A stretch of DNA of 64,000 nucleotides from Pelagibacteraceae bacterium AG-422-D23 (lineage in GTDB: Bacteria; Pseudomonadota; Alphaproteobacteria; Pelagibacterales; Pelagibacteraceae). Under the pieces are notes generated by a model, which saw only the letters and a list, made by a program, of their open reading frames with translations, was not told the DNA's origin and ran no database searches. Shown here piece by piece: positions 1 through 64,000 of this stretch. The translations under genes were made by a program, and so were the position numbers. The first letter of the stretch is position 1. Each line of letters starts with the position of its first letter. The stretch lies in contig QCMQ01000003.1 of assembly GCA_003213615.1 (NCBI GenBank), positions 1 to 64,000 of the forward strand. Reading direction: 5' to 3'.

Positions 1-78
1 AAAGAAACTATCAATCTTAAAAAAATTATATCGATTGTACTTATAGTTATTGGGGTAATTGGGATTAAGCTATTTTAA
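1..78 (+). CDS. C-terminal end of a small multidrug resistance (SMR)-like membrane protein (partial)
   Basis: The reading frame is open from the window edge and ends at a TAA, leaving 25 residues. They begin with a short charged loop (KET) and continue as one hydrophobic helix ending IGIKLF. This fits the fourth helix and C-terminus of SMR/SugE/EmrE-type exporters, which end in a Gly/Ile-rich helix. Too little is present to separate SMR from other short DMT-superfamily proteins, and the start lies outside the window. Confidence 0.45.
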   Translation, partial: KETINLKKIISIVLIVIGVIGIKLF

Positions 79-260
79 ATATAGTTGAATAATTTAAGAA
101 TAATTATTGTATTCAAAAGCAACAGCATTATAGGGACAACAGTTCTTATTAGTTCCATTATATGATTAACTCTATCTAGTTTTCTCTCCAATTTTCTAAT
201 TGGACTCATGTTGTTCCATTCTTTTTCTGTGAAGCCGTGCCTTTTTTGATTTTTTTTCAT
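75..260 (-). CDS. Hypothetical 61-residue single-helix membrane protein
   Basis: I do not recognise a family. The first 35 residues are hydrophilic and strongly basic (KKNQKR, RKLERKLDR), followed by one hydrophobic segment at about residues 38-58 rich in Leu and Ile, so a cytoplasmic N-terminus and one membrane anchor are likely. The stop overlaps the last bases of the upstream plus-strand gene, so the two converge. It faces away from phoR across about 90 bases of AT-rich sequence. It has a plausible composition for a real small protein, but nothing shows that it is expressed. Confidence 0.45.
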   Translation of the reverse strand: MKKNQKRHGFTEKEWNNMSPIRKLERKLDRVNHIMELIRTVVPIMLLLLNTIIILKLFNYI

Positions 261-321
261 AATAAAAAAAATACTTTTAATGATTTTATGGAAAAATTCA
301 AATTTTTTGATTATTTACTAA

Positions 322-330
322 TGGTATAAT
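322..330 (+). promoter_or_regulatory. Extended -10 promoter for phoR
   Basis: TGGTATAAT matches the extended -10 pattern TGnTATAAT, with a perfect TATAAT at 325-330 and no good -35 at the usual distance. Transcription would start near 337, about 12 bases before the phoR ATG, leaving a very short leader with no Shine-Dalgarno. Inferred from sequence only. Confidence 0.5.
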
Positions 331-348
331 CATACTACTATATAAAAA

Positions 349-1506
349 ATGGAACTTTTACTCATAATTTTAATAATTATCGTTGCGTTTTTAACTTATT
401 TATTACTAAAAAAAGAAAGAGTATTAGGAATTAATGTTGAAGATAAAAAAGAACAAGTACAAACCAAAGTTATTGAAAACAAAAATTATAGAAACAATAT
501 TTATAATTTATTAAATTATTTTCCTGAAGCCGTAATAGTAATCGACAAAGCCAAAAAAATTATATTTAGTAACAATTCTGCAACAGATTGGTTTCAAATA
601 AAATTAAACGAAAACATTAGTGCGTTTTTAAGAAACCCTGATTTATTAAATTCAATAGATAAAGCTTTTGAGGGAAACAATATAACAGGACTTGAAATTG
701 AAATTAGAAATCAAGCAATTTTAAGATTAAATGTTACAGTTTATTTAGATAAAAATGAATTATTCTTTGATGAAACAACATGTATTTTATTTATTAGAGA
801 CTTAACTGAGTTTCATAAATTTCAACAACTGAAATCAGATTTTGTTGCAAATGTATCTCATGAATTAAGAACTCCTCTTCAATCAATTAAAATGGGACTA
901 GAGACATTTGAAAATATTTCAGATTTAAAAAAGAATTCAGAGGTAAATAATTTGTTACCTGTAATGACTTCTCAATCTGAAAGAATGGAAAATTTAATTA
1001 GAGATTTATTATCATTGTCAAAAATTGAATTACAAGAACATATACGTCCAACCCATGAAATTGATCTGATTGAATTAATTGATTATGTCTTAAAAACATA
1101 TGAAAAAATAATTAGTAAAAATAATATTAAGTTAAAATTTAATAGAACTGACAATTTTAAAATAGTTGGTGATAGAGATAAATTAATAGAAATTTTTACT
1201 AATCTTATCGATAATTCAATCAAATACAGTGATAAAAATAAAGAAATTATAATCACTGCTAAGAAAGATGGTGGTTTAAACGTTGTATCAGTAACAGATC
1301 AAGGAATAGGTATTCCAAAAGAATCGATACACAGAATCACTGAGAGATTTTTTACTGTTGATCCAAGTAAAAGCCGAAGTGTTGGAGGTACCGGTCTAGG
1401 TTTAGCCATTGTAAAACATTTGGTGTCACAACATAGAGCAGAGATGGATATTAATAGTGTAGAAAATGAAGGAACCACAATCGATATCAAATTTAATCCA
1501 CTATGA
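349..1506 (+). CDS. phoR: Phosphate regulon sensor histidine kinase PhoR
   Basis: This is the membrane sensor kinase that would phosphorylate PhoB when phosphate is low. A single hydrophobic helix spans about residues 2-20. A PAS-like region follows at about 55-150, then a dimerisation/phosphoacceptor domain with His171 in VSHELRTPL, and a HATPase domain with the N box (NLIDNSIKY), DQGIGIP and GGTGLGLAI. PhoR proteins commonly have two N-terminal helices, so the anchor is minimal here. It sits directly before pstS and in the same locus as phoB, pst and phoU, which makes PhoR much more likely than another PAS kinase. Unlike E. coli phoBR, phoB lies at the far end of the locus. Confidence 0.9.
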   Translation: MELLLIILIIIVAFLTYLLLKKERVLGINVEDKKEQVQTKVIENKNYRNNIYNLLNYFPEAVIVIDKAKKIIFSNNSATDWFQIKLNENISAFLRNPDLLNSIDKAFEGNNITGLEIEIRNQAILRLNVTVYLDKNELFFDETTCILFIRDLTEFHKFQQLKSDFVANVSHELRTPLQSIKMGLETFENISDLKKNSEVNNLLPVMTSQSERMENLIRDLLSLSKIELQEHIRPTHEIDLIELIDYVLKTYEKIISKNNIKLKFNRTDNFKIVGDRDKLIEIFTNLIDNSIKYSDKNKEIIITAKKDGGLNVVSVTDQGIGIPKESIHRITERFFTVDPSKSRSVGGTGLGLAIVKHLVSQHRAEMDINSVENEGTTIDIKFNPL

Positions 1507-1526
1507 TTCAACTAAAAAGTTAGTCG

Positions 1527-1560
1527 TTGTAACAAAAGTTTAACCTTCCTTTAATAAAAT
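1527..1560 (+). promoter_or_regulatory. Putative PhoB box and -10 element upstream of pstS
   Basis: TTGTAAC at 1527-1533 is followed exactly 11 bases later by GTTTAAC at 1538-1544. This is the direct-repeat spacing of a PhoB box, whose half sites are usually close to CTGTCAT. A TAAAAT -10 candidate lies at 1555-1560, about 10 bases beyond the box as in PhoB-activated promoters where the box replaces the -35. The same TTGTAAC repeat recurs before pstC, which supports the call. Confidence 0.6.
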
Positions 1561-1612
1561 ATTTAAGAATCAATTTTATTTAGATCGAATTATGAATCTA
1601 AAAAGGAGAATT

Positions 1613-2641
1613 ATGAATAAAATAATAAGCATAATATTTGGATTTCTTTTAGTATTAAGTTTTACAACAAATAGTTACTCAAGAGACCAAATCAAAATCG
1701 TAGGGTCGTCAACCGTTTACCCTTATGCAACAGTGGTTGCTGAAAAATTTGGAAAAAGTGGAAAATTTAAAACTCCAGTTATTGAAAGTACAGGTACTGG
1801 TGGTGGAATGAAATTATTCTGCGCTGGAGTTGGTGTAAATCATCCAGATGTAACAAATGCTTCAAGAGCAATTAAGCCAAAAGAAAAAGCATTATGTGAA
1901 AAAAATGGAGTTTCTGAAATTATTGAAATAGTAGTAGGTAACGATGGAATTTCATTTGCACATGCAGTGAGTGCTCCAGATGCAGATTTTACAAAAGAGC
2001 AATTATGGAGAGCTTTAGCTGCTAAAGTTGATGTTGATGGCAAACTTGTTGAAAATCCATACAAAAAATGGAGTGATATAGATGCAAGTCTTCCAAACAA
2101 AAAAATTGAAATTTTAATAGCGCCCCCAACATCAGGAACTAGAGATGCGTGGAATTCTTTAGTTATGGGTAAAGGATGCACTAAAACTGCAAAATCACTT
2201 TATGAGGCTGCAGGTAAAAAAGCAAAAAAAGAATGTGCTAAAATGAGAGAAGATGGTTATGCAGTTGAAGCTGGTGAAAATGACACTTTAATTGTTCAAA
2301 AACTAACTTCAAACCCAGATGCTTATGGTTTCTTCGGTTATAGTTATCTAGTTGCTAATAAAGATAAGGTTAAAGCTGCTTCAGTTGAAGGTGTGCAACC
2401 ATCTTTAGAAGGTATTCAAGATTATTCTTATCCAATTGCTAGACCATTATTCTTTTACGTTAAAAAAGCTCATATTGGTGTAATTCCAGGTATTGAGGAA
2501 TATTTAAAAGAATTTACCTCTAAAAAATCTATGGGTAACAGAGGTTATTTAGCAAAAATTGGATTAGTTCCATTAGCTTCTGATAAGTACAAGGTTACTA
2601 GAACTGCAGCTTTGGATCTAAATACAATTAAGATTAAATAA
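1613..2641 (+). CDS. pstS: Phosphate ABC transporter substrate-binding protein PstS
   Basis: Periplasmic phosphate receptor of the Pst ABC importer. The preferred start is the ATG at 1613, because AGGAG lies at 1604-1608 just before it; an in-frame ATG at 1592 would put a basic stretch before the signal peptide. From 1613 the protein begins with a signal peptide (about residues 1-23, ending NSYS). The mature part starts IKIVGSSTVYPYATV, the typical PstS phosphate-binding opening, with STGTGGGMK and a later SGTRDAW motif that also contact phosphate. Length (342) is normal. A terminator right after it suggests strong expression separate from pstCAB, as expected for a binding protein needed in excess. 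Confidence 0.95.
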   Translation: MNKIISIIFGFLLVLSFTTNSYSRDQIKIVGSSTVYPYATVVAEKFGKSGKFKTPVIESTGTGGGMKLFCAGVGVNHPDVTNASRAIKPKEKALCEKNGVSEIIEIVVGNDGISFAHAVSAPDADFTKEQLWRALAAKVDVDGKLVENPYKKWSDIDASLPNKKIEILIAPPTSGTRDAWNSLVMGKGCTKTAKSLYEAAGKKAKKECAKMREDGYAVEAGENDTLIVQKLTSNPDAYGFFGYSYLVANKDKVKAASVEGVQPSLEGIQDYSYPIARPLFFYVKKAHIGVIPGIEEYLKEFTSKKSMGNRGYLAKIGLVPLASDKYKVTRTAALDLNTIKIK

Positions 2642-2656
2642 ATTAAAACTTATCCA

Positions 2657-2691
2657 CAAAAAAAGGCCAGTATTTACTGGCCTTTTTTTTT
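2657..2691 (+). terminator. Rho-independent terminator after pstS
   Basis: GGCCAGT (2665-2671) pairs with ACTGGCC (2676-2682) around a four-base loop. The stem is flanked by an A run and followed by nine or more T residues. It is the clearest intrinsic terminator in the window and sits 15-25 bases after the pstS stop. The A/T flanks make it likely to work in both directions. Confidence 0.9.
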
Positions 2692-2711
2692 ATTTCAATC
2701 AAGGCTTTAAT

Positions 2712-2745
2712 TTGTAACAAAATTGTAACATTTAAAAGATATCAA
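2712..2745 (+). promoter_or_regulatory. Putative PhoB box and -10 element upstream of pstC
   Basis: There are two perfect copies of TTGTAAC, at 2712-2718 and 2723-2729, offset by exactly 11 bases as PhoB half-sites are. TATCAA at 2740-2745 is a -10 candidate at the expected distance. Because a terminator precedes it, pstCAB-phoU-phoB would need this second promoter. The predicted start point (about 2751-2753) is almost at the ATG at 2755, so the mRNA may be nearly leaderless. Confidence 0.65.
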
Positions 2746-2754
2746 TCTGTGCGA

Positions 2755-4158
2755 ATGAATTTCGTATTAATCTTTTTAATAACAATATTTTCATTATCAT
2801 TATTTTTCTACGGTAGATCAAAGACTAAAAGTATTTCAATTGAAAAAAATATAAAATTAAATGCTCTTCCAAAATTTTATGGGTATTATTTAGTTCTATG
2901 GTGTTCGATACCTTCATTGGTATTTCTTTTAATTTGGACACTATTTGAACCAGTAATTATTAAATCAATTATTATTGAAACTGCTGCTAATCAAGGAGCT
3001 ATTTTTAATGATAAAAATGAAGCTAACTTAATTTATGAAAAAATTAAAGCTATATATGCTGGAACTTATTTTGGAGATATAGACACTATTTTAAAAGAAA
3101 GCGCGCTTTCCTACGCAAAATTTATAAATCTTTTTACTAATTCTAAAATAGTATTAATTTTTGCTATTGTTATTGCATCAGTAATTTATTCGTTAAAAAA
3201 AATAAAAAATAACAATAAAGCAAGAGACGATGTTGAAGTTATTTTAAAAGGATTATTATTTGCATCATCATTAATTGCAATTTTAACAACTTTAGGAATA
3301 ATATTTTCTCTTTTATTTGAAAGTATAAAGTTCTTTTCAGTAATAAATATATTTGACTATTTATTCGGCACCAATTGGAGTCCTCAAAGAGCATTCGTAA
3401 GAGATGCATCTGCAATTACAGCAGAGGAGTATGATGAATTAAAAGATGCATTTGGCTTTATTCCATTAATAGCCGGCACTTCCTTTATTGCTTTTATCGC
3501 AATGCTAGTTGCTGTCCCAATTGGACTGTTTTCTGGAATTTATATGGCCGAATATGCATCAGTAAAAATTAGAAGAATTTCAAAACCAATTATTGAAATC
3601 TTAGCTGGTATACCAACAGTAGTTTATGGATTTTTTGCAGCTTTAACAGTTGGACCCTTCTTTAGACAAATTGGAGAAAATTTAGGATTAACTGTTTCAT
3701 CAGAGAGTGCTTTAGCTGCTGGATTAATTATGGGTATAATGATTATTCCATATGTCTCTTCATTATCAGATGATGTAATAAACTCTGTTCCTCAATCATT
3801 AAGAGATGGATCATATGCGGTAGGAGCCACTAAATCAGAAACGATAAAAAAAGTAGTTATACCTGCAGCATTACCTGGAATTATTGGTTCTGTTTTGTTA
3901 GCAGTCTCGAGAGCTATAGGAGAAACCATGATAGTTGTGATGGCAGCTGGTCTTGCAGCAAATCTAACAATTAATCCTTTAGAGTCCACAACAACTATAA
4001 CCACACAAATAGTAATGATCTTAGTTGGTGACCAAGAGTTTGATAGTCCAAAAACTCAATCTGCTTTTGCTTTAGGTTTAACATTATTTATAGCCACACT
4101 TGTTCTTAATTATATAGCTCAAAGAGCAGTTAAAAAATATCGTGAGAAATATGACTAA
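2755..4158 (+). CDS. pstC: Phosphate ABC transporter permease PstC
   Basis: Inner-membrane permease half of the Pst phosphate importer. A GTG at 2749 and an ATG at 2755 are both in frame; I prefer the ATG. About 467 residues is much longer than the roughly 320 of E. coli PstC. The extra N-terminal portion has hydrophobic segments near residues 5-20, 45-65 and 130-145, an extended form known in alphaproteobacterial PstC. The C-terminal half is a standard binding-protein-dependent permease domain with LPGIIGSVLLAVSRAIGET, the cytoplasmic EAA loop that docks on PstB. It overlaps pstA by 8 bases from the preferred pstA ATG. Confidence 0.93.
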   Translation: MNFVLIFLITIFSLSLFFYGRSKTKSISIEKNIKLNALPKFYGYYLVLWCSIPSLVFLLIWTLFEPVIIKSIIIETAANQGAIFNDKNEANLIYEKIKAIYAGTYFGDIDTILKESALSYAKFINLFTNSKIVLIFAIVIASVIYSLKKIKNNNKARDDVEVILKGLLFASSLIAILTTLGIIFSLLFESIKFFSVINIFDYLFGTNWSPQRAFVRDASAITAEEYDELKDAFGFIPLIAGTSFIAFIAMLVAVPIGLFSGIYMAEYASVKIRRISKPIIEILAGIPTVVYGFFAALTVGPFFRQIGENLGLTVSSESALAAGLIMGIMIIPYVSSLSDDVINSVPQSLRDGSYAVGATKSETIKKVVIPAALPGIIGSVLLAVSRAIGETMIVVMAAGLAANLTINPLESTTTITTQIVMILVGDQEFDSPKTQSAFALGLTLFIATLVLNYIAQRAVKKYREKYD

Positions 4159-5413
4159 AGAAGAAAGATTAAAAAAAAGACATAGTGCTGAAAAAAGATT
4201 TAGGTTTTATGGTCTAGCATCAATTTTTGTTGCTTTATTATTTGTATTAATCTTAGTGCATAATATTTTTTCAAAAGGTAGCTCAGCATTTATGAAAACA
4301 GCTATAAATGTAGAAGTTTTCTTCGATCAGGAATTATTAGAAATTAAAAATGATGCCTCTGATGATGAAATTTTAGAAGCTGATTTTTTTGATATCACTA
4401 TAGAAAGTTTAATAAAAGTGTATCCAGCAAAAAATGTTGAAGAGGAAGATGCTATTATTGAACTTTTTACAACAGATGCAGAAATTGAAATTAAGAGAGC
4501 ATTTTTAGAAAATAATAATTTAATAGGAAAAAAAATTAATTTAGAAATCACAGCTTCTGATGATATTGATCAATTACATAAGGGAAATTATCCAAGAGAT
4601 ATACCTGAAGATAGAAGAAGAATTTCTGACTTCCAATTAGTAATTTACGATAACTTAGTTGAAAATCAAAAAATTGTAAAAAATTTTAATAATTATTTTT
4701 TCAAAAATGGAGATTCTCGGGATCCTGAGCTTGCTGGTATAGGTGGTGCTCTAATCGGATCATTCTATAGTATAATTATTTGTTTATTATTAGCATTTCC
4801 AGTTGCAGTATTAGCCTCGATTTACTTAGAAGAGTTTGCACCAAAAAATAAAATTACTGATTTTATAGAAATAAATATAAATAACTTAGCTGCTGTACCT
4901 TCAATTGTTTATGGTTTATTGGCTCTTCAAATACTTCTAGCTACAATTCAATTACCAAGATCTACACCGTTAGTAGCAGGTATTACTTTGGCGCTTATGA
5001 CCCTGCCCAGAATAATTATTCCTTGTAGAGCTTCTTTGAAGGCAGTACCACCATCAATAAGAGAAGGTGCTTTAGCAGTAGGTGCTTCTAAATTTCAATC
5101 TGTTTTTCATCATGTAGTTCCATTAGCATTACCTGGCACTTTGTCAGGTACTATTATTGGATTAGCACAGGCTTTAGGAGAAACGGCCCCATTAATTTTA
5201 ATAGGAATGGTAGCTTTTGTTGTTGATATTCCATCAACGCCAATTGACCCTTCTTCTTCTTTACCTGTACAAGTATATTTATGGTCAGAGTCTGCTGAAA
5301 GAGGATTTGTTGAAAAAACTTCAGCAACAATAATGATGTTGTTAAGTTTTTTAATTGTAATGAATTTCTTAGCAGTATACTTAAGACAAAAGTTTGAAAA
5401 GAGATGGAATTAA
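4151..5413 (+). CDS. pstA: Phosphate ABC transporter permease PstA
   Basis: Second permease subunit of Pst. A GTG at 4142 is also in frame, but the ATG at 4151, which overlaps the pstC stop as ATGACTAA, is the simpler start. Residues 1-190 form a long N-terminal extension with one membrane helix (about 22-42) and an acidic soluble portion, resembling the DUF3333 region at the N-terminus of many alphaproteobacterial PstA proteins. The permease domain follows, with the EAA-type loop [21 protein letters not shown]. The stop overlaps the next start as TAATG. Confidence 0.93.
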
Positions 5414-6174
5414 TGAACGAAATTAAAATAAAATCAAAAAATCTAAATGTTTATTATGGTGAAAAACAAGCTTTATTCGACGTAAATTTGGATTTAAACG
5501 AAAAAGAAGTCACAGCTTTAATTGGTCCATCTGGATGTGGGAAATCTACTTTCATCAGATGTATTAACCGCATGAACGATGTAATCGATATTTGCAAAGT
5601 GTCTGGAAACATTGAAATAGACGGTGTTGAAATCAATGACAAAAATTTAGATGTAGTATCTTTAAGAGAAAGGGTAGGAATGGTTTTTCAAAAACCAAAC
5701 CCATTCCCAAAAAGCATATATGATAATATTTCTTATGGTCCAAAAATTCATGGAAAAGGTGAAACTAAAAGTGAATTAGATGAAATTGTAGAAAATAGTC
5801 TTAAGAAAGCTGCATTGTGGGAAGAAGTTAAAGATAGACTTGATGAGCCAGGTACAGGTCTATCAGGTGGTCAACAGCAACGTCTTTGTATTGCAAGAGC
5901 AATTTCTGTAAATCCTGAGGTTATATTGATGGATGAACCTTGTTCAGCTTTAGACCCGATAGCAACAGCAAAAATTGAGGAATTAATAGATGAACTTAAA
6001 AAAACCTATACTATAGTAATTGTAACTCATTCAATGGCACAGGCAGTTAGAGTTTCACAGAAAACAGGGTTTTTTCATCTTGGTAAACTAATTGAAGTAG
6101 GCAAAACAGAGAAAATTTTTAAAAATCCTGACAATAAAATGACACAAGACTATATTACAGGTAGATTTGGATAA
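5413..6174 (+). CDS. pstB: Phosphate ABC transporter ATP-binding protein PstB
   Basis: Cytoplasmic ATPase that drives phosphate import by PstCA. It shows the Walker A motif GPSGCGKST, the ABC signature LSGGQQQR, Walker B (VILMDEP) followed by CSALDP, and the switch histidine (VTHSM). The mature length near 253 residues is typical. Two in-frame starts exist: ATG 5404, inside pstA, and ATG 5413, which forms a TAATG overlap with the pstA stop. I prefer 5413 because it gives the normal PstB N-terminus and fits the coupling style of the region. Only 3 bases separate it from phoU. Confidence 0.95.
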
Positions 6175-6177
6175 ATT

Positions 6178-6870
6178 ATGAGCAACGAGCATACAGTAAA
6201 ATCTTATGAAGAAGAATTAAGATATTTAATAGACTCTGTAATAAAAATGGGAAGTTTAACCGAGTCTCAATTGGTTGACTCTATGGATGCAATTATCAAA
6301 GTAGATAAAGACTCGATTGATAAAATTATTAAGAGCGATGATGAAATTAATAAGTTTAGATCTAAGATTGATACTCAAATAATGACTTTGTTAGTAAAGC
6401 GAGCGCCAATGGCAATAGATTTAAGAGAAACAATCAGCTCATTGAAAATTTCTCAAGATTTAGAAAGGATTGGTGATTTATCTAAAAGTAACGCAAAAAA
6501 AGTTAAGCCTCTTCCATTAGATTTGCCAGAGGAACTTTTAGGAAATTTAAAAAGACTAGGAGAATTAGTAATTAAACAACTAAATGACGTACTAGATAGT
6601 TACGTTAACAAAAACTATGATAAAGCAAAAGAAGTATGGGAAAAAGACGAACAAGTAGACGATCTTACCTATATAGCCATGGAAAGTGTAATTGATTTTC
6701 TTTCAAAAGATAAAAAAAATTTAGATTTTTCTACTCATTTAATTTTTGCTACAAAAAATCTTGAAAGAGCAGGTGATCATATAACAAATATTGCTGAGTC
6801 AATATGTTTTTTAATTAAAGGCGAGTATCTAAAAGGAAGTAGACCTAAAGGAAAAGTTATTGAAAAATAA
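6178..6870 (+). CDS. phoU: Phosphate signalling protein PhoU
   Basis: Negative regulator that links the Pst transporter to PhoR and helps shut off the Pho response when phosphate is sufficient. At 230 residues it has the two-fold repeated three-helix PhoU bundle. Each half carries the family's acidic metal-binding E/DxxxD-type helix: ISSLKISQDLERIGDLSKSN near residue 90 and IFATKNLERAGDHITNI near residue 190. It lies 3 bases after pstB and 2 bases before phoB, so it is co-transcribed. Confidence 0.95.
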   Translation: MSNEHTVKSYEEELRYLIDSVIKMGSLTESQLVDSMDAIIKVDKDSIDKIIKSDDEINKFRSKIDTQIMTLLVKRAPMAIDLRETISSLKISQDLERIGDLSKSNAKKVKPLPLDLPEELLGNLKRLGELVIKQLNDVLDSYVNKNYDKAKEVWEKDEQVDDLTYIAMESVIDFLSKDKKNLDFSTHLIFATKNLERAGDHITNIAESICFLIKGEYLKGSRPKGKVIEK

Positions 6871-6872
6871 AA

Positions 6873-7553
6873 ATGAATGGTAAAATATTTATTATTGAGG
6901 ACGAACCTTCAATAATTCAATTAGTTCAACATAATCTTGAAAAAAACGGTTTTATAGTTTCATCATCAGTAAATGGAAATGATGGTTTAAAAGAATTGAA
7001 AAAGTTTCAACCAGATTTGCTTTTATTAGATTGGATGCTGCCTGATCTTTCAGGAGTTGAAATTTGCAAAAATATTAGAAAAGACACTAATTACAATAAT
7101 TTACCTGTAATTATGTTAACGGCTAAAGGTGAAGAAGAGGATAAAATAAAAGGTTTAGATAGCGGCGTAGATGATTATTTAACTAAACCTTTTAGTTTCA
7201 ATGAACTTATGGCAAGAATTAAAGCTGTTTTAAGAAGATCTAATCCAAATACTGTATCTGATAATTTAAAGTTTGATGACTTAATGTTAGATAGAATTGA
7301 AAAAAGAGTTTTTAGAGACGATCAAGAAATTAAACTTGGGCCAACTGAGTTTAGGTTATTAGAGTTTTTTTTAACAAATCCTAAAAGAGTTTATTCTCGA
7401 GATCAAATACTAGAGAGTGTTTGGCCAAATAATGTAAATGTTGAGAGCAGAACTATAGATGTTCACATTAGAAGATTGAGACAATCAGTTAACTTAAAAA
7501 ATAAAAAAGAATTAATTAGAACAGTTAGATCTTCTGGTTATTCACTTATTTAA
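6873..7553 (+). CDS. phoB: Phosphate regulon response regulator PhoB
   Basis: OmpR-family transcription activator of the Pho regulon. The receiver domain (about residues 1-120) has the acidic pair ED at 9-10, the phosphoacceptor Asp53 in LLLDWMLPD, and the conserved Lys in TKPF. The C-terminal winged helix (about 125-226) includes the LGPTEFRLLEFF and SRTIDVHIRRLR elements typical of PhoB. It is the last gene of the locus. Its final 12 bases overlap the end of a minus-strand aquaporin gene, so transcripts from the two sides must collide or read into each other. The cognate DNA repeats are present before pstS and pstC. Confidence 0.94.
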   Translation: MNGKIFIIEDEPSIIQLVQHNLEKNGFIVSSSVNGNDGLKELKKFQPDLLLLDWMLPDLSGVEICKNIRKDTNYNNLPVIMLTAKGEEEDKIKGLDSGVDDYLTKPFSFNELMARIKAVLRRSNPNTVSDNLKFDDLMLDRIEKRVFRDDQEIKLGPTEFRLLEFFLTNPKRVYSRDQILESVWPNNVNVESRTIDVHIRRLRQSVNLKNKKELIRTVRSSGYSLI

Positions 7554-8198
7554 GAAAATCTTTTTCACAAAATACACAGCAATCAACATACCAATTAATT
7601 CAGCTACTATATAAAAAGGAGTGTTTAAATAACTTATACCAGTAAACGATTCTGTGAATGTTCTTGCTATTGCTACAGCAGGATTTGCAAAAGATGTTGA
7701 TGAAGTAAACCAATAACCAGCTGTAATATATAACCCAACAGATGCAGCTACAGTAATTTTACCTGACTTCATAGATCCAAAAATTATGATTATTAGTCCT
7801 AATGTTGCAATAATTTCTGATACAAAAATATAGATTCCATCTCTTGATTTTGTTGATAATTCAAAAATCTGATGTTCAAAAAAGAAATTTGCTAAAGCTA
7901 CACCTAGTAAACATCCAAGGATCTGAGCACAAATATAAAAGGGTAGAAGGTGTTTTTTTAACTTTCCAGTAATTGTCATAGCAATACTTACAAATGGATT
8001 GAAATGAGCCCCAGACACATCAGCAAATACTGTTATTAAAACAAACAATCCAGCTCCAGTTGCTATAGTATTTGCAATTAGCATTACTGCTGCATCATTG
8101 GTAAGATTTTCTGCCATTAAACCTGACCCAACTATGATCATTACTAGAAAGCAACTTCCAATAAATTCTGAAAGAAAATATTTATTTTTATTTTTCAT
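7542..8198 (-). CDS. Aquaglyceroporin (MIP family), probable arsenite channel
   Basis: MIP-family membrane channel of 218 residues with six helices and two half-helices. The second signature is a standard NPA (SFANPAVAIART). The first is NPF (GAHFNPFVSIAMT) rather than NPA, a change that could alter pore selectivity. The start overlaps the end of arsC by 11 bases, so they are one operon. In Sinorhizobium an aquaglyceroporin (AqpS) in an ars operon lets arsenite leave the cell down its gradient after reduction of arsenate. I infer the same role here because no arsB or acr3 pump is visible. Water or glycerol transport cannot be excluded. Confidence 0.8.
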   Translation of the reverse strand: MKNKNKYFLSEFIGSCFLVMIIVGSGLMAENLTNDAAVMLIANTIATGAGLFVLITVFADVSGAHFNPFVSIAMTITGKLKKHLLPFYICAQILGCLLGVALANFFFEHQIFELSTKSRDGIYIFVSEIIATLGLIIIIFGSMKSGKITVAASVGLYITAGYWFTSSTSFANPAVAIARTFTESFTGISYLNTPFYIVAELIGMLIAVYFVKKIFLNK

Positions 8199-8619
8199 TT
8201 AGCCAATCTTTAATTTTATTGCTTATAATATTGAAAGTGTTTCTAATGATTATTTGCTTTTCTTCGTCATTAGCATTTTGAAGTTTAGTTACTGGATCGT
8301 CTATATCCCAGTGTATAATTTGATTTTTATCAGGCCAAATAGGACATACCTCATTATTTGCGTTATTGCATACCGTTATTACATGATCCATCTTTATTTC
8401 ATTATTGATAAACTCTTCAAAGTTTTTAGAACTATAATTAGTTAGATCATAATTTTTATTTTTCTCTAAATAACTTCTAACATCAATATTGATTTTTCCT
8501 GATGGATTACTACCAGCGCTAAAAGCTTTAAATTTATTTGAGTATTCGTTATTAATAATACTCTCAGCTATAATGCTTCTTGCTGAATTTCCTGTGCATA
8601 CAAATAAAATATTTTTCAT
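8188..8619 (-). CDS. arsC: Arsenate reductase, thioredoxin-coupled low-molecular-weight phosphatase type
   Basis: Cytoplasmic enzyme reducing arsenate to arsenite. The low-molecular-weight tyrosine-phosphatase P-loop is CTGNSARS with Cys8 as nucleophile and Arg14. A redox pair, Cys84 and Cys92 in VCNNANNEVCP, matches the disulfide-relay cysteines of the thioredoxin-dependent ArsC class and separates it from plain phosphatases. At 143 residues it is of normal size. Its start overlaps the stop of the upstream 74-residue gene as TAATG, and its end overlaps the aquaporin gene. The position next to pst/phoB fits, because arsenate enters through phosphate importers. Confidence 0.88.
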   Translation of the reverse strand: MKNILFVCTGNSARSIIAESIINNEYSNKFKAFSAGSNPSGKINIDVRSYLEKNKNYDLTNYSSKNFEEFINNEIKMDHVITVCNNANNEVCPIWPDKNQIIHWDIDDPVTKLQNANDEEKQIIIRNTFNIISNKIKDWLNEK

Positions 8620-8843
8620 TAAAAAATAATTTTATAAATACCGATTACAAATAATGGAATTTGTAATCCAAAGTTAGTTAAAATGGCCTTATCCTTTAAT
8701 AAGAAACCTGAAATTGTCCATCCGACAACACCAAGCCCATGAAAATAAATATTCAGCGGGTAAATATTAAGATTTGTAAGTAAAATACCAGTTAACACTA
8801 AGAGTGTACTGATCCACTTTAGATATTTTTTTAAAAATGACAT
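8619..8843 (-). CDS. Small membrane protein of unknown function, first gene of the arsenate operon
   Basis: I do not recognise this 74-residue protein with confidence. It has a basic start (MSFLKKYLKW), then three hydrophobic segments at about residues 11-29, 34-49 and 55-73. These are separated by short loops containing a GLGVVGW motif and a charged KDKA turn. It is translationally coupled to arsC (TAATG), so it probably acts with arsenate reduction or efflux, or is an unrelated passenger. A short PQ-loop-like or single-repeat transporter fold would fit the size, but that is speculation. Confidence 0.6.
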   Translation of the reverse strand: MSFLKKYLKWISTLLVLTGILLTNLNIYPLNIYFHGLGVVGWTISGFLLKDKAILTNFGLQIPLFVIGIYKIIF

Positions 8844-8899
8844 TCAAAATTTATATGAATGTTTTGTTAAGGATTTATTACAATAAACTTTAATATGAT

Positions 8900-9781
8900 T
8901 TAATTTTTTTGAAGTTCATAGATAGAAACGTAGTGTTTCTTCTTAGGCAGTGGGATTATGGTTGGAACTTTAGTCAATCTTGGTTTTATTGATTTATTTC
9001 CTACAATGATATTTTTGTCATAATTTTCCAAATCAACCTCAGGATGAGGGTTTCCATCATTAATTAGAGGCCATGCATCACAAGCTCTATAACCAAATAA
9101 AATTAAGGGTCTTGAGTTATTCATTTGATTGTGCCCAGACCCATGAACTGATCTACAATGAAAAAATACTACTGTTCCAGCCGTTCCAGTTATGGAAACA
9201 CTATCCTTAGTTCCTATTTTATTTTTCTTAGTGTCTATTTTTCCAACAAAATAATTTTCTTTGCTGTGGTGGCTGTACAATTTCTTTTTGTGTGAATTCT
9301 TTATTATTTTAAGTGGCCCATTTTTTTCGTAGCAATCATCTAAATATATGCCAACTGTAATTAAATCATCGTTTGTATGCGGGTAAAAAGCCCAATCTTG
9401 ATGCCATCCAATTTCACTTCCTTTTTTTTTATTTGGTAGTTTAAAATTTAATTTACCTAGATGAAATCTAACTGTTCCACCTAACAATTTTTTAGCTATG
9501 GATATAATCCTTTTATCTCTAGATAATTCATAGAAAACTTTATGTCTGTTCTGAGGATTATTTAGTCTTAAAATTTCTTTATTTTTTGAAGAACCTGAAT
9601 TGTATACAAAATGGTAATTATTATAGGATTGAGTTCCATTTGCACCATTCTCTTTTTTTCTCTTTTTTTCTTTTGAAATTACTTCATTAACAATTTTATT
9701 TATTTTATTTATCTTTGCCTGAGAAATTAAATTTTCTTTAACAAGAAAGCCTTTTTTTTTAAATAAATTTAAATCATTCAT
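8900..9781 (-). CDS. Phytanoyl-CoA dioxygenase (PhyH)-family Fe(II)/2-oxoglutarate oxygenase
   Basis: Soluble oxygenase of 293 residues. The iron triad is visible as His127-x-Asp129 (GWHQDWAFYPH) and His213 (CRSVHGSGHN), with Arg224 (NNSRPL) as the likely 2-oxoglutarate anchor. PhyH-family enzymes hydroxylate many small molecules (phytanoyl-CoA, ectoine, alkylphosphonates), and the substrate cannot be read from sequence. The N-terminus (residues 37-52) is unusually Lys/Glu-rich. It is a single gene between the arsenate operon and znuA on the same strand. A phosphonate or other nutrient substrate would fit the neighbourhood, but this is only inference. Confidence 0.75.
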   Translation of the reverse strand: MNDLNLFKKKGFLVKENLISQAKINKINKIVNEVISKEKKRKKENGANGTQSYNNYHFVYNSGSSKNKEILRLNNPQNRHKVFYELSRDKRIISIAKKLLGGTVRFHLGKLNFKLPNKKKGSEIGWHQDWAFYPHTNDDLITVGIYLDDCYEKNGPLKIIKNSHKKKLYSHHSKENYFVGKIDTKKNKIGTKDSVSITGTAGTVVFFHCRSVHGSGHNQMNNSRPLILFGYRACDAWPLINDGNPHPEVDLENYDKNIIVGNKSIKPRLTKVPTIIPLPKKKHYVSIYELQKN

Positions 9782-9861
9782 AAAGTCAGATTATGAAAAT
9801 AAATCTTCTTTAAAATAAATACAATGTTTTTTGTGAGATAAAATTCAGTAATAACTATTTG

Positions 9862-9895
9862 TTAATCCGAGAATTTAAAAAAATTCCCGGATTAA
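9862..9895 (-). terminator. Long hairpin downstream of znuA, terminator-like
   Basis: Read on the minus strand, TTAATCCGGGAATT (9895-9882) pairs over 14 bases with AATTCTCGGATTAA (9875-9862), using one G-U pair, around a six-base U-rich loop. It starts 14 bases after the znuA stop. No U tract follows the stem, so it may be a weak terminator or an mRNA-stabilising hairpin between znuA and the PhyH gene. Confidence 0.5.
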
Positions 9896-9908
9896 ACCTA
9901 ATTTTTAA

Positions 9909-11000
9909 TTAACAACCTTTGAAAGATGCAGACATGTTTCTTATTAAATCAAAGTATAATGATTTTCCTGGATTTAAAGTAGCTCCTAAAGGATCCACTA
10001 CTCCAGTTTTTATATTCATATCTTTTGCGACAGCTTTAATAATATCAGGATTAAATTGAGGTTCTGAAAATACACAAGCTACATTATCATGCTCGATTAC
10101 TTCTCTGATTTCAGCTAATTGTTCTGCACCAGGCATTACATCTGTATTTACTGTAAAAGCACCCAATATATTTACATTAAATCTTTTTTCAAAATATTGA
10201 TAAGCATCATGAAAAACAATCGAAGCTACACTCTCATTTAATTCAGATGTTACATCACTTGTTAGTTTATCAATATCTTTATATGCCTTACTTAAATTAG
10301 ATCTGTAGACTGACTCATTTTTTGGGTCATTCTCAATTAGATGTTTAGACATTTCGAATAGAATTACTTTTGCATTAATAGGATCCAACCAGATGTGTGG
10401 ATCAAATTCACCATGGTTATGACCTTCGTGCCCATCATGATCATCGTGATCATCATGATCATCCTTTTTAGCATGAGAGTCGTGGTCGTGATCATCATGA
10501 TCGTCTTTTTTACCATGATCATCATGTCCATGATCGTCGTGGTCATCTTTCTTTGCATGTGAATCGTGGTCGTGATCATCATGATCGTCTTTTTTACCAT
10601 GATCATCATGTCCGTGATCATCGTGATCATCAAAAATATTTCTTTCTCTAAATTTTAAAACTTGAAGACCTTTAACTTGCATTAATTCAATTTTTTCAGC
10701 TTTCTTAGCAATCGATCCTAATGGTTTTTCTAGGAAATTTTCCAAATCCTCACCAACCCAAAAAATTATATCTGCATTTTGTAGCATCTTTGCATGAGAC
10801 GGTTTCATTGCAAAACCGTGTGGGGAAGCATATCCATCTACAATTAAATCAGGTTTAGCCACTCCATTCATAAGGTAACTAGCTAATGAATGTATTGGTT
10901 TAATTGAGGCAACTACTTTAATATCAGCATTAGCTGGTAGAAAAAAAGTAAATAACGATAAAATTGATATGATTATTGGAAGTTTTTTTAAATTTTTCAT
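9909..11000 (-). CDS. znuA: Zinc ABC transporter substrate-binding protein ZnuA
   Basis: Periplasmic zinc-binding receptor of the ZnuABC importer. A signal peptide covers residues 1-25 (ending ANA). Probable zinc ligands are His61 (SPHGFAMKPSH), His202 (DPHIWLDP) and His264 (VFHDAYQYF). Between the first and second lies a His/Asp-rich loop at about residues 124-197 made of 14-residue units alternating between two forms. Such loops occur in zinc-type cluster A-I binding proteins and are thought to collect or sense zinc. The protein ends in a Gly-Cys dipeptide. It is divergent from znuCB-zur and shares the Zur-type operators between them. Confidence 0.93.
   Translation of the reverse strand: MKNLKKLPIIISILSLFTFFLPANADIKVVASIKPIHSLASYLMNGVAKPDLIVDGYASPHGFAMKPSHAKMLQNADIIFWVGEDLENFLEKPLGSIAKKAEKIELMQVKGLQVLKFRERNIFDDHDDHGHDDHGKKDDHDDHDHDSHAKKDDHDDHGHDDHGKKDDHDDHDHDSHAKKDDHDDHDDHDGHEGHNHGEFDPHIWLDPINAKVILFEMSKHLIENDPKNESVYRSNLSKAYKDIDKLTSDVTSELNESVASIVFHDAYQYFEKRFNVNILGAFTVNTDVMPGAEQLAEIREVIEHDNVACVFSEPQFNPDIIKAVAKDMNIKTGVVDPLGATLNPGKSLYFDLIRNMSASFKGC
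10464..10631. repeat. 84-bp tandem duplication encoding the ZnuA His-rich loop
   Basis: Two nearly identical 84-base units (10548-10631 and 10464-10547 on the coding strand order) each encode 28 residues. Each unit is itself two diverged 14-residue copies, DDHDDHGHDDHGKK and DDHDDHDHDSHAKK. A partial further unit continues to about 10421. The units differ by only a few bases, so the duplication is recent or homogenised. Confidence 0.9.
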
Positions 11001-11019
11001 AAATACACTATTAATTGGT

Positions 11020-11052
11020 TGTTATAATATAACACTATGTAATAATATAACA
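11020..11052. promoter_or_regulatory. Pair of Zur-type operators between znuA and znuC
   Basis: TGTTATAATATAACA at 11020-11034 is a perfect 15-base palindrome. TGTAATAATATAACA at 11038-11052 is the same palindrome with one mismatch. Their centres are 18 bases apart, in the divergent 71-base gap between znuA and znuC. The A/T-rich palindrome around GTTATA-TATAAC resembles Zur boxes of alphaproteobacteria, and a zur gene lies in the adjacent operon. Zinc-bound Zur would repress both directions and its own gene. Confidence 0.78.
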
Positions 11053-11071
11053 TTTACAAGTCAAGGGTTAA

Positions 11072-11818
11072 ATGAATTCTAATAATGATATTTTAGTTAA
11101 ATTAAATAATGCTGGTTTTCGCCAAAGCGAAAAATGGTTAGTGGAAGGTGTTTCTCTTACGGTTGAAAAGGGTAAAATTGTAACCCTCATTGGCCCAAAT
11201 GGTTCTGGTAAAAGTACTACTGCTAAAATTGCTTTAGGAATTTATAAAAATATTGAGGGCAGTGTTGAAAAATATACAACTAAAGTTGGTTATGTTCCCC
11301 AAAAAATTTCAATTGATTGGACTTTACCTATTAGAGTTTATGATTTTATGCTTTTAACAGAAACTATAGAAGATAGTGCTATTGATGAAGCATTATCACT
11401 AACAGGTGTAATTCATCTTAAAAATAAAAATTTAGGTAGTTTATCTGGTGGTGAATTTCAAAGAGTTTTAATTGCAAGAGCAATTTCTAAAAAACCAGAA
11501 TTATTAGTGTTAGATGAACCAGTACAGGGAGTTGATTATACAGGTGAAATTGCTTTGTATGAATTAATTAAAAAAATATCTGATACTTTAAATTGTGGAA
11601 TATTATTAATATCTCATGATCTGCATATGGTGATGTCAGCTACGGATTATGTAATATGTTTAAATGGCCATGTTTGTTGTTCAGGTTCACCATCGTATGT
11701 AGCGAAAAATAATGAATACAAAGCTTTATTTGGTGAAAAAGCTTCTCAAATTTTAACAACATACGAGCATAAACATGATCATGTTCATTCTGATGAAGGG
11801 GAAATAAAGAAAAATTAA
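11072..11818 (+). CDS. znuC: Zinc ABC transporter ATP-binding protein ZnuC
   Basis: Cytoplasmic ATPase of the zinc importer. Walker A is GPNGSGKST (residues 41-49), the signature is SLSGGEFQR, Walker B is LLVLDEP, and the switch His is in ISHDLHMV. The C-terminus (about 230-248) is extended and His-rich (YEHKHDHVHSDE), which may bind zinc. It starts within 20 bases of the proximal Zur palindrome and ends one base before znuB, so it is the first gene of the znuC-znuB-zur operon. Confidence 0.93.
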   Translation: MNSNNDILVKLNNAGFRQSEKWLVEGVSLTVEKGKIVTLIGPNGSGKSTTAKIALGIYKNIEGSVEKYTTKVGYVPQKISIDWTLPIRVYDFMLLTETIEDSAIDEALSLTGVIHLKNKNLGSLSGGEFQRVLIARAISKKPELLVLDEPVQGVDYTGEIALYELIKKISDTLNCGILLISHDLHMVMSATDYVICLNGHVCCSGSPSYVAKNNEYKALFGEKASQILTTYEHKHDHVHSDEGEIKKN

Positions 11819-12622
11819 ATGTTTGATGATTTTTTTATAAGAGCACTATTTGCAGGTATTGGAATCGCTTTTGTAACTGGACCACTTGGATGTTTTGTTG
11901 TGTGGAGAAGATTGTCTTATTTTGGGGATACTCTTGCACACTCCGCTCTTCTTGGAGTTACGATGGCTTATACATTTGATTTAAACATTGCTATTTCAGT
12001 ATTTTTAATTTCATCAGTCATTGCATTAATATTAATTCAGCTTCAGAAAAAAACTAATCTTCCTGGTGATGCATTGTTAGGTCTTTTAGCACATTCATCA
12101 TTAGCTGTTGGATTAGTAGTTATTGGTTTTCTAACATTTATAAGATTCGATATTATGGGTTTATTATTTGGTGATATATTAGCGGTAAATACTGATGATT
12201 TGTTTGTGATTTGGACAGGTGGAGCTTTAATTTTAATAGTACTTAGGTTAATTTGGAAACCTTTACTTGCATCAACTGTAAATTATGAATTAGCAGAGGC
12301 AGAAGGTTTAAACCCCGATAGAGCAAAAGCTATATTTACAATATTAATGGCAGCTGTTATTGCTATTTCAATTAAAATGGTTGGATTATTATTGATTACA
12401 GGAATGTTAATTATCCCTGCAGCAATGGCGAGAAATATCTCTGATAGCCCTCAGAAAATGGTTCTATTCTCTATAATTGGAGGGTTATTATCAGTTATCT
12501 TAGGACTATATTCTTCATTAGAATTTAATACATCTTCAGGACCTTCAATTATAGCAGCAGCATTGATATTATTCATATTATCTTTGTTTAAAATTAAACA
12601 ATCGATTAAATTAAAAAACTAA
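11819..12622 (+). CDS. znuB: Zinc ABC transporter permease ZnuB
   Basis: Integral membrane subunit of ZnuABC, 267 residues with about eight hydrophobic helices. It has features of the manganese/zinc ABC-3 permease family: an N-terminal GPLGCFVVWRRLSYFGDTLAHSALLG loop that contacts the ATPase, and VGLLLITGMLIIPAAMARN near residue 190. It begins at the base after the znuC stop, so the two must be co-translated, and zur follows after 14 bases. Confidence 0.92.
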   Translation: MFDDFFIRALFAGIGIAFVTGPLGCFVVWRRLSYFGDTLAHSALLGVTMAYTFDLNIAISVFLISSVIALILIQLQKKTNLPGDALLGLLAHSSLAVGLVVIGFLTFIRFDIMGLLFGDILAVNTDDLFVIWTGGALILIVLRLIWKPLLASTVNYELAEAEGLNPDRAKAIFTILMAAVIAISIKMVGLLLITGMLIIPAAMARNISDSPQKMVLFSIIGGLLSVILGLYSSLEFNTSSGPSIIAAALILFILSLFKIKQSIKLKN

Positions 12623-12636
12623 TAGGAAATTTAAAA

Positions 12637-13035
12637 ATGGAAAAACAACACAATCTTTCAAAAAACCAAAAAATTATTTTTGATTTGATTGATAAATCTC
12701 CTGAACCTTTAAAAGCATATTCAATTCTTTTTAATGTGCAAAAAAAAGGAATCAAAGCTCCATTACAAGTTTACAGAGCATTGGATAAGTTAGTTGAAAT
12801 TGGAAAAATTCATAAAATTGAAAGCAGAAATGCTTTTATTGCTTGTCAAAATTCTAGTTGTCAAATTTCAAAAGCAACAGCCTTTTCAATTTGTGAAAGT
12901 TGCGAAAATGTATCTGAAATAAGTAATTCAAAACTTTCAAAATATTTGTCTAACTTTGCTGACGAGTCAGGAATGAAATATAACAAATATAATTTAGAAT
13001 TTTTTGGTTTATGTAAAAAATGTAAATCAAAATAA
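12637..13035 (+). CDS. zur: Fur-family zinc uptake regulator Zur
   Basis: Zinc-responsive repressor, 132 residues. The N-terminal winged helix (about 5-80) has the family pattern PLKAYSILFNVQKKGIKAPLQVYRALDKL. The dimer domain contains two CxxC pairs, Cys90/Cys93-type (SICESCENV) and a C-terminal CKKC, that would hold the structural zinc. The loop where Fur-family regulators usually carry regulatory histidines instead reads FIACQNSSCQISK, with cysteines and no His. Its place behind znuCB and the palindromes in front of the operon make Zur the best call, with autoregulation. Confidence 0.88.
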   Translation: MEKQHNLSKNQKIIFDLIDKSPEPLKAYSILFNVQKKGIKAPLQVYRALDKLVEIGKIHKIESRNAFIACQNSSCQISKATAFSICESCENVSEISNSKLSKYLSNFADESGMKYNKYNLEFFGLCKKCKSK

Positions 13036-14033
13036 TGAGTACTGTATCTTTAACTTTAGACGAAATATTTGAACTAGCCAAAAAAACACTTTTGGCAAAT
13101 GGTTGTGATGATGAAACAGCATCAATTTTATCAGACCTAATTAGAAACGCTGAAAGAGATGGTTCGGTATCACATGGTTTATTTAGATTACCAGCATACG
13201 TGACTGGTCTTAAAGGTGGAAAGATAAATGGAAAAGGGAAACCTGAAGTAAAAAAAATATCTCCATCTGTAATTAAAGTTGAAGGAAATAATTGTTTAGC
13301 ACCTGTTGTATTAAATAAAGGATTGCCTGAATTAGCAAAAGCTGCAAAAGTAAATGGTGTTGCAGTCTTAGCAATAAATAATTCACATCATATGGCTGCT
13401 ATGTGGCCCGAAACAGAGAAGTTAGCAGAGGAAGGTCTTGTTGCATTTGCTTGCACATCTTATAAGCCAGCTGTAGCACCTGCTGGCGCAATAAAGCCAC
13501 TATTTGGAACAAACCCAATATCTTTTGCTTGGCCACGTCCAGGCAAAACACCAGTTGTTTATGATATGGCAACTGCTTCAATGGCAATGGGTGAAGTTCA
13601 AGTTGCTAAAAGAGAGGGGCACAAAGTTCCACTTGGAACTGGTTTAACTAAAGATGGTAAAGAAACAACAGATCCAGCAGAAATTGCTGACGGCGGTGTT
13701 TTGTTACCTTTTGGTGGTTACAAAGGATCTGCAATTGCAATGATGGTAGAATTAATGGCAGGAGCATTAGTGGGAGATAATTTTAGTTTCGAAACAGCTG
13801 CTAAAGATAATAATGATGGAGGCCCTCCTAGTGGTGGTGAATTTATACTAGCAATTAACCCAGATAAAACATCAGGAACTAATTGGCAAAAACATGCTGA
13901 AGAATTTTTTGAAAAAATGAAATCAATGGGTGAAGTAAGATTACCTGGAGAAAGACGTCACAAGAATAGAATGGACACTGGTCCAAGAAATATTAACGAA
14001 GAATTGGTTAATAAAATTAAATCTTTAAGCTAA
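13035..14033 (+). CDS. Ldh2/malate dehydrogenase-family oxidoreductase, probable cyclic imino acid reductase (DpkA-like)
   Basis: NAD(P)-dependent dehydrogenase of the LDH2/MDG superfamily, 332 residues. Family motifs are visible: HGLFRLPAYV near residue 45, NNSHHMAAMWPE around 115-126, FGTNPISFAWP, DMATASMAMGEVQVA, and LLPFGGYKGSAIAMMVEL near 230. The combination of HHMAAMWPE and the GEVQVAKREG segment resembles delta1-piperideine-2-carboxylate/pyrroline-2-carboxylate reductases, so proline or lysine imino acid metabolism is likely, but ureidoglycolate or lactate dehydrogenases share the fold. Its start overlaps the zur stop as TAATG, so it may be read through from the zinc operon without a functional link. 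Confidence 0.8.
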   Translation: MSTVSLTLDEIFELAKKTLLANGCDDETASILSDLIRNAERDGSVSHGLFRLPAYVTGLKGGKINGKGKPEVKKISPSVIKVEGNNCLAPVVLNKGLPELAKAAKVNGVAVLAINNSHHMAAMWPETEKLAEEGLVAFACTSYKPAVAPAGAIKPLFGTNPISFAWPRPGKTPVVYDMATASMAMGEVQVAKREGHKVPLGTGLTKDGKETTDPAEIADGGVLLPFGGYKGSAIAMMVELMAGALVGDNFSFETAAKDNNDGGPPSGGEFILAINPDKTSGTNWQKHAEEFFEKMKSMGEVRLPGERRHKNRMDTGPRNINEELVNKIKSLS

Positions 14034-14801
14034 ATTAATCTCAATAGGTGTGTGATCAGAGGGTTTTTCTCTTCCACGTGGATCTTTATTTATATTAATG
14101 TCCTTAATTTGATCAATTATAGAATTTGAAACTAAAAAATGATCAATCCTCATACCATTATTTTTTTGCCATGCACCTCTCATATAATCCCAAAATGTAT
14201 ATCCCTCTTTATCTTCATAAAAATGTCTGTAGACATCATTAAAACCAAGATTAATCATTTCTCTAAATTTTTTTCTTATTTCTAGTCTATATAAAGCATC
14301 GTCCTCAAAACTTTTAACATTATAAACATCTTCAGCTGAAGGGATAATATTGAAATCACCAGCTAAAATAATATTTGAATTTTTTTTAGATAAAGTTTTT
14401 AATTGCTTTATTAATTGATCTAGCCAATCTTTTTTATAATCATATTTCTCTGTATCTACAGGATTACCGTTTGGGGTGTAAATATTAATTAATTGTATAT
14501 TTTTTTTCTTATGTTCAAATTCAGCTGAAATTATTCTTGATTGTTTTAATTTATCTTTAATTAAATCAGTTTTGACATTTTTTAATTTATTTTTTGAGAT
14601 GATCGCTACTCCATTGTAACTTTTTTGACCAAATACATGACTTTCATAGTCCATTGACGAAAAATCATCATATGGAAAATTAACATCTTCAGTTTTGATT
14701 TCCTGCATCATTAATATATCAGGCTTGTATTTTAATAAATAGCTTTTGATGTTTTCAATTCTTGCTCTTACCGAGTTTACATTCCAAGATGAAATGAGCA
14801 T
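14025..14801 (-). CDS. xthA: Exodeoxyribonuclease III (AP endonuclease)
   Basis: Base-excision-repair enzyme cutting DNA 5' of abasic sites and degrading 3' ends. I place the start at 14801, which overlaps the erpA stop as TAATG and gives the standard N-terminus MLISSWNVNSVRAR; a longer frame to 14831 would run into erpA. The metal and catalytic residues are visible: Asn7, Glu34 (MMQEIKTE), GDFNI near the middle, and the C-terminal SDHTPIEI with catalytic His. At 258 residues it matches the family. Its end overlaps the convergent dehydrogenase gene by 9 bases. Confidence 0.93.
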   Translation of the reverse strand: MLISSWNVNSVRARIENIKSYLLKYKPDILMMQEIKTEDVNFPYDDFSSMDYESHVFGQKSYNGVAIISKNKLKNVKTDLIKDKLKQSRIISAEFEHKKKNIQLINIYTPNGNPVDTEKYDYKKDWLDQLIKQLKTLSKKNSNIILAGDFNIIPSAEDVYNVKSFEDDALYRLEIRKKFREMINLGFNDVYRHFYEDKEGYTFWDYMRGAWQKNNGMRIDHFLVSNSIIDQIKDININKDPRGREKPSDHTPIEINLA

Positions 14802-15118
14802 TAAAGTGAGAAAGAAACTCCACAACCACATGAAGATTTGGTTTGTGGATTAGATATTTTGAATTGTTCACCTATAAGTTCAGAAACATAATCAACTTCA
14901 GATCCTTTAAGCAAATCAGCTGAAGTTTTATCAATTAAAATATTTTGATAATTTAAATCATCATCTTGTTTTGATTTATCAAATGTAAATTCATATTGAA
15001 AACCAGAACAACCTCCACCTTTGATAGCGATTCTAAAGAATGATCCTTTATCTTTTTTTGATAACAAATTATCTATTTGTTTTAACGCTTTATCTGTAAA
15101 TTTAATTTCTTTAATCAT
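14801..15118 (-). CDS. erpA: A-type iron-sulfur cluster carrier (ErpA/IscA-like)
   Basis: Small scaffold or carrier that inserts Fe-S clusters into target proteins. The three conserved cysteines are present: Cys37 in GGGCSGFQYEF, and Cys97 and Cys99 in the C-terminal SSCGCGVSFSL. The length (105) is normal. The family has several members (ErpA, IscA, SufA) not separable with certainty from one sequence. It is translationally coupled (TAATG) to xthA and divergent from dgt across 50 bases. The dgt / erpA / xthA arrangement is common in alphaproteobacteria. Confidence 0.88.
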   Translation of the reverse strand: MIKEIKFTDKALKQIDNLLSKKDKGSFFRIAIKGGGCSGFQYEFTFDKSKQDDDLNYQNILIDKTSADLLKGSEVDYVSELIGEQFKISNPQTKSSCGCGVSFSL

Positions 15119-15168
15119 GTCTGAACACTGATATTACTAATATAATACTTAATTATTTAAATTAAAGG

Positions 15169-16287
15169 ATGAAAAAAGACACTTTGTTAGGCGTATTTAA
15201 AAGTAAAGGTAGACTTAATAAAGAGGCTAATTCAAAATATAGATCTCCTTTTCAACGTGACAGAGATCGGATAATTCACAGCGCATCATTTAGAAGACTA
15301 AAGCATAAAACCCAAGTTTTTGTTAACACAGAAGGGGATCATTTTAGGACAAGGATCACTCATTCAATTGAAGTTGCTCAAATAGCAAGATCAATTGCAA
15401 AATACCTTAAATTAAATGAAGATTTAGCAGAAACTTTAAGTCTTGCTCATGATTTAGGTCACACTCCGTTTGGTCATGCAGGAGAGGATGCTTTAGATGA
15501 ATGTATGCAAAATTATGGTGGTTTTGATCATAATCTTCAGACATTAAGAATCGTAATGTTTTTAGAAAATAAATATTTCAAATTTGATGGACTAAATTTA
15601 ACCCTTGAAACTTTAGAAGGACTTTTAAAACATAACGGACCAGTAGACGATCTAAGCATGATCAACAAACTAATTGGATCAAAAGTTTTCAAAAATAAGA
15701 TTAATTTTAATACTTATCCATCATTAGAAGCTCAAATATCAGCTATATCAGATGATATTGCTTATAATAATCATGATATTCAGGATGGAATTAAAGCAAA
15801 CCTATTTAAACTTGAGGAATTAGTTGAATTAGATTTTTTCAAAAATATTTATCAAAAATATAAAAACAAAATTAATAAAAAAAATTATAAAATAGCTATT
15901 TATCAAATTATCAGAGATTCAATAGATATTATGATAAGAGATTTACTAAGTAATACAGAAAAAAATATTAAAAAATTTAAAATTAAGTCATTAAAAGATG
16001 TGTCAAAATCAAATCAATTAATAGTTTCTTTTTCAGATAAAATAGAAAATTCAGAACAAGAAATCAGATCATTTTTAAGACATAGAATGTATGACAATAA
16101 ATCAGTGCTTAATAAGAATCAAAGAGGTAAAAGGATAATTAAGAAATTATTTAAAATAATTAAATCAAATCCTAGAAAATTTCTTACTAAAGAGCAATTG
16201 ACTAAAGACAAATATAGAGCTATTTCAGATTTTATATCTGGTATGACCGATAGATATGCAATTAACCTTTATAACGATAATAAATGA
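15169..16287 (+). CDS. dgt: Deoxyguanosinetriphosphate triphosphohydrolase-like HD protein
   Basis: HD-superfamily dNTP triphosphohydrolase, 372 residues, which would hydrolyse deoxynucleoside triphosphates to nucleoside and triphosphate. Metal ligands are visible: His65 (RITHSIEV), the HD pair His94-Asp95 (LAHDLGHTPFGH), and a later Asp in AISDDIAYNNHD. The N-terminal SPFQRDRDRIIHSASFRRLKHKTQVF is typical of the type-2 dGTPase-like subgroup widespread in alphaproteobacteria. It overlaps argS by 4 bases (ATGA), beginning a long co-oriented run to secF. Confidence 0.9.
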   Translation: MKKDTLLGVFKSKGRLNKEANSKYRSPFQRDRDRIIHSASFRRLKHKTQVFVNTEGDHFRTRITHSIEVAQIARSIAKYLKLNEDLAETLSLAHDLGHTPFGHAGEDALDECMQNYGGFDHNLQTLRIVMFLENKYFKFDGLNLTLETLEGLLKHNGPVDDLSMINKLIGSKVFKNKINFNTYPSLEAQISAISDDIAYNNHDIQDGIKANLFKLEELVELDFFKNIYQKYKNKINKKNYKIAIYQIIRDSIDIMIRDLLSNTEKNIKKFKIKSLKDVSKSNQLIVSFSDKIENSEQEIRSFLRHRMYDNKSVLNKNQRGKRIIKKLFKIIKSNPRKFLTKEQLTKDKYRAISDFISGMTDRYAINLYNDNK

Positions 16288-18017
16288 ACATTTTTGAATT
16301 ATATCTAGATAAAATTAAATCTATTATTATTGAGCTTAGTAAAAAAAATCAAATCATCATTCCAGAAAGTTTCAATGGTATTAATGCGGAAATACCACCT
16401 CCAAAATTTGATTGTGATATTTCAACTAATGTTGCAATGGTTTTATCTAAACTAAATAAAACCTCAGCAATAGAATTGGCAGAAAAACTTGCACCTGAAA
16501 TAAAAAATAGCGATGATCAAATAGACAATATATCCGTTGCTAAACCTGGTTTCATAAACATTAAATTTAAGCCATCTTTTTGGTCAAACTTTATTAAAGA
16601 AATTATTGATAACGCTGAAAAGTTTGGAATTAATGAGAAAGAGAAAAAAAATAATTACTTAGTTGAATTCGTATCAGCCAACCCAACAGGACCATTGCAT
16701 GTTGGTCATTGTAGAGGAGCTATTTTAGGTGATGTTATATCTAATGTGTTAATATTTAATAAGCACAAGGTTACAAAAGAGTATTATGTAAATGATTATG
16801 GTAATCAAATTATAAATTTTACAAAATCTGTATATTTTAGAATTAGAGAAGTAAAGTTTAACGAAACTTTTCCTCAAGATAATCCTGATTTGTATCCAGG
16901 AGATTACTTAATCGATTTTGCGAAAAATATAGTTTCAAATAATTCAGATCTAAATTTTGATAATTATGATCAAATCACCGATAAGTTAACAGCTTTATCT
17001 ATAGAACAGGCTCTGCTTTTAATTAAAAAAAACCTTAATAGCTTAGGAATTAACCATGATAATTTTGTTAGTGAAAAAAGCATTGTTTTAAACAAAGAAG
17101 TAGAAAGTGTAATAAAATTTTTAGAACAAAATAAATTTGTATATAAAGGAAAAATTAAAGCTCCAGCTGGAGAAGATGATAAAAACTGGGTAGAACGAGA
17201 ACAGTTACTTTTTAAATCTACTGATTTTGGTGATGATAAAGATAGAGCATTGCAAAAATCAGATGGAGCATGGACTTATTTTGCAAGTGATGTTGCTTAT
17301 CATAAAAACAAAGTAGATCGTAAATTTGATTATTTAATTAATATCTTGGGTGCAGACCATGCTGGATACATAAAAAGAATTTCATCTTCGGTTGAAGCTT
17401 TGTCGGGAAAAAAAGATAAATTGATTTGTAAAATTAGTCAGCTTGTAAAACTAATTAAAGACAACAAACCATTTAAAATGTCTAAAAGAAAGGGTGACTA
17501 CATTACAGTTGATGATTTAATTGAAGAAGTTGGAAAAGATGCAACTAGATTTATCATGCTCAACAGAAGTAGTGATGTAGAACTAGATTTTGATTTTGAT
17601 GCTGTAAAAGAAAAATCAAAAGATAATCCATTGTATTATGTTCAATATTGTTATGCTAGAATTTCATCTGTGTTTAGACATATTGGTAAAGATTTAAATT
17701 CAAGTATTGAATTAAATGATTTTAGTTTTGAATATTCAAACGATGAAATTAAAATTTTAAAAAAGATTTCAGAATGGCCCAAATGTATTGATGCAGCTAG
17801 TTCAAAACTAGAACCACACAGAATACCCGTTTATTTATATGATCTAGCCTCGGAATTTCATTCATATTGGAATCTTGGTAAACAAAACTCAGAAAAAAGA
17901 TTTATTAATGATCAAAAAACAGTTTCGCCAGATAAATTAATTTTTTTAAAAGCAATATCTAACGTTGTAAAATCAGGAATGAGTATAGTTGGTGTGGATA
18001 CACCAGATAAAATGTAA
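16284..18017 (+). CDS. argS: Arginyl-tRNA synthetase
   Basis: Class I synthetase charging tRNA-Arg, 577 residues. The N-terminal additional domain covers about residues 1-110. The ATP-binding HIGH motif is present as HVGH (139-142), preceded by VSANPTGPL. The second motif is KMSKR at 398-402. The C-terminal DALR-type anticodon-binding domain has YVQYCYARISSVFRH near 455. Its stop overlaps the next start as TAATG. ArgS followed by a small protein and nagZ is a conserved alphaproteobacterial order. Confidence 0.96.
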   Translation: MNIFELYLDKIKSIIIELSKKNQIIIPESFNGINAEIPPPKFDCDISTNVAMVLSKLNKTSAIELAEKLAPEIKNSDDQIDNISVAKPGFINIKFKPSFWSNFIKEIIDNAEKFGINEKEKKNNYLVEFVSANPTGPLHVGHCRGAILGDVISNVLIFNKHKVTKEYYVNDYGNQIINFTKSVYFRIREVKFNETFPQDNPDLYPGDYLIDFAKNIVSNNSDLNFDNYDQITDKLTALSIEQALLLIKKNLNSLGINHDNFVSEKSIVLNKEVESVIKFLEQNKFVYKGKIKAPAGEDDKNWVEREQLLFKSTDFGDDKDRALQKSDGAWTYFASDVAYHKNKVDRKFDYLINILGADHAGYIKRISSSVEALSGKKDKLICKISQLVKLIKDNKPFKMSKRKGDYITVDDLIEEVGKDATRFIMLNRSSDVELDFDFDAVKEKSKDNPLYYVQYCYARISSVFRHIGKDLNSSIELNDFSFEYSNDEIKILKKISEWPKCIDAASSKLEPHRIPVYLYDLASEFHSYWNLGKQNSEKRFINDQKTVSPDKLIFLKAISNVVKSGMSIVGVDTPDKM

Positions 18018-18277
18018 TGCTAAAAGAAATTAAGTATTTAATATTTATTGTTATAATTGCTTTATTTATTTTTTTGACTGGTAGATATTATTTTTCAGAT
18101 GAAAATAAGAAGAAATCATACAGATCATATAAAAATAACGATGAAAAAATTAAATTATATTCAAAAAAATTACCTGTTTTGGAAAACGACACACAAAATG
18201 TAATAGAGTACGTAAAGCAAACAAATAAAAAAAAGAAAAAAAAGTTTAATTTTTGGAAACTTTTAGAGAATGATTAA
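18017..18277 (+). CDS. Hypothetical 86-residue single-helix protein in the SPOR-protein slot
   Basis: I do not recognise a domain. One membrane helix at about residues 7-25 is followed by a highly basic region (KKSYRSYKNN, KKKKKKFNFWK). In other alphaproteobacteria the gene between argS and nagZ usually encodes a SPOR-domain envelope protein with a similar N-terminal anchor. Here the C-terminal peptidoglycan-binding domain is missing, so this may be a shortened descendant. It is coupled to argS (TAATG) and overlaps nagZ by 8 bases. Confidence 0.65.
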   Translation: MLKEIKYLIFIVIIALFIFLTGRYYFSDENKKKSYRSYKNNDEKIKLYSKKLPVLENDTQNVIEYVKQTNKKKKKKFNFWKLLEND

Positions 18278-19220
18278 GAATAGAAGAGCCTTTATAGTTG
18301 GTTTAAAATCATCGAAATTATCAAATAAAGAAATATTTTTTTTAAAAAAATACAAACCATGGGGAATTATTTTATTTTCGAGAAATATTCAATCAATTGA
18401 ACAGACTAAAAAACTAACTGATAGAATAAAAAAGATATTTAAAGATAAAAAATACCCAATATTAATTGATCAAGAAGGTGGACGAGTAAATCGATTAAGT
18501 AAAATTATATCATTTGACAATTTGACTTCTGAATATTTTGGTAATTTATTCTCAAAAGATAAAAAAAAATTTAATATTATTTATAAGTTATTTATTGATA
18601 AGACTTCGTATTTACTTAAATCAATCGGTGTTAATATAAATACTGTTCCTGTTTTAGATCTTCGAGTTAAAGGAGCTAGCAACATTATTGGAGATAGATC
18701 TTTTTCTAAAAATAAAAAAAATATTTCTAAAATTGGCGATACCTGTATCGATTATTTTCATGAAAATTCTATTGGAACTGTGATGAAACATATACCAGGA
18801 CATGGATTAGCCAAGGTAGACAGTCATAAATTTACCCCTGTAGTTACCAAAAACCTAAATTATTTGAATAAAAACGATTTTTTTACATTCAAGAAAAAAA
18901 AGAGTTATTTTGCAATGACAGCGCATGTAATCTATCGAAGTATTGATAAGTTAAATACGGCTACACACTCTGAAAAAATTATAAATTTAATTAGAAATAA
19001 AATTGGTTTTAAAAATATTCTAATTTCAGATGACTTATCAATGAAAAGTCTAAAAGATGATTTAAAAAAGAATACAATCAAAACATTTAGCGCAGGTTGT
19101 AATCTTGCACTTCATTGTAATGGCAAATTGTCTGAAATGGAGGTGGTTGCCGATAATTCGCCAAAGGTTAGTAATTTTATTATAAAAAAAACATCGTTAT
19201 TTTATAAAATTTTAGGCTAA
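18270..19220 (+). CDS. nagZ: Beta-N-acetylhexosaminidase (glycoside hydrolase family 3)
   Basis: Enzyme removing N-acetylglucosamine from peptidoglycan fragments during cell-wall recycling. At 316 residues it shows the family motifs IDQEGGRVNRL (about residue 66), the catalytic-loop KHIPGHGLAKVDSH (about 173-186) with the His/Asp acid-base dyad, and the nucleophile Asp in LISDDLSMKSL (about 254). No signal peptide is visible, which fits the cytoplasmic NagZ. It overlaps the preceding small gene and is followed after 9 bases by scpA. Confidence 0.92.
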   Translation: MIKNRRAFIVGLKSSKLSNKEIFFLKKYKPWGIILFSRNIQSIEQTKKLTDRIKKIFKDKKYPILIDQEGGRVNRLSKIISFDNLTSEYFGNLFSKDKKKFNIIYKLFIDKTSYLLKSIGVNINTVPVLDLRVKGASNIIGDRSFSKNKKNISKIGDTCIDYFHENSIGTVMKHIPGHGLAKVDSHKFTPVVTKNLNYLNKNDFFTFKKKKSYFAMTAHVIYRSIDKLNTATHSEKIINLIRNKIGFKNILISDDLSMKSLKDDLKKNTIKTFSAGCNLALHCNGKLSEMEVVADNSPKVSNFIIKKTSLFYKILG

Positions 19221-19229
19221 TATCAAAAC

Positions 19230-19973
19230 ATGACTATTTCTGATTCTGCATTATTTAATGTTGATATAAATAATTATAATGGACCCCTAGATGTACTTTT
19301 AGATTTAGCTAAAGCTCAAAAGGTAGATCTTGAAGAGATATCAATAACAAAATTAGCAGATCAGTTTCATGAATATATTACAAAAGAAAAAGATTTAAAT
19401 TTAGAAATTGCATCAGAATATTTATTGATGGCAACTTGGTTAGCTTATTTAAAATCTAAATTATTACTTCCAGGAACACCAGAAGAAGAATTTAAAGTTC
19501 AAGAAGTTGCTGAAAAATTAAAATTACAGCTTAAAAAATTAGAATTAATAAGATTGCTTTCCGAACAAATGCTTAAAAGAAAAAGATTAGGAAGAGAAAT
19601 TAGATCAAGAGGAATGAAAGGAAATATAAGGTCTATTTATAGTACTGAGTATAATTTAAGTTTATTTGAGCTTCTCAAGTCATATTCAACAATTATTATG
19701 ACAAAGGACTTTCAAAAAATGAATATTCCAAAATTACCAGTATTCACTGCTGAGGATGGAATTAAAACAATAAGAGAATTTTTTGGTAAATTGATTGATT
19801 GGAAAAAATTAGATGATTTAATTCCTAAAAATTTTAAAAGTGGTTCAAAATCTAAACGCACTGGAAAAGCAGGAATATTTGCTGGATCGTTAGAGTTAGT
19901 TAAAGAAGGTAATTTAACTATGAAACAAGATAAGTTATTTGACGATATTTATGTGAAGGAAAATAATGATTAA
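19230..19973 (+). CDS. scpA: Segregation and condensation protein A
   Basis: Kleisin subunit that links SMC heads for chromosome compaction and segregation. At 247 residues it has the N-terminal ScpA signature YNGPLDVLLDLAKAQKVDLEEI and ITKLADQFHEYI, a helical middle with ASEYLLMATWLAYLKSKLLLP, and a C-terminal winged-helix region. It overlaps scpB by 8 bases. The pairing with scpB, between nagZ and tatA, matches other alphaproteobacteria. Confidence 0.93.
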   Translation: MTISDSALFNVDINNYNGPLDVLLDLAKAQKVDLEEISITKLADQFHEYITKEKDLNLEIASEYLLMATWLAYLKSKLLLPGTPEEEFKVQEVAEKLKLQLKKLELIRLLSEQMLKRKRLGREIRSRGMKGNIRSIYSTEYNLSLFELLKSYSTIIMTKDFQKMNIPKLPVFTAEDGIKTIREFFGKLIDWKKLDDLIPKNFKSGSKSKRTGKAGIFAGSLELVKEGNLTMKQDKLFDDIYVKENND

Positions 19974-20667
19974 AAAAGAAAAAATTTCAAAAGATAATAT
20001 TGTTAAATTTCCATCTAAGTTGTCTGATTTAGAAAAAGAAATTGAAGCAGTTATTTTTGCTGCTGCTGAACCATTAGATGTTGATACAATCGAAAGCAAA
20101 ATAACAAAAAAAGGTAGTGTTTTTAAATCATTAGAAAAGTTACAGCAAGAATACTCTAAACGTGGAATTAATCTTGTTTGTATAAAAGAAAAGTGGTCGT
20201 TTAGAACTTCACCTAACTTATCTAATATCATGTCACAAGAAAGGACTGTCGAAAAAAAACTTTCACGAGCTGCTGTAGAGACTTTAGCTATAATTGTTTA
20301 CCACCAGCCTGTTACCCGAGCTGAGATTGAAGAAATTAGAGGAGTTGCATTTGGAACGAATACTCTTGAAATACTAATGGAACTAAACTGGGTAAAGCCA
20401 GGTGGTCGTAAAGATGTACCAGGTAGACCAATTCAATATGTTACAACTGATGAATTTTTAAGTCATTTCAATCTTCAAAAATTGTCTGATTTACCAACAA
20501 TTGATGAATTAGGTGCTGCTGGATTAATTGACAGTTCAAGTATTGATAATGCAATTTTTGGAACTGGAAAATTCTACAAAGAAAAACAAGAAGAAAAAAA
20601 AGAGGATATTTATTCTAATATTGACGAGATGTTAAACAGCACTCTTGATACAGAAGAGAAAGATTAA
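19966..20667 (+). CDS. scpB: Segregation and condensation protein B
   Basis: Winged-helix partner of ScpA and SMC. Core motifs are EKEIEAVIFAAAEPLDVDTIE (about residues 21-41) and LSRAAVETLAIIVYHQPVTRAEIEEIRGV (about 98-126), the second winged helix. The C-terminal 40 residues are acidic and low in complexity (EEKKED, DTEEKD), as is common. The start overlaps the scpA end. A 47-base gap follows before tatA, which may hold a separate start site, although no clear promoter is seen. Confidence 0.92.
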   Translation: MIKKEKISKDNIVKFPSKLSDLEKEIEAVIFAAAEPLDVDTIESKITKKGSVFKSLEKLQQEYSKRGINLVCIKEKWSFRTSPNLSNIMSQERTVEKKLSRAAVETLAIIVYHQPVTRAEIEEIRGVAFGTNTLEILMELNWVKPGGRKDVPGRPIQYVTTDEFLSHFNLQKLSDLPTIDELGAAGLIDSSSIDNAIFGTGKFYKEKQEEKKEDIYSNIDEMLNSTLDTEEKD

Positions 20668-20714
20668 CAAAAAAGTAACTTTTAAATTAACCATAAAAAG
20701 GTTATAAGTTTTTC

Positions 20715-20915
20715 ATGAGCATAGGAATTTGGCAAATAGCAATCGTAGTTATATTAGTAGTCTTATTATTTGGACGAGGTAAAATCTCTAGTCTGATGGG
20801 TGATGTAGCTAAGGGAATTAAAAGTTTCAAAAAAGGAATGGCGTCAGATGTTACTGACGATACAGAGCCAAAAAATATATCCGACGAAAATAAAGACTCA
20901 GAAAACAAAGATTAA
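20715..20915 (+). CDS. tatA: Twin-arginine translocase subunit TatA
   Basis: Pore-forming component of the Tat export system for folded proteins. At 66 residues it has one N-terminal helix ([18 protein letters not shown]), the FGRGKI hinge, then an amphipathic helix ([16 protein letters not shown]) and an acidic tail. These are the standard TatA features. tatB follows after 5 bases. Confidence 0.94.
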
Positions 20916-20920
20916 ATCAC

Positions 20921-21142
20921 ATGCCTACTATTGGTTGGTTTGAGATATTAATTGTTGTTGGCATTGCAATTGTTGTTCTTGGTCCTAAAGATTTTCCAAT
21001 CATGTTAAAGAAAGCAGGTTCTTGGATAGGGACTGCAAAAAGATATGTGAACAATATTCAAAATGAAGTTTCAAATTTAGAAATTGATGAAGAAAAAATT
21101 GATAAAGAAATAAAAAAAGAAACAAAAAAAGATGAGCAATGA
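20921..21142 (+). CDS. tatB: Twin-arginine translocase subunit TatB
   Basis: Tat receptor-complex subunit. The helix starts with GWFEILIVVGIAIVVLGPKD: the conserved Glu near position 8 and the Gly-Pro hinge of TatB are both present. An amphipathic helix and a Lys/Glu-rich tail follow. At 73 residues it is shorter than the 100-170 usual for TatB, with the variable C-terminal tail cut back, which fits genome streamlining. It overlaps tatC by 11 bases. Confidence 0.92.
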   Translation: MPTIGWFEILIVVGIAIVVLGPKDFPIMLKKAGSWIGTAKRYVNNIQNEVSNLEIDEEKIDKEIKKETKKDEQ

Positions 21143-21902
21143 AGAAAATGAAGGTGGATTTGTTAGCCATCTAACAGAACTAAGAAAAAGATTAATACAT
21201 AGTTTTATATTTTTAATAATCTTTTTTGTTATTTGTTACGTATTTGCTGAACACATATACGGTTTCTTAGTTGATCCATTTGCTCAAGCTGTAAAAGATG
21301 ATGGGTCTGACAGAAGGCTTATTTTTACAGCATTACAAGAAACTTTTTTAACGTATATTAAGGTATCCTTTTTCACAGCTTTCTTCGTGACTTGTCCATT
21401 TATTCTTATGCAAATATGGAAATTTATTGCACCGGGATTATACAAACATGAAAAAGTTGCCATACTTCCATATCTTATATTAACACCCATTCTGTTCTTT
21501 TTAGGAGGTATGCTTGTTTACTATTTAATAATGCCTCTTGCTATTAAATTCTTTTTATCATTTGAAAGTACAGGGATGTCTACAAGTCTACCAATCCAAT
21601 TAGAAGCTAAAGTAAATGAATACTTGTCACTTGTTATGAAGTTAATTTTTGCATTTGGAATAAGTTTCCAACTACCAATAGTCTTAAGTTTATTAGCAAG
21701 AATAGGTGTTGTTGACAGTCAATTTTTAAAAGAGAGAAGAAAGTATGTAGTAGTAATTATATTTGCTGCTGCTGCATTACTTACACCGCCAGATCCAATT
21801 ACTCAAATAGGTTTAGCAATTCCATTATTAATTTTATATGAATTATCAATATTTTCAGTAAAATTTATTGAAAACAAAAATTTAGAAAAAACTGATGCAT
21901 AA
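21132..21902 (+). CDS. tatC: Twin-arginine translocase subunit TatC
   Basis: Six-helix membrane protein that recognises twin-arginine signal peptides. At 256 residues it has the N-terminal signature [15 protein letters not shown], with the conserved Glu and Arg of the signal-binding site, and the family segment [19 protein letters not shown]. It completes the tatABC set in order. Its end overlaps serS by 8 bases. A likely Tat substrate in this window is the M48 protease at 34933-35760. Confidence 0.95.
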
Positions 21903-23154
21903 TTTAAAAGAAATTAGAAAGGATTTTTCAAAATTTGAAAAAGAGCTTGAAAAACGTTCAGTTAAAATTGATTTTAATGATTTAAAAAAGCTTGATGAGT
22001 TAAATAGAGATTTAATTCAAAAAAAAGAAAATTTAGAAAAAGAAAAAAAAGATATTTCAAAATCTAAAGATGAAAGTTTATTTAAAAAATCTAAAGAAAT
22101 ATCTGCAGAATTAGAAAAGATTACTGAGCAGCAAAAAAATACCAAAACTGAATTAGATAATATTTTATCAAGCATACCAAACATACCGCATCAAGACGTT
22201 CCAAATGGAAAAGATGAAAATGATAATGTGGAAGTTTTAAAAGCTGGGAAAGTTCCTGAATTTGATTTTAAACCCAGATCTCATTATGAACTTGGTGAAA
22301 ATTTAGGCATGCTTGATTTTGATCTAGCAACAAAAACAACCGGATCAAGATTTGTATTTGTTAAAAAAGAGTTAGCATTACTAGAACGAGCTTTATCTAA
22401 TTTTATGCTGGATACTCATATTATCCAAAACGGCTATCAAGAAATCTCACCTCCATTGATAGCTTCTGACAATACAATGTATGGAACTGGACAATTACCA
22501 AAATTTGAAAACGATCAATTTGAGATAAAATTTGATCAAGGATCTGATAGAAAATTTTTAATTCCAACAGCTGAAGTAATATTAACTAATATTGTTAAAG
22601 ATAAAATTATTGATCAAAAAGAATTACCTATGAGATTTGTTGCTTCAACTCCATGTTTTAGAAAAGAAGCAGGCAGTTATGGAAAAGACACCAAAGGAAT
22701 GATTAGACAACATCAATTTTATAAAGTTGAGATGGTCAGTATCGTTGAGAAAGAAAATTGTCTTGAAGAATTAGAGCGAATGACTAATTGCGCGACAGAT
22801 ATTCTGGATAAGTTAGAGTTACCTTACAGAAAAATAATTTTATGCTCTGGGGATATGGGTTTCAGTGCAGAAAAAACTTATGATATTGAGGTGTGGTTAC
22901 CATCAGAAAACAAATATCGAGAAATATCATCATGCTCTTCATGTTCAACATTTCAGTCACAAAGAATGAAATCAAGATATAAAAATAAAAACAAAGAAAC
23001 TGTTTTTGTTGGAACATTAAATGGCAGTGGTTTAGCTGTGGGCAGAACATTAATTGCTGTGCTAGAAAACTATCAACAAAAAGATGGTTCAATTATTGTT
23101 CCTAAGGTGCTGCGACCGTATATGAATAATTTGGAATTGATTTCAGCTAAATAA
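21895..23154 (+). CDS. serS: Seryl-tRNA synthetase
   Basis: Class II synthetase charging tRNA-Ser, 419 residues. The N-terminal long coiled-coil arm (about 20-105, Lys/Glu-rich) reads the tRNA variable arm. The catalytic core has motif 2 ([28 protein letters not shown]) and motif 3 ([17 protein letters not shown]), plus the Ser-specific EISSCSSC segment. A tRNA-Ser gene lies in the same window at 38832-38921. It is co-transcribed with tatC by overlap. Confidence 0.96.
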
Positions 23155-23209
23155 AGTTGTTTTAATTACATAGATAGTATAAGTATTCACATAATTTATA
23201 AGGAGATTT

Positions 23210-23503
23210 ATGGAAGGTTCAGGAATAGGACAGTTTATACCGTTAATTTTAATTTTTGTTATTTTTTATTTTTTCTTAATCAGGCCACAGCAAAAAAAAG
23301 TTAAAGAGCATAAAGCTATGGTTGAAAGCCTTAAAAGAGGTGACAAGGTTGTCACTTCTGGCGGTATTACAGGTACTGTGGAAAGACTTATAGACAATGA
23401 TAAAGTTGAAGTAGAAATTGCTGAAAATGTAAAAGTTGAGATAGTTAAATCTACTGGTATTCAAAGTCTTGTTAATACAAACACTCAAGAAGTTAAAAAA
23501 TAA
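23210..23503 (+). CDS. yajC: Preprotein translocase accessory subunit YajC
   Basis: Small inner-membrane partner of SecDF. At 97 residues it has one helix (about 8-24), the family signature FLIRPQQKKVKEHKAMVESLKRGDKVVTSGGI, and a short cytoplasmic domain. An unusually clear ribosome-binding site, AGGAG at 23201-23205, precedes the ATG by four bases. Such sites are rare in this window and suggest independent, efficient initiation. secD follows after 14 bases. Confidence 0.94.
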   Translation: MEGSGIGQFIPLILIFVIFYFFLIRPQQKKVKEHKAMVESLKRGDKVVTSGGITGTVERLIDNDKVEVEIAENVKVEIVKSTGIQSLVNTNTQEVKK

Positions 23504-23517
23504 TTATTTTTAGTTAA

Positions 23518-25071
23518 GTGCTTTATTTCTCTAAGTTAAGAATTTTATTTATAACTCTTTTTTCAGTTTTATTTATTTTAATTGCTTCTTCAAATCTTTT
23601 CAAATTTGATGATAACTTTTTTGATAAAAAAATTAACCTAGGATTAGATCTCCAGGGTGGATCATATCTATTACTTGAAATTGATAATGAACCTGTAATT
23701 GAACAAAAATTACAAAACCTAACAACAACAATCAGAAATTATTTCAAAGAAAAAAATATTAAAATTAATAATATAAAGTTAGAAAATCAGAATATTTTTT
23801 TTACTGTAAGAGATAATGACAAACAATCTGTCTTAGATGTTTTTCAGGACGAAAATAGTGATCTTAATCCTTATTACCCAAGATTTAAATCACATCAGTT
23901 AGAAATTGAAGATACAGGGATAAATTTTAAAGTTAATTTTTCAAGACAGGGTTTAATTAAACTTAAGACTTCTTCTCAAGATCAAGCTATAGAAATAGTT
24001 AGAAGAAGAGTAGATGAGGTTGGAACTAATGAGCCTAACATACTTAAAAGAGGAAATAACCGTATTTTAGTTGAGCTTCCTGGATTAGATGATCCAATGA
24101 GAATTAAATCATTACTTGGCAAAACTGCAAACCTTACTTTTCGATTTGTAACAAATGATGAAAATGATCGTTTTGGTGTCGAAAAGTTAAAATTTGAAAA
24201 TGGACTAGAAGAAGCCATAGTTAGTAAAAGAATTATAATAAGTGGTGAAAATTTACTCGATGCTCAACCAAAAATGGATACTCAAGCTAATCAAACGATT
24301 GTTTCATTTACATTAGATAGAGTAGGTGCAAAAAGATTTGGTAAGGCAACTTCAACTGGAATTGGAAAGCAATTAGCAATTGTTTTAGATGGTAAAATTA
24401 TTAGCGCACCTGTAGTAAGAGATACGATTGCCAGTGGATCTGGTCAGATAAGTGGTGGCTTTACTTTTCAAACTGCAACTGATTTAGCTTTGTTGTTAAG
24501 ATCAGGAGCATTACCAGCTCCATTAGAAATAATTGAGGAAAGAACTGTAGGACCAGATCTAGGACAAGACTCAATTAATGCAGGAATGATTGCATTAGCT
24601 ATAGGTTTTATGTTGGTGATAATTTTTATGTTCTTAAAATATAAAATTTTTGGATTAATAACCAATGTAACTCTGATAGTTAATTTATTTATTCTTTTAG
24701 GTGTTTTAACTTTATTTGAGGCTACTTTGACATTACCTGGTATTGCAGGAATTATCCTAACTGTAGGTATGGCTGTTGATGCAAATGTTTTAATTTTTGA
24801 GAGGATTAAAGAAGAATTAAAAGACGAGACAAATAATATTTTGGCTTTTGATGGTGGTTACACTAAATCTAGAACAGCAATTTTAGATGCTAATATTACG
24901 ACATTATTAGCTGCGATTATTTTATTTTTCATGGGCTCAGGTCCAGTTAAGGGTTTTGCTGTAACCTTAGGAGTTGGAATATTTACAACACTATTTTCAG
25001 TTTATTTTATAGCAAGATTGTTTACTAGTATTTATGTATCAAGAAATAAAGATAAGGAAAAATTAATCTAA
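23518..25071 (+). CDS. secD: Protein translocase subunit SecD
   Basis: Membrane subunit that uses proton motive force to pull exported proteins through SecYEG. The start is a GTG at 23518. At 517 residues it has a first helix near residues 7-25 and the D1 motif LGLDLQGGSYLLLEID. Then come a periplasmic P1 domain (about 55-340) and five C-terminal helices with VGPDLGQDSINAGMIAL and GMAVDANVLIFERIKEEL. The stop overlaps the secF start as TAATG. Confidence 0.95.
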   Translation: MLYFSKLRILFITLFSVLFILIASSNLFKFDDNFFDKKINLGLDLQGGSYLLLEIDNEPVIEQKLQNLTTTIRNYFKEKNIKINNIKLENQNIFFTVRDNDKQSVLDVFQDENSDLNPYYPRFKSHQLEIEDTGINFKVNFSRQGLIKLKTSSQDQAIEIVRRRVDEVGTNEPNILKRGNNRILVELPGLDDPMRIKSLLGKTANLTFRFVTNDENDRFGVEKLKFENGLEEAIVSKRIIISGENLLDAQPKMDTQANQTIVSFTLDRVGAKRFGKATSTGIGKQLAIVLDGKIISAPVVRDTIASGSGQISGGFTFQTATDLALLLRSGALPAPLEIIEERTVGPDLGQDSINAGMIALAIGFMLVIIFMFLKYKIFGLITNVTLIVNLFILLGVLTLFEATLTLPGIAGIILTVGMAVDANVLIFERIKEELKDETNNILAFDGGYTKSRTAILDANITTLLAAIILFFMGSGPVKGFAVTLGVGIFTTLFSVYFIARLFTSIYVSRNKDKEKLI

Positions 25072-25964
25072 TGGTTGCTTTTAATAAATATTATAATCAC
25101 TTTAATTTACTTTCATCAGTTTTAATTGTTGTTTCATTATTACTGTTAATATTTAAAGGGCTTAATTTTGGTATAGATTTTAAAGGTGGTACATTAATTG
25201 AATTAAGAGCTTCAGATTCAAAAATAAATGTTAGTTCATTAAGAGATAGATTTAATCAAATGGATTTAGGAGATGTTTCAGTCAAAAAATTTGGAAATGA
25301 TACTGATTTTTTAGTAAAATTTGAGAATAAAGACAATAAAAAGAACATCATTGAAGAAATTAAAGTTAATTTGGATAAATCTTTTGGAAACAATTATGAT
25401 TTTAGAAGAGTTGAAAATGTTGGTCCAAAAGTTAGTGCTGAATTATTAAAATCAGGAGTTATAGCAATATCTTTGTCTTTAGCATTAATGCTTATTTACA
25501 TTTGGATTAGATTTGAATGGCAGTTTAGTCTAGGTGCAATTTTAGCTTTGTTCCATGACGTAATTGTAACTCTAGGAGTTTTTTCTCTATTTAGTTTAGA
25601 AATTAATTTATCAATTATAGCAGCGGTGTTAACAATTGTTGGATATTCAATGAATGATACGGTCGTTATTTTTGACCGTGTGCGGGAAAATTTAAGAAAA
25701 TATTCAGATATAAAAATTTTTGAATTAACTAATATTTCAATCAATGAAACGTTATCAAGAACTATTATAACATCTGCAACTACTTTACTTGCTTTATTAG
25801 CAATCTACTTTTTTGGTGGAGAAATATTAAAAGGATTTTCACTTGCAATGATACTCGGTGTTGTTTTTGGGACATATTCCTCAATTTATATAGCTAATAC
25901 TGTTTTGGTTAGACTAAGAGTTTCACAAAAAACTGTTCTTAGAGAAGAAGAGGATAAAAAATAA
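25071..25964 (+). CDS. secF: Protein translocase subunit SecF
   Basis: Partner of SecD in the Sec auxiliary complex. At 297 residues it has a first helix, FGIDFKGGTLIELRA near residue 33, a periplasmic region, and five helices with GYSMNDTVVIFDRVRENLRK (about 197-216), the conserved proton-pathway D and R residues. Its stop is two bases from the stop of the convergent minus-strand gene, with no terminator between them. Confidence 0.95.
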   Translation: MVAFNKYYNHFNLLSSVLIVVSLLLLIFKGLNFGIDFKGGTLIELRASDSKINVSSLRDRFNQMDLGDVSVKKFGNDTDFLVKFENKDNKKNIIEEIKVNLDKSFGNNYDFRRVENVGPKVSAELLKSGVIAISLSLALMLIYIWIRFEWQFSLGAILALFHDVIVTLGVFSLFSLEINLSIIAAVLTIVGYSMNDTVVIFDRVRENLRKYSDIKIFELTNISINETLSRTIITSATTLLALLAIYFFGGEILKGFSLAMILGVVFGTYSSIYIANTVLVRLRVSQKTVLREEEDKK

Positions 25965-25965
25965 T

Positions 25966-26568
25966 TTAATATAAATTTTGAGCTATTACCATTGTAAGTA
26001 ACATTGGTAAGGATAACAAAGTATTTGTTCTTGAAAATAGCATTGCAGTTTTAGCTGATTTAGCTTTTATTTCTGGATCACTCTCAACTATTCCTAAAGC
26101 TCTTTTTTGATTTGGCCAAATTACAAACCATACATTAAATGCCATTATAATTCCTAGCCACATTCCAATTCCAATTGCAGTGTGCTTAGGTACACCTGAC
26201 CCAAGACTTAAAGTCATTGCATCATGAAGATAACCATTCAGATGTGCTAGAATTAGACCAGAAAGAACAGTAAACGCTGCAGCCCATCTAAAATAAAATA
26301 AAGCAGCAGGAGCAATTACTTTGCCAATTGCTGGTTTTTGTTCATCTGGAATTTTTCCCATGTTTGGAATTTGAACAAAATTGAAATACCATAATAATCC
26401 AATCCACATAATTGCAACAATCACATGTATGTATCTAAACAGCCAGCTCCAGAATAATGTATCAATAGCTATCCCGTCGTTTAAATAAAATAATCCCAAA
26501 AACAGTATTATTGCTAACGCAAGTGATGTGTGAATTGTTTTTGATAATGATGATAATAAATTACTCAT
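25966..26568 (-). CDS. Urate oxidase N-terminal/PuuD-like membrane protein without cytochrome domain
   Basis: Membrane protein of 200 residues with about five to six helices. Segments such as WLFRYIHVIVAIMWIGLLWYFNFVQIP and IGMWLGIIMAFNVWFVIWPNQKRAL resemble the N-terminal membrane domain of bacterial urate hydroxylase PuuD. PuuD normally carries a C-terminal cytochrome c domain with CxxCH; none is present here. No other purine-catabolism gene is visible in the window. A heme-binding or redox role is possible given the conserved histidines in helices, but function is uncertain. Confidence 0.65.
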   Translation of the reverse strand: MSNLLSSLSKTIHTSLALAIILFLGLFYLNDGIAIDTLFWSWLFRYIHVIVAIMWIGLLWYFNFVQIPNMGKIPDEQKPAIGKVIAPAALFYFRWAAAFTVLSGLILAHLNGYLHDAMTLSLGSGVPKHTAIGIGMWLGIIMAFNVWFVIWPNQKRALGIVESDPEIKAKSAKTAMLFSRTNTLLSLPMLLTMVIAQNLY

Positions 26569-26618
26569 GATTCTATATAACTATACACTAATTTTTTGAT
26601 ATTTTTAAGTTGTTAAAT

Positions 26619-29468
26619 CTAAGCTAATAGAGGTTTTAAAAATTGACCGGTATAACTATCCTTAACTTTGCATACTTCTTCAGGTTTTCCTTCGGCGACA
26701 ATATTACCACCTTTTACACCACCCTCAGGACCCATATCCACAATGTAATCTGCTGTTTTAATTACATCTAAATTATGTTCAATGACAACTACTGTGTTCC
26801 CAAGTTTTACAAATGTATGAAGTATTTCTAAAAGTTTTTTAATATCATGTTGATGCAAACCTGTGGTTGGTTCATCTAGTATATACATAGTTCTTCCTGT
26901 TGATCTTTTTGAAAGTTCTTTTGCAAGCTTAATTCGTTGTGCTTCACCTCCTGATAAGGTAGTTGCTTGCTGACCAATTTTTATATAGCCTAGTCCAACT
27001 TTTTTAAGAGTTAACAATTTTGTTTTTATATTAGATATATTTTCAAAATACTCACACCCCTCATCAACAGACATATCTAAAACATCAGCAATACTTTTAC
27101 CTTTAAATTTAATTTCTAAAGTTTCTCTATTGTACCTGGTACCCTTACATTCATCACACTGTATATAAACATCAGGTAAAAAATGCATTTCATATGTAAT
27201 TACACCATCACCCTCACAAGCCTCACATCTACCTCCTTTAACATTGAAAGAAAATCTTCCTGGTTTATATCCTCTTGTTTTGGACTCTGGGAGGCTTGTA
27301 AACCAATCTCTAATAGGTCCAAAGGCCCCTGTATAAGTTGCTGGATTTGATCTAGGGGTTCTTCCAATAGGAGATTGGTCAATGTCAATTATTTTATCAA
27401 TTAATTCTACTCCCTTATAACCTTTAAATGATTTAGGTGTTTTTCTTGCTTTATTATTTAAAGTTAAATTTAAAGCATGATACAATGTTTGTAATATTAG
27501 GGTAGATTTTCCACTTCCAGAAACACCAGTAACACAGGTAAATGTTCCAGTTGGAATTTTAAGATTTACATTATTTAAATTATTTCCACTTGCACCATTG
27601 ATTTCTACAAATCTTCCATTTTTAGCTAAACGTCGCGATTTTGGAATTTCAATTGTTTTTTTATTTGCAAGATATTGACCTGTAATACTATTTTTATCTT
27701 TTTTAATCTCATCATATGATCCTTGTGCTGTTATCTCGCCACCATTACTTCCAGCTTCAGGACCTAGATCAATAATATGATCTGCATTTTCCATTGTCTC
27801 AGTGTCATGTTCTACAACAATAACAGTATTACCTAGATCTCGTAATCTTTTTAGTGCATTAATCAGTTTAACGTTATCTTTTTGGTGTAATCCAATTGAA
27901 GGTTCATCCAAAACGTATAAAACACCAGTTAACCCAGATCCAATCTGTGAAGCCAGCCTTATTCTTTGAGCTTCACCACCTGACAAAGTTCCAGACTCTC
28001 TAGACAATGTTAAATAATCTAGACCAACATTTAATAGAAAATTTAATCTTTCATTTATTTCTTTTAGAACATGTTCAGCTATTTTAAATTGTCTTTTATC
28101 AAGGTTATTTTCTAATTTTTTAAACCATTCTGCTGCATCTAAAATAGATTTTTTTGTTACTTCACTAATATTAAGATCATTAATTTTTACACATAATGCT
28201 TCTTCTTTTAATCTATCACCATTACAAGCTTCACAGGCAGTATCAGATTGATATTCAGCTATTGCTTCTCTTTTCCATTCGCTATCAGACTCTAAAAATC
28301 TTCTTTCAAGATTATTAATTACACCTTCAAAAGTTTTTTTATAAGAATATTTCTCGTATCCATCGTCATAATTAAATTTAATCTCATCTTCATCTGAACC
28401 ATAAAGAATGATATCTTTTATTTTTTTAGGTAATTTTTTCCATTTTTCATCTAGAGAAAAACCATAATGTTTTGCTAAAGATGCTAAAGTTTGAGCATAA
28501 TATAATGTGGTTGATTTTGACCAAGGTTCTATTGCTCCATCTGCTAAACTTTTTCTTTCATCAGGAACAACTAAATTTGGATCAACATTTAACTTCATAC
28601 CAATTCCTTCACACTCTTCACAAGCTCCATAGGGACTGTTAAATGAAAAAAGTCTTGGCTCAATTTCCTCAATTGTAAAACCGCTCTCAGGGCATGCAAA
28701 TTTTGTAGAGTAAATTAATTTTTCAATTTTTCTAAATTTTTGTGGAAGTGTTTCGTCTTCATATTCTACAAAAACTAAACCATTAGCTAAATTTACCGCA
28801 GTTTCAATACTTTCAGCTAACCTGTTACCAAGTTTTGAATTTAAAACTATTCTATCGACTAAGACTGAAATATCGTGTTTAAGTTTTTTATCTAGATTGG
28901 GTGACTTTTCTATATCATATAAAATATTATCAATTTTAATTTTTCTAAAACCTCTTCTTTTGTAACTTAAAATATCTTTTTTATATTCACCCTTACGACC
29001 TCTTACTACTGGAGCGTAAATATATATTGTTGATTTTTTTGGTAATTTTTTAACTAAATCTACTATTTGTGTAATGGTTTGAGAGGTTATTGGTTTACCT
29101 GTAAATGGTGAGTAGGGGATACCTGCTCTAGCATATAAAACCCTCATGTAATCATAAATTTCTGTTACAGTTGCAACAGTAGATCTTGGGTTTTTTGAGG
29201 TATTTTTTTGCTCGATTGCAATAGCAGGACTTAATCCCTCTATTAAATCAACATTTGGTTTTTTCATTTTATCTAAAAATTGACGTGCATAGGCAGATAA
29301 ACTTTCTACATACCTTCTCTGACCTTCTGCATAGATAGTATCAAAAGCTAAAGATGATTTTCCTGACCCAGACAGACCCGTTATGACCACAAATTTGTCT
29401 TTTGGAATCTCTACAGTAACATTCTTCAAATTATGTTCTTTAGCGCCCTTAATAACTATCTTTTTCAT
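26619..29468 (-). CDS. uvrA: Excinuclease ABC subunit A
   Basis: Damage-recognition ATPase of nucleotide excision repair, about 949 residues. Two ABC ATPase modules are visible: the N-terminal Walker [14 protein letters not shown] and [16 protein letters not shown], then the second Walker [12 protein letters not shown] and [15 protein letters not shown]. The central zinc-binding module has CEAC and CDEC pairs flanking [14 protein letters not shown]. The start has two adjacent ATGs, 29468 and 29471; I chose the inner one, which gives [15 protein letters not shown]. It is divergent from ssb as in many bacteria, with overlapping promoters. Confidence 0.95.
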
Positions 29469-29517
29469 CATAATTTTAGTTGCTTTGAGTTAATAAAATT
29501 AATATTCAGAAGAATTG

Positions 29518-29526
29518 TGATATAAT
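29518..29526 (+). promoter_or_regulatory. Extended -10 promoter for ssb
   Basis: TGATATAAT matches TGnTATAAT, with a perfect TATAAT at 29521-29526. No convincing -35 is present, as for the phoR promoter. The predicted start near 29533 gives a leader of about 27 bases before the ssb ATG. Confidence 0.5.
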
Positions 29527-29547
29527 TCTAATTAACTAATTTAACAA
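29519..29547 (-). promoter_or_regulatory. Predicted uvrA promoter
   Basis: On the minus strand, TTGTTA (29547-29542) and TATATC (29524-29519) are separated by 17 bases, the ideal spacing. Both hexamers are imperfect. The -10 overlaps the ssb -10 on the other strand, so the two polymerases would exclude each other. Confidence 0.4.
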
Positions 29548-29559
29548 ATATTAAATATT

Positions 29560-30009
29560 ATGGCTGGAAGTTTAAATAAAGTATTATTAATTGGTCGTTT
29601 GGGCGCAGATCCTGAAATTAAGCAAATGGTAAATGGCAAAAGTGTAGCTAGATTAAGCCTTGCAACAAGTCAATCCTGGAAAGATAAAAACACTGGAGAA
29701 AGAAAAGAAAAAACTGAATGGCACCGTGTAGTTGTATTCAACGAAGGTTTAGTAAATGTTGTTCAACAATATTTAAAAAAAGGTGCTCAAGTTTATGTTG
29801 AGGGACAAATTACAACAAGAAAATGGAAAGATGAACAATCGGGACAAGATAAATACTCAACTGAGATAGTTATACAAGGATATAATTCTTCACTGACAAT
29901 GTTAGGCGGAGGTAATTCTGGTGGTGGAATTCAAAATGATACAACTCAACAAAATAATATTGAGGATTCTTCACAAGTATCAGATATGGATGATGAAATT
30001 CCATTTTAA
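29560..30009 (+). CDS. ssb: Single-stranded DNA-binding protein
   Basis: Binds single-stranded DNA in replication, repair and recombination. At 149 residues it has an OB fold (about 1-112) starting [18 protein letters not shown], with the aromatic ssDNA-contact region [14 protein letters not shown] short Gly/Asn/Gln-rich linker follows, then the acidic tip DMDDEIPF that recruits partner proteins. It precedes gyrA by 5 bases and is divergent from uvrA. Confidence 0.96.
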
Positions 30010-30014
30010 TTTCT

Positions 30015-32594
30015 ATGAAAAATACTGAAGAGTTTAAAGATAAAAATATAAAATTAATCTCAATGCATGATGAGATGAGCTCATCATATCTTTCTTATGC
30101 AATGAGTGTAATTGTTAGTCGTGCTCTTCCTGATGTAAGAGATGGATTAAAACCAGTTCATAGAAGAATTTTATATGCAATGTACAAGGGCGGATATGAT
30201 TGGTCTAAACAATTTAGAAAATCTGCAAGAATAGTTGGAGATGTTATTGGTAAATATCATCCTCACGGTGATCAGTCTGTTTATGATGCTTTAGTTAGAA
30301 TGGTGCAAGATTTTTCTATGAGCTTACCGTTAATTCAAGGTCAAGGAAATTTTGGTTCTATAGATGGCGATCCTGCTGCTGCGATGAGGTATACCGAAAC
30401 TCGTTTGTCAAAAGTTTCTCAATATTTAATTGATGATATTGAAAAAAATACAATTACTTTCAAAAGCAATTATGATGAAACAGAGAAAGAACCTAGTGTT
30501 TTACCAGCACAGTTTCCAAATTTATTAGTAAATGGAGCTGGTGGTATAGCTGTCGGTATGGCAACAAGCATACCTCCTCACAATTTAGGTGAAATTATAG
30601 ATGGCACTTTGGCCTTAATAGATAATAAAGATATTAAAATTAAAGAATTGATGAAACATATACCTGGTCCAGATTTTCCAACTGGTGGTGTAATTATAGG
30701 TAAAGATATAATTAAACAAGGATATAACAATGGAAGAGGGTCCTTCAAGATTAGAGGTGAAATCTTAATTGAACAACAAAAAAATGGTCGTGAAAGACTT
30801 GTAATAACTTCTATACCTTATCAAGTTAACAAATCTGTTTTAAACGAAAGAATTGCTCAATTAGTAAGAGAAAAAAAGATTGAAGGAATAAGAGATATTA
30901 GAGATGAATCAAATAGAGAAGGTATAAGGGTAGCAATAGATTTAAGAAATGGTGTAGAGCCAGAGACTATAAAGAGACAATTATATAAAAATACTCAAAT
31001 CGAAAGCTCTTTTGGGTTTAATACTTTGGCTATTGTTGAGGGAAAACCTCAAACTTGTACTTTAAAAGATTTTTTATCTAATTTTTTAACTTTTAGAGAA
31101 GATGTAGTTATTAAGAAAACTAAATTCGATCTTCAAAAAGCTGAAGAACGAGCACATATATTAATCGGGTTATCGGTGTCAGTTGAAAATCTAGATAAAA
31201 TAATAAAAATTATTCGATCATCTAAGACACCTGATGATGCCAAAATATCAATTCAAAAAACAAAATGGAAAATAAACAAATCACAAAAATTAATTTCTCT
31301 AGTAGAGGGAAAAAAAGGTAAAAATCTTTATTCTTTATCTGAAGCACAAGTTTTAGCTATTTTAGAATTAAGACTTCAAAAATTAACTGCATTAGGAATA
31401 AATGAAATCGAGGTTGAAATTAAAAAATTAGCTGAAGTGATCATCAAATATAAAAAGATTATTTCATCAAAAAAAGAACTTTTAAAAGTAATCAGTGAAG
31501 AGTTAAAAAATATTAAAGAGAAATTTGCTATTCCAAGAAGAACTAAAATTATTGATGCTGTTTTAAATTACGATATTGAAGAAACCATCCAAAAACAATC
31601 AGTAATAATTACAGTTACATTGCAAGGCTACATAAAGAGAGGTTCTTTAGATGGTGTAAAAAAACAAAAAAGAGGTGGAAAAGGTAAATCAGGAATAACA
31701 ACTAGAGATCAAGATTCTGTTGTTCAAACACTATCTGTAAATACTCATACTTCAGTTCTTTTCTTTTCTACTGAGGGTTTAGTTTATAAGATCAAAGCAT
31801 GGAAAATTCCTGAGGGCTCATCATCATCCAAGGGTAAGTCTTTATTTAATATTTTACCTTTAAAAAGCCATCAAGCAATAAGCTCAATTATGCCAATGCC
31901 TGAAGATGAAACAGACTTAAAAAATTATCAAATAATTTTTGCTACTGCTCAAGGAAAAGTAAGAAAAAACAGTTTAGAAGATTTTTCATCAATTAATGCA
32001 TCTGGAAAAATTGCTATGAAATTAGATAATAATGATAAAATCGTTGGTGTTAAAATATGTAAAGATAACCAAGATGTAATTTTAAGTACAAAGTTTGGCA
32101 AATGCATAAGATTCGAAGCTAAAAAATTAAGAGTTTTTAAAGGCAGATCATCAAAAGGAATTAAAGGGATAGAACTAGCGCCAAATGACCAAATTGTATC
32201 TTTATCAGTAATTGATAATGATAAAACTAAAAAAAATGGAAAAAAATCAAAAGATGAAAAATCTGAAATAAAAGCAAAAGAAAGATTTGTTTTATCAATT
32301 AGTGAAAATGGTTATGGAAAAAAAACATCACATATGGATTATAGAGTAACGAATAGAGGTGGGAAAGGAATAATTGGAATAGTCAATTCACCAAGGAATG
32401 GTAATGTCACTTCATCATTTCCGGTTTATGAGGGAGATGAGATTTTAATATCTACTAATAAAGGTAGAGTTATAAGAGTTGCAGTTAAAGAAATTAGGAC
32501 CGCAGGTAGAAACACACAAGGTGTTAGAATAATTAAGTTATCAGGTGAGGAAAAAGTAGTTTCTTCGATCAAAATTGATGATAATTTGATTTAA
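30015..32594 (+). CDS. gyrA: DNA gyrase subunit A
   Basis: DNA-cutting subunit of gyrase, 859 residues. The breakage-reunion domain starts [33 protein letters not shown], and the catalytic Tyr lies in [11 protein letters not shown]. The C-terminal beta-pinwheel repeats run from about residue 520, and the GyrA-box-like segment [12 protein letters not shown] supports GyrA rather than ParC. In the quinolone-resistance region the sequence is [10 protein letters not shown], so E. coli position 83 is Gln (residue 87) and position 87 keeps Asp. A Lys-rich insert lies near residues 735-760. It overlaps coaD as TAATG. Confidence 0.94.
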
Positions 32595-33088
32595 TGAATA
32601 AAACAGCTATATATCCGGGAACTTTTGATCCTATCACTTTTGGTCATATAGATGTAATAAAAAAATCATTAAAATTATTTGATAAAATAGTTGTTGGGGT
32701 CTCTGATGAAAGTAATAAAAATTACCTATTTAGCTCTGAAGAAAGAATAGAAATTGTTAATAAAGCTTTATTTAAAGATCTAAAGCTTAATAAAAAAAAA
32801 ATAAAAGTTGTTTCATTTGGCTCTTTAACTACTGATTTATGTAAAAAATATAAATCAAATATTATTTTAAGAGGCTTGAGAGCTGTATCTGACTTTGAAT
32901 ACGAATTTCAATTAGCTGGCATGAATAGAAAATTAAATCAAAATATAGAGACAATTTTTTTAATGTCTGATGTAGAAAATCAAATTATTTCATCAAGATT
33001 TGTAAAAGAAATTGTTAAATTAAAAGGAAATATTAAAAAATTTACTACTAAAAGTACAATCAAATCTTTAAAAGAGAAATATGAATAA
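32594..33088 (+). CDS. coaD: Phosphopantetheine adenylyltransferase
   Basis: Fourth step of coenzyme A synthesis: joins ATP and 4'-phosphopantetheine to give dephospho-CoA. At 164 residues it has the nucleotidyltransferase motif YPGTFDPITFGHIDVI (TxGH type), the substrate loop LRAVSDFEYEFQLAGMNRKLN, and the C-terminal ISSRFVKEI. It is coupled to gyrA (TAATG) and overlaps the following cyclophilin gene by 8 bases. Confidence 0.95.
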   Translation: MNKTAIYPGTFDPITFGHIDVIKKSLKLFDKIVVGVSDESNKNYLFSSEERIEIVNKALFKDLKLNKKKIKVVSFGSLTTDLCKKYKSNIILRGLRAVSDFEYEFQLAGMNRKLNQNIETIFLMSDVENQIISSRFVKEIVKLKGNIKKFTTKSTIKSLKEKYE

Positions 33089-33641
33089 AATTTTTATTAA
33101 AATATTTATTTTGTTTTTTTTAATTACAAATCAATCAATAGCTGAGGAGAATATAATGATATTAAAATTAAAAGATGGAGAAGTTAAAATTGAATTATTT
33201 GAAGACGTGGCACCAAATCATGTAAAAAGAATTAAAGAATTAGCAAATAGTGGTAAATACGATAATGTAGTTTTTCATAGAGTTATAGATGGATTTATGG
33301 CTCAAACAGGCGATGTAAAATTTGGAAATTCAGAATCTAAAGAATTTGATCTTAAAAGAGCTGGAATGGGTGGTTCAGATCTCCCTAATTTAGAACAAGA
33401 ATTTAACAACCTACCACATGATAGAGGAACTTTATCTATGGCAAGATCCCAAGATCCTGATAGTGCAAATAGTCAATTTTTTATTTGTTTTCAAGCAGCT
33501 CCATTTTTAGATAGACAATATACAGTTTTTGGAAAAGTAATCGAGGGTATGGAATTTGTAGATAAAATTAAAAGAGGTGACCAAAACAACAATGGCGCTG
33601 TAACAGATCCTGATAAAATTATTAGTTTCAAATCCAAATAA
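33081..33641 (+). CDS. Periplasmic cyclophilin-type peptidyl-prolyl cis-trans isomerase
   Basis: Folding catalyst acting on X-Pro bonds. Residues 1-21 form a signal peptide (MNKIFIKIFILFFLITNQSIA), so it is exported. The cyclophilin domain includes the active-site region VVFHRVIDGFMAQTGD with the catalytic Arg, then RGTLSMARSQDPDSANSQFFIC and YTVFGKVIEGMEFVDKI. At 186 residues it resembles PpiA-type bacterial cyclophilins. It lies between coaD and tgt, as in related genomes. Confidence 0.92.
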   Translation: MNKIFIKIFILFFLITNQSIAEENIMILKLKDGEVKIELFEDVAPNHVKRIKELANSGKYDNVVFHRVIDGFMAQTGDVKFGNSESKEFDLKRAGMGGSDLPNLEQEFNNLPHDRGTLSMARSQDPDSANSQFFICFQAAPFLDRQYTVFGKVIEGMEFVDKIKRGDQNNNGAVTDPDKIISFKSK

Positions 33642-33650
33642 TTTTTTTTA

Positions 33651-34763
33651 ATGGCATTAAAAAAATTTGCCTTTAAGGTTTTAAAAAAAGATAATTTTGC
33701 CAGGTGTGGTTTAATAGAAACTCACAGAGGAAATATAAAAACTCCTGCATTTATGCCTGTTGGAACGCAGGCTACTGTAAAGGCTTGCACTATAGATGAT
33801 ATAAAAAAAACTGGTTCTGAAATTATACTTTCAAATACTTATCATTTAATGATTAGACCTGGTGTAGAAAGAATTCAATCTGCAGGGGGGCTTCATAATT
33901 TTATGAATTGTGATCTACCTATATTGACCGATTCTGGTGGCTTTCAAGTAATGTCTTTATCAAAATTAAACAAGATTGATCGCGAGAAGGGGGCAATTTT
34001 TAATTCTCATGTTGATGGAAAGAAATTTTATTTAAGTCCAGAAGAAAGCATTAGGATACAATTGGGTTTAAATTCAGACATAGTAATGATAATGGATGAG
34101 TGTCCAAAAAAAACAAATGATTATGATGTTATAAAAAAATCAATGGATCTTTCACTTTATTGGGCTGAAAGATCTAAAATAGCATTCGGTGATAATCCTC
34201 ACAAAGCTTTGTTTGGAATTGTTCAAGGAGGTCTTTTTAAAGATTTAAGATTAAAATCTCTTCAAGAACTAATTAAAATTGGTTTCGACGGTTATGCATT
34301 GGGCGGATTGGCTGTAGGTGAGTCACAAAATGAAATGTTTAATGTTTTAGATGATATTAAGCAATATTTACCTATTGAAAAGCCACACTACTTAATGGGT
34401 GTTGGAACACCATCCGATATTTTAGGTTCTGTAAAAAGAGGTATAGATATGTTTGATTGCGTTTTGCCAACTAGATCAGGAAGAACAGGTTTAGCATTTA
34501 CCTGGCAAGGAAGAATTAATATTAAAAACAATAAATATCAAAATGACAACACCTCTTTAGATCCAGATTGTGAAAATCTTAATTTAAATAAATATTCAAA
34601 AAACTACTTAAATCACTTATTCAATACTAATGAAATTCTAGCTTCAATGTTGCTCACTCTTCATAATATTAATTTTTATCAAGAATTAATGGCCTCGATC
34701 AGAAAAAATATTAATGATGGTACTTTTGATCAATTTCACGATAAATACATTGATAAGTTGTAG
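33651..34763 (+). CDS. tgt: tRNA-guanine transglycosylase with a degraded zinc site
   Basis: Enzyme exchanging guanine at the wobble position of GUN-anticodon tRNAs for a queuosine precursor. At 370 residues the catalytic residues are kept: Asp94 (ILTDSGGFQVMSL) and the nucleophile Asp269 (MFDCVLPTRSGR), plus GGLAVGE for base recognition. The zinc site, normally CxCxxC plus a later His, is altered: Cys307 and His338 remain, but the second and third cysteines are Asn309 and Leu312. Bacterial Tgt enzymes normally need this zinc for structure. The reading frame is intact, so the protein is probably folded by other contacts or its role has changed. Confidence 0.88.
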   Translation: MALKKFAFKVLKKDNFARCGLIETHRGNIKTPAFMPVGTQATVKACTIDDIKKTGSEIILSNTYHLMIRPGVERIQSAGGLHNFMNCDLPILTDSGGFQVMSLSKLNKIDREKGAIFNSHVDGKKFYLSPEESIRIQLGLNSDIVMIMDECPKKTNDYDVIKKSMDLSLYWAERSKIAFGDNPHKALFGIVQGGLFKDLRLKSLQELIKIGFDGYALGGLAVGESQNEMFNVLDDIKQYLPIEKPHYLMGVGTPSDILGSVKRGIDMFDCVLPTRSGRTGLAFTWQGRINIKNNKYQNDNTSLDPDCENLNLNKYSKNYLNHLFNTNEILASMLLTLHNINFYQELMASIRKNINDGTFDQFHDKYIDKL

Positions 34764-34847
34764 AACGTATAGAGATTCAGTTAAAATTGACATTTGAAAA
34801 AAATTAATAATTCTGTATATAACAATTATTCAATTTGAATAATTTGG

Positions 34848-34923
<76 letters not shown>

Positions 34924-34932
34924 CTTATTCAA

Positions 34933-35760
34933 TTAACTAAACTCAATTGGTGGATAATCCAGAATTACCTCATTCATCCATTCATTCAACTGTCTAATTC
35001 GTGTATCAGAAGACGGATGTGTACTCATAAATTGTGGTGGTTCTTTACCTTTATTAAATTCTTTCATTCTTTCCCAGATTTTAACAGTTTCTCTAATATC
35101 ATACCCTGAAAGTGATGAAAAAATCATACCAAGATAATCAGCTTCACTTTCTTGTTTTCTATTAAAAGGATTCATTATTCCAAGTTGAGCTAGCAAACCA
35201 ACAGTATCCATTCCTGTTGTTCTGTTAATATCTGATAGTACACCACCACTCGCTATATCAATTATTCGAGCTCCTGTATTTAGCAATACTCCTCGACTTG
35301 CTCTTTCCACAGAATGTTTAGCAACTGCATGAGCTACCTCATGACCCATAACGGCAGCTAAACCATTTGTATTTTTTGTAACATCAAGAATACCAGTATA
35401 AACAGCTATTTTGCCACCGGGCATACACCATGCATTTCTAACTTTTTTGTTATCAATTAAAATATATTCCCAATCAAAATTTACTGTTGGATCGTTTAAA
35501 TTAGCTCTATAAAAATATTCACTTATTGAGTCTTCCATTCTTTTTCCAATTTCTTTTATTTCATTTAATTTTTTTGCATCATCACTCATCTTTTCTTTTT
35601 TTTTTACTTTTTCGTAAATTTGAGCGGCTTGAGCATTTAATTTTGCTTCTGGAATAATTTTTAATTGTTTTCTATCAGTTATGGGTGCTGTAGAACAAGA
35701 GTGCAAAAGAAGACTTCCACAACCACAGCCCACATATGTTAAAAATTTTCTTCTATCCAT
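34933..35760 (-). CDS. M48-family metalloprotease, probable Tat-exported lipoprotein
   Basis: Zinc protease of 275 residues with the HEVAH motif (VMGHEVAHAVAKHS, about residue 145) and a downstream ESEADYLGM glutamate ligand, as in the M48B/LoiP-YggG/BepA group that cleans up misfolded outer-membrane proteins. The N-terminus has a twin-arginine-like RRKFL followed by a hydrophobic stretch and Cys22 in LLLHSC, a lipobox-like site. So Tat export followed by lipidation is likely. The convergent tRNA-Lys ends 9 bases away. Confidence 0.88.
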   Translation of the reverse strand: MDRRKFLTYVGCGCGSLLLHSCSTAPITDRKQLKIIPEAKLNAQAAQIYEKVKKKEKMSDDAKKLNEIKEIGKRMEDSISEYFYRANLNDPTVNFDWEYILIDNKKVRNAWCMPGGKIAVYTGILDVTKNTNGLAAVMGHEVAHAVAKHSVERASRGVLLNTGARIIDIASGGVLSDINRTTGMDTVGLLAQLGIMNPFNRKQESEADYLGMIFSSLSGYDIRETVKIWERMKEFNKGKEPPQFMSTHPSSDTRIRQLNEWMNEVILDYPPIEFS

Positions 35761-35790
35761 ATCTATTTAAAATTGATATTAATATTTTAA

Positions 35791-35868
35791 ATGAATCTTA
35801 ATAACAAAATCTTAATTGTATTATTTATCATTTCAATTGTTTTTGTTATATATGCTAGTTATAGTTAA
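35791..35868 (+). CDS. Candidate 25-residue single-helix microprotein
   Basis: A short open frame encodes MNLNNKILIVLFIISIVFV and a short polar tail ending SYS. Five polar residues precede one hydrophobic helix, giving the look of a membrane microprotein. It ends 8 bases before the DUF502 gene. AT-rich sequence readily gives hydrophobic frames, so this is only a candidate. Confidence 0.3.
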   Translation: MNLNNKILIVLFIISIVFVIYASYS

Positions 35869-35876
35869 TTTTAAAT

Positions 35877-36494
35877 ATGACGAAAAAAAGGGCAAAAAAA
35901 TCATTTTCATTAACTCTGAGAAACTATTTTATTACCGGCGTTGTTGTTTTAATACCAATTGGTTTCACCCTGTATCTTACTAAGATTTTAATTGGTATTT
36001 CATCCAATTTAATCCCAAAAAATATTAATCCAAACAGTTATTTGCCTTTTAATATTCCTGGAGTTGAAATTATTATTTCAATTTTACTTATCACCATTGT
36101 TGGTGGATTATCTTTGTCTTTCTTTGGAAGAAGAATACTTAAATTGATAGATGATCTATTCAAAAGAATTCCATTTTTAAGAACAGTTTATTCAGCAATT
36201 GTTCAAATGACCGAAACTTTTTCAAAAAAAGATGATGGAAAAAAAAGTGTTGTTTTAATTGAATATCCAAGAAAAGGAGTTTGGGCAGTTGGTTTTGCTA
36301 CAAAAGAAAATAAAGGTGAGATGGCACAAAAAACTGGCAAGAACTTAATTAACGTATTTGTACCAACAACCCCAAATCCAACAAGTGGTTTTTTATTAAT
36401 GTTTCCTATTGAAGACGTTATATTTTTAAATATGTCTTTTGAGGAAGCATCTAAATTTATAGTTTCAGCAGGCACTTCTACTAAAAAATCTTAA
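35877..36494 (+). CDS. DUF502-family membrane protein
   Basis: Conserved inner-membrane protein of 205 residues. The N-terminus has a hydrophobic helix preceded by LRNYFITGVVVLIPIGFTLYL, the usual DUF502 opening. A second helix lies near 65-85, followed by the signature FGRRILKLIDDLFKRIPFLRTVYSAIVQMTETF. The remainder is a soluble domain with FVPTTPNPTSGFLLMFP. Function in bacteria is not established. It is convergent with recG and overlaps its end by 4 bases. Confidence 0.88.
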   Translation: MTKKRAKKSFSLTLRNYFITGVVVLIPIGFTLYLTKILIGISSNLIPKNINPNSYLPFNIPGVEIIISILLITIVGGLSLSFFGRRILKLIDDLFKRIPFLRTVYSAIVQMTETFSKKDDGKKSVVLIEYPRKGVWAVGFATKENKGEMAQKTGKNLINVFVPTTPNPTSGFLLMFPIEDVIFLNMSFEEASKFIVSAGTSTKKS

Positions 36495-38545
36495 ACAATA
36501 TCATTAATTATATCTGCTCTATCGTATAATTTTATCAAAGGTTTAAATTTTCCTATATCTTCACCAGAATTTTCAATTCTTCTCATTTCTTTTTCAGCAA
36601 GAAGAAAAAGGTCAGCATTTTGAACTGGATCAGCTAACTTAAAATTTTTAATTCCACTTTGTTTAAAACCTAAAATATCGCCAAAACCTCTTAATTTCAT
36701 ATCTTCTTCAGAAATTAAAAAACCATCATTTGTATCCTTCAAAATCTTAATCCTTTTTTTTGCATTATCGCTCAAATTTGATTTAAACATCAATATGCAA
36801 GTAGAGTTTTTATTACCACGTCCAACTCTACCTCTTAATTGATGAAGTTGAGATAGACCAAATTTATTTGCATTTTCAACCACAATTACATTTGCATTAG
36901 GAAAATCAATTCCTACCTCAATTATTGTTGTAGAAACTAAAATTTTAAATTTATTTTGTAAAAAATTATTAAGAATTTTATTTTTTTCCTCTATATCTGT
37001 TTTACCGTGAAGTAAACATACTTGATTAGGAAATTTTTTTTCGAGATATTCAAATTTTTTTACTGCTGAAGCGTGATCTAACTTTTTTGACTCTTCAATT
37101 AACGGACATACCCAAAAAATTTGATTATTCAATTTAATTTCTTTTTTTATAAATTTTAAAACGTCTTCAATTTTAGCCTCTAATTTACTGTAAGTTTTAA
37201 TGGGTATTCTGGTTTTAGGTTTTTCTCGAATTATAGAAATATCCATATCACCGTAAATAGTCATCGTCAAAGTTCTTGGTATAGGTGTTGCTGTCATTAA
37301 AAGAACATCACAATCTACTCCACCTTTATCAGATAATTTTTTTCTTTGATTTACACCAAATTTATGTTGTTCATCTATGATTATTAATCCTAATTTATTA
37401 AAAATTACTTTTTTTTGAAATATCGCATGTGTTCCAAATATTATATCAATTTTATAATTTTCTAATTTTTTGAGTATTTCTTTTTTTTCCTTGTACATAG
37501 ATTTACCAGAAATTAACTCTATATTGACAAAGGGTGGAAATATTTTTTTTGCTAGTTTAAAATGTTGTCTTGCAAGAATTTCTGTAGGCGCCATAAATGC
37601 AACTTGAAAACCAGAGTTTATCGTATTTATTGCCGCTAAAAGAGATACTATTGTTTTTCCACTACCAACGTCTCCCTGTAAAAGTCTAAACATTTTATTA
37701 GTAGAACTTAAATCTGTGTTTATTTCATCAAGTGATTTAATCTGATCATTTGTTAGTGAAAAATCTAATTTCTTTATTATTGATTTTTGTTTATTTAAAT
37801 TAATTACTTTATTTTTTTTTTTAATTTTTCTTATTTTTTTTCTAATTTCTGAATTAACAAGAAATGTTGAAAATATTTCATCAAAGGCAAGTCTTTGGTA
37901 GAAATTTGTTTTAAAATTTCCAATATTTTCAGCTTTATGTAATTCTTTAATTGAATTGATCCAGCTTATATTCTTGAATTTTGATAAAACATGTTTTGAA
38001 TGCCATTCATTAAAATCGGGCAAATTTTCAATAATTTGATTTATTATTTTATTATATATTTTTTCAGTAATACCTTCAGTCAATGAGTATGTATTGTAAG
38101 CTTTCTTTACTATCGAAGAATCCTCAGAAATGTATTTTGGATTTGTAATTTGATATTTATTTCTAAAATGTCCTATCTTACCACTAACAGTAATTTCTTT
38201 ACCTAAAGGTAATATTTTTTTAACATATCCTTCATAACTATTAAAAAAAATACAATCTATTTCACCAGTTTCATCATTGCACAAAACTCTGTTTGGTAAT
38301 TTTCTTACTCTAGGAAAGTTATACTTTTGTGGAACTATTGTTACTGTTTGTATTTCGCCAATTTTTAAATCTTTGATTTTTACTGTTAAGCTTCTATCTG
38401 TGTATGATTTTGGAAGTTTCCATAATAAATCAAATAAACTATTTATATTTTTCTTTTTTAATAAATTTTTTGTTTTTTCACCTACACCTTTTAAAGAACT
38501 TAAATCTGACAATAAGTATTCATAATTTGTTTTATTATTCATCAA
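36491..38545 (-). CDS. recG: ATP-dependent DNA helicase RecG
   Basis: Branched-DNA helicase that reverses stalled replication forks. At 684 residues it has the N-terminal wedge/OB domain (about 1-240), then superfamily 2 motifs: Walker A LLQGDVGSGKT, the DEQH box (IIIDEQHKFG), TATPIPRTL, and motif VI QLRGRVGRG. A TRG-type region LRGFGDILGFKQSG is near the C-terminus. It is divergent from sdhE by 22 bases, a known alphaproteobacterial pairing. Two adjacent ATGs make the exact start uncertain by one codon. Confidence 0.95.
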   Translation of the reverse strand: MMNNKTNYEYLLSDLSSLKGVGEKTKNLLKKKNINSLFDLLWKLPKSYTDRSLTVKIKDLKIGEIQTVTIVPQKYNFPRVRKLPNRVLCNDETGEIDCIFFNSYEGYVKKILPLGKEITVSGKIGHFRNKYQITNPKYISEDSSIVKKAYNTYSLTEGITEKIYNKIINQIIENLPDFNEWHSKHVLSKFKNISWINSIKELHKAENIGNFKTNFYQRLAFDEIFSTFLVNSEIRKKIRKIKKKNKVINLNKQKSIIKKLDFSLTNDQIKSLDEINTDLSSTNKMFRLLQGDVGSGKTIVSLLAAINTINSGFQVAFMAPTEILARQHFKLAKKIFPPFVNIELISGKSMYKEKKEILKKLENYKIDIIFGTHAIFQKKVIFNKLGLIIIDEQHKFGVNQRKKLSDKGGVDCDVLLMTATPIPRTLTMTIYGDMDISIIREKPKTRIPIKTYSKLEAKIEDVLKFIKKEIKLNNQIFWVCPLIEESKKLDHASAVKKFEYLEKKFPNQVCLLHGKTDIEEKNKILNNFLQNKFKILVSTTIIEVGIDFPNANVIVVENANKFGLSQLHQLRGRVGRGNKNSTCILMFKSNLSDNAKKRIKILKDTNDGFLISEEDMKLRGFGDILGFKQSGIKNFKLADPVQNADLFLLAEKEMRRIENSGEDIGKFKPLIKLYDRADIINDIV

Positions 38546-38567
38546 TTACTAATATATTCTAATAATT

Positions 38568-38831
38568 ATGATCAATATAGACGAATTAAAAAAAAAAATT
38601 ATTTATAGATCAACTTACAGGGGCACTAAAGAAATGGATAAACTTTTAGGAGCTTTTGTTAAAAAATACATTAATGACTTAAGTAATTATGATTTAGTCA
38701 AATTAGAAAAATTATTAGATATTGATGATTCTAATTTATATAATTTTTTAAATGGTTTAGAGACGGATTTTGTTATTGAACAAAATAATGTGACTAATTT
38801 ATTTAAAAATTTTAAATACATTAAAAAATAG
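38568..38831 (+). CDS. sdhE: FAD assembly factor SdhE
   Basis: Small protein promoting covalent attachment of FAD to succinate dehydrogenase. At 87 residues it carries the family RGxxE motif (YRGTKEMDKLLGAF) and the following helical region FVKKYINDLSNYDLVKLEKLL. The last base of the stop codon abuts the 3' CCA of the convergent tRNA-Ser gene. Other SdhE/YgfY homologues have also been linked to different flavoproteins. Confidence 0.9.
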   Translation: MINIDELKKKIIYRSTYRGTKEMDKLLGAFVKKYINDLSNYDLVKLEKLLDIDDSNLYNFLNGLETDFVIEQNNVTNLFKNFKYIKK

Positions 38832-38921
38832 TGGCGGAGAGACTGGGATTCGAACCCAGGAAAGAGTTGCCCCTTTGCCGGTTTTCAAGACCGGTGCTTT
38901 CAACCGCTCAGCCATCTCTCC
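38832..38921 (-). tRNA. tRNA-Ser (anticodon TGA)
   Basis: On the minus strand the gene starts GGAGAGA and ends TCTCTCC-G-CCA, with an anticodon loop CTTGAAA giving TGA. The long variable arm (AAAGGGGCAACTCTTT region) is that of a class II tRNA, as expected for serine. The CCA is encoded and touches the sdhE stop codon. Length is 90 bases. Confidence 0.95.
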
Positions 38922-39006
38922 GTGAGCAAGGTTTTATAATTATAATTATTTAATTCAACCATAAAATAGTCTAATAAACTTATTAATTACAGATACCAAA
39001 TTTCCT

Positions 39007-39885
39007 ATGAATAAAGAATTTAATAAAGGCTTATTACTTGCTGGGTTTGGTTCTTTTTGGTGGGGATTTTTTGGTGTAATTTATTTTAAATACATTGCTT
39101 ATATTGGGCATATCGAATTAGTAGTTCATAGATGTTTATGGACAGCTTTTACGTTAGTTTTGACTACTTTTTTTTTCTCTAAATGGAGTATTTTTTTTAA
39201 AATTATAAAAAATAAATCAAATTTATTTTATTTATTTATTTCTGGTTTTTTAATTTTTATTAATTGGGGTGTATGGATATACGCTATAGCAACAAATAGG
39301 ATTATAGATGCAAGTTTTGGATATTTTATAATGCCTATTCTAAGTGTTATGCTTGGTTATATCTTTTTTAAAGAAAAACTTAATAAAAAAAGAGTCTTTT
39401 CAATTTTATTAGTAATTTTATCAATTCTTTATTTAATTATAGCAAGTATGAAATCATTACCATGGGTTGGTTTGATTGTTGCTTTAAGTTGGGGGTTTTA
39501 CAATCTTGTTAGAAAAAAAATTAACGTCGATACTGATGTGGGCCTTCTTATCGAAAGTTTATTTATATTACCATTTGCATTGTTGGCTTTTTATTTAATA
39601 GCTAGCAAAGGGCATAATGATTTTCAATTATCAGATCCTTCAATGATGCTATTTATTTACCTTGCTGGACCTATGACGGTTATACCTTTGTTTTTATATG
39701 TTAGAGGAGTTGAGCTATGTGGTTTAGGACCAGCTGGCATGATATTTTACATAACTCCTACATTTCAGTTTTTATTAGGATATTTTTATTACAACGAGCC
39801 TTTTTCAATCACAAAATTAGTTAGTTTTATTTTTATTTGGATTGCTGTAATTATATATTTGAAGGATTTACATGAAACTAATTAA
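39007..39885 (+). CDS. rarD: RarD-family EamA/DMT transporter
   Basis: Inner-membrane protein of 292 residues with about ten helices, consistent with two EamA repeats. The N-terminal GFGSFWWGFFGVIYFKYIA and VVHRCLWTAF segments, and ILVVILSILYLIIASMKSLPWVGLIVALSWGFYNLVRKK, match the RarD (chloramphenicol-sensitive protein) subgroup. The true substrate of RarD is not known. It overlaps the following transglycosylase gene by 14 bases. Confidence 0.85.
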   Translation: MNKEFNKGLLLAGFGSFWWGFFGVIYFKYIAYIGHIELVVHRCLWTAFTLVLTTFFFSKWSIFFKIIKNKSNLFYLFISGFLIFINWGVWIYAIATNRIIDASFGYFIMPILSVMLGYIFFKEKLNKKRVFSILLVILSILYLIIASMKSLPWVGLIVALSWGFYNLVRKKINVDTDVGLLIESLFILPFALLAFYLIASKGHNDFQLSDPSMMLFIYLAGPMTVIPLFLYVRGVELCGLGPAGMIFYITPTFQFLLGYFYYNEPFSITKLVSFIFIWIAVIIYLKDLHETN

Positions 39886-40873
39886 TTTATTTTTATTTAT
39901 TCTCTTAATTGCTATTAAGAGCTCATTTGCTGATATTAATAAAGAATTTGAAAATTGGAAATTAAATTTCAAAAAAATAGCTCTTAATAATAATATTTCA
40001 GAAAAAACTTTTAATATAGTTATGTCTGACACTAAATTTTTATCAGATGTAATAAAATATGATAGATATCAACCTGAATTTTATGAGGATACTAAAACCT
40101 ATATTTCTAAAAGAACATCTTCAAAAAAAGTTTCTCAAGGAAAAAAATTTTATGAGAAAAATTCAAAATTAATAAACTCTGTTCAAAACAAATTCGATAT
40201 AGAAAAAGAATTGCTATTAGCTTTAATGGGTATAGAGACTAATTTTGGGACATATGTTGGCAAAATGGATATTTTATCCTCTTTAGCAACTTTAAGTTTT
40301 GATAAAAGAAGATCTGAATTTTTTACAAATGAATTATTAATACTTTTGCTATTAATAGAAAATGAACAAATAGATCATAAAACGTTATATGGATCATGGG
40401 CAGGGGCTTTTGGTTTTTTTCAATTTATGCCTTCAACTATGAAAAATTATGCAATTGATCATGATGGCAATGGATATATAGATTTAAAAAATAATAATGA
40501 TGCTTATGCTTCTGCATCAAACTATTTAAATCAAATAGGTTGGAAAAGTGAGAGTCCTTGTTTTTATAGAATTAATTTATCAGATGATATACCAGGCAAA
40601 TATTTAAACATTTCTGCTAAAAAACTTCATGATAAAAAGAAATTAAAATATTTTAGAAAATTTATCAAAAATAATGATCAAATAGATAGCAAGTATAACA
40701 ATTTAAAAGTAGCGATTATAACCCCAGATAAAGACATTATACCTGATGCTGAAACTCTTAATCCAGCTTACATTGTATTTGATAATTATGAAATAATATT
40801 AAAATGGAATAGGTCATTGCGATTTGCTTTAGCCGTTTGTACATTAAAAGATAAATTTAAAAATGCGCTTTAA
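39872..40873 (+). CDS. mltB: Lytic murein transglycosylase (MltB family)
   Basis: Peptidoglycan-cleaving enzyme of 333 residues. A signal peptide covers residues 1-20 (ending SFA, no lipobox). The catalytic Glu122 lies in ALMGIETNFGTYVG. The MltB motifs YGSWAGAFGFFQFMPSTMKNYAIDHDGNGYIDL and AYASASNYLNQIGW follow. It heads a cluster of envelope genes with the RlpA-like lipoprotein and D-Ala-D-Ala carboxypeptidase, matching the order in other alphaproteobacteria. Confidence 0.93.
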   Translation: MKLINLFLFILLIAIKSSFADINKEFENWKLNFKKIALNNNISEKTFNIVMSDTKFLSDVIKYDRYQPEFYEDTKTYISKRTSSKKVSQGKKFYEKNSKLINSVQNKFDIEKELLLALMGIETNFGTYVGKMDILSSLATLSFDKRRSEFFTNELLILLLLIENEQIDHKTLYGSWAGAFGFFQFMPSTMKNYAIDHDGNGYIDLKNNNDAYASASNYLNQIGWKSESPCFYRINLSDDIPGKYLNISAKKLHDKKKLKYFRKFIKNNDQIDSKYNNLKVAIITPDKDIIPDAETLNPAYIVFDNYEIILKWNRSLRFALAVCTLKDKFKNAL

Positions 40874-41624
40874 AAAATTTGTATTAATTATTTCTGTATT
40901 TTTTTTATCAGCATGTAATCAATTTGATAAAAACAATAAATCCTTAGTTTATATAAGTGATCAAAAATATAGTAATACTGGATTTGCTTTAATTTATGAC
41001 GATCAATTAAAAAATGAAAAAATCATATCTAAAAAAATTGATAATAGATCTCTTTTAATTTTTCATAATAAAATTAAAAAAAATTCATTTGTTAAAATTA
41101 CTAATCCTGTTAACGATAAGTCTGTTATAGCTAAAGTGATCTCTAATAAAGTAAATTTTTCTAATTTTTACAATTCAGTAATTACAAAGAGAATAGCTGA
41201 GGAACTATCTCTTGATCCTAAAGAACCTTATATTGATCTTGTTTTAATCTCAAAGAACTCAACTTTTGTTGCTAAAAAAGCAAAGACTTTTGATGAAGAG
41301 AAAAATGTAGCTGAAAAAGCTCCTGTAGACGGAATTACCATCGATAATCTTGGCAAAAATAAAGATAATGAAATTAAAATAAAAAAACATAAATTTTTAT
41401 ATTCAATAAAAATTGCAGATTTTTATTATAAAGACTCAGCGGAAAATATGGTTAATAGAATAAAGGAAGAGACAAATATAAAAAACTCTGTAATTAAGAA
41501 ATTATCTAAAACCAAATATAGGGTACTATTAGGACCATTTAATGATATAAAAAAACTTAAAAAATCATTTAATGAAATAAAAGTATTAAATTTTGAAAAT
41601 ATAGAAATATTAAAAGATGTTTAG
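40863..41624 (+). CDS. RlpA-like lipoprotein with SPOR domain
   Basis: Probable outer-membrane lipoprotein: the signal peptide ends at the lipobox LSAC with Cys18. The middle (about 30-140) occupies the place of the RlpA double-psi barrel, with VKITNPVNDKSVIAKV resembling the family strand. The catalytic Asp of the usual VNDRGPF motif is not apparent, because the aligned stretch reads VISNKVNF. The C-terminus (about 176-250) is a SPOR domain, which binds denuded glycan strands at division sites. It sits where alphaproteobacteria encode RlpA, between mltB and a dac gene. Confidence 0.75.
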   Translation: MRFKKFVLIISVFFLSACNQFDKNNKSLVYISDQKYSNTGFALIYDDQLKNEKIISKKIDNRSLLIFHNKIKKNSFVKITNPVNDKSVIAKVISNKVNFSNFYNSVITKRIAEELSLDPKEPYIDLVLISKNSTFVAKKAKTFDEEKNVAEKAPVDGITIDNLGKNKDNEIKIKKHKFLYSIKIADFYYKDSAENMVNRIKEETNIKNSVIKKLSKTKYRVLLGPFNDIKKLKKSFNEIKVLNFENIEILKDV

Positions 41625-42768
41625 AATATTATTAGCCGTAATTGTTTTTAGTTTTTCATTGGTAAATATTTCAAATGCTAATTATGATGTAAAGGCAAGA
41701 ACTGCAATATTACAGGATTACCATTCTGGAGAAATTCTTTATGAAAAAGAACCAGATATTTCAATTTATCCAGCTTCAATGACAAAAATAATGACAGCAA
41801 TTATTGCTTTTGATTTAATAAAATCTGGTGATCTTAATTTAGACGAAAAATTTATAATATCAGAGAGGGCTTGGAGACTATCTACATCTGGATATTCATC
41901 AATGTTTATAATGGTAGGTGACGAGGTTTCTGTAGAAAATTTATTAAGAGGTATTATTGTTGCTTCTGGTAATGATGCATGCATTGCATTAGCTGAAGGT
42001 ATCGCTGGTACTGAGGAAGAATTTGCAATTTTAATGACTGCCAAAGCAAAAGAATTAGGTATGGATAATACCAATTTTTCAAATTCATCAGGCATTAATG
42101 ATCCTGATAATTATTCAACTGTCAGAGATATTTTAAAAATGTCTAGATATTTAATTAAAGAACATCCAAAATTTTACAAAATGTTTGCTGAAAAAAAATT
42201 TACTTGGGATAGAACAGGAGGTGATCCAATAACTCAAGGAAACAGAAATCCACTTCTTTATAAAAATCTTGGAGCAGATGGAATAAAAACTGGTTATTTG
42301 GCTGTAGAAAAATATTCTTTAGCATCCTCAATTGATAGAAATGGCAGAAGATTAATTGCAGTTGGAAGCGGTTTTAATTCAAAAAATGCTAGATCTAAAG
42401 AAAGTACAAAATTACTTACATTTGGTCTTACCAACTATGATCTTGTTGAAATATCCAAAGCCAATAAACCATTCCATAAAATAGATGTATGGTTGGGAAA
42501 AGAGAACAGCGTAGAAGCATACACAAATGAAGATATTTATAAAACAATCAAAAAAGCAAAAAAAAAACTTTTAAAAGTTGTTGTTAAATATGATGGACCA
42601 GTCGAAGCTCCAATAAAAAAAGATCAAAAAATAGCCACTCTAAGAGTTGTTTATGATCAAGAACTTGTCGGAGAGTATGATTTGCTTTCATCAAAAGAGA
42701 TTAAAAAAGTTAACTTTTTTACAAGATTAATAAAATCAATTAATTATTTAATTTGGGGTGATGTCTAA
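41617..42768 (+). CDS. dacA: D-alanyl-D-alanine carboxypeptidase (PBP5/6 family)
   Basis: Penicillin-binding protein trimming peptidoglycan stem peptides, 383 residues. A signal peptide is present (about 1-21). The active-site motifs are complete: Ser54-x-x-Lys57 (SMTK), Ser117-Gly-Asn119 and Lys224-Thr-Gly226. A C-terminal PBP5-type beta domain (about 275-360) follows, with VVKYDGPVEAPIKKDQKIA. The last residues (FFTRLIKSINYLIWG) could be an amphipathic membrane anchor as in DacA. The symbol is the closest family name; dacC or dacD would be equally fair. Confidence 0.9.
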   Translation: MFRILLAVIVFSFSLVNISNANYDVKARTAILQDYHSGEILYEKEPDISIYPASMTKIMTAIIAFDLIKSGDLNLDEKFIISERAWRLSTSGYSSMFIMVGDEVSVENLLRGIIVASGNDACIALAEGIAGTEEEFAILMTAKAKELGMDNTNFSNSSGINDPDNYSTVRDILKMSRYLIKEHPKFYKMFAEKKFTWDRTGGDPITQGNRNPLLYKNLGADGIKTGYLAVEKYSLASSIDRNGRRLIAVGSGFNSKNARSKESTKLLTFGLTNYDLVEISKANKPFHKIDVWLGKENSVEAYTNEDIYKTIKKAKKKLLKVVVKYDGPVEAPIKKDQKIATLRVVYDQELVGEYDLLSSKEIKKVNFFTRLIKSINYLIWGDV

Positions 42769-43375
42769 AAAACCCATCATTGTCTTTGAAGGTATAGAGG
42801 GCAGTGGTAAAAGCTACCATATTAAAAAAGTTTCAAGCTTTTTAGATAAAAACAAAATAAAATATATACAAATAAGAGAACCAGGTGGTAGTTTAAATTC
42901 TGAAAAAATAAGAAGATTAATTTTAAATAAAAAATCTAATTTTAACATACATACTGATTTACTTTTATATTTAGCAGCACGTAGTGAAAATATAAATCTG
43001 ATAAAAAAATTTTATAAAAAAAAAATAATTTTAATTGACAGATTTGTAGACTCAACTATTGCCTATCAACATTATGGTATGGGTGTTGATTTAAAAATTA
43101 TAAATAGGATAAATAGATTTTTATTAAAAAAAATCAAAGTAGACTTTACTTTTCTTAATGTTGTAAATAAAAAAAATCTATTTCAAAGATTAAAAAAAAG
43201 AAAATCTTTAAATCGATATGATCAGTTTCATATGAATTTTTACAATAAAGTACAAAAAGGTTTTTTAAAATTAGCTAAATTGAATAAAAAATCATACAAA
43301 ATAATTGATTCAAATTTGGATATAAAAAAAAATGAAGATTTAATTATAAATCAACTCAAAAAATTAATTAGATGA
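42761..43375 (+). CDS. tmk: Thymidylate kinase
   Basis: Phosphorylates dTMP to dTDP. A GTG at 42758 is also in frame, but the ATG at 42761, overlapping the dac stop as ATGTCTAA, gives the normal N-terminus. P-loop FEGIEGSGKS is near residue 10, followed by the DR(F/Y/H) element LIDRFVDSTIAYQHYG with catalytic Arg. The lid region is Lys/Arg-rich. At about 204 residues it is of normal size. It overlaps holB by 4 bases. Confidence 0.94.
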   Translation: MSKKPIIVFEGIEGSGKSYHIKKVSSFLDKNKIKYIQIREPGGSLNSEKIRRLILNKKSNFNIHTDLLLYLAARSENINLIKKFYKKKIILIDRFVDSTIAYQHYGMGVDLKIINRINRFLLKKIKVDFTFLNVVNKKNLFQRLKKRKSLNRYDQFHMNFYNKVQKGFLKLAKLNKKSYKIIDSNLDIKKNEDLIINQLKKLIR

Positions 43376-44301
43376 ATTTAAATCCTTCAACTCAATTAAA
43401 TTTATTTGAGCACCAAGAAATTTTTAATCAATTATATAAATTATCTAAAAACGACACGTTGCCTAATAAAATTCTTTTATCTGGTGAAAAAGGTATAGGA
43501 AAATCAACATTAGCATATCATTTAATTAATTTTGTATTGTCAGAAAATGAAGAACACGCCTATGATTATGAAAATAAAAAAATTAATTCTGAAAATAAGT
43601 CATACAAACTTATACAAAATAAATCTAACCCAAATTTTTACCTAATTGATGTTCAAGATGATAAAAAAAATATTGATATAAATCAAATTAGGGAATTGAT
43701 AATAAATCTAAATAAATCTTCATTTAATAAAAAAAAAAGATTTGTTTTAATTGATAATATTGAATTATTAAACTTAAATTCAATTAACGCTTTGTTGAAA
43801 ATTCTGGAAGAACCTAATGATAATGTAAATTTTATTTTAATTAACAATAATAAAAGAGTACTACCAACTCTTAAATCACGATGTTTGAATTTTAAAGTTT
43901 TTTTAACTAGAGATCAGTCTATTAGAATTGTTAATCAATTACTAAACAATGATATAAATAGTTTTATTAACAATAGGTTATTTGATTATTATACCACTCC
44001 TGGAAAATTATTTAAATTAATAAGGTTATCTGAAGAATATAACTTAGATTTTGTTAATTTTGACTTAAACACAACTCTTAAAGTTATATTTAAAGATAAA
44101 ATTTATAAAAAAGACAAATCTATAATTGAAATTATTTATTCTTTTATTGAACTTTATTTTAGAAACAATATATCTTGTAAAAATATTAGCTTAATAAAGG
44201 CATACCATTATTTTTTAGAAGAAATTAATAATATTAAAATTTATAATTTAGATGAGGAAGCTTTATTTATGGAATTTGAGGATAAAATTTTAAATGGATA
44301 A
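43372..44301 (+). CDS. holB: DNA polymerase III subunit delta'
   Basis: Clamp-loader subunit, 309 residues. The N-terminal AAA+ domain has LFEHQEIFNQLYKL, a P-loop-like GEKGIGKST (residues 38-46), KKRFVLIDNIELLNLNSINALLKILEEP, and an SRC motif (LKSRCLNF). It lacks the zinc-binding cysteines of the E. coli protein, which is usual in alphaproteobacterial HolB as far as I know. The tmk-holB-metG-tatD-metallohydrolase order is conserved in the class and supports the call. Confidence 0.9.
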   Translation: MNLNPSTQLNLFEHQEIFNQLYKLSKNDTLPNKILLSGEKGIGKSTLAYHLINFVLSENEEHAYDYENKKINSENKSYKLIQNKSNPNFYLIDVQDDKKNIDINQIRELIINLNKSSFNKKKRFVLIDNIELLNLNSINALLKILEEPNDNVNFILINNNKRVLPTLKSRCLNFKVFLTRDQSIRIVNQLLNNDINSFINNRLFDYYTTPGKLFKLIRLSEEYNLDFVNFDLNTTLKVIFKDKIYKKDKSIIEIIYSFIELYFRNNISCKNISLIKAYHYFLEEINNIKIYNLDEEALFMEFEDKILNG

Positions 44302-45835
44302 AACTTTTTATATTACCACTCCAATATACTATCCATCAGCAAAACCTCATATGGGTCATGCATATTCAAGTATTATTGCAGACTTTTTTGCAAGATTTAA
44401 ATTAATTGATAATTATCAGGTTCATTTTCTTACAGGTACAGACGAACATGGTTTAAAAATTCAAAGATCTGCAGAAAAAGCAGGTAAGGAGCCTCAAATA
44501 TTTTGTGATCAAATTAGTAAGACCTTTAGAGATCTTTCAGATACTTTGAACTTATCAAATACTGATTTTATTAGAACTACAGAAACCAGACACAAAAATA
44601 CAGTTCAACATCTTTGGAATGAACTTGAGAAAAATGATGATATTTACTTATCAAATTATTCTGGATGGTATTCGGTATCAGATGAAGCTTTTTATAACGA
44701 GAACGAAATTGAGGAAATTGATGGAAAAAAAATTGCTATATCGTCAAAATCTCCTGTTGAATGGATTGAAGAAGAATCCTATTTTTTTAGACTTTCAAAG
44801 TGGGAAAAACCGTTATTAGATTATTATGAAGCTAATCCAGACTTCATTTCTCCACAATCTAGAAAAAATGAAGTTATTAGCTTTGTAAAAAGTGGTCTTG
44901 AAGATCTTTCTGTTAGTAGAAAAAGTTTTTCATGGGGTATACCAGTCCCAAATAATGAAAACCATGTGATATATGTATGGCTTGATGCTTTAACAAATTA
45001 TTTAAGTGCATTAAATTATCCCAATAAAGATAATGATTTGTTTAAAAAATTTTGGCCAGCCTCAATACATTTAATTGGAAAAGATATATTAAGATTTCAT
45101 GCTGTATATTGGCCTGCTTTTTTATTAGCAGCAAAAATTGATTTACCAAAGAGAGTTTATGGACATGGCTGGATATTATCAGGGGAAGAAAAAATGTCTA
45201 AATCAAAAGGAAATATATTAGATCCATTAGAGATAATTAAAGAGTATGGTTTAGATCCTTTGAGATACTATTTAATTAAAGAAGTTTCTTTTGGAAATGA
45301 TGGAAATATATCTCAAGAAAGACTAGAGGATTGTATCAACAGTGACTTAGCTAACAATTATGGAAATTTGTGTCAGCGTGTAACTGCTTTTTCAATAAAA
45401 AATTGTGATGGAAAAATTCCATTAGAAATTAAATTTCATGATGAGGATTTATTAATACTAGATAAGTATAGAGATAATTTAGATATTATAAGGTCGCAAA
45501 TTAATAATCAAAATATTAATTTTTACATCGATTATATTGTAAATTCACTTTTTGAAGCAAACAAATATTTTAATGATCAAGAACCATGGAAAAAGAAAAA
45601 TGATAAAGTTAGATTAAATACTATTGTTTACACTACATTAGAAATTGTCAGAAAAATAAGTTTTTTGTTGTATCCAATCATTCCTGAATCTTCTCTTAAA
45701 GCATTAAAAATTTTTGACATCGAAGAAAAAGATATAAAATTAGATACAGTTTCAAATAATGATTATTTAACAAAAGGTAATAATATAAATAAAATAGATA
45801 TACTTTTTAAAAAAATAGAAAAAAACAATGATTGA
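44294..45835 (+). CDS. metG: Methionyl-tRNA synthetase
   Basis: Class I synthetase charging tRNA-Met, 513 residues. The first motif is PHMGHAYSS (HIGH type), and the second is EKMSKSKGN near residue 300. The connective region lacks the CxxC zinc knuckles (VSDEAFYNENEIEE), so it belongs to the short MetG2-like form. There is no C-terminal tRNA-binding domain, which is also typical of that form. It overlaps holB as ATGGATAA and tatD by 8 bases. Confidence 0.95.
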   Translation: MDKTFYITTPIYYPSAKPHMGHAYSSIIADFFARFKLIDNYQVHFLTGTDEHGLKIQRSAEKAGKEPQIFCDQISKTFRDLSDTLNLSNTDFIRTTETRHKNTVQHLWNELEKNDDIYLSNYSGWYSVSDEAFYNENEIEEIDGKKIAISSKSPVEWIEEESYFFRLSKWEKPLLDYYEANPDFISPQSRKNEVISFVKSGLEDLSVSRKSFSWGIPVPNNENHVIYVWLDALTNYLSALNYPNKDNDLFKKFWPASIHLIGKDILRFHAVYWPAFLLAAKIDLPKRVYGHGWILSGEEKMSKSKGNILDPLEIIKEYGLDPLRYYLIKEVSFGNDGNISQERLEDCINSDLANNYGNLCQRVTAFSIKNCDGKIPLEIKFHDEDLLILDKYRDNLDIIRSQINNQNINFYIDYIVNSLFEANKYFNDQEPWKKKNDKVRLNTIVYTTLEIVRKISFLLYPIIPESSLKALKIFDIEEKDIKLDTVSNNDYLTKGNNINKIDILFKKIEKNND

Positions 45836-46589
45836 TTCGCATTGCCATCTAGATCATGAACCATTATTAAGTGACTTGTCTAACGTAATACAAAGATCAA
45901 AAGAAGTGGGTATAGAAAAATTATTAACTATCTCAACTTCGTTTGAAAGTTTTTCTAGAGTAAAAGAATTAATTAATAAAGATGAAATGATCTATGGTAC
46001 TATTGGTATTCATCCCCATGAAAGCTCTACAAATATTATTACTTCAAAACAGATCATTGAAAGTTTGAATGAGGATTCTAAAATTATTGGAATTGGAGAA
46101 ACTGGTTTAGATTTTTATTACAATAATAGCGAAAAAGACAAACAGATTGCAAGTTTTAAAGAACATATAGATGCATCCATAAAAACCAATACTCCATTAA
46201 TTGTTCATTCAAGAGATGCAGAAAAAGAGACTTTTGAGATTTTAAATGAATATAAAAATGAAAACCTTAAAATTTTGATGCATTGTTTTACTGGTTCAAA
46301 AGAATTCTCTGAAAAATTATTAACTTTGAATTCATTCTTTTCAGCAAGTGGAATAATTACTTTTAAAAACTCATTAGATTTACAAGAAACTTTTAGATCT
46401 ATTCCAATGAATAATATTTTAATTGAGACTGATAGTCCTTTTTTAGCACCCGTTCCTAAAAGAGGAAAAAAAAATGAACCATCATTTATTGATTTTACTG
46501 CTGCAAAGCTAGCTGAGATTAAAAATCTATCTAAAGAAGATCTTGTTAAAAAAACTACAGATAACTTTAATAAACTTTTTTTTAATTGA
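45828..46589 (+). CDS. tatD: TatD-family metal-dependent deoxyribonuclease
   Basis: TIM-barrel hydrolase of 253 residues, linked to DNA quality control or degradation. The metal motif HCH (DSHCHLDHEPL) is at the N-terminus. Glu in IGIGETGLDFYYN, His in LIVHSRDAEKETFEIL, HCFTGSKEF and Asp in ILIETDSPFLAPVPKRG complete the set. Despite the name it is not part of Tat export. It follows metG as in most bacteria and precedes a metallo-hydrolase. Confidence 0.93.
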   Translation: MIDSHCHLDHEPLLSDLSNVIQRSKEVGIEKLLTISTSFESFSRVKELINKDEMIYGTIGIHPHESSTNIITSKQIIESLNEDSKIIGIGETGLDFYYNNSEKDKQIASFKEHIDASIKTNTPLIVHSRDAEKETFEILNEYKNENLKILMHCFTGSKEFSEKLLTLNSFFSASGIITFKNSLDLQETFRSIPMNNILIETDSPFLAPVPKRGKKNEPSFIDFTAAKLAEIKNLSKEDLVKKTTDNFNKLFFN

Positions 46590-46594
46590 AATTA

Positions 46595-47365
46595 ATGAAA
46601 TTTATTATTTTAGGATGTGGTAGTTCAATGGGTGTACCAAGACCAGATGGTTTCTTTGGAAATTGTGATCCTGATAATAAAAAAAATTACAGAACAAGAT
46701 GTTCAGCTTTCATAAAAACTACAGATGAAAATATCCTTATTGATACATCTCCTGATCTACGACAACAACTTTTAAGACATAAAATAAAAAAAATTAATAA
46801 AGTATTATATTCTCATATGCATGGTGATCAAACACATGGGATAAATGATTTAAGATCCTTTTATATAAATAGCAGAAAACAGCTTGATGTTTATGCAGAT
46901 AAATTTACTTCTAAATATCTTAATTCTACATTCTCTTATATATTTAAAAGCATTTCAAAAGAATATCCTGCAACACTAAAACTTAATAAACTACCAAAAA
47001 AAATTTTTACAAAAAATAACAATAAAAAAATTGGTATTCAATCAATTATGGTTGAGCATGGTAAAGTAAAATCAAATTGCTTTATTATTAATAAAAAACT
47101 AGCTTATATCAGTGATGTAAGTAAAATTTATAACAAAGATCATAAATATTTTAAAAATCTTCAATATTTAATCATTGATTGTTTGTGGTACAATTTTCAT
47201 CCATCGCACTTTAATTTAGAAACTTCACTAGAAGTAATTAAAAAATTCAAACCCAAAAAAGCTATTCTTACAAACTTATCACCAGTACTAGATTATAAAG
47301 TTCTTAAAAAAAAGTTACCCAAAAATATAATTCCAGCGCATGATGGATTAACAATAAACTTATAA
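46595..47365 (+). CDS. Metallo-beta-lactamase-fold hydrolase (PhnP-like) with altered metal motif
   Basis: MBL-fold phosphodiesterase-like enzyme of about 256 residues. I prefer the ATG at 46595 over the TTG at 46586. GCGSSMGVPRPDGFFGNCDP is the family's opening loop, and SHMHGDQTHGINDLR is the metal motif. The expected HxHxDH is HxHxDQxH (His74, His76, Asp78, Gln79), so one second-site ligand is changed. A later His (MVEHG) and Asp (YISDVS) are present. Related proteins act as cyclic phosphodiesterases. The neighbour tatD is conserved next to this family. Confidence 0.82.
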   Translation: MKFIILGCGSSMGVPRPDGFFGNCDPDNKKNYRTRCSAFIKTTDENILIDTSPDLRQQLLRHKIKKINKVLYSHMHGDQTHGINDLRSFYINSRKQLDVYADKFTSKYLNSTFSYIFKSISKEYPATLKLNKLPKKIFTKNNNKKIGIQSIMVEHGKVKSNCFIINKKLAYISDVSKIYNKDHKYFKNLQYLIIDCLWYNFHPSHFNLETSLEVIKKFKPKKAILTNLSPVLDYKVLKKKLPKNIIPAHDGLTINL

Positions 47366-47902
47366 GCTATTTTCTATAGCTTTAATTACTTTTTTTGACA
47401 TTGGTTTTGTAAATGATGCAAATGTGTCTTGCACTTTACCTTCTTTATTAATCAAGATTTTATGAAAATTCCATTTTGGTTCAGCTGATTTACCATGATT
47501 TTTTTTTGCCCATTTAAATAGTTCATGAGCATTTTCACCTTTAACCTCAGTTAATGTTGTCAGAGGAAAGTTAATATCAAAATTTACTTCACAAAATTCT
47601 TTAATATCTACATTATTATTTTTTTCTTGATTAAATGAATTTGAGGGAACACCAAGAACAATTAAACCTTTCTCTTTATATAAATCCCACAATTCTTGTA
47701 ATTCTTCATATTGTTTTGTAAATCCACAATAACTTGCTGTATTTACAACTAAAATAACTTTGTTTTTGTAATCTTTAAAATTAATTTTCTCACCAGTTAT
47801 ACTTTCTATATTAAAATCATAAATTTTTTTTTCGTAGTTTGCAGTTGCTGAGTTTTTAAAAAAAAACATAACTATAGATAATAGAAATATTATTTTTCTC
47901 AT
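47360..47902 (-). CDS. Exported glutathione peroxidase-like thiol peroxidase
   Basis: Peroxide-reducing enzyme of 180 residues. Residues 1-21 form a signal peptide, and the peroxidatic Cys59 is in NTASYCGFTKQYEELQ. The Gln and Trp of the active-site tetrad appear in GVPSNSF... and KWNFHKILIN. A periplasmic location is unusual, since most bacterial members are cytoplasmic. It overlaps nhaA by 4 bases and converges with the metallo-hydrolase over 6 bases. Confidence 0.9.
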   Translation of the reverse strand: MRKIIFLLSIVMFFFKNSATANYEKKIYDFNIESITGEKINFKDYKNKVILVVNTASYCGFTKQYEELQELWDLYKEKGLIVLGVPSNSFNQEKNNNVDIKEFCEVNFDINFPLTTLTEVKGENAHELFKWAKKNHGKSAEPKWNFHKILINKEGKVQDTFASFTKPMSKKVIKAIENSL

Positions 47903-49080
47903 TTATTTGGTTTATTTGGTGTAAGTAATATTAAAAAATAACCAAATAAAGTTGACAACAGTGATCCAGTTAATACACCAATTTTTACACCATCCATATA
48001 TTGCATGTTTTCAACAAAAGCTAAATTTCCAACAAATAAACTCATTGTAAAACCAATGCCCGTAAGAACTCCCACTCCATAAAAATTATACCAACTTGTA
48101 TCGTTGGGCATTTGAGCTACTTTTAATTTAATAGATACATAAGAAAATATAAATACACCAAGTTGTTTACCTAGAAACAGCCCCAGTACAATGCCTAGTG
48201 GAACTTTATCAAGTAACGAAGCAAATGATAACCCTTCTAAAGACACACCAGCATTTGCGAATGCAAATAATGGCATTATTCCAAAAGCAACATATGGACT
48301 AATTGCATGTTCAATTTTTATTAATAAAGAAAAATCTTTTTCTTTTTTTCTATGAGGAATTGTCATAGCTAACAAAACTCCAGCAATAGTAGCGTGTATC
48401 CCTGAGTTATGCGTAAAATCCCATAGAAAAAGTCCCACAACTAAGTAAGGAAGAAATTTTTTTACATTAAACTTGTTAATTAATAACAAAACAATAAAAG
48501 CCAACAACATTAAAGTTAAGTACTTAATACTTAAATCTCCAGAGTAGAATAGGGCGATAATTACTATTGCTCCTAAATCATCTATTATAGCTAATGCAGT
48601 TAAAAATACTTTTAATGATAAAGGAACTCTTTTACCTAATAAAGATAAAACTCCCAAAGAAAAAGCAATATCCGTAGCTGAGGGGATAGCCCATCCATTT
48701 AAAGTTTCACCATCACCTAAATTTATGAAAACATAAAATAATGCTGGAACCAACATTCCTCCTACTGCAGCTATTATTGGCAATAAAGCTTGCTTTATAT
48801 TTGAAAGCTCTCCTTGTAAAAATTCTCTTTTAATTTCTAAGGTGACAAAAAAAAAGAAAATTGCCATCAGTGCATCATTAATCCAATGCAATACTGACAA
48901 TTTTAATCCAAAATTATTAATACCTATGAATAAATATTTATTTAGAGTAGCAAAATATAAATCTGCTAGTCCAGAATTACTTATAAATAATGCAATTATT
49001 GCAGCAAACAATAATACAAGACCACTTGCAGCCTCTAATTTAAAGAACCATCTAAAAGGTTTGGATATATAATTTATCAT
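47899..49080 (-). CDS. nhaA: Na+/H+ antiporter NhaA
   Basis: Twelve-helix membrane antiporter of 393 residues that expels sodium in exchange for protons. The N-terminus FKLEAASGLVLLFAAIIAL and the ion-site sequence LTALAIIDDLGAIVIIALFY, with the two adjacent aspartates that bind Na+, are both present. WAIPSATDIAFSLGVL is also typical. It fits life in seawater. It is transcribed after the zinc-ribbon gene and overlaps the peroxidase gene. Confidence 0.95.
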   Translation of the reverse strand: MINYISKPFRWFFKLEAASGLVLLFAAIIALFISNSGLADLYFATLNKYLFIGINNFGLKLSVLHWINDALMAIFFFFVTLEIKREFLQGELSNIKQALLPIIAAVGGMLVPALFYVFINLGDGETLNGWAIPSATDIAFSLGVLSLLGKRVPLSLKVFLTALAIIDDLGAIVIIALFYSGDLSIKYLTLMLLAFIVLLLINKFNVKKFLPYLVVGLFLWDFTHNSGIHATIAGVLLAMTIPHRKKEKDFSLLIKIEHAISPYVAFGIMPLFAFANAGVSLEGLSFASLLDKVPLGIVLGLFLGKQLGVFIFSYVSIKLKVAQMPNDTSWYNFYGVGVLTGIGFTMSLFVGNLAFVENMQYMDGVKIGVLTGSLLSTLFGYFLILLTPNKPNK

Positions 49081-49087
49081 AAAAAAA

Positions 49088-49561
49088 TTAAGTTAGGTCT
49101 ATAATAAATAGTTTTATATCTTGCAATGTTTCAAAAAGGTTAAATAGTATAATTTCTAATCCAGGAAATACATTAATTAGTGGAGCTTTTAGAGTATCAA
49201 GCAAGATAATTAATGCTACAAAAGATATAATAAATACTATCAAATAAGAAAAAAATTTAGATCCTTTGCTTGAAGACTTTTTGATAGTCACTGGAAATTC
49301 TTTTTTTATCTCAGGTTTGATTATTTTTTCTTGCTGTAACTTTTTACTAAATTTTAAATTTTTATCTTTTATCTCTATATCTGTGTCTATTTTGTTTTCA
49401 GAAATATTTTTCTTTAATGTTAATGGAGTCTCGCTTTTATCTTTTGCCTTATAAAACCAAACATTTTCGCAAGATCCGCATTGTAAATCTCTACCATCAT
49501 CAGGAATTAAATAATTTTCGATTTTAAATTGCTTGTTACAATTTGGACAAGTAATTATCAT
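49088..49561 (-). CDS. MJ0042-type zinc-ribbon membrane protein
   Basis: Protein of 157 residues. The N-terminal 38 residues form a zinc ribbon with CPNC and CGSC pairs (ITCPNCNKQF, LQCGSCENVWFYK). A Lys/Glu-rich linker (about 40-95) and one membrane helix near 100-122 follow. Such proteins are common next to ftsE/X or tRNA-Pro in alphaproteobacteria and have no established role. It is the first of three minus-strand genes and is divergent from the tRNA-Pro. Confidence 0.8.
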   Translation of the reverse strand: MIITCPNCNKQFKIENYLIPDDGRDLQCGSCENVWFYKAKDKSETPLTLKKNISENKIDTDIEIKDKNLKFSKKLQQEKIIKPEIKKEFPVTIKKSSSKGSKFFSYLIVFIISFVALIILLDTLKAPLINVFPGLEIILFNLFETLQDIKLFIIDLT

Positions 49562-49618
49562 GCTTCGTTATATACCAGATTTTATTGAAATTTCTTTTAA
49601 TTTTGGCATCATTATCCA

Positions 49619-49646
49619 TTGAAATTATCAATAACTGCTGTATTAG
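49619..49646 (+). promoter_or_regulatory. Predicted promoter of tRNA-Pro
   Basis: TTGAAA at 49619-49624 and TATTAG at 49641-49646 are separated by 16 bases. The predicted start near 49652 is 4 bases before the tRNA. The -10 is a moderate match only. Confidence 0.4.
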
Positions 49647-49655
49647 TACTCGGAT

Positions 49656-49732
<77 letters not shown>

Positions 49733-49738
49733 TCTATT

Positions 49739-50020
49739 ATGAAAAAAGCAATTATTTACATACCAAATAAAAATCCAATGCAATCCGGATTAGCAAAAAA
49801 TGATAAATGGATTTTAGAATTTAAGACAAAAAATCCAACAAAAAATCCTTTAATGGGTTGGGAAAGTTCATCTGATACTTATACAGAACTAAAGTTACAA
49901 TTTTCATCCAAAGAATTAGCAATTAATTATGCAAAAAAGAAAAAAATTGATTTTGAATTAATTCAACCAAGAAAAAGAAAAACTGTAAAAAAGTCCTACG
50001 CAGATAATTTTCTTAAATAA
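49739..50020 (+). CDS. NDUFS4-type accessory subunit of NADH:ubiquinone oxidoreductase
   Basis: Small soluble protein of 93 residues matching the mitochondrial and alphaproteobacterial complex I subunit NDUFS4/AQDQ. Visible features are IYIPNKNPMQSGLAKNDKWILEF, NPLMGWESSSDTYTELKLQFSSKELAINYAKKKKIDFEL and a basic C-terminal tail. It helps assemble and stabilise the matrix/cytoplasmic arm of complex I. This subunit is characteristic of alphaproteobacteria and supports the assignment of the window. It starts 6 bases after the tRNA-Pro gene. Confidence 0.93.
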   Translation: MKKAIIYIPNKNPMQSGLAKNDKWILEFKTKNPTKNPLMGWESSSDTYTELKLQFSSKELAINYAKKKKIDFELIQPRKRKTVKKSYADNFLK

Positions 50021-50023
50021 AAA

Positions 50024-51016
50024 ATGTTTAGATTTTTCACTGAAAAGCACTGGTTTATTTGGTCTTGGATAGGTTCATTCATAATTCTTTCATCGCTTTG
50101 GGTTCAAGTTGAAATAGATGTAAAAATTAATGAATGGTTTGGTGTATTTTATGACATGATACAAAAAGCACTTGCAGAACCAAACGCTGTTTCTATAGAG
50201 GAATATTTTGGAAGTTTATTTTCATTTATTACATTGGCAGGTATGTATATTGCCGTTTATGTAGCAATTAGTTTCTTTACAGCTCATTATCTATTCAGAT
50301 GGAGAACATCAATGGTCGAATGGTATCACTCAGTTTATGATAAAGCGCGAAAAATTGAAGGGGCATCCCAAAGAGTGCAGGAAGATACAATAAAATTTAC
50401 AAGAATCATGGAAGGATTAGGTACAAGTTTAATCGAATCAATAATGATTTTAATACAATTTATTCCAATATTGTTCGGATTAAGTATTGGTATTCCTATT
50501 TTCTTTTTTGGTGAATGGGAATATGGGTTAATAGTAGGAGCTTTAATTTGGACTATAGGTGGAACTGTTTTTTTAATTGTACTTGGTTATATATTAAGAT
50601 TAGTTGGTATTGAATACGATTTACAAAAACAAGAAGCCGCATATAGAAAAATATTAGTTATTGCAGAGGATGATGGTAGCGTAAGGCCAAAAAGAATAGA
50701 TGAACTATTTGATGATGTTCGTAAAATTCATTTTTTAAGTTATTTAAGATACCTATATTTTAATATTGGTCGTATTGCATATTTACAGGCAAATGTTTTG
50801 TCTGCTTATGTTTTTTTAGCCCCAGCTATTGTAGCAGGTGTAGTGACACTGGGAGTTATGCAGCAAATTATAAGAGCATTTGGTAGAGTTGAAGGATCTA
50901 TGCAATATCTATTAAAAGCATGGCCAACAATTATAGAGCTTGCTAGTGTATATAAGCGTTTAAGAGAATTTGAATCTAAGATTATACAAGAAAATATAAT
51001 CGATGAAAAAATTTAA
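50024..51016 (+). CDS. SbmA/BacA-family peptide transporter
   Basis: Inner-membrane protein of 330 residues of the SbmA/BacA type, proton-driven importers of peptides and peptide antibiotics. It has an N-terminal helix with WVQVEIDVKINEWFGVFYDMIQKAL, then SFFTAHYLFRWRTSMVEWYHSVYDKARKIEGASQRVQEDTIKF, which is the family core. Typical members have about 400 residues, so the loops and C-terminus are shortened. No ATPase domain is present. The stop overlaps glpX as TAATG, although no functional link is obvious. Confidence 0.88.
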   Translation: MFRFFTEKHWFIWSWIGSFIILSSLWVQVEIDVKINEWFGVFYDMIQKALAEPNAVSIEEYFGSLFSFITLAGMYIAVYVAISFFTAHYLFRWRTSMVEWYHSVYDKARKIEGASQRVQEDTIKFTRIMEGLGTSLIESIMILIQFIPILFGLSIGIPIFFFGEWEYGLIVGALIWTIGGTVFLIVLGYILRLVGIEYDLQKQEAAYRKILVIAEDDGSVRPKRIDELFDDVRKIHFLSYLRYLYFNIGRIAYLQANVLSAYVFLAPAIVAGVVTLGVMQQIIRAFGRVEGSMQYLLKAWPTIIELASVYKRLREFESKIIQENIIDEKI

Positions 51017-51960
51017 TGGCAATAGATAAAAAATTTGTAGATCAATTAATTACCGTAACATCAAAAGCAGCTTTAGCATCATCTTATCTAGTTGGAAAAA
51101 AAGATAAAATTGCTGCAGACAAAGCAGCTGTAGATTCAATGAGATCTAATCTAAATAATTTAGATATTCAAGGCCAAATAGTAATAGGTGAGGGAGAGTT
51201 GGATGATGCACCAATGTTATATATTGGTGAAAAATTAGGAACAAATAAAGGTCCAGAATTTGATATAGCAGTAGATCCATTAGAAGGTACTAATTTTGCA
51301 GCAAACAACCTTCCTGGAGCTTTATCTGTAATTGCTATAGGAGAAAAAAATAGTCTATTTAATGCACCCGAAACTTATATGGAAAAGATATCTGCTAGAG
51401 TTAGTGAAAAAAATGTAATTGATTTAGATTATACTGTTAGACAGAATATTTTTAATCTAAGTGATTACTTAAACAAAAGGCCAGAAACTTTAACTGCATG
51501 TATTCTTGATAGACCAAGGCATAAAAAAATTATAGATGAGTTAATTAAATTAAAAGTTAATCTAAAATTAATTACTGACGGTGATGTTTCTGGGGCGCTA
51601 CTTGTTACTGAAGAAAATTATAATGTCGACATTTTTTTAGGTATTGGTGGTGGCCCTGAAGGTGTTCTTGCAGCAGCTGCTTTAGATGCGTATAATTGTA
51701 ATTTTCAAGGAAGATTTTTGTTTAAAACAGATGAGGATAAAGCAAGAGCAAAAAAAATGGGAATAAATGATTTAACAAAAAAATATGAATTAAATGAAAT
51801 AGTAATTGGCGATTCTATTTTTTGCGCAACAGGTATAACCTCAGGTGACTTAGTTAAAGGTGTTAAAATTCTAGGTAACGAATTTATTTCAGAGACATTT
51901 GTCACACATAAATCTTCTGGTTTTAAAAAAGTGATAAAAATAAAACAAAATATTAAATGA
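51016..51960 (+). CDS. glpX: Fructose-1,6-bisphosphatase class II
   Basis: Gluconeogenic phosphatase of 314 residues. The metal and substrate motifs are GEGELDDAPMLYIGE, VDPLEGTNFAANNLPGALSVIAIG and LITDGDVSGALL, followed by IGGGPEGVLAAAAL. The class II enzymes may also act on sedoheptulose-1,7-bisphosphate. It is the last gene before the tRNA-Glu that begins the variable island. Confidence 0.94.
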   Translation: MAIDKKFVDQLITVTSKAALASSYLVGKKDKIAADKAAVDSMRSNLNNLDIQGQIVIGEGELDDAPMLYIGEKLGTNKGPEFDIAVDPLEGTNFAANNLPGALSVIAIGEKNSLFNAPETYMEKISARVSEKNVIDLDYTVRQNIFNLSDYLNKRPETLTACILDRPRHKKIIDELIKLKVNLKLITDGDVSGALLVTEENYNVDIFLGIGGGPEGVLAAAALDAYNCNFQGRFLFKTDEDKARAKKMGINDLTKKYELNEIVIGDSIFCATGITSGDLVKGVKILGNEFISETFVTHKSSGFKKVIKIKQNIK

Positions 51961-52004
51961 TAGGCTTGATTAATTTGTGATTTTACAATAAAAAGCAGCA
52001 ATTC

Positions 52005-52079
52005 GGTCCCTTCGTCTATCGGTTAGGACACGTGGTTTTCATCCTCGAAAGAGGGGTTCGATTCCCCTAGGGACCGCCA
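52005..52079 (+). tRNA. tRNA-Glu (anticodon TTC)
   Basis: 75 bases with acceptor GGTCCCT/AGGGACC, D arm GTCT/GGAC, anticodon loop TTTTCAT (anticodon TTC), T arm AGGGG-TTCGATT-CCCCT and encoded CCA. The anticodon stem CGTGG/CCTCG has a T-T (U-U) mismatch at its middle pair. It stands at the left edge of the surface-glycan island. Confidence 0.94.
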
Positions 52080-52082
52080 TAA

Positions 52083-52352
52083 ATGAACTATTACGTATAT
52101 ATTTTAATTAATAGTGATGAAAAACCTTTTTATACTTATGTTGGCTACACAAGTAACTTAAATAAAAGACTAATCCTACACAATACTTCCAAAGGAGCTA
52201 AATTTACAAGAGGAAGATTGTGGAAATTAATATATAAGAAAAAGCACAAAACAAAACAAGAAGCACTAAAAGATGAGTATAAATTAAAAAAAAATAAAAA
52301 AAAAAGAGAAAAAATTAAAGTGCAATATTTAATTAAAAATAATTTAATATAA
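52083..52352 (+). CDS. GIY-YIG-domain nuclease-like protein
   Basis: Protein of 89 residues of the UPF0213/YhbQ-type single GIY-YIG group. YYVYILIN and TYVGYTSNLNKRLILHN carry the paired Tyr and the catalytic Arg. The last third is strongly basic (KLKKNKKKREKIK), which fits nucleic-acid binding. Biological roles are poorly defined. It begins 4 bases after tRNA-Glu, and its stop overlaps the following glycosyltransferase start as TAATG. Confidence 0.85.
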   Translation: MNYYVYILINSDEKPFYTYVGYTSNLNKRLILHNTSKGAKFTRGRLWKLIYKKKHKTKQEALKDEYKLKKNKKKREKIKVQYLIKNNLI

Positions 52353-54454
52353 TGAAGATAGCTATTTTACTCCCATACAAAGAAAATTATTCAAGACTAA
52401 ATGCTGGAGCTGTATCTATATTTGTTAATGATACAACAAAATTAAGCAATTTTAAAAAGGGTATAAAAGTATACGGCTCTACAGAGTCAAAAAAAGTTTT
52501 AAATAACTATAAAAATATTAAATTCCAAAAAAAATTTTATCAAAGTAGTAGCAATAAATATTTAAAAAGTTTTTTAGATAAAGTTAAAAATAAAAAATTA
52601 GATATTCTTGAAGTTCATAATAGACCTCATTATGTTAATTTTTTAAATAAGTTTTCAAATTATAAAAAAGTATTATTTTTTCATAATGATCCTTTAAATA
52701 TGCAGGGATCCGTATCTGTAAAAGAAAGATTAAATTTATTAGATATTACAGATAAAATTATTTTTAATAGTAATTGGTCTAAATCAAGATTTTTAATTGA
52801 TTTACCATACGCAGCTAATAATGATAAGCTTAAAGTAATTCATCAATCAACATCAAAAACAAAAATAAATTTTAAAAAAAAAAAAAAAATTATATCTTTT
52901 ATTGGAAAATTAAATTCATCCAAAGGATATGATATTTATGGAAAAGCAATATTAAAAATATTAAATAAATATAAAGACTGGAATGCTATTGTAATTGGTG
53001 ATGAACCTAGACAAAAATTCTTTTTTGAACATGAGAATCTCAATCATTTAGGTTTTAAAGAAAATTCTTTTATATTAAATAAATTAAAAGAAGTAAGTAT
53101 AGCAACTGTTCCTTCTCGCTGGGATGAGCCATTTGGAAGATCAAGCTTAGAGGCAGCTAGTAGAGGATGTGCTTTAATAATATCTAATACTGGTGGACTC
53201 AGTGAAACTACAAATAAAGCTATAATTTTAAATAAAATTTCAGAAGATGAGCTTTTTAATAAAATTGATTATTTAATAAAAAATAAAAAATATAGAAATT
53301 CTCTTCAAAAGGAAACATATAATGATTTTTCACTTACGAATCAAAATGCAGCTAGTAAGATTGATAAATTACGAAATGAACTATTTGTTAATAAAAAAAT
53401 TAATTTAGTTAAAGATATAAAAAAACCATTAAAAATTCTTCATATAACAAATTTTAATGAAAGATTTGATGGAAGACTTCATTATAATACAGGCAAAAGA
53501 ATTAACAACGGCTTAATTCGTTTGGGTCATAACGTTTTAACAATAAGTGATAGAGATATAGTGTCTAATTATAAAAATTTAAAAGATCCAAAAGGTATAA
53601 ATACTTTAAATAATAAAATTATAAACTCATTTAATAATTTTAATCCAGATATGATTATTACAGGTCATGCAGATAATATTACACATGATACTTTTGAATT
53701 TATAAAAAATAAAAAAAAATCTTTGAAAATTGCTCAATGGTTTCTTGATCCAGTATCAAAATTTGGTCCAGATTTTGATAAAAATAAAAATAGACTTATT
53801 AAAAATATAAAATTTATAGATGCTAATTTTTTAACAACGGATCCAAATTCTCTTAATTTTAATATTAAAAATTCATATTTCATTCCAAATCCTGCAGACA
53901 AATCTTTTGAAACCCTTGAAAATTATAAGCATGATTGTGAAAATGATTTATTTTTTGCCATGAGTCATGGAGTACACAGGGGAATTTTGAAGAAAAATAA
54001 ATTCGATAACAGGGAAAAAATTCTTGAAGAATTATTGATTAAAAATAAGGAAATTAAATTTGATTTTTACGGATTTAATAATAGACAACCTATATGGGCT
54101 GAAGATTTTAAAAATCAGTTATCTAATTCAAAAATGGGACTGAATCTTAGCAGAGGTAAACCGCTAAAATATTATAGTAGCGATAGGATCGCTCAATTAA
54201 TGGGTAACGGCTTGTTAACATTTATAGATGAAAAAACATCATATTCTGATTTTTTTACAAAAAGGGAAATAATAACTTACAAAAATGTATATGATTTAAT
54301 TGAGAAAATTCTAAAATATAAAAATGATGATAAACAAAGAAGAATTATCGCAAGAAATGGAAAAATAAAATATTTAAAAATATTTAATTCAACTAATGTA
54401 GCTAATTTTATTATCTCAAAAACATTTCTTATTAAAAATAAATCATTCTGGTAG
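52352..54454 (+). CDS. Two-domain glycosyltransferase
   Basis: A 700-residue protein with two glycosyltransferase-like halves. The first (about 1-345) is GT4-like: an N-terminal Rossmann part, FIGKLNSSKGYDIYGKAIL, and the sugar-nucleotide site VPSRWDEPFGRSSLEAASRG with SNTGGLSE. The second (from about 362, LKILHITNFNERFDGRLHYN) resembles GT-B/CgeB-like proteins, with LSRGKPLKYYSSDRIAQLMGNGL near residue 600. It probably adds two sugars in surface polysaccharide synthesis. The substrate is unknown. It is coupled to the GIY-YIG gene and followed by an epimerase after 5 bases. Confidence 0.8.
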   Translation: MKIAILLPYKENYSRLNAGAVSIFVNDTTKLSNFKKGIKVYGSTESKKVLNNYKNIKFQKKFYQSSSNKYLKSFLDKVKNKKLDILEVHNRPHYVNFLNKFSNYKKVLFFHNDPLNMQGSVSVKERLNLLDITDKIIFNSNWSKSRFLIDLPYAANNDKLKVIHQSTSKTKINFKKKKKIISFIGKLNSSKGYDIYGKAILKILNKYKDWNAIVIGDEPRQKFFFEHENLNHLGFKENSFILNKLKEVSIATVPSRWDEPFGRSSLEAASRGCALIISNTGGLSETTNKAIILNKISEDELFNKIDYLIKNKKYRNSLQKETYNDFSLTNQNAASKIDKLRNELFVNKKINLVKDIKKPLKILHITNFNERFDGRLHYNTGKRINNGLIRLGHNVLTISDRDIVSNYKNLKDPKGINTLNNKIINSFNNFNPDMIITGHADNITHDTFEFIKNKKKSLKIAQWFLDPVSKFGPDFDKNKNRLIKNIKFIDANFLTTDPNSLNFNIKNSYFIPNPADKSFETLENYKHDCENDLFFAMSHGVHRGILKKNKFDNREKILEELLIKNKEIKFDFYGFNNRQPIWAEDFKNQLSNSKMGLNLSRGKPLKYYSSDRIAQLMGNGLLTFIDEKTSYSDFFTKREIITYKNVYDLIEKILKYKNDDKQRRIIARNGKIKYLKIFNSTNVANFIISKTFLIKNKSFW

Positions 54455-54459
54455 AAAAA

Positions 54460-55341
54460 ATGAAAAAAAATATTATTATTGTTACTGGTGGCGCTGGTTT
54501 TATAGGTTCTTCGTTAATAAAATATTTAGTAAAGAAAACTAAATATAAAATAATAAGTATTGATAATTATTCTTCTGGCTCGATAAAAAATCATGTTAAA
54601 GATATTAATGTCAAATACATAAAAGGTGATAATAAAAATATTTTTAATTTTTTAAATCCATACAAAAATAAAATTAAAGTTATTTTTCATTTTGGAGAAT
54701 TTTCAAGAATTTATCAAAGTTTTAAAAATTATAAAAAATGTTTTGAATATAATATTAATAATTCTTTTGAAGTTATTGAATTTGCAAAATCTTATAAAAT
54801 TAAAATTATTTATTCAGCCACTTCAAGTAACCTGGGTAATAATGGTAAAGACGAAAACTTATCTCCTTATGCTTGGTCGAAATCTAAAAATATTGAGCTA
54901 ATTAAAAATTATAATAGATGGTTTAAACTAAAATATGAATTAGTTTATTTTTATAACGTTTATGGACCCGGACAAATAACAAAGTCTCCAATGTCTGCCG
55001 TAATTGGAATTTTTGAAAATCAGTTTTATAATAATATGTCATTAACAGTAGTTAAACCAGGAACACAAAAAAGAGATTTTACTCACATAAATGATATTGT
55101 TAGAGGTTGTTATTTAGCATGGAAAAAAGGTAAACAAAAAGAATATATGCTAGGTACCAAAAAAACTTATACAATTTTACAAATAGCTAGAATGTTCGGT
55201 GGTAAAATTAAATTCTTGCCACAAAGACCAGGTGATAGATTTGGCTCAACTATGATAAATAATAATGCTCAAAAAATCTTAGGTTATTATGCTAAGGAAA
55301 GTATCAAAAATTATATTAAAAATATTGTTTCTAATAAATAA
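54460..55341 (+). CDS. NAD-dependent sugar-nucleotide epimerase/dehydratase
   Basis: Extended SDR of 293 residues. The NAD-binding GGAGFIGSSL is near residue 10, and the catalytic Tyr137-x-x-x-Lys141 is in SPYAWSKSK. The Ser/Thr of the triad is in SATSSNLGN, and NVYGPGQ and PGTQKRDFTHINDIVRGCYLAWK are typical of UDP-glucose 4-epimerase-like enzymes. It would supply a sugar donor to the neighbouring transferases. The exact substrate is unclear. Its stop overlaps the next start as TAATG. Confidence 0.85.
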   Translation: MKKNIIIVTGGAGFIGSSLIKYLVKKTKYKIISIDNYSSGSIKNHVKDINVKYIKGDNKNIFNFLNPYKNKIKVIFHFGEFSRIYQSFKNYKKCFEYNINNSFEVIEFAKSYKIKIIYSATSSNLGNNGKDENLSPYAWSKSKNIELIKNYNRWFKLKYELVYFYNVYGPGQITKSPMSAVIGIFENQFYNNMSLTVVKPGTQKRDFTHINDIVRGCYLAWKKGKQKEYMLGTKKTYTILQIARMFGGKIKFLPQRPGDRFGSTMINNNAQKILGYYAKESIKNYIKNIVSNK

Positions 55342-56225
55342 TGTTTTCTATTTTAATACCTACATTTAATAATTTAGATTATCTAAAACTGTGTATTGAA
55401 AGTATTAAAAAAAACTCAAAGTTTGAACATCAAATTATAATTCATGTTAATGAGGGTAGCGATGGTACACTTGAATTTGTAAAAAACTCAAACCATGAGT
55501 TTACTTATAGTGAAAACAATATTGGAATGCCAAAAGCATTAAATAGAAGTGCAAAATTGTCTAAATTTAATTATATTTTAATATCCCATGATGATTTTTA
55601 TTACTGCCCAGATTGGGATGTGTATTTATCAGAAGAATTAAAATTAATTAATCATAATAATTTTTATTTATCAGGAACGATGGTAGGTGAGGGTCAGGTT
55701 GAATTTGATGCTGGTAAAACAATTGAAGATTTTAATGAGAATAAATTATTAAAAAATTTGAAAAAAATTCAAACCTATAATTTCCAAGGAACAACAAAAT
55801 GTCCTGGTCTTATTCACAAAAAAATTTGGGATAAAGTAGGGGGCTGGAGTGAGGAATTTTCACCTACTGGTGGAGATGACACAGATTTTGCTTTGAAACT
55901 ATGGAATTCTGATGTTAGAATTTTCAAAGGTATAGGTAAGTGTTCGGCATACCATTTTGGTTCTATAACAACTAGAAAAAAACCAAAATCACTTTTCACA
56001 TATCTAGGCAGCAGAGCAAATAAGATATTTGTAAAAAAATGGGGGATGAGTATAAATTTTTTTGAAAACCACTATCTGAAATCTGGTTATGATAAAAATA
56101 AAAAATTGATATTTAATGAATATAAGAGCGTACTTACCAAACCTGACGTCAGCCTAAGATATTTATTCGGATTAACACTTTGTAAATTATTAAAACTATA
56201 TTTATTTATAATAAGATATAAATAA
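55341..56225 (+). CDS. Family 2 glycosyltransferase
   Basis: GT-A enzyme of 294 residues starting SILIPTFNNLDYLKLCIESI, with the metal-binding DxD-type motif HDDFYYCPDWD near residue 80 and a WSEEFSPTGGDDTDFALKLW segment near 172 typical of GT2 acceptor sites. It probably extends a surface polysaccharide. The last 20 residues are hydrophobic and could associate with the membrane. Its stop directly abuts the stop of convergent rfbC. Confidence 0.82.
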   Translation: MFSILIPTFNNLDYLKLCIESIKKNSKFEHQIIIHVNEGSDGTLEFVKNSNHEFTYSENNIGMPKALNRSAKLSKFNYILISHDDFYYCPDWDVYLSEELKLINHNNFYLSGTMVGEGQVEFDAGKTIEDFNENKLLKNLKKIQTYNFQGTTKCPGLIHKKIWDKVGGWSEEFSPTGGDDTDFALKLWNSDVRIFKGIGKCSAYHFGSITTRKKPKSLFTYLGSRANKIFVKKWGMSINFFENHYLKSGYDKNKKLIFNEYKSVLTKPDVSLRYLFGLTLCKLLKLYLFIIRYK

Positions 56226-56750
56226 CTATATTTGTTTAATGAAATCCTTAAAAGATAAATTGTTTTGATCTTTAATTGAAACAATAGGTTTTTTTACAGG
56301 CCATTTAATTTTTAAATCTTTATCATTCCACAAAATTCCTACTTCACTTTTTTCATTTCTATAGTTTGAACACTTATAATGAAGGATTACATCATCTGTT
56401 AAAGTGCAAAAACCATGAGCGAAACCCTTGGGAATGAGAAGAGATTTATTTTCCGTATCAGATAAAATAATAGAAAAATATTTACCAAATGTTTTAGATT
56501 TTAGGCGACAATCAAGACAAACATCAAAAATTTTTCCTTTAAGAACAGTAATAAATTTTGATTGAGAATTTTTTAATTGTAAATGTAATCCTCTTACAAC
56601 ATTTTGTTTTGAATAAGACATTACATCAAATGGAAATTTTTCTTTAAAATATTTTTGTATGAAAAGTTCTCTAAAATAACCTCTTTTATCTGCAAAACTT
56701 TTCTTTTCATAAATATTTAGGTCTCTGAATTTTGTTTTAATTATTTTCAT
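56226..56750 (-). CDS. rfbC: dTDP-4-dehydrorhamnose 3,5-epimerase
   Basis: Cupin-fold epimerase in dTDP-L-rhamnose synthesis, 174 residues. Its features are a conserved ADKRGYFRELF opening, NVVRGLHLQLKNSQSKFITVLKGKIFDVCLDCR with the catalytic His, and LIPKGFAHGFCTLTDDVILHYKCS with the second His region. The usual partners RfbA, RfbB and RfbD are not in this window, so it relies on genes elsewhere or acts in a related 6-deoxysugar path. Confidence 0.9.
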   Translation of the reverse strand: MKIIKTKFRDLNIYEKKSFADKRGYFRELFIQKYFKEKFPFDVMSYSKQNVVRGLHLQLKNSQSKFITVLKGKIFDVCLDCRLKSKTFGKYFSIILSDTENKSLLIPKGFAHGFCTLTDDVILHYKCSNYRNEKSEVGILWNDKDLKIKWPVKKPIVSIKDQNNLSFKDFIKQI

Positions 56751-56810
56751 TTTAAAAATTATAATTATTATACTTTAAATTATTTCATTTCATTAGAATA
56801 AATCTAAATA

Positions 56811-57668
56811 TTAATTAATCCGTTTATAAGATTTTTCTCCCTTTATAGATGCAAAAATAGCTTCTAATCTGTTTTTGTATTTGTCTTCATTTACTGAATT
56901 CTTAATTAATTTAGAGAATAAAATTTTAATATATGAACGTGCTATTATAGGCAAAAAATATAAAATACTTAATATTTGTCCATAATGTTTGTTATAAAAA
57001 TAATATTTTGACCAAATAAAATGCCAGCTATAGAGTTTTTTTATTTGGTTTTCTTCGTCAATACTGTCGTACTCTACAGCAGTTCCAATATTATGTGATA
57101 TACCAACTGAATTTAATTGATAAGAGTATAATTTTAATTTTCTACCTCTTTTACAGTAATCATTTTCCTCAAAATACAAAAAAATATTTTTATCAAAACC
57201 ACCGATTAAATCAAAATTTTTTGTTTTAAAAAACATTGCAGCACCACTAATAGCTTTAACATACCCTATGTCAGAATTTTTATTAGATTGTTTTAAAGTT
57301 TTTTTGTCAATATTTGTATATCTTGGACCGAGACAAGAAAAATTATCTTTCATTTTATTTGCTTGATTTAAAAAAAAATCAATAACTTTATTATCAATAC
57401 CAATTAAATCTGGATTTAGTAAAAAAAAATATTTTGTATTTATTCTTTCGCGCGCGTAGTTTGCTGAATTTCCATAACCAATATTGCCTGTAAAAAAAAT
57501 TTCCACATTTTCAGAAAATTTTATAAGTTCATTTTTTATTGATTGATCAGATGAATTCTCGATAATTATAATTTTAAAATTAATTTTAATATTATTTAAA
57601 AAATTAAGTATTTTTTTTTTGCTTTTGTAAGATACTATAACAATCGTGATTTCATTATAATTTGACAT
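56811..57668 (-). CDS. Family 2 glycosyltransferase, rhamnosyltransferase-like
   Basis: GT-A protein of 285 residues: ITIVIVSYKSKKKILNFLNNI at the start, GNIGYGNSANYARERINTKYFFLLNPDLI with the acidic pocket near residue 80, and AISGAAMFFKTKNFDLIGGFDKNIFLYFEENDYCKRGRKL near 140-175. The latter pattern is typical of WcaA/RfbF-type rhamnosyltransferases. It is on the same strand as rfbC, 60 bases before it, so a rhamnose-adding unit is plausible. Confidence 0.82.
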   Translation of the reverse strand: MSNYNEITIVIVSYKSKKKILNFLNNIKINFKIIIIENSSDQSIKNELIKFSENVEIFFTGNIGYGNSANYARERINTKYFFLLNPDLIGIDNKVIDFFLNQANKMKDNFSCLGPRYTNIDKKTLKQSNKNSDIGYVKAISGAAMFFKTKNFDLIGGFDKNIFLYFEENDYCKRGRKLKLYSYQLNSVGISHNIGTAVEYDSIDEENQIKKLYSWHFIWSKYYFYNKHYGQILSILYFLPIIARSYIKILFSKLIKNSVNEDKYKNRLEAIFASIKGEKSYKRIN

Positions 57669-57789
57669 TAATAAATAACTTTATTGTTTTGATATATATT
57701 TTTTATTATATACATATTCTTAGTAAATTTATTAAACTAATTTTTAAAAATTAATAGAATAAGAAAAAGATTATAATCAAAAGCATATT

Positions 57790-58425
57790 ATGAAAAAAAA
57801 AAATATAATTTCCTATTGGGATGGTTATTACAATAAAAAAATTAAATTTAAAGAATCAAGTTTTGCAAGATTCGTTTTTAAATATATAGGTAAATCAAAA
57901 AATAAAAAATTGATTGATATTGGTTGTGGTAATGGAAGAGACAGTATTTTTTTTAGTAAAAAGGGATATTTTGTTACGGGTATAGATATATCCAAGACAG
58001 CAATAACAAATAATTCAATTATGAAAAATAAAAATTTATCTTTTTCAAAGTTTGATATCGAAAATGATACTACAACAAAAAAATTTGATATTATTTATTC
58101 AAGATTTTTTATTCATGCTTTAACTGAAAAGGGTGAAATTAAATTGATTAAATTAATAAAGAAAATTAAAAAAAAAAATACTTATGTTTTTTTAGAATTT
58201 CGAAATTCTAATGATGAAATATTTAAGAAAGTTAAAGATAAGAAACATAATAATTTTGTAAATTTTGGAAAAGGTCACTTTAGACGAATTATCAATACTA
58301 GATATTTTATAAAGAATTTTATAAATAAAACAAAATCAAAGAATCTCTATACCAAATCATCTAAAAACTTATCCATTGTTAAGGGTGATAATCCTAATTT
58401 AAGTCGTGTTATATTTAAATTCTAA
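57790..58425 (+). CDS. Class I SAM-dependent methyltransferase
   Basis: Methyltransferase of 211 residues with the SAM-binding motif LIDIGCGNGRD (residues 41-51), VTGIDISKTAI as the acidic ribose-contact strand and FDIIYSRFFIHALTE as motif II-like. Residues 100-211 lack further recognisable domains. It may methylate a sugar of the surface glycan, but the substrate is unknown. A TATAAT at 57772-57777 lies 13 bases upstream, and its end overlaps the LicD-like gene as TAATG. Confidence 0.8.
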   Translation: MKKKNIISYWDGYYNKKIKFKESSFARFVFKYIGKSKNKKLIDIGCGNGRDSIFFSKKGYFVTGIDISKTAITNNSIMKNKNLSFSKFDIENDTTTKKFDIIYSRFFIHALTEKGEIKLIKLIKKIKKKNTYVFLEFRNSNDEIFKKVKDKKHNNFVNFGKGHFRRIINTRYFIKNFINKTKSKNLYTKSSKNLSIVKGDNPNLSRVIFKF

Positions 58426-59048
58426 TGAATAAAACTAAACATCAAACTATATATTTAAAAAACCTGATTTTTTTTTCTAAAAAATTTAAAAAATATAAAC
58501 CCGTTATATTCTATGGAACTTTACTTGGTATTGTTCGTGAGAATTCTATAATTAAAAATGATGACGATATTGATTTACTCGTAGACTATAGATTTAAAAA
58601 AAAAATTTTAAACGACATAAAGAAAGAAAAAATATTCAAAATTAATGAGAAAATTTCTGATAAGTATTTTGTTCAAATTTTTTTTAGAGTAGATAAAATT
58701 ATGATCTTTATAGATTTATATTTTTATACAAATAATAAAAACAATAATTTTATAGTAGATAGGCATAATTTTTTTGGAAACATTTATAATAAAAATTTTT
58801 TTTTGCATATTCCCAAAAAACTTTTTTTTCCGATAAAAAGAAATATAAAATTTAAAAGTATTTACATGCCTAATAAAGACCTAGCTTTATGTAAGTTTCT
58901 TTATGGTAAAGATTGGAATATACCTTTAAAAAAAAACGCAAACTATAAAATGAAAATCATAAAAAATAAACCATTTATAGTAAAAAAGAATATTTTAAGC
59001 TATTTTGCAAAAAATATAAAAGTCTCTGTTAAATCTTTATTTAATTAA
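58425..59048 (+). CDS. LicD-like phosphotransferase/nucleotidyltransferase
   Basis: Protein of 207 residues with the LicD/fukutin-type nucleotidyltransferase signature: FYGTLLGIVRENSIIKNDDDIDLLVDY, combining the G-x-x-L-G-x-x-R segment (about 31-38) with the acidic DDDID at 46-50. A LicD-like C-terminal YGKDWNIPL is present near residue 165. LicD enzymes attach phosphocholine or other phospho-substituents to glycans, so decoration of the surface polymer is the likely role. It is co-translated with the methyltransferase. Confidence 0.8.
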   Translation: MNKTKHQTIYLKNLIFFSKKFKKYKPVIFYGTLLGIVRENSIIKNDDDIDLLVDYRFKKKILNDIKKEKIFKINEKISDKYFVQIFFRVDKIMIFIDLYFYTNNKNNNFIVDRHNFFGNIYNKNFFLHIPKKLFFPIKRNIKFKSIYMPNKDLALCKFLYGKDWNIPLKKNANYKMKIIKNKPFIVKKNILSYFAKNIKVSVKSLFN

Positions 59049-59064
59049 CAATTTATAAATAAAA

Positions 59065-59862
59065 TTATTTAATTTTATTTTTTTTTCTTAAATATATTTT
59101 CCCAAAAATTTTTTTAAATTCTATTTTTCCTTCAGGGTCTTCTGTATTTGGTCGCTTCCTAAAAATTGTTGAATGATTACCAAGACCTTTTTCATGTTGC
59201 GGACGTCCATTTGTGTAATAATACATTGCTATTGATTTCCGAGATATTTTATTTGGGTGATTTATTTTTTCTGGATTTCCATGATATGAATTATCCGTTG
59301 TTGAAAAAATAACTGTTTTATTAAACGTTGGAGTTATTTTTTTTTCACACTTTTTCATATCTTTATCCCATAGTTCTAAACTTCCACCAAAATCATTTTT
59401 CCAATCTTTATTTAGATAAATTAATATATTCAACCTTCTATCAAGTTTCATTGTTGGGTGCATATTAAAATCAGCATGAATATTTAAATATCCTTTTTCC
59501 TTCAATTCATGTAGTCCTCCTCCAATTAAGTAGGGGTCAGGTATTAATTTTTCCTCTACATCTGTTATATTTTGTAAAAAATTTATAAATATTTTAGAAT
59601 TTAGAAAATTTATAAAATCATTGGTTTCATTTGAGAATTTATTTGTATCATTTAAGGATAATTTTCTTTCAGCCTTATTGTCAAAATTATCTCCAATCTG
59701 CTGAATATTTTCTGGAAATTCTTCTAAAATTCTATTTAAAAAATTTTCATTAAATAAATCTTCTATTACTATATGTGGAAAAGGCTTAGAATGAATATAC
59801 TCAGAATTTTTTTGATCTCCAAAACTTTCTAAATTTTTAATTTTTTTATTTATATAACTCAT
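59065..59862 (-). CDS. Fe(II)/2-oxoglutarate-dependent oxygenase (prolyl-hydroxylase-like)
   Basis: Oxygenase of 265 residues. The iron ligands are His129-x-Asp131 (LNIHADFNMHP) and His194 (NSYHGNPEKI), with Arg208 as a likely 2-oxoglutarate contact. The beta-strand pattern RRLNILIYLNKDWKNDFGGSLELWD is that of the 2OG-FeII_Oxy_3/P4H-like family. Members in polysaccharide clusters hydroxylate sugars or linked small molecules. It ends 16 bases from the LicD-like gene (convergent) and starts 18 bases after the end of the recombinase gene on the same strand. Confidence 0.85.
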   Translation of the reverse strand: MSYINKKIKNLESFGDQKNSEYIHSKPFPHIVIEDLFNENFLNRILEEFPENIQQIGDNFDNKAERKLSLNDTNKFSNETNDFINFLNSKIFINFLQNITDVEEKLIPDPYLIGGGLHELKEKGYLNIHADFNMHPTMKLDRRLNILIYLNKDWKNDFGGSLELWDKDMKKCEKKITPTFNKTVIFSTTDNSYHGNPEKINHPNKISRKSIAMYYYTNGRPQHEKGLGNHSTIFRKRPNTEDPEGKIEFKKIFGKIYLRKKNKIK

Positions 59863-59880
59863 TCTAAATTGTTTATATTT

Positions 59881-60834
59881 TTATATTTTAATTTTATTTA
59901 AAGCATTGTTTTTAAATAAATTTGCATCCTTAATATATCTTCTTACCATTTGTGTTGATTTGTGACCAGTCATAGACATAATGCTTCTCTCATCAGCTCC
60001 TGACTCTGCAGCTACTGTTGCAAATCCTGATCTTAGACTATGGCCTGCAAAATTTTTATTTTCGATACCTGCTAGATTTAAATATTCTTTAATTAATAAA
60101 ACTACAGATTGGTCAGTTAGTCTTTTGTCTGTTAGTGATAAACCTTTCGAAAATCTTCTAAAAATAGGTCCAGATTTAATTTGAGATATTTCTAACCATT
60201 TTTGTAAGTTTTTAACGGGACAATAAATTTCATTATTAAAGTAGGGTAGTCCTTTAATCATTCCTTCTCCGAATTGATCCGTTTTAGATTTTTTAATAAT
60301 TATTTTTAGACCCTCAGGAACGAATTCCAGATCCTCATGATCAATTGATATAAGTTCAGTTCTTCTAAAACCACCACCAAAACCAATTAAGATCATTGAC
60401 TTATCTCTTAATTTCTTTATTTCCTCAATTTTTTGACTATCTATTGCATTAATTATTAATTTTAAATGATTGACTAATATAGGTTTTTTACCTATTTGAA
60501 TGCTACCTTTAATTCTTCTTATACCCATTAAATTTTCAACAATAATTGGATGTTTTGTATCTAAATAATGGCCTTTTAGCTTATGAACCATACTAATAGA
60601 TACCAGTCTTCTTCTTAAAGTGCTTATTTTTGAATTTTTAGATAGATGAGTGATGTATAAAGAAACAATTTTTGGTTCTGATGGTAAAGATTTAAAACCG
60701 TGTTTTGTGCAAAAAGTCTCAAAATCTCTAAAATCTGATTTATATGCTCTTAAAGTATTATTTGCCTTAGAGCTTTTGAGGTTATTTAAAGTTGCCTCAT
60801 GCAGAGATTTTAGATCAGTTGTTAGTTCATTCAT
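59881..60834 (-). CDS. Tyrosine site-specific recombinase (integrase/Xer-like)
   Basis: Recombinase of 317 residues. The N-terminal SAM-like core-binding domain covers about residues 5-110. The catalytic set is complete: Arg157 (GGGFRRTELISIDHEDL), Lys182/184 in the beta hairpin (IIIKKSKTDQFG), His265-x-x-Arg268 (AGHSLRSGF), His291 (MTGHKSTQ) and Tyr300 (VRRYIK). So it should be active. It is probably XerC/D-like or an island integrase, since no phage genes or second recombinase are nearby. A dif-like inverted repeat lies 7-35 bases upstream of its ATG. Confidence 0.92.
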   Translation of the reverse strand: MNELTTDLKSLHEATLNNLKSSKANNTLRAYKSDFRDFETFCTKHGFKSLPSEPKIVSLYITHLSKNSKISTLRRRLVSISMVHKLKGHYLDTKHPIIVENLMGIRRIKGSIQIGKKPILVNHLKLIINAIDSQKIEEIKKLRDKSMILIGFGGGFRRTELISIDHEDLEFVPEGLKIIIKKSKTDQFGEGMIKGLPYFNNEIYCPVKNLQKWLEISQIKSGPIFRRFSKGLSLTDKRLTDQSVVLLIKEYLNLAGIENKNFAGHSLRSGFATVAAESGADERSIMSMTGHKSTQMVRRYIKDANLFKNNALNKIKI

Positions 60835-60837
60835 ATA

Positions 60838-60872
60838 ATTACTATTGATAACAATTAATTATCGTTAGTAAT
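60838..60872. repeat. Dif-like inverted repeat upstream of the recombinase gene
   Basis: ATTACTATTGATAA (60838-60851) and TTATCGTTAGTAAT (60859-60872) are inverted copies matching at 12 of 14 positions, separated by the 7-base CAATTAA. The inner ends read ATAA...TTAT, as in Xer/dif core sites that have two 11-base arms and a 6-8 base centre. It starts only 4 bases before the recombinase ATG. It could be the recombination core or a dimeric autoregulatory operator. Confidence 0.5.
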
Positions 60873-60908
60873 ATATCAAGAATTTTATTATGTCAAATAA
60901 AATAATTT

Positions 60909-60931
60909 ATTAATTGTAAAGGACAATTAAT
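60909..60931. repeat. Perfect 9-bp inverted repeat with shared ACAATTAAT sequence
   Basis: ATTAATTGT (60909-60917) and ACAATTAAT (60923-60931) are perfect inverted copies around AAAGG. ACAATTAAT also occurs at 60851-60859 inside the dif-like site. Three copies in about 80 bases suggest binding sites for one protein, but the low GC makes chance matches more likely. Confidence 0.4.
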
Positions 60932-60952
60932 GACATTGTGTGAACAATAAGT

Positions 60953-61141
60953 ATGAAATATTATTTAAAGATGGGCATAGACGGAGTAATTGAACCGATA
61001 TATTTTTTAATAACGTCATTTGGTTTTGCAATATTAAGCTTTATTAATTATAGAAAATCTGGAAAAACTCTGGAAACTATTTATCTTTCAATTTTAACTG
61101 TTTTCTTTATAGTCTGCTTCATTATTTTAAATTTTTATTGA
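60953..61141 (+). CDS. Hypothetical 62-residue two-helix membrane protein
   Basis: Not recognised. A short polar N-terminus (MKYYLKMGIDG) precedes two hydrophobic helices, about residues 15-31 and 42-61, joined by a basic loop (NYRKSGKTLET). Its stop overlaps the MGMT start as TGATG, indicating co-expression. It begins in the intergenic region that holds the recombinase-associated repeats. Confidence 0.6.
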   Translation: MKYYLKMGIDGVIEPIYFLITSFGFAILSFINYRKSGKTLETIYLSILTVFFIVCFIILNFY

Positions 61142-61410
61142 TGAAAGGTACTAAATTTCAATTAAAAGTCTGGAATTACCTTAAAACTATACCAAAAGGC
61201 ACTGTTAAAACCTATAAACAGGTAGCAATAGCTATAAAAAGCCCTGAATCAGCGCGTGCTGTTGCTAATGCGTGTGGAAAAAACCCTTATGCACCCAAAA
61301 TACCCTGTCATAGAGTAATTCGGTCCGATGGAGGCCTTGGCGGATACTCAGGGAGAGGTGGAATTAAGACAAAAATGCGTTTATTGAAATCTGAAAAAGT
61401 TGATATTTAG
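61141..61410 (+). CDS. ogt: Methylated-DNA--protein-cysteine methyltransferase, catalytic domain only
   Basis: DNA-repair suicide enzyme that removes alkyl groups from O6 of guanine. The 89 residues correspond to the C-terminal catalytic domain alone. The active site is IPCHRVIRSDG with acceptor Cys56, and YKQVAIAIKSPESARAVANACGKNPYAP supplies the helix-turn-helix and Asn hinge. The acceptor Cys distinguishes it from alkyltransferase-like proteins with Trp. The usual N-terminal domain of Ogt/Ada is missing. The ATG at 61141 forms TGATG with the upstream gene; a TTG at 61138 is less likely. Confidence 0.88.
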   Translation: MKGTKFQLKVWNYLKTIPKGTVKTYKQVAIAIKSPESARAVANACGKNPYAPKIPCHRVIRSDGGLGGYSGRGGIKTKMRLLKSEKVDI

Positions 61411-61923
61411 TGGCTTTTTTACCCTATTTTATAGTCAAAAACACTTGTAAAATCAACGTTTTTTCAATATTTAAACTTATTTTAACATGAATAGCAATAT
61501 TCACCCTTCAGTTGCACTATATATCGAGATATAACAAAATAAAGCACCTCTATGGCCCTTTAAAACATATATTCTATAACTGCATTGCTCTACTTTTCAA
61601 TGATAACAAGGCTAAATTTAGTGTCAAATTTCATAGAACTTTTAAAAATTTTTGTTCCCCTACCCACTTATTAAAATAAGAATTTTGAATTTTGTGTTTA
61701 ATTTGCTAATAAAACCATTGGTATTAAACACTTTTAAATATTATGGTTTATTTTCTTTATTAATATTGCCATTTTTCCTTTATACATTTAAAATAATAGT
61801 AATTAATTGGATAATTTATATTAATTTATCTATTTATATGATAATAAAAAAAATAATAATTACAAGTATTTAAATATATATATTAAAGTATTAGATTATA
61901 TATTAGTAACTATTTATTTACTA
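61411..61923. other. 513-base gene-poor AT-rich gap
   Basis: I see no convincing gene here. The first 250 bases are moderately AT-rich and the last 260 are extremely so (about 85% A/T by eye). An inverted repeat TATATC-GA-GATATA lies at 61520-61533. A TTCCCCTA at 61655-61662 matches eight bases of the tRNA-Glu T arm. A TTG-started hydrophobic frame (61652-61873) looks like a composition artefact. It marks the boundary between the island and the core-type genes. Confidence 0.6.
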
Positions 61924-62775
61924 TTAATTAGAGCGGGTAAGCAAATATTCTCTTCTAGAAATATATAGACCACTCAGAACAATAATAAATAAACCTAAAT
62001 AAGTCCAGTTATCAGGCAATTCGTGAAAGAAATAGTAACTAATTAGTATATTGGTAATTATCTCTGTATAGCCCAAAGGAGCTAATTTAGAGGCATCAGC
62101 GTATTTGAGTGATAATATTAGGAAAAGATGTGCTACAGAGGCTATAAGGCCGATTAAAGCCATTAAAATCCACTGATTTGACGTAGGATTAACCCAAACT
62201 GAGGGCATAAATAGGCTAATTATTATGGTTCCTATTAAACCCGATAGTAAAAGGGTTAAAAGAGGATTATCAGAGGTACTGAGCTTCCTCGTGATAATAA
62301 GATAAAACCCATAGCAAATTCCATTACCTAAAGCAGCCATGGTAGCTAAATTAATTTCTATAAAGCCAGGTCTGATTACAATTAAAGTTCCAATAAATCC
62401 TAATGATACAGCAGTCCACCTCTTCACCCCTACTTTCTCATTTAAAAAAAATGGAGATAAGGCTGTAACACAAATTGGAGCAACAAAAGCTAAGGTTAAG
62501 GCTTTAGGAAGTGAAATTTCCGATATTGCATAAAAGAATAAATAAGTAGAAAAAACAAAAATTAATCCTCTAATTAATTGAAGGGCTGGTTTTTTCGTCC
62601 AAACTAATGAATGCCTATAAAAGATAAGCATTAGGGATAATGTAAAGACTACAGTAAAAAAATATCTTGCCCACGTTATCTGTAAAACATCCATAGATGA
62701 GCTTAAATATTTAGCAAAAGCATCCATTACAGGAACAATCATCCAAGCAGATGCATTTAAAATTATAGCCTTCAT
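61924..62775 (-). CDS. EamA-family DMT transporter
   Basis: Inner-membrane protein of 283 residues with ten predicted helices in two EamA repeats. WMIVPVMDAFAKYLSSSMDVLQITWARYFFTVVF and SLPKALTLAFVAPICVTALSPFFLNEKVGVKRWTAV are typical of the RhaT/YdcZ-like DMT subgroup. The substrate is unknown; metabolites or amino acids are usual. It follows the AEC transporter by 16 bases and probably shares its transcript. Confidence 0.88.
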   Translation of the reverse strand: MKAIILNASAWMIVPVMDAFAKYLSSSMDVLQITWARYFFTVVFTLSLMLIFYRHSLVWTKKPALQLIRGLIFVFSTYLFFYAISEISLPKALTLAFVAPICVTALSPFFLNEKVGVKRWTAVSLGFIGTLIVIRPGFIEINLATMAALGNGICYGFYLIITRKLSTSDNPLLTLLLSGLIGTIIISLFMPSVWVNPTSNQWILMALIGLIASVAHLFLILSLKYADASKLAPLGYTEIITNILISYYFFHELPDNWTYLGLFIIVLSGLYISRREYLLTRSN

Positions 62776-62791
62776 AAAAGAAGGATATCTC

Positions 62792-63691
62792 TTAATAGAA
62801 GTATTTTAAAGCAAAGAATAATGTAATCGGAATAGTGAATAAGGACATGATTGTAGATACTACAATTGTGCTAGATATATTATCTACAATTTCTTTTGGA
62901 GAATACATGTGCGCTATCAAATAACACAAAATTGCACTAGGCATACAAGACTGAATTAACAGAACACCAGCTGGTATACCAGATAAATTAAAAAATTTTA
63001 TAACAGCAAATCCTATAATAGGACCTAATATTACCCTTCCGAAAGAAGTGATTAATGAATCTTTAAAAGAAAATATTTTCATCTGTGTCAGAGCAACACC
63101 TAGCGACATAAGGATCATTACAATCATACCATAAGCTAAAAGCATTACAGTATTTAATACAAATTGAGGAAAGGGAATTTCAAAATACAAAAAGAGTACT
63201 GTTATTAAAATTGCATAAAATGATGGACTTTTTAATATTGTTTTAAAATCAAAAGCTCGTTTAGCTAAAAAAATATTTAAAGTAAAATGGAGCAAAACAA
63301 TTAAAGATGATATAGCGGCTGCTATCCCCATTCCAAGTTCTCCATAGGCAAATAAACAAATCGGAATACCCATATTTCCAGTATTCGGTAAGATAAAAGT
63401 TGGTAATTCACGAATATAATCCTTCTTCATAAGAAAAAGAAAAATTAAACCGACAATACCAAATAAAGTTAATAAAACTATTGCGTAGCCAAAATATTCA
63501 CTAAACACGTCAAAAGTAACACCACCTGCCGTAATTGCAAAAATTACTAATGCTGGAGTTCCAAAATTACCAGCGTATGTAGTTATAAATGATGTATCAA
63601 AATCGGGATTTTTTTTACCCAAATGATATCCAAGACCTACTATTAGGAATACTGGAAATAAAACTTCAAAAAGTTTTAAATAAATTTCCAT
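62792..63691 (-). CDS. AEC-family transporter
   Basis: Auxin-efflux-carrier-family membrane protein of 299 residues with about ten helices. FPVFLIVGLGYHLGKKNPDFDTSFITTYAGNFGTPALVIFAI and FILPNTGNMGIPICLFAYGE carry the family's helix-breaking Asn/Gly/Pro sites, and GIPAGVLLIQSCMPSAILCYLIA is near the C-terminus. Bacterial members export dicarboxylates or related compounds. Its ATG overlaps the homoserine dehydrogenase stop as TAATG, so an amino-acid-related substrate is possible. Confidence 0.88.
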   Translation of the reverse strand: MEIYLKLFEVLFPVFLIVGLGYHLGKKNPDFDTSFITTYAGNFGTPALVIFAITAGGVTFDVFSEYFGYAIVLLTLFGIVGLIFLFLMKKDYIRELPTFILPNTGNMGIPICLFAYGELGMGIAAAISSLIVLLHFTLNIFLAKRAFDFKTILKSPSFYAILITVLFLYFEIPFPQFVLNTVMLLAYGMIVMILMSLGVALTQMKIFSFKDSLITSFGRVILGPIIGFAVIKFFNLSGIPAGVLLIQSCMPSAILCYLIAHMYSPKEIVDNISSTIVVSTIMSLFTIPITLFFALKYFY

Positions 63692-64000
63692 TAACCAAGC
63701 AATCTAATTAATGTTGGTGTTTTTATAATATTTTTATTTTTTTTAAAAATAGACAAGCAATTATGAATATTAGTTTCAGTTGTTTTATGAGTTATAATAA
63801 CTATTGTTGCCTTATTGTTTTTCTTATCAGGTGTCTGGATTAACCTTTTAACTGAAATTTTGTATTTAGCTAAACGATTAGTTATTTTGGATAATACACC
63901 AGGCTTATCTTTTACTTCAAATCTTAGATATAATGAATTTACATAATTATTTACATTATATGGCTTTAAAGATTTAAGCTTAGAAACACTAACACCGAAA
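63691..64000 (-). CDS. hom: Homoserine dehydrogenase, C-terminal ACT domain (partial)
   Basis: The frame is open to the window edge and covers about 102 C-terminal residues. YLRFEVKDKPGVLSKITNRLAKYKISVKRLIQ followed by ATIVIITHKTTE and a short tail matches the regulatory ACT domain of homoserine dehydrogenase, which binds an amino-acid effector (usually threonine). The catalytic part lies outside the window. The stop overlaps the AEC start as TAATG. Confidence 0.85.
   Translation of the reverse strand, partial: FGVSVSKLKSLKPYNVNNYVNSLYLRFEVKDKPGVLSKITNRLAKYKISVKRLIQTPDKKNNKATIVIITHKTTETNIHNCLSIFKKNKNIIKTPTLIRLLG

Follow-up and report, generated by a model that had tools for sequence, protein, structure and literature searches.

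A conserved dif-like site beside a tyrosine recombinase gene points to a single-recombinase Xer system in Pelagibacteraceae

In a SAR11 genome of the family Pelagibacteraceae, a short inverted repeat resembling a Xer/dif core stands directly before a tyrosine recombinase gene that abuts a glycan island. Which reaction, if any, do this repeat and this recombinase carry out? Carnoy and Roten (2009; PMC2731167) described Pelagibacter ubique as lacking dif/Xer, and the absence was taken as a sign that streamlining discards the system. The word Pelagibacter does not occur in the main text of Kono et al. (2011; PMC3025954), and no description of a Xer/dif system in SAR11 was found among the top-ranked matches in the open-access literature. 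We analyzed a DNA stretch of 64,000 nucleotides, referred to as the window, together with related genomes, phages, and plasmids. The features of the locus are listed below.

59065..59862, minus strand: 2OG-Fe(II) oxygenase gene, adjoining the recombinase 3' end as first gene of the variable side (context)
59881..60834, minus strand: tyrosine recombinase, 317 aa; no other PF00589 gene was found in its genome
60838..60872, minus strand: dif-like recombination site, ATTACTAACGATAA - TTAATTG - TTATCAATAGTAAT on the gene strand; mean identity of 98% across the 92 distinct upstream regions, with one site listed per genome
60838..60851, minus strand: gene-proximal arm (right on the gene strand); NN (reverse complement) is TT in 87/92
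60852..60858, minus strand: 7-bp spacer, presumed strand-exchange region, CAATTAA as numbered here and TTAATTG on the gene strand; the latter in 87/92 distinct regions
60859..60872, minus strand: gene-distal arm (left on the gene strand); positions 8-9 variable
60891..60896, minus strand: conserved TTGACA from the upstream-region alignment, a possible -35 box, in which case the -10 would adjoin the distal arm or overlap with it
61138..61410, plus strand: O6-methylguanine methyltransferase DNA-binding domain protein, conserved side; a divergent neighbour of 91 aa occurs there in 38/44 loci (context)

The site and its recombinase

The 35-bp inverted repeat ATTACTATTGATAACAATTAATTATCGTTAGTAAT at 60838-60872 has a 14-7-14 layout with 12 of 14 arm pairs matching and with ATAA and TTAT at the inner arm ends, all of which agrees with the earlier note. 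That note had placed the repeat 4 bases from the start codon. The ATG begins at 60834 on the minus strand and three bases (60835-60837) intervene; the value of 4 is the distance to the first base of the ATG. The inverted repeat by itself is unremarkable. With arms of 14, at least 12 matches, and spacers of 5-9, the window contains 20 repeats of that quality, compared with 10.1 on average over 60 simulated first-order Markov sequences. One repeat has ATAA/TTAT inner ends, compared with a simulated mean of 0.08, and at least one such repeat appears in 8% of the simulations. Hence, a significance drawn from the repeat alone was rejected, as such repeats are common in this AT-rich window; what exceeds chance is its conservation and its co-occurrence with the recombinase.

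The recombinase matches PF00589 with a score of 72.5 bits. It possesses the complete Arg/Lys/His-Arg/His/Tyr set that had been read from the window, namely R158 (R157 is an arginine too), K184, H265, R268, H291, and Y300, and this set is identical in all 103 complete aligned orthologues. The median dN/dS over 99 orthologue pairs is 0.066, and the recombinase is under purifying selection. Its AlphaFold2 model has a mean pLDDT of 44. In one contig (G083:C8), the recombinase occurs in two pieces, 2-604 and 7528-7860, on opposite strands, which reflects an assembly chimera or a rearrangement.

We then inspected the upstream regions of orthologues, taken from whole genomes and from the best 80 of 283 confirmed contig stretches. 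The earlier note had named conservation next to orthologous recombinases as a test of its reading, and the repeat is indeed conserved there. The site precedes the gene in 110/110 upstream regions, 92 of them distinct with the window's own counted once, and differs by 0-3 mismatches from ATTACTAATGATAA-TTAATTG-TTATCAATAGTAAT. It lies 1-3 nt from the start codon in all of these regions (3 nt in 106 of them), and a split site was never found among the 110. Over the 92 distinct regions, the mean identity is 98% for the site, 80% for the preceding 35 bases, and 53% for the 25 bases before those. The variable NN of the left arm reads AT in 55 regions, AC in 21, GT in 7, TT in 7, TC in 1, and GC in 1. 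The site of Candidatus Pelagibacter ubique SCGC AAA795-D22 (L094) has zero mismatches.

To describe co-occurrence, 298 family genomes were searched twice, with the recombinase protein and with the site pattern at up to 3 mismatches, and the 113 genomes of the window's genus that are at least 90% complete were compared by hand. The site is present in all 85 genus genomes with a close orthologue (E 3e-145 or better), in none of the 15 with a divergent orthologue (E 1e-119 to 1e-129), and in none of the 13 without an orthologue. The divergent orthologues have 61-68% identity where such E-values have identities listed. Across the family, an orthologue was found in 247 and the site in 181 of the 298 genomes, 51 genomes being without orthologue. 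Among the places listed, the site adjoins the recombinase gene wherever both positions are given, and nearly every site-bearing genome has one copy among the matches listed. G210, G381, and G420 each have a second match, with 3 mismatches and located on a different contig; in G224, the match ranking after the site differs from it at 9 positions.

The recombinase is present across ten genera. Outside the window's own genus, four genomes (G241, G243, G246, and G253) carry the site, and ten tested genomes with orthologues do not. Of 11 such genomes whose orthologues have 53-70% identity, G253 alone has this site, and the sister family has it in 0/15 genomes. The core TNNGATAA-7-TTATCNNTA was looked for beside divergent orthologues and was not found; the outer arms may be read as drifting together with the recombinase in divergent genomes. 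Three genomes, G247 (99% complete), G252, and G272 (96%), have no orthologue at E 0.001 and were taken as site-less from their absence among the site-matching genomes. Conservation, co-occurrence, and the gene-adjacent position together support the earlier proposal of a Xer/dif-like core site belonging to the adjacent recombinase.

Terminus position and the single-recombinase reading

Two whole chromosomes allow the site to be placed relative to replication. In G224 (1,199,990 bp), cumulative GC skew peaks at 675,248 and the site begins at 674,662, 552 bp apart; in G012 (1,343,202 bp), the peak is at 615,773 and the site begins at 617,601, 1,828 bp apart. The T-A skew extremes of both lie within about 3.3 kb, and with the skew minimum as origin, the replichore fractions at the site are 0.481 and 0.499, respectively. 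A local GC-skew peak lies 1,503 bp from the site in G235 (240 kb read). The three genomes are related and their skew positions are non-independent. KOPS-like octamers were sought in G224 and G012, and none stands out.

Pelagibacteraceae have no genes resembling XerC and XerD of the kind present in the sister family. A PF00589 match is present in 53 of 59 genus genomes with completeness of at least 90%, in 47 of them as the only one, and is absent from 6; G000 has one PF00589 gene, and in G039 and G056, which belong to the 47, the match is a different 464-aa frame. The XerD model gives two matches in each of six sister-family genomes (6/6), with 314-325 and 244-254 bits, and its best match in Pelagibacteraceae has 66-82 bits in 8/8 genomes, with second matches of 60 bits in G245 and 23 bits in G082. 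The contrast with the 314-325 bits of the sister family counts more than the curated XerD cut-off, which was passed by no genome of either family and by 4 of 14 control genomes. The recombinase itself is below the NCBIfam equivalog cut-offs for XerD (72.7 of 329.6 bits) and XerC (64.4 of 335.15 bits). FtsK-gamma was found in 5/5 genomes, and 8 of 14 control genomes match as well.

Because the site is conserved, co-occurs strictly with the recombinase, exists in about one copy per genome, and lies at the skew-defined terminus of genomes that have FtsK-gamma but no XerC/XerD-like genes, we consider it highly likely that recombinase and site form a single-recombinase Xer/dif system resolving chromosome dimers in Pelagibacteraceae. 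FtsK would bring two sites together at the division septum, copies of the one recombinase would bind both arms of the paired sites, and strand exchange across the 7-bp spacer would turn a dimeric chromosome into two monomers. Binding, cleavage, activation by FtsK, and dimer resolution by the recombinase at this site are predicted from sequence comparison.

The proposed system resembles known Xer systems and differs from each of them. XerCD/dif likewise has a palindrome at the terminus whose inner ends are ATAA/TTAT, and FtsK-gamma in the genome, but uses two recombinases and a spacer of 6, compared with one recombinase and a spacer of 7 in SAR11. XerS/difSL of streptococci and lactococci, as described in PMC5357621, likewise has one recombinase with the site right by its gene at the terminus; XerS, however, is longer (356 aa, as against 317 aa in SAR11), and so is the central region of difSL (11 bp, as against 7 bp). 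The NCBIfam XerS model gives the SAR11 recombinase 42.3 bits with a cut-off of 267, so that it does not classify as XerS. XerH/difH of Helicobacter and Campylobacter is described in the same source as one FtsK-dependent recombinase of 354-362 aa (317 aa in SAR11) with the site near its gene, and the solved XerH chain is a distant match only (phmmer E 7e-5, residues 97-300). The nearest parallel is XerL/dif of Legionellales (PMC9765430, 2022), a lineage called dif/Xer-less in 2009 and later described with one recombinase. The catalytic Tyr of XerL is residue 387 according to that paper, hence the protein is longer than the SAR11 recombinase, with which it is compared here by description.

Upstream stretch, pelagiphage copies, and the glycan island

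The location of the site between a possible -35 box and the gene raises the question of regulation. If the repeat were the recombinase's own operator, the protein would repress its own gene, and recombination would take place elsewhere or not at all. Such a role fits the distance of 3 nt to the start codon in 106/110 regions and the conserved TTGACA just upstream, but it leaves unexplained why the site is at the replication terminus, why its spacer is invariant, why the palindrome of plasmid relatives is 53-1123 nt away from the gene, and why phage copies have no recombinase gene of the same family nearby; we therefore regard it as very unlikely. An operator is possible as a second role of the site, as the -35 to -1 stretch before it is 80% conserved, and promoter or operator function could explain part of the site conservation. 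A generic promoter scan returned 3 promoter-like sites compared with 7.8 in shuffles, and the TTGACA at 60891..60896 was not among them.

Copies of the arms occur in viral genomes. We searched IMG/VR contigs for the arms with a free spacer of 5-9 bases, and used a permuted pattern of the same composition as control. The arm pattern matches 64 contigs and the control 14; the outer AT of both arms, which is outside the pattern, is present in 51/64 and 5/14, respectively. Spacer lengths in the 64 contigs are 6 (18), 7 (30), and 8 (16), and the host spacer TTAATTG is found between intact arms in only three (L178:4147, L180:13657, and L182:1778). By hand count, 39/64 contigs have an ORF of 422-436 or 488-494 aa as first or second neighbour on one side, and the two of those ORFs that were checked are terminase, with best matches in pelagiphages. 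In 5/64 contigs, the match is inside or beside a long ORF and is probably something else. L287, L294, L302, L304, and L325 have TACTAAAGATAA-8-TTATCTTTAGTA in common, located within a very long ORF or adjoining one; this sequence seems unrelated to the other sites.

Individual phages (16, with 17 loci) were scored against shuffles. Four exceed all 30 shuffles, namely Greip (23 of 24), HTVC100P (23), HTVC035P (22), and HTVC106P (20). HTVC024P, with 19, equals its highest shuffle, and the remaining phages are at chance level, including HTVC023P, HTVC027P, and 023Pt_psg01 (parts of records) and Methylophilales phage Venkman. With terminase coordinates entered by hand and HTVC024P taken as a 20-kb part, the best or equal-best match lies at most 1.2 kb upstream of the terminase gene in 9/12 isolates, HTVC010P being a tie only. 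It lies away from that region in HTVC203P, HTVC204P, and HTVC028P, and HTVC028P, which has its own integrase (PF00589), has nothing upstream of terminase. Four copies of the arms upstream of terminase, all with non-host spacers and in pelagiphages lacking an annotated integrase, are as follows.

L243:12420-12452: arms upstream of terminase, Greip EXVC021P
L352:34319: arms upstream of terminase
L351:35829: arms upstream of terminase
L347:35375: arms upstream of terminase

The records of Greip, HTVC100P, HTVC035P, and HTVC106P contain no integrase annotation (one of 58 Greip features is outside the stretch), and Phage_integrase was not matched by any of nine CDSs selected from HTVC106P, HTVC100P, and Greip. 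Searching 1.05 Mb of phage and viral-contig DNA with a recombinase-family profile yielded no relative, a result that excludes close relatives only, as the same profile missed the annotated HTVC028P integrase. Tyrosine recombinases generally require equal overlap sequences. Host and phage sites have the arms in common while their spacers mostly differ, so we favour a role of the phage copies in a phage-with-phage reaction; L178, L180, and L182 could be candidates for integration at the chromosomal site.

That phages carry the arms would also suit a mobile-element attachment site, with the recombinase as a domesticated phage or island integrase acting only on the integration of incoming elements. 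Against this stand a recombinase that the host keeps as a single, conserved gene and that is under purifying selection, a site never split in 110 upstream regions, and a Greip-type terminase in 1/399 genus genomes, a count on which prophages at the site were rejected, and we judge such an attachment site highly improbable. The sole genus genome with a Greip-type terminase (G508:C20) carries it twice within a single contig, the two copies facing opposite ways; this may be an artefact of amplification or an intracellular phage.

We compared the neighbourhoods of 44 loci, covering 7 kb in both directions. Gene content is retained on the site side, with a 283-aa neighbour in 43/44 loci, a 299-aa neighbour in 42/44, and a 91-aa divergent neighbour in 38/44. 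The variable side is behind the 3' end of the recombinase gene, where a 705-aa gene is present in 40/44 loci and where the window has the 2OG oxygenase and glycan genes. The earlier note had suggested that the site mobilizes or phase-switches the glycan island, which does abut the recombinase gene, and an integrase gene was reported within hypervariable region 2 of HTCC1062 (Wilhelm et al. 2007); this reading was nevertheless rejected as exceedingly improbable, since the 64-kb window has no second copy of the site (next best matches, 12 mismatches of 35), nearly all genomes have one site, gene order is conserved on the site side with the variable side beyond the recombinase 3' end, the recombinase is retained across ten genera, and the site is at the terminus. 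Our guess is that the HTCC1062 integrase gene is the same recombinase. In the upstream flank, a four-gene block 3.7-6.2 kb from the gene is inverted in 6 of 38 loci, with the break not at the site. Positions 61411-61923 of the window, between the methyltransferase-like and EamA-like genes, comprise about 500 bases without a convincing gene, which is unusual for a streamlined genome.

Plasmid relatives and meaning for SAR11

The nearest non-SAR11 relatives found for the recombinase are plasmid integrases (among the best 15 of 4271 records, 13 of which were retrieved). The highest identity, 45%, is with that of Alicyclobacillus acidocaldarius pAACI01, and the other aligned plasmid integrases have 36-41%. 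Of the 13, 9 carry a GATAA-N6/7-TTATC palindrome at a distance of 53-1123 nt before the gene, with 10-14 of 14 arm positions palindromic. Of the others, L362 has a poor palindrome (8 of 14) and L365, L369, and L372 have none. Six permuted cores used as control gave 0 or 1 match each, and 11 of 14 arm matches were reached by none. Plasmid p1 of Alicyclobacillus sp. TC has a site that equals the SAR11 arms at 23/24 fixed positions. Toxin-antitoxin and ParA genes adjoin several of the plasmid integrase genes. The 18 viral records are more distant relatives, none above 30% identity and none from SAR11 phages.

The plasmid integrases of Alicyclobacillus, Paenibacillus, Sporosarcina, and others thus resemble the SAR11 recombinase over full length (35-45% identity) and in having the upstream palindrome (9/13), but they sit on plasmids, several by toxin-antitoxin/ParA genes, whereas the SAR11 module is chromosomal and at the terminus. 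We infer that plasmid integrases and palindromes form a family of plasmid-resolution modules. As the plasmid relatives have the same kind of site, the probable ancestor of the SAR11 module is a plasmid resolution module that stepped in upon the loss of XerCD/dif.

A broader scenario, in which a plasmid dimer-resolution module displaced XerCD/dif in Pelagibacteraceae and integrase-less pelagiphages exploit that module, is put forward tentatively and is rather doubtful as a whole. With the arms by the phage terminase and mostly their own spacers, the host enzyme would circularize or monomerize phage genomes, and these would stay separate from the chromosome; the copies with the host spacer (L178, L180, and L182) could integrate at the chromosomal site.

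SAR11 are among the most abundant cell types on Earth. If the single-recombinase reading is true, they would have replaced rather than discarded dimer resolution, by means of a one-recombinase module of apparently plasmid origin, and would add a further independent single-recombinase case beside XerS, XerH, and XerL. The site would then serve as a terminus marker and as an in vivo recombination site for genetics in a group that is hard to engineer, and would provide a testable link between host chromosome biology and phages.
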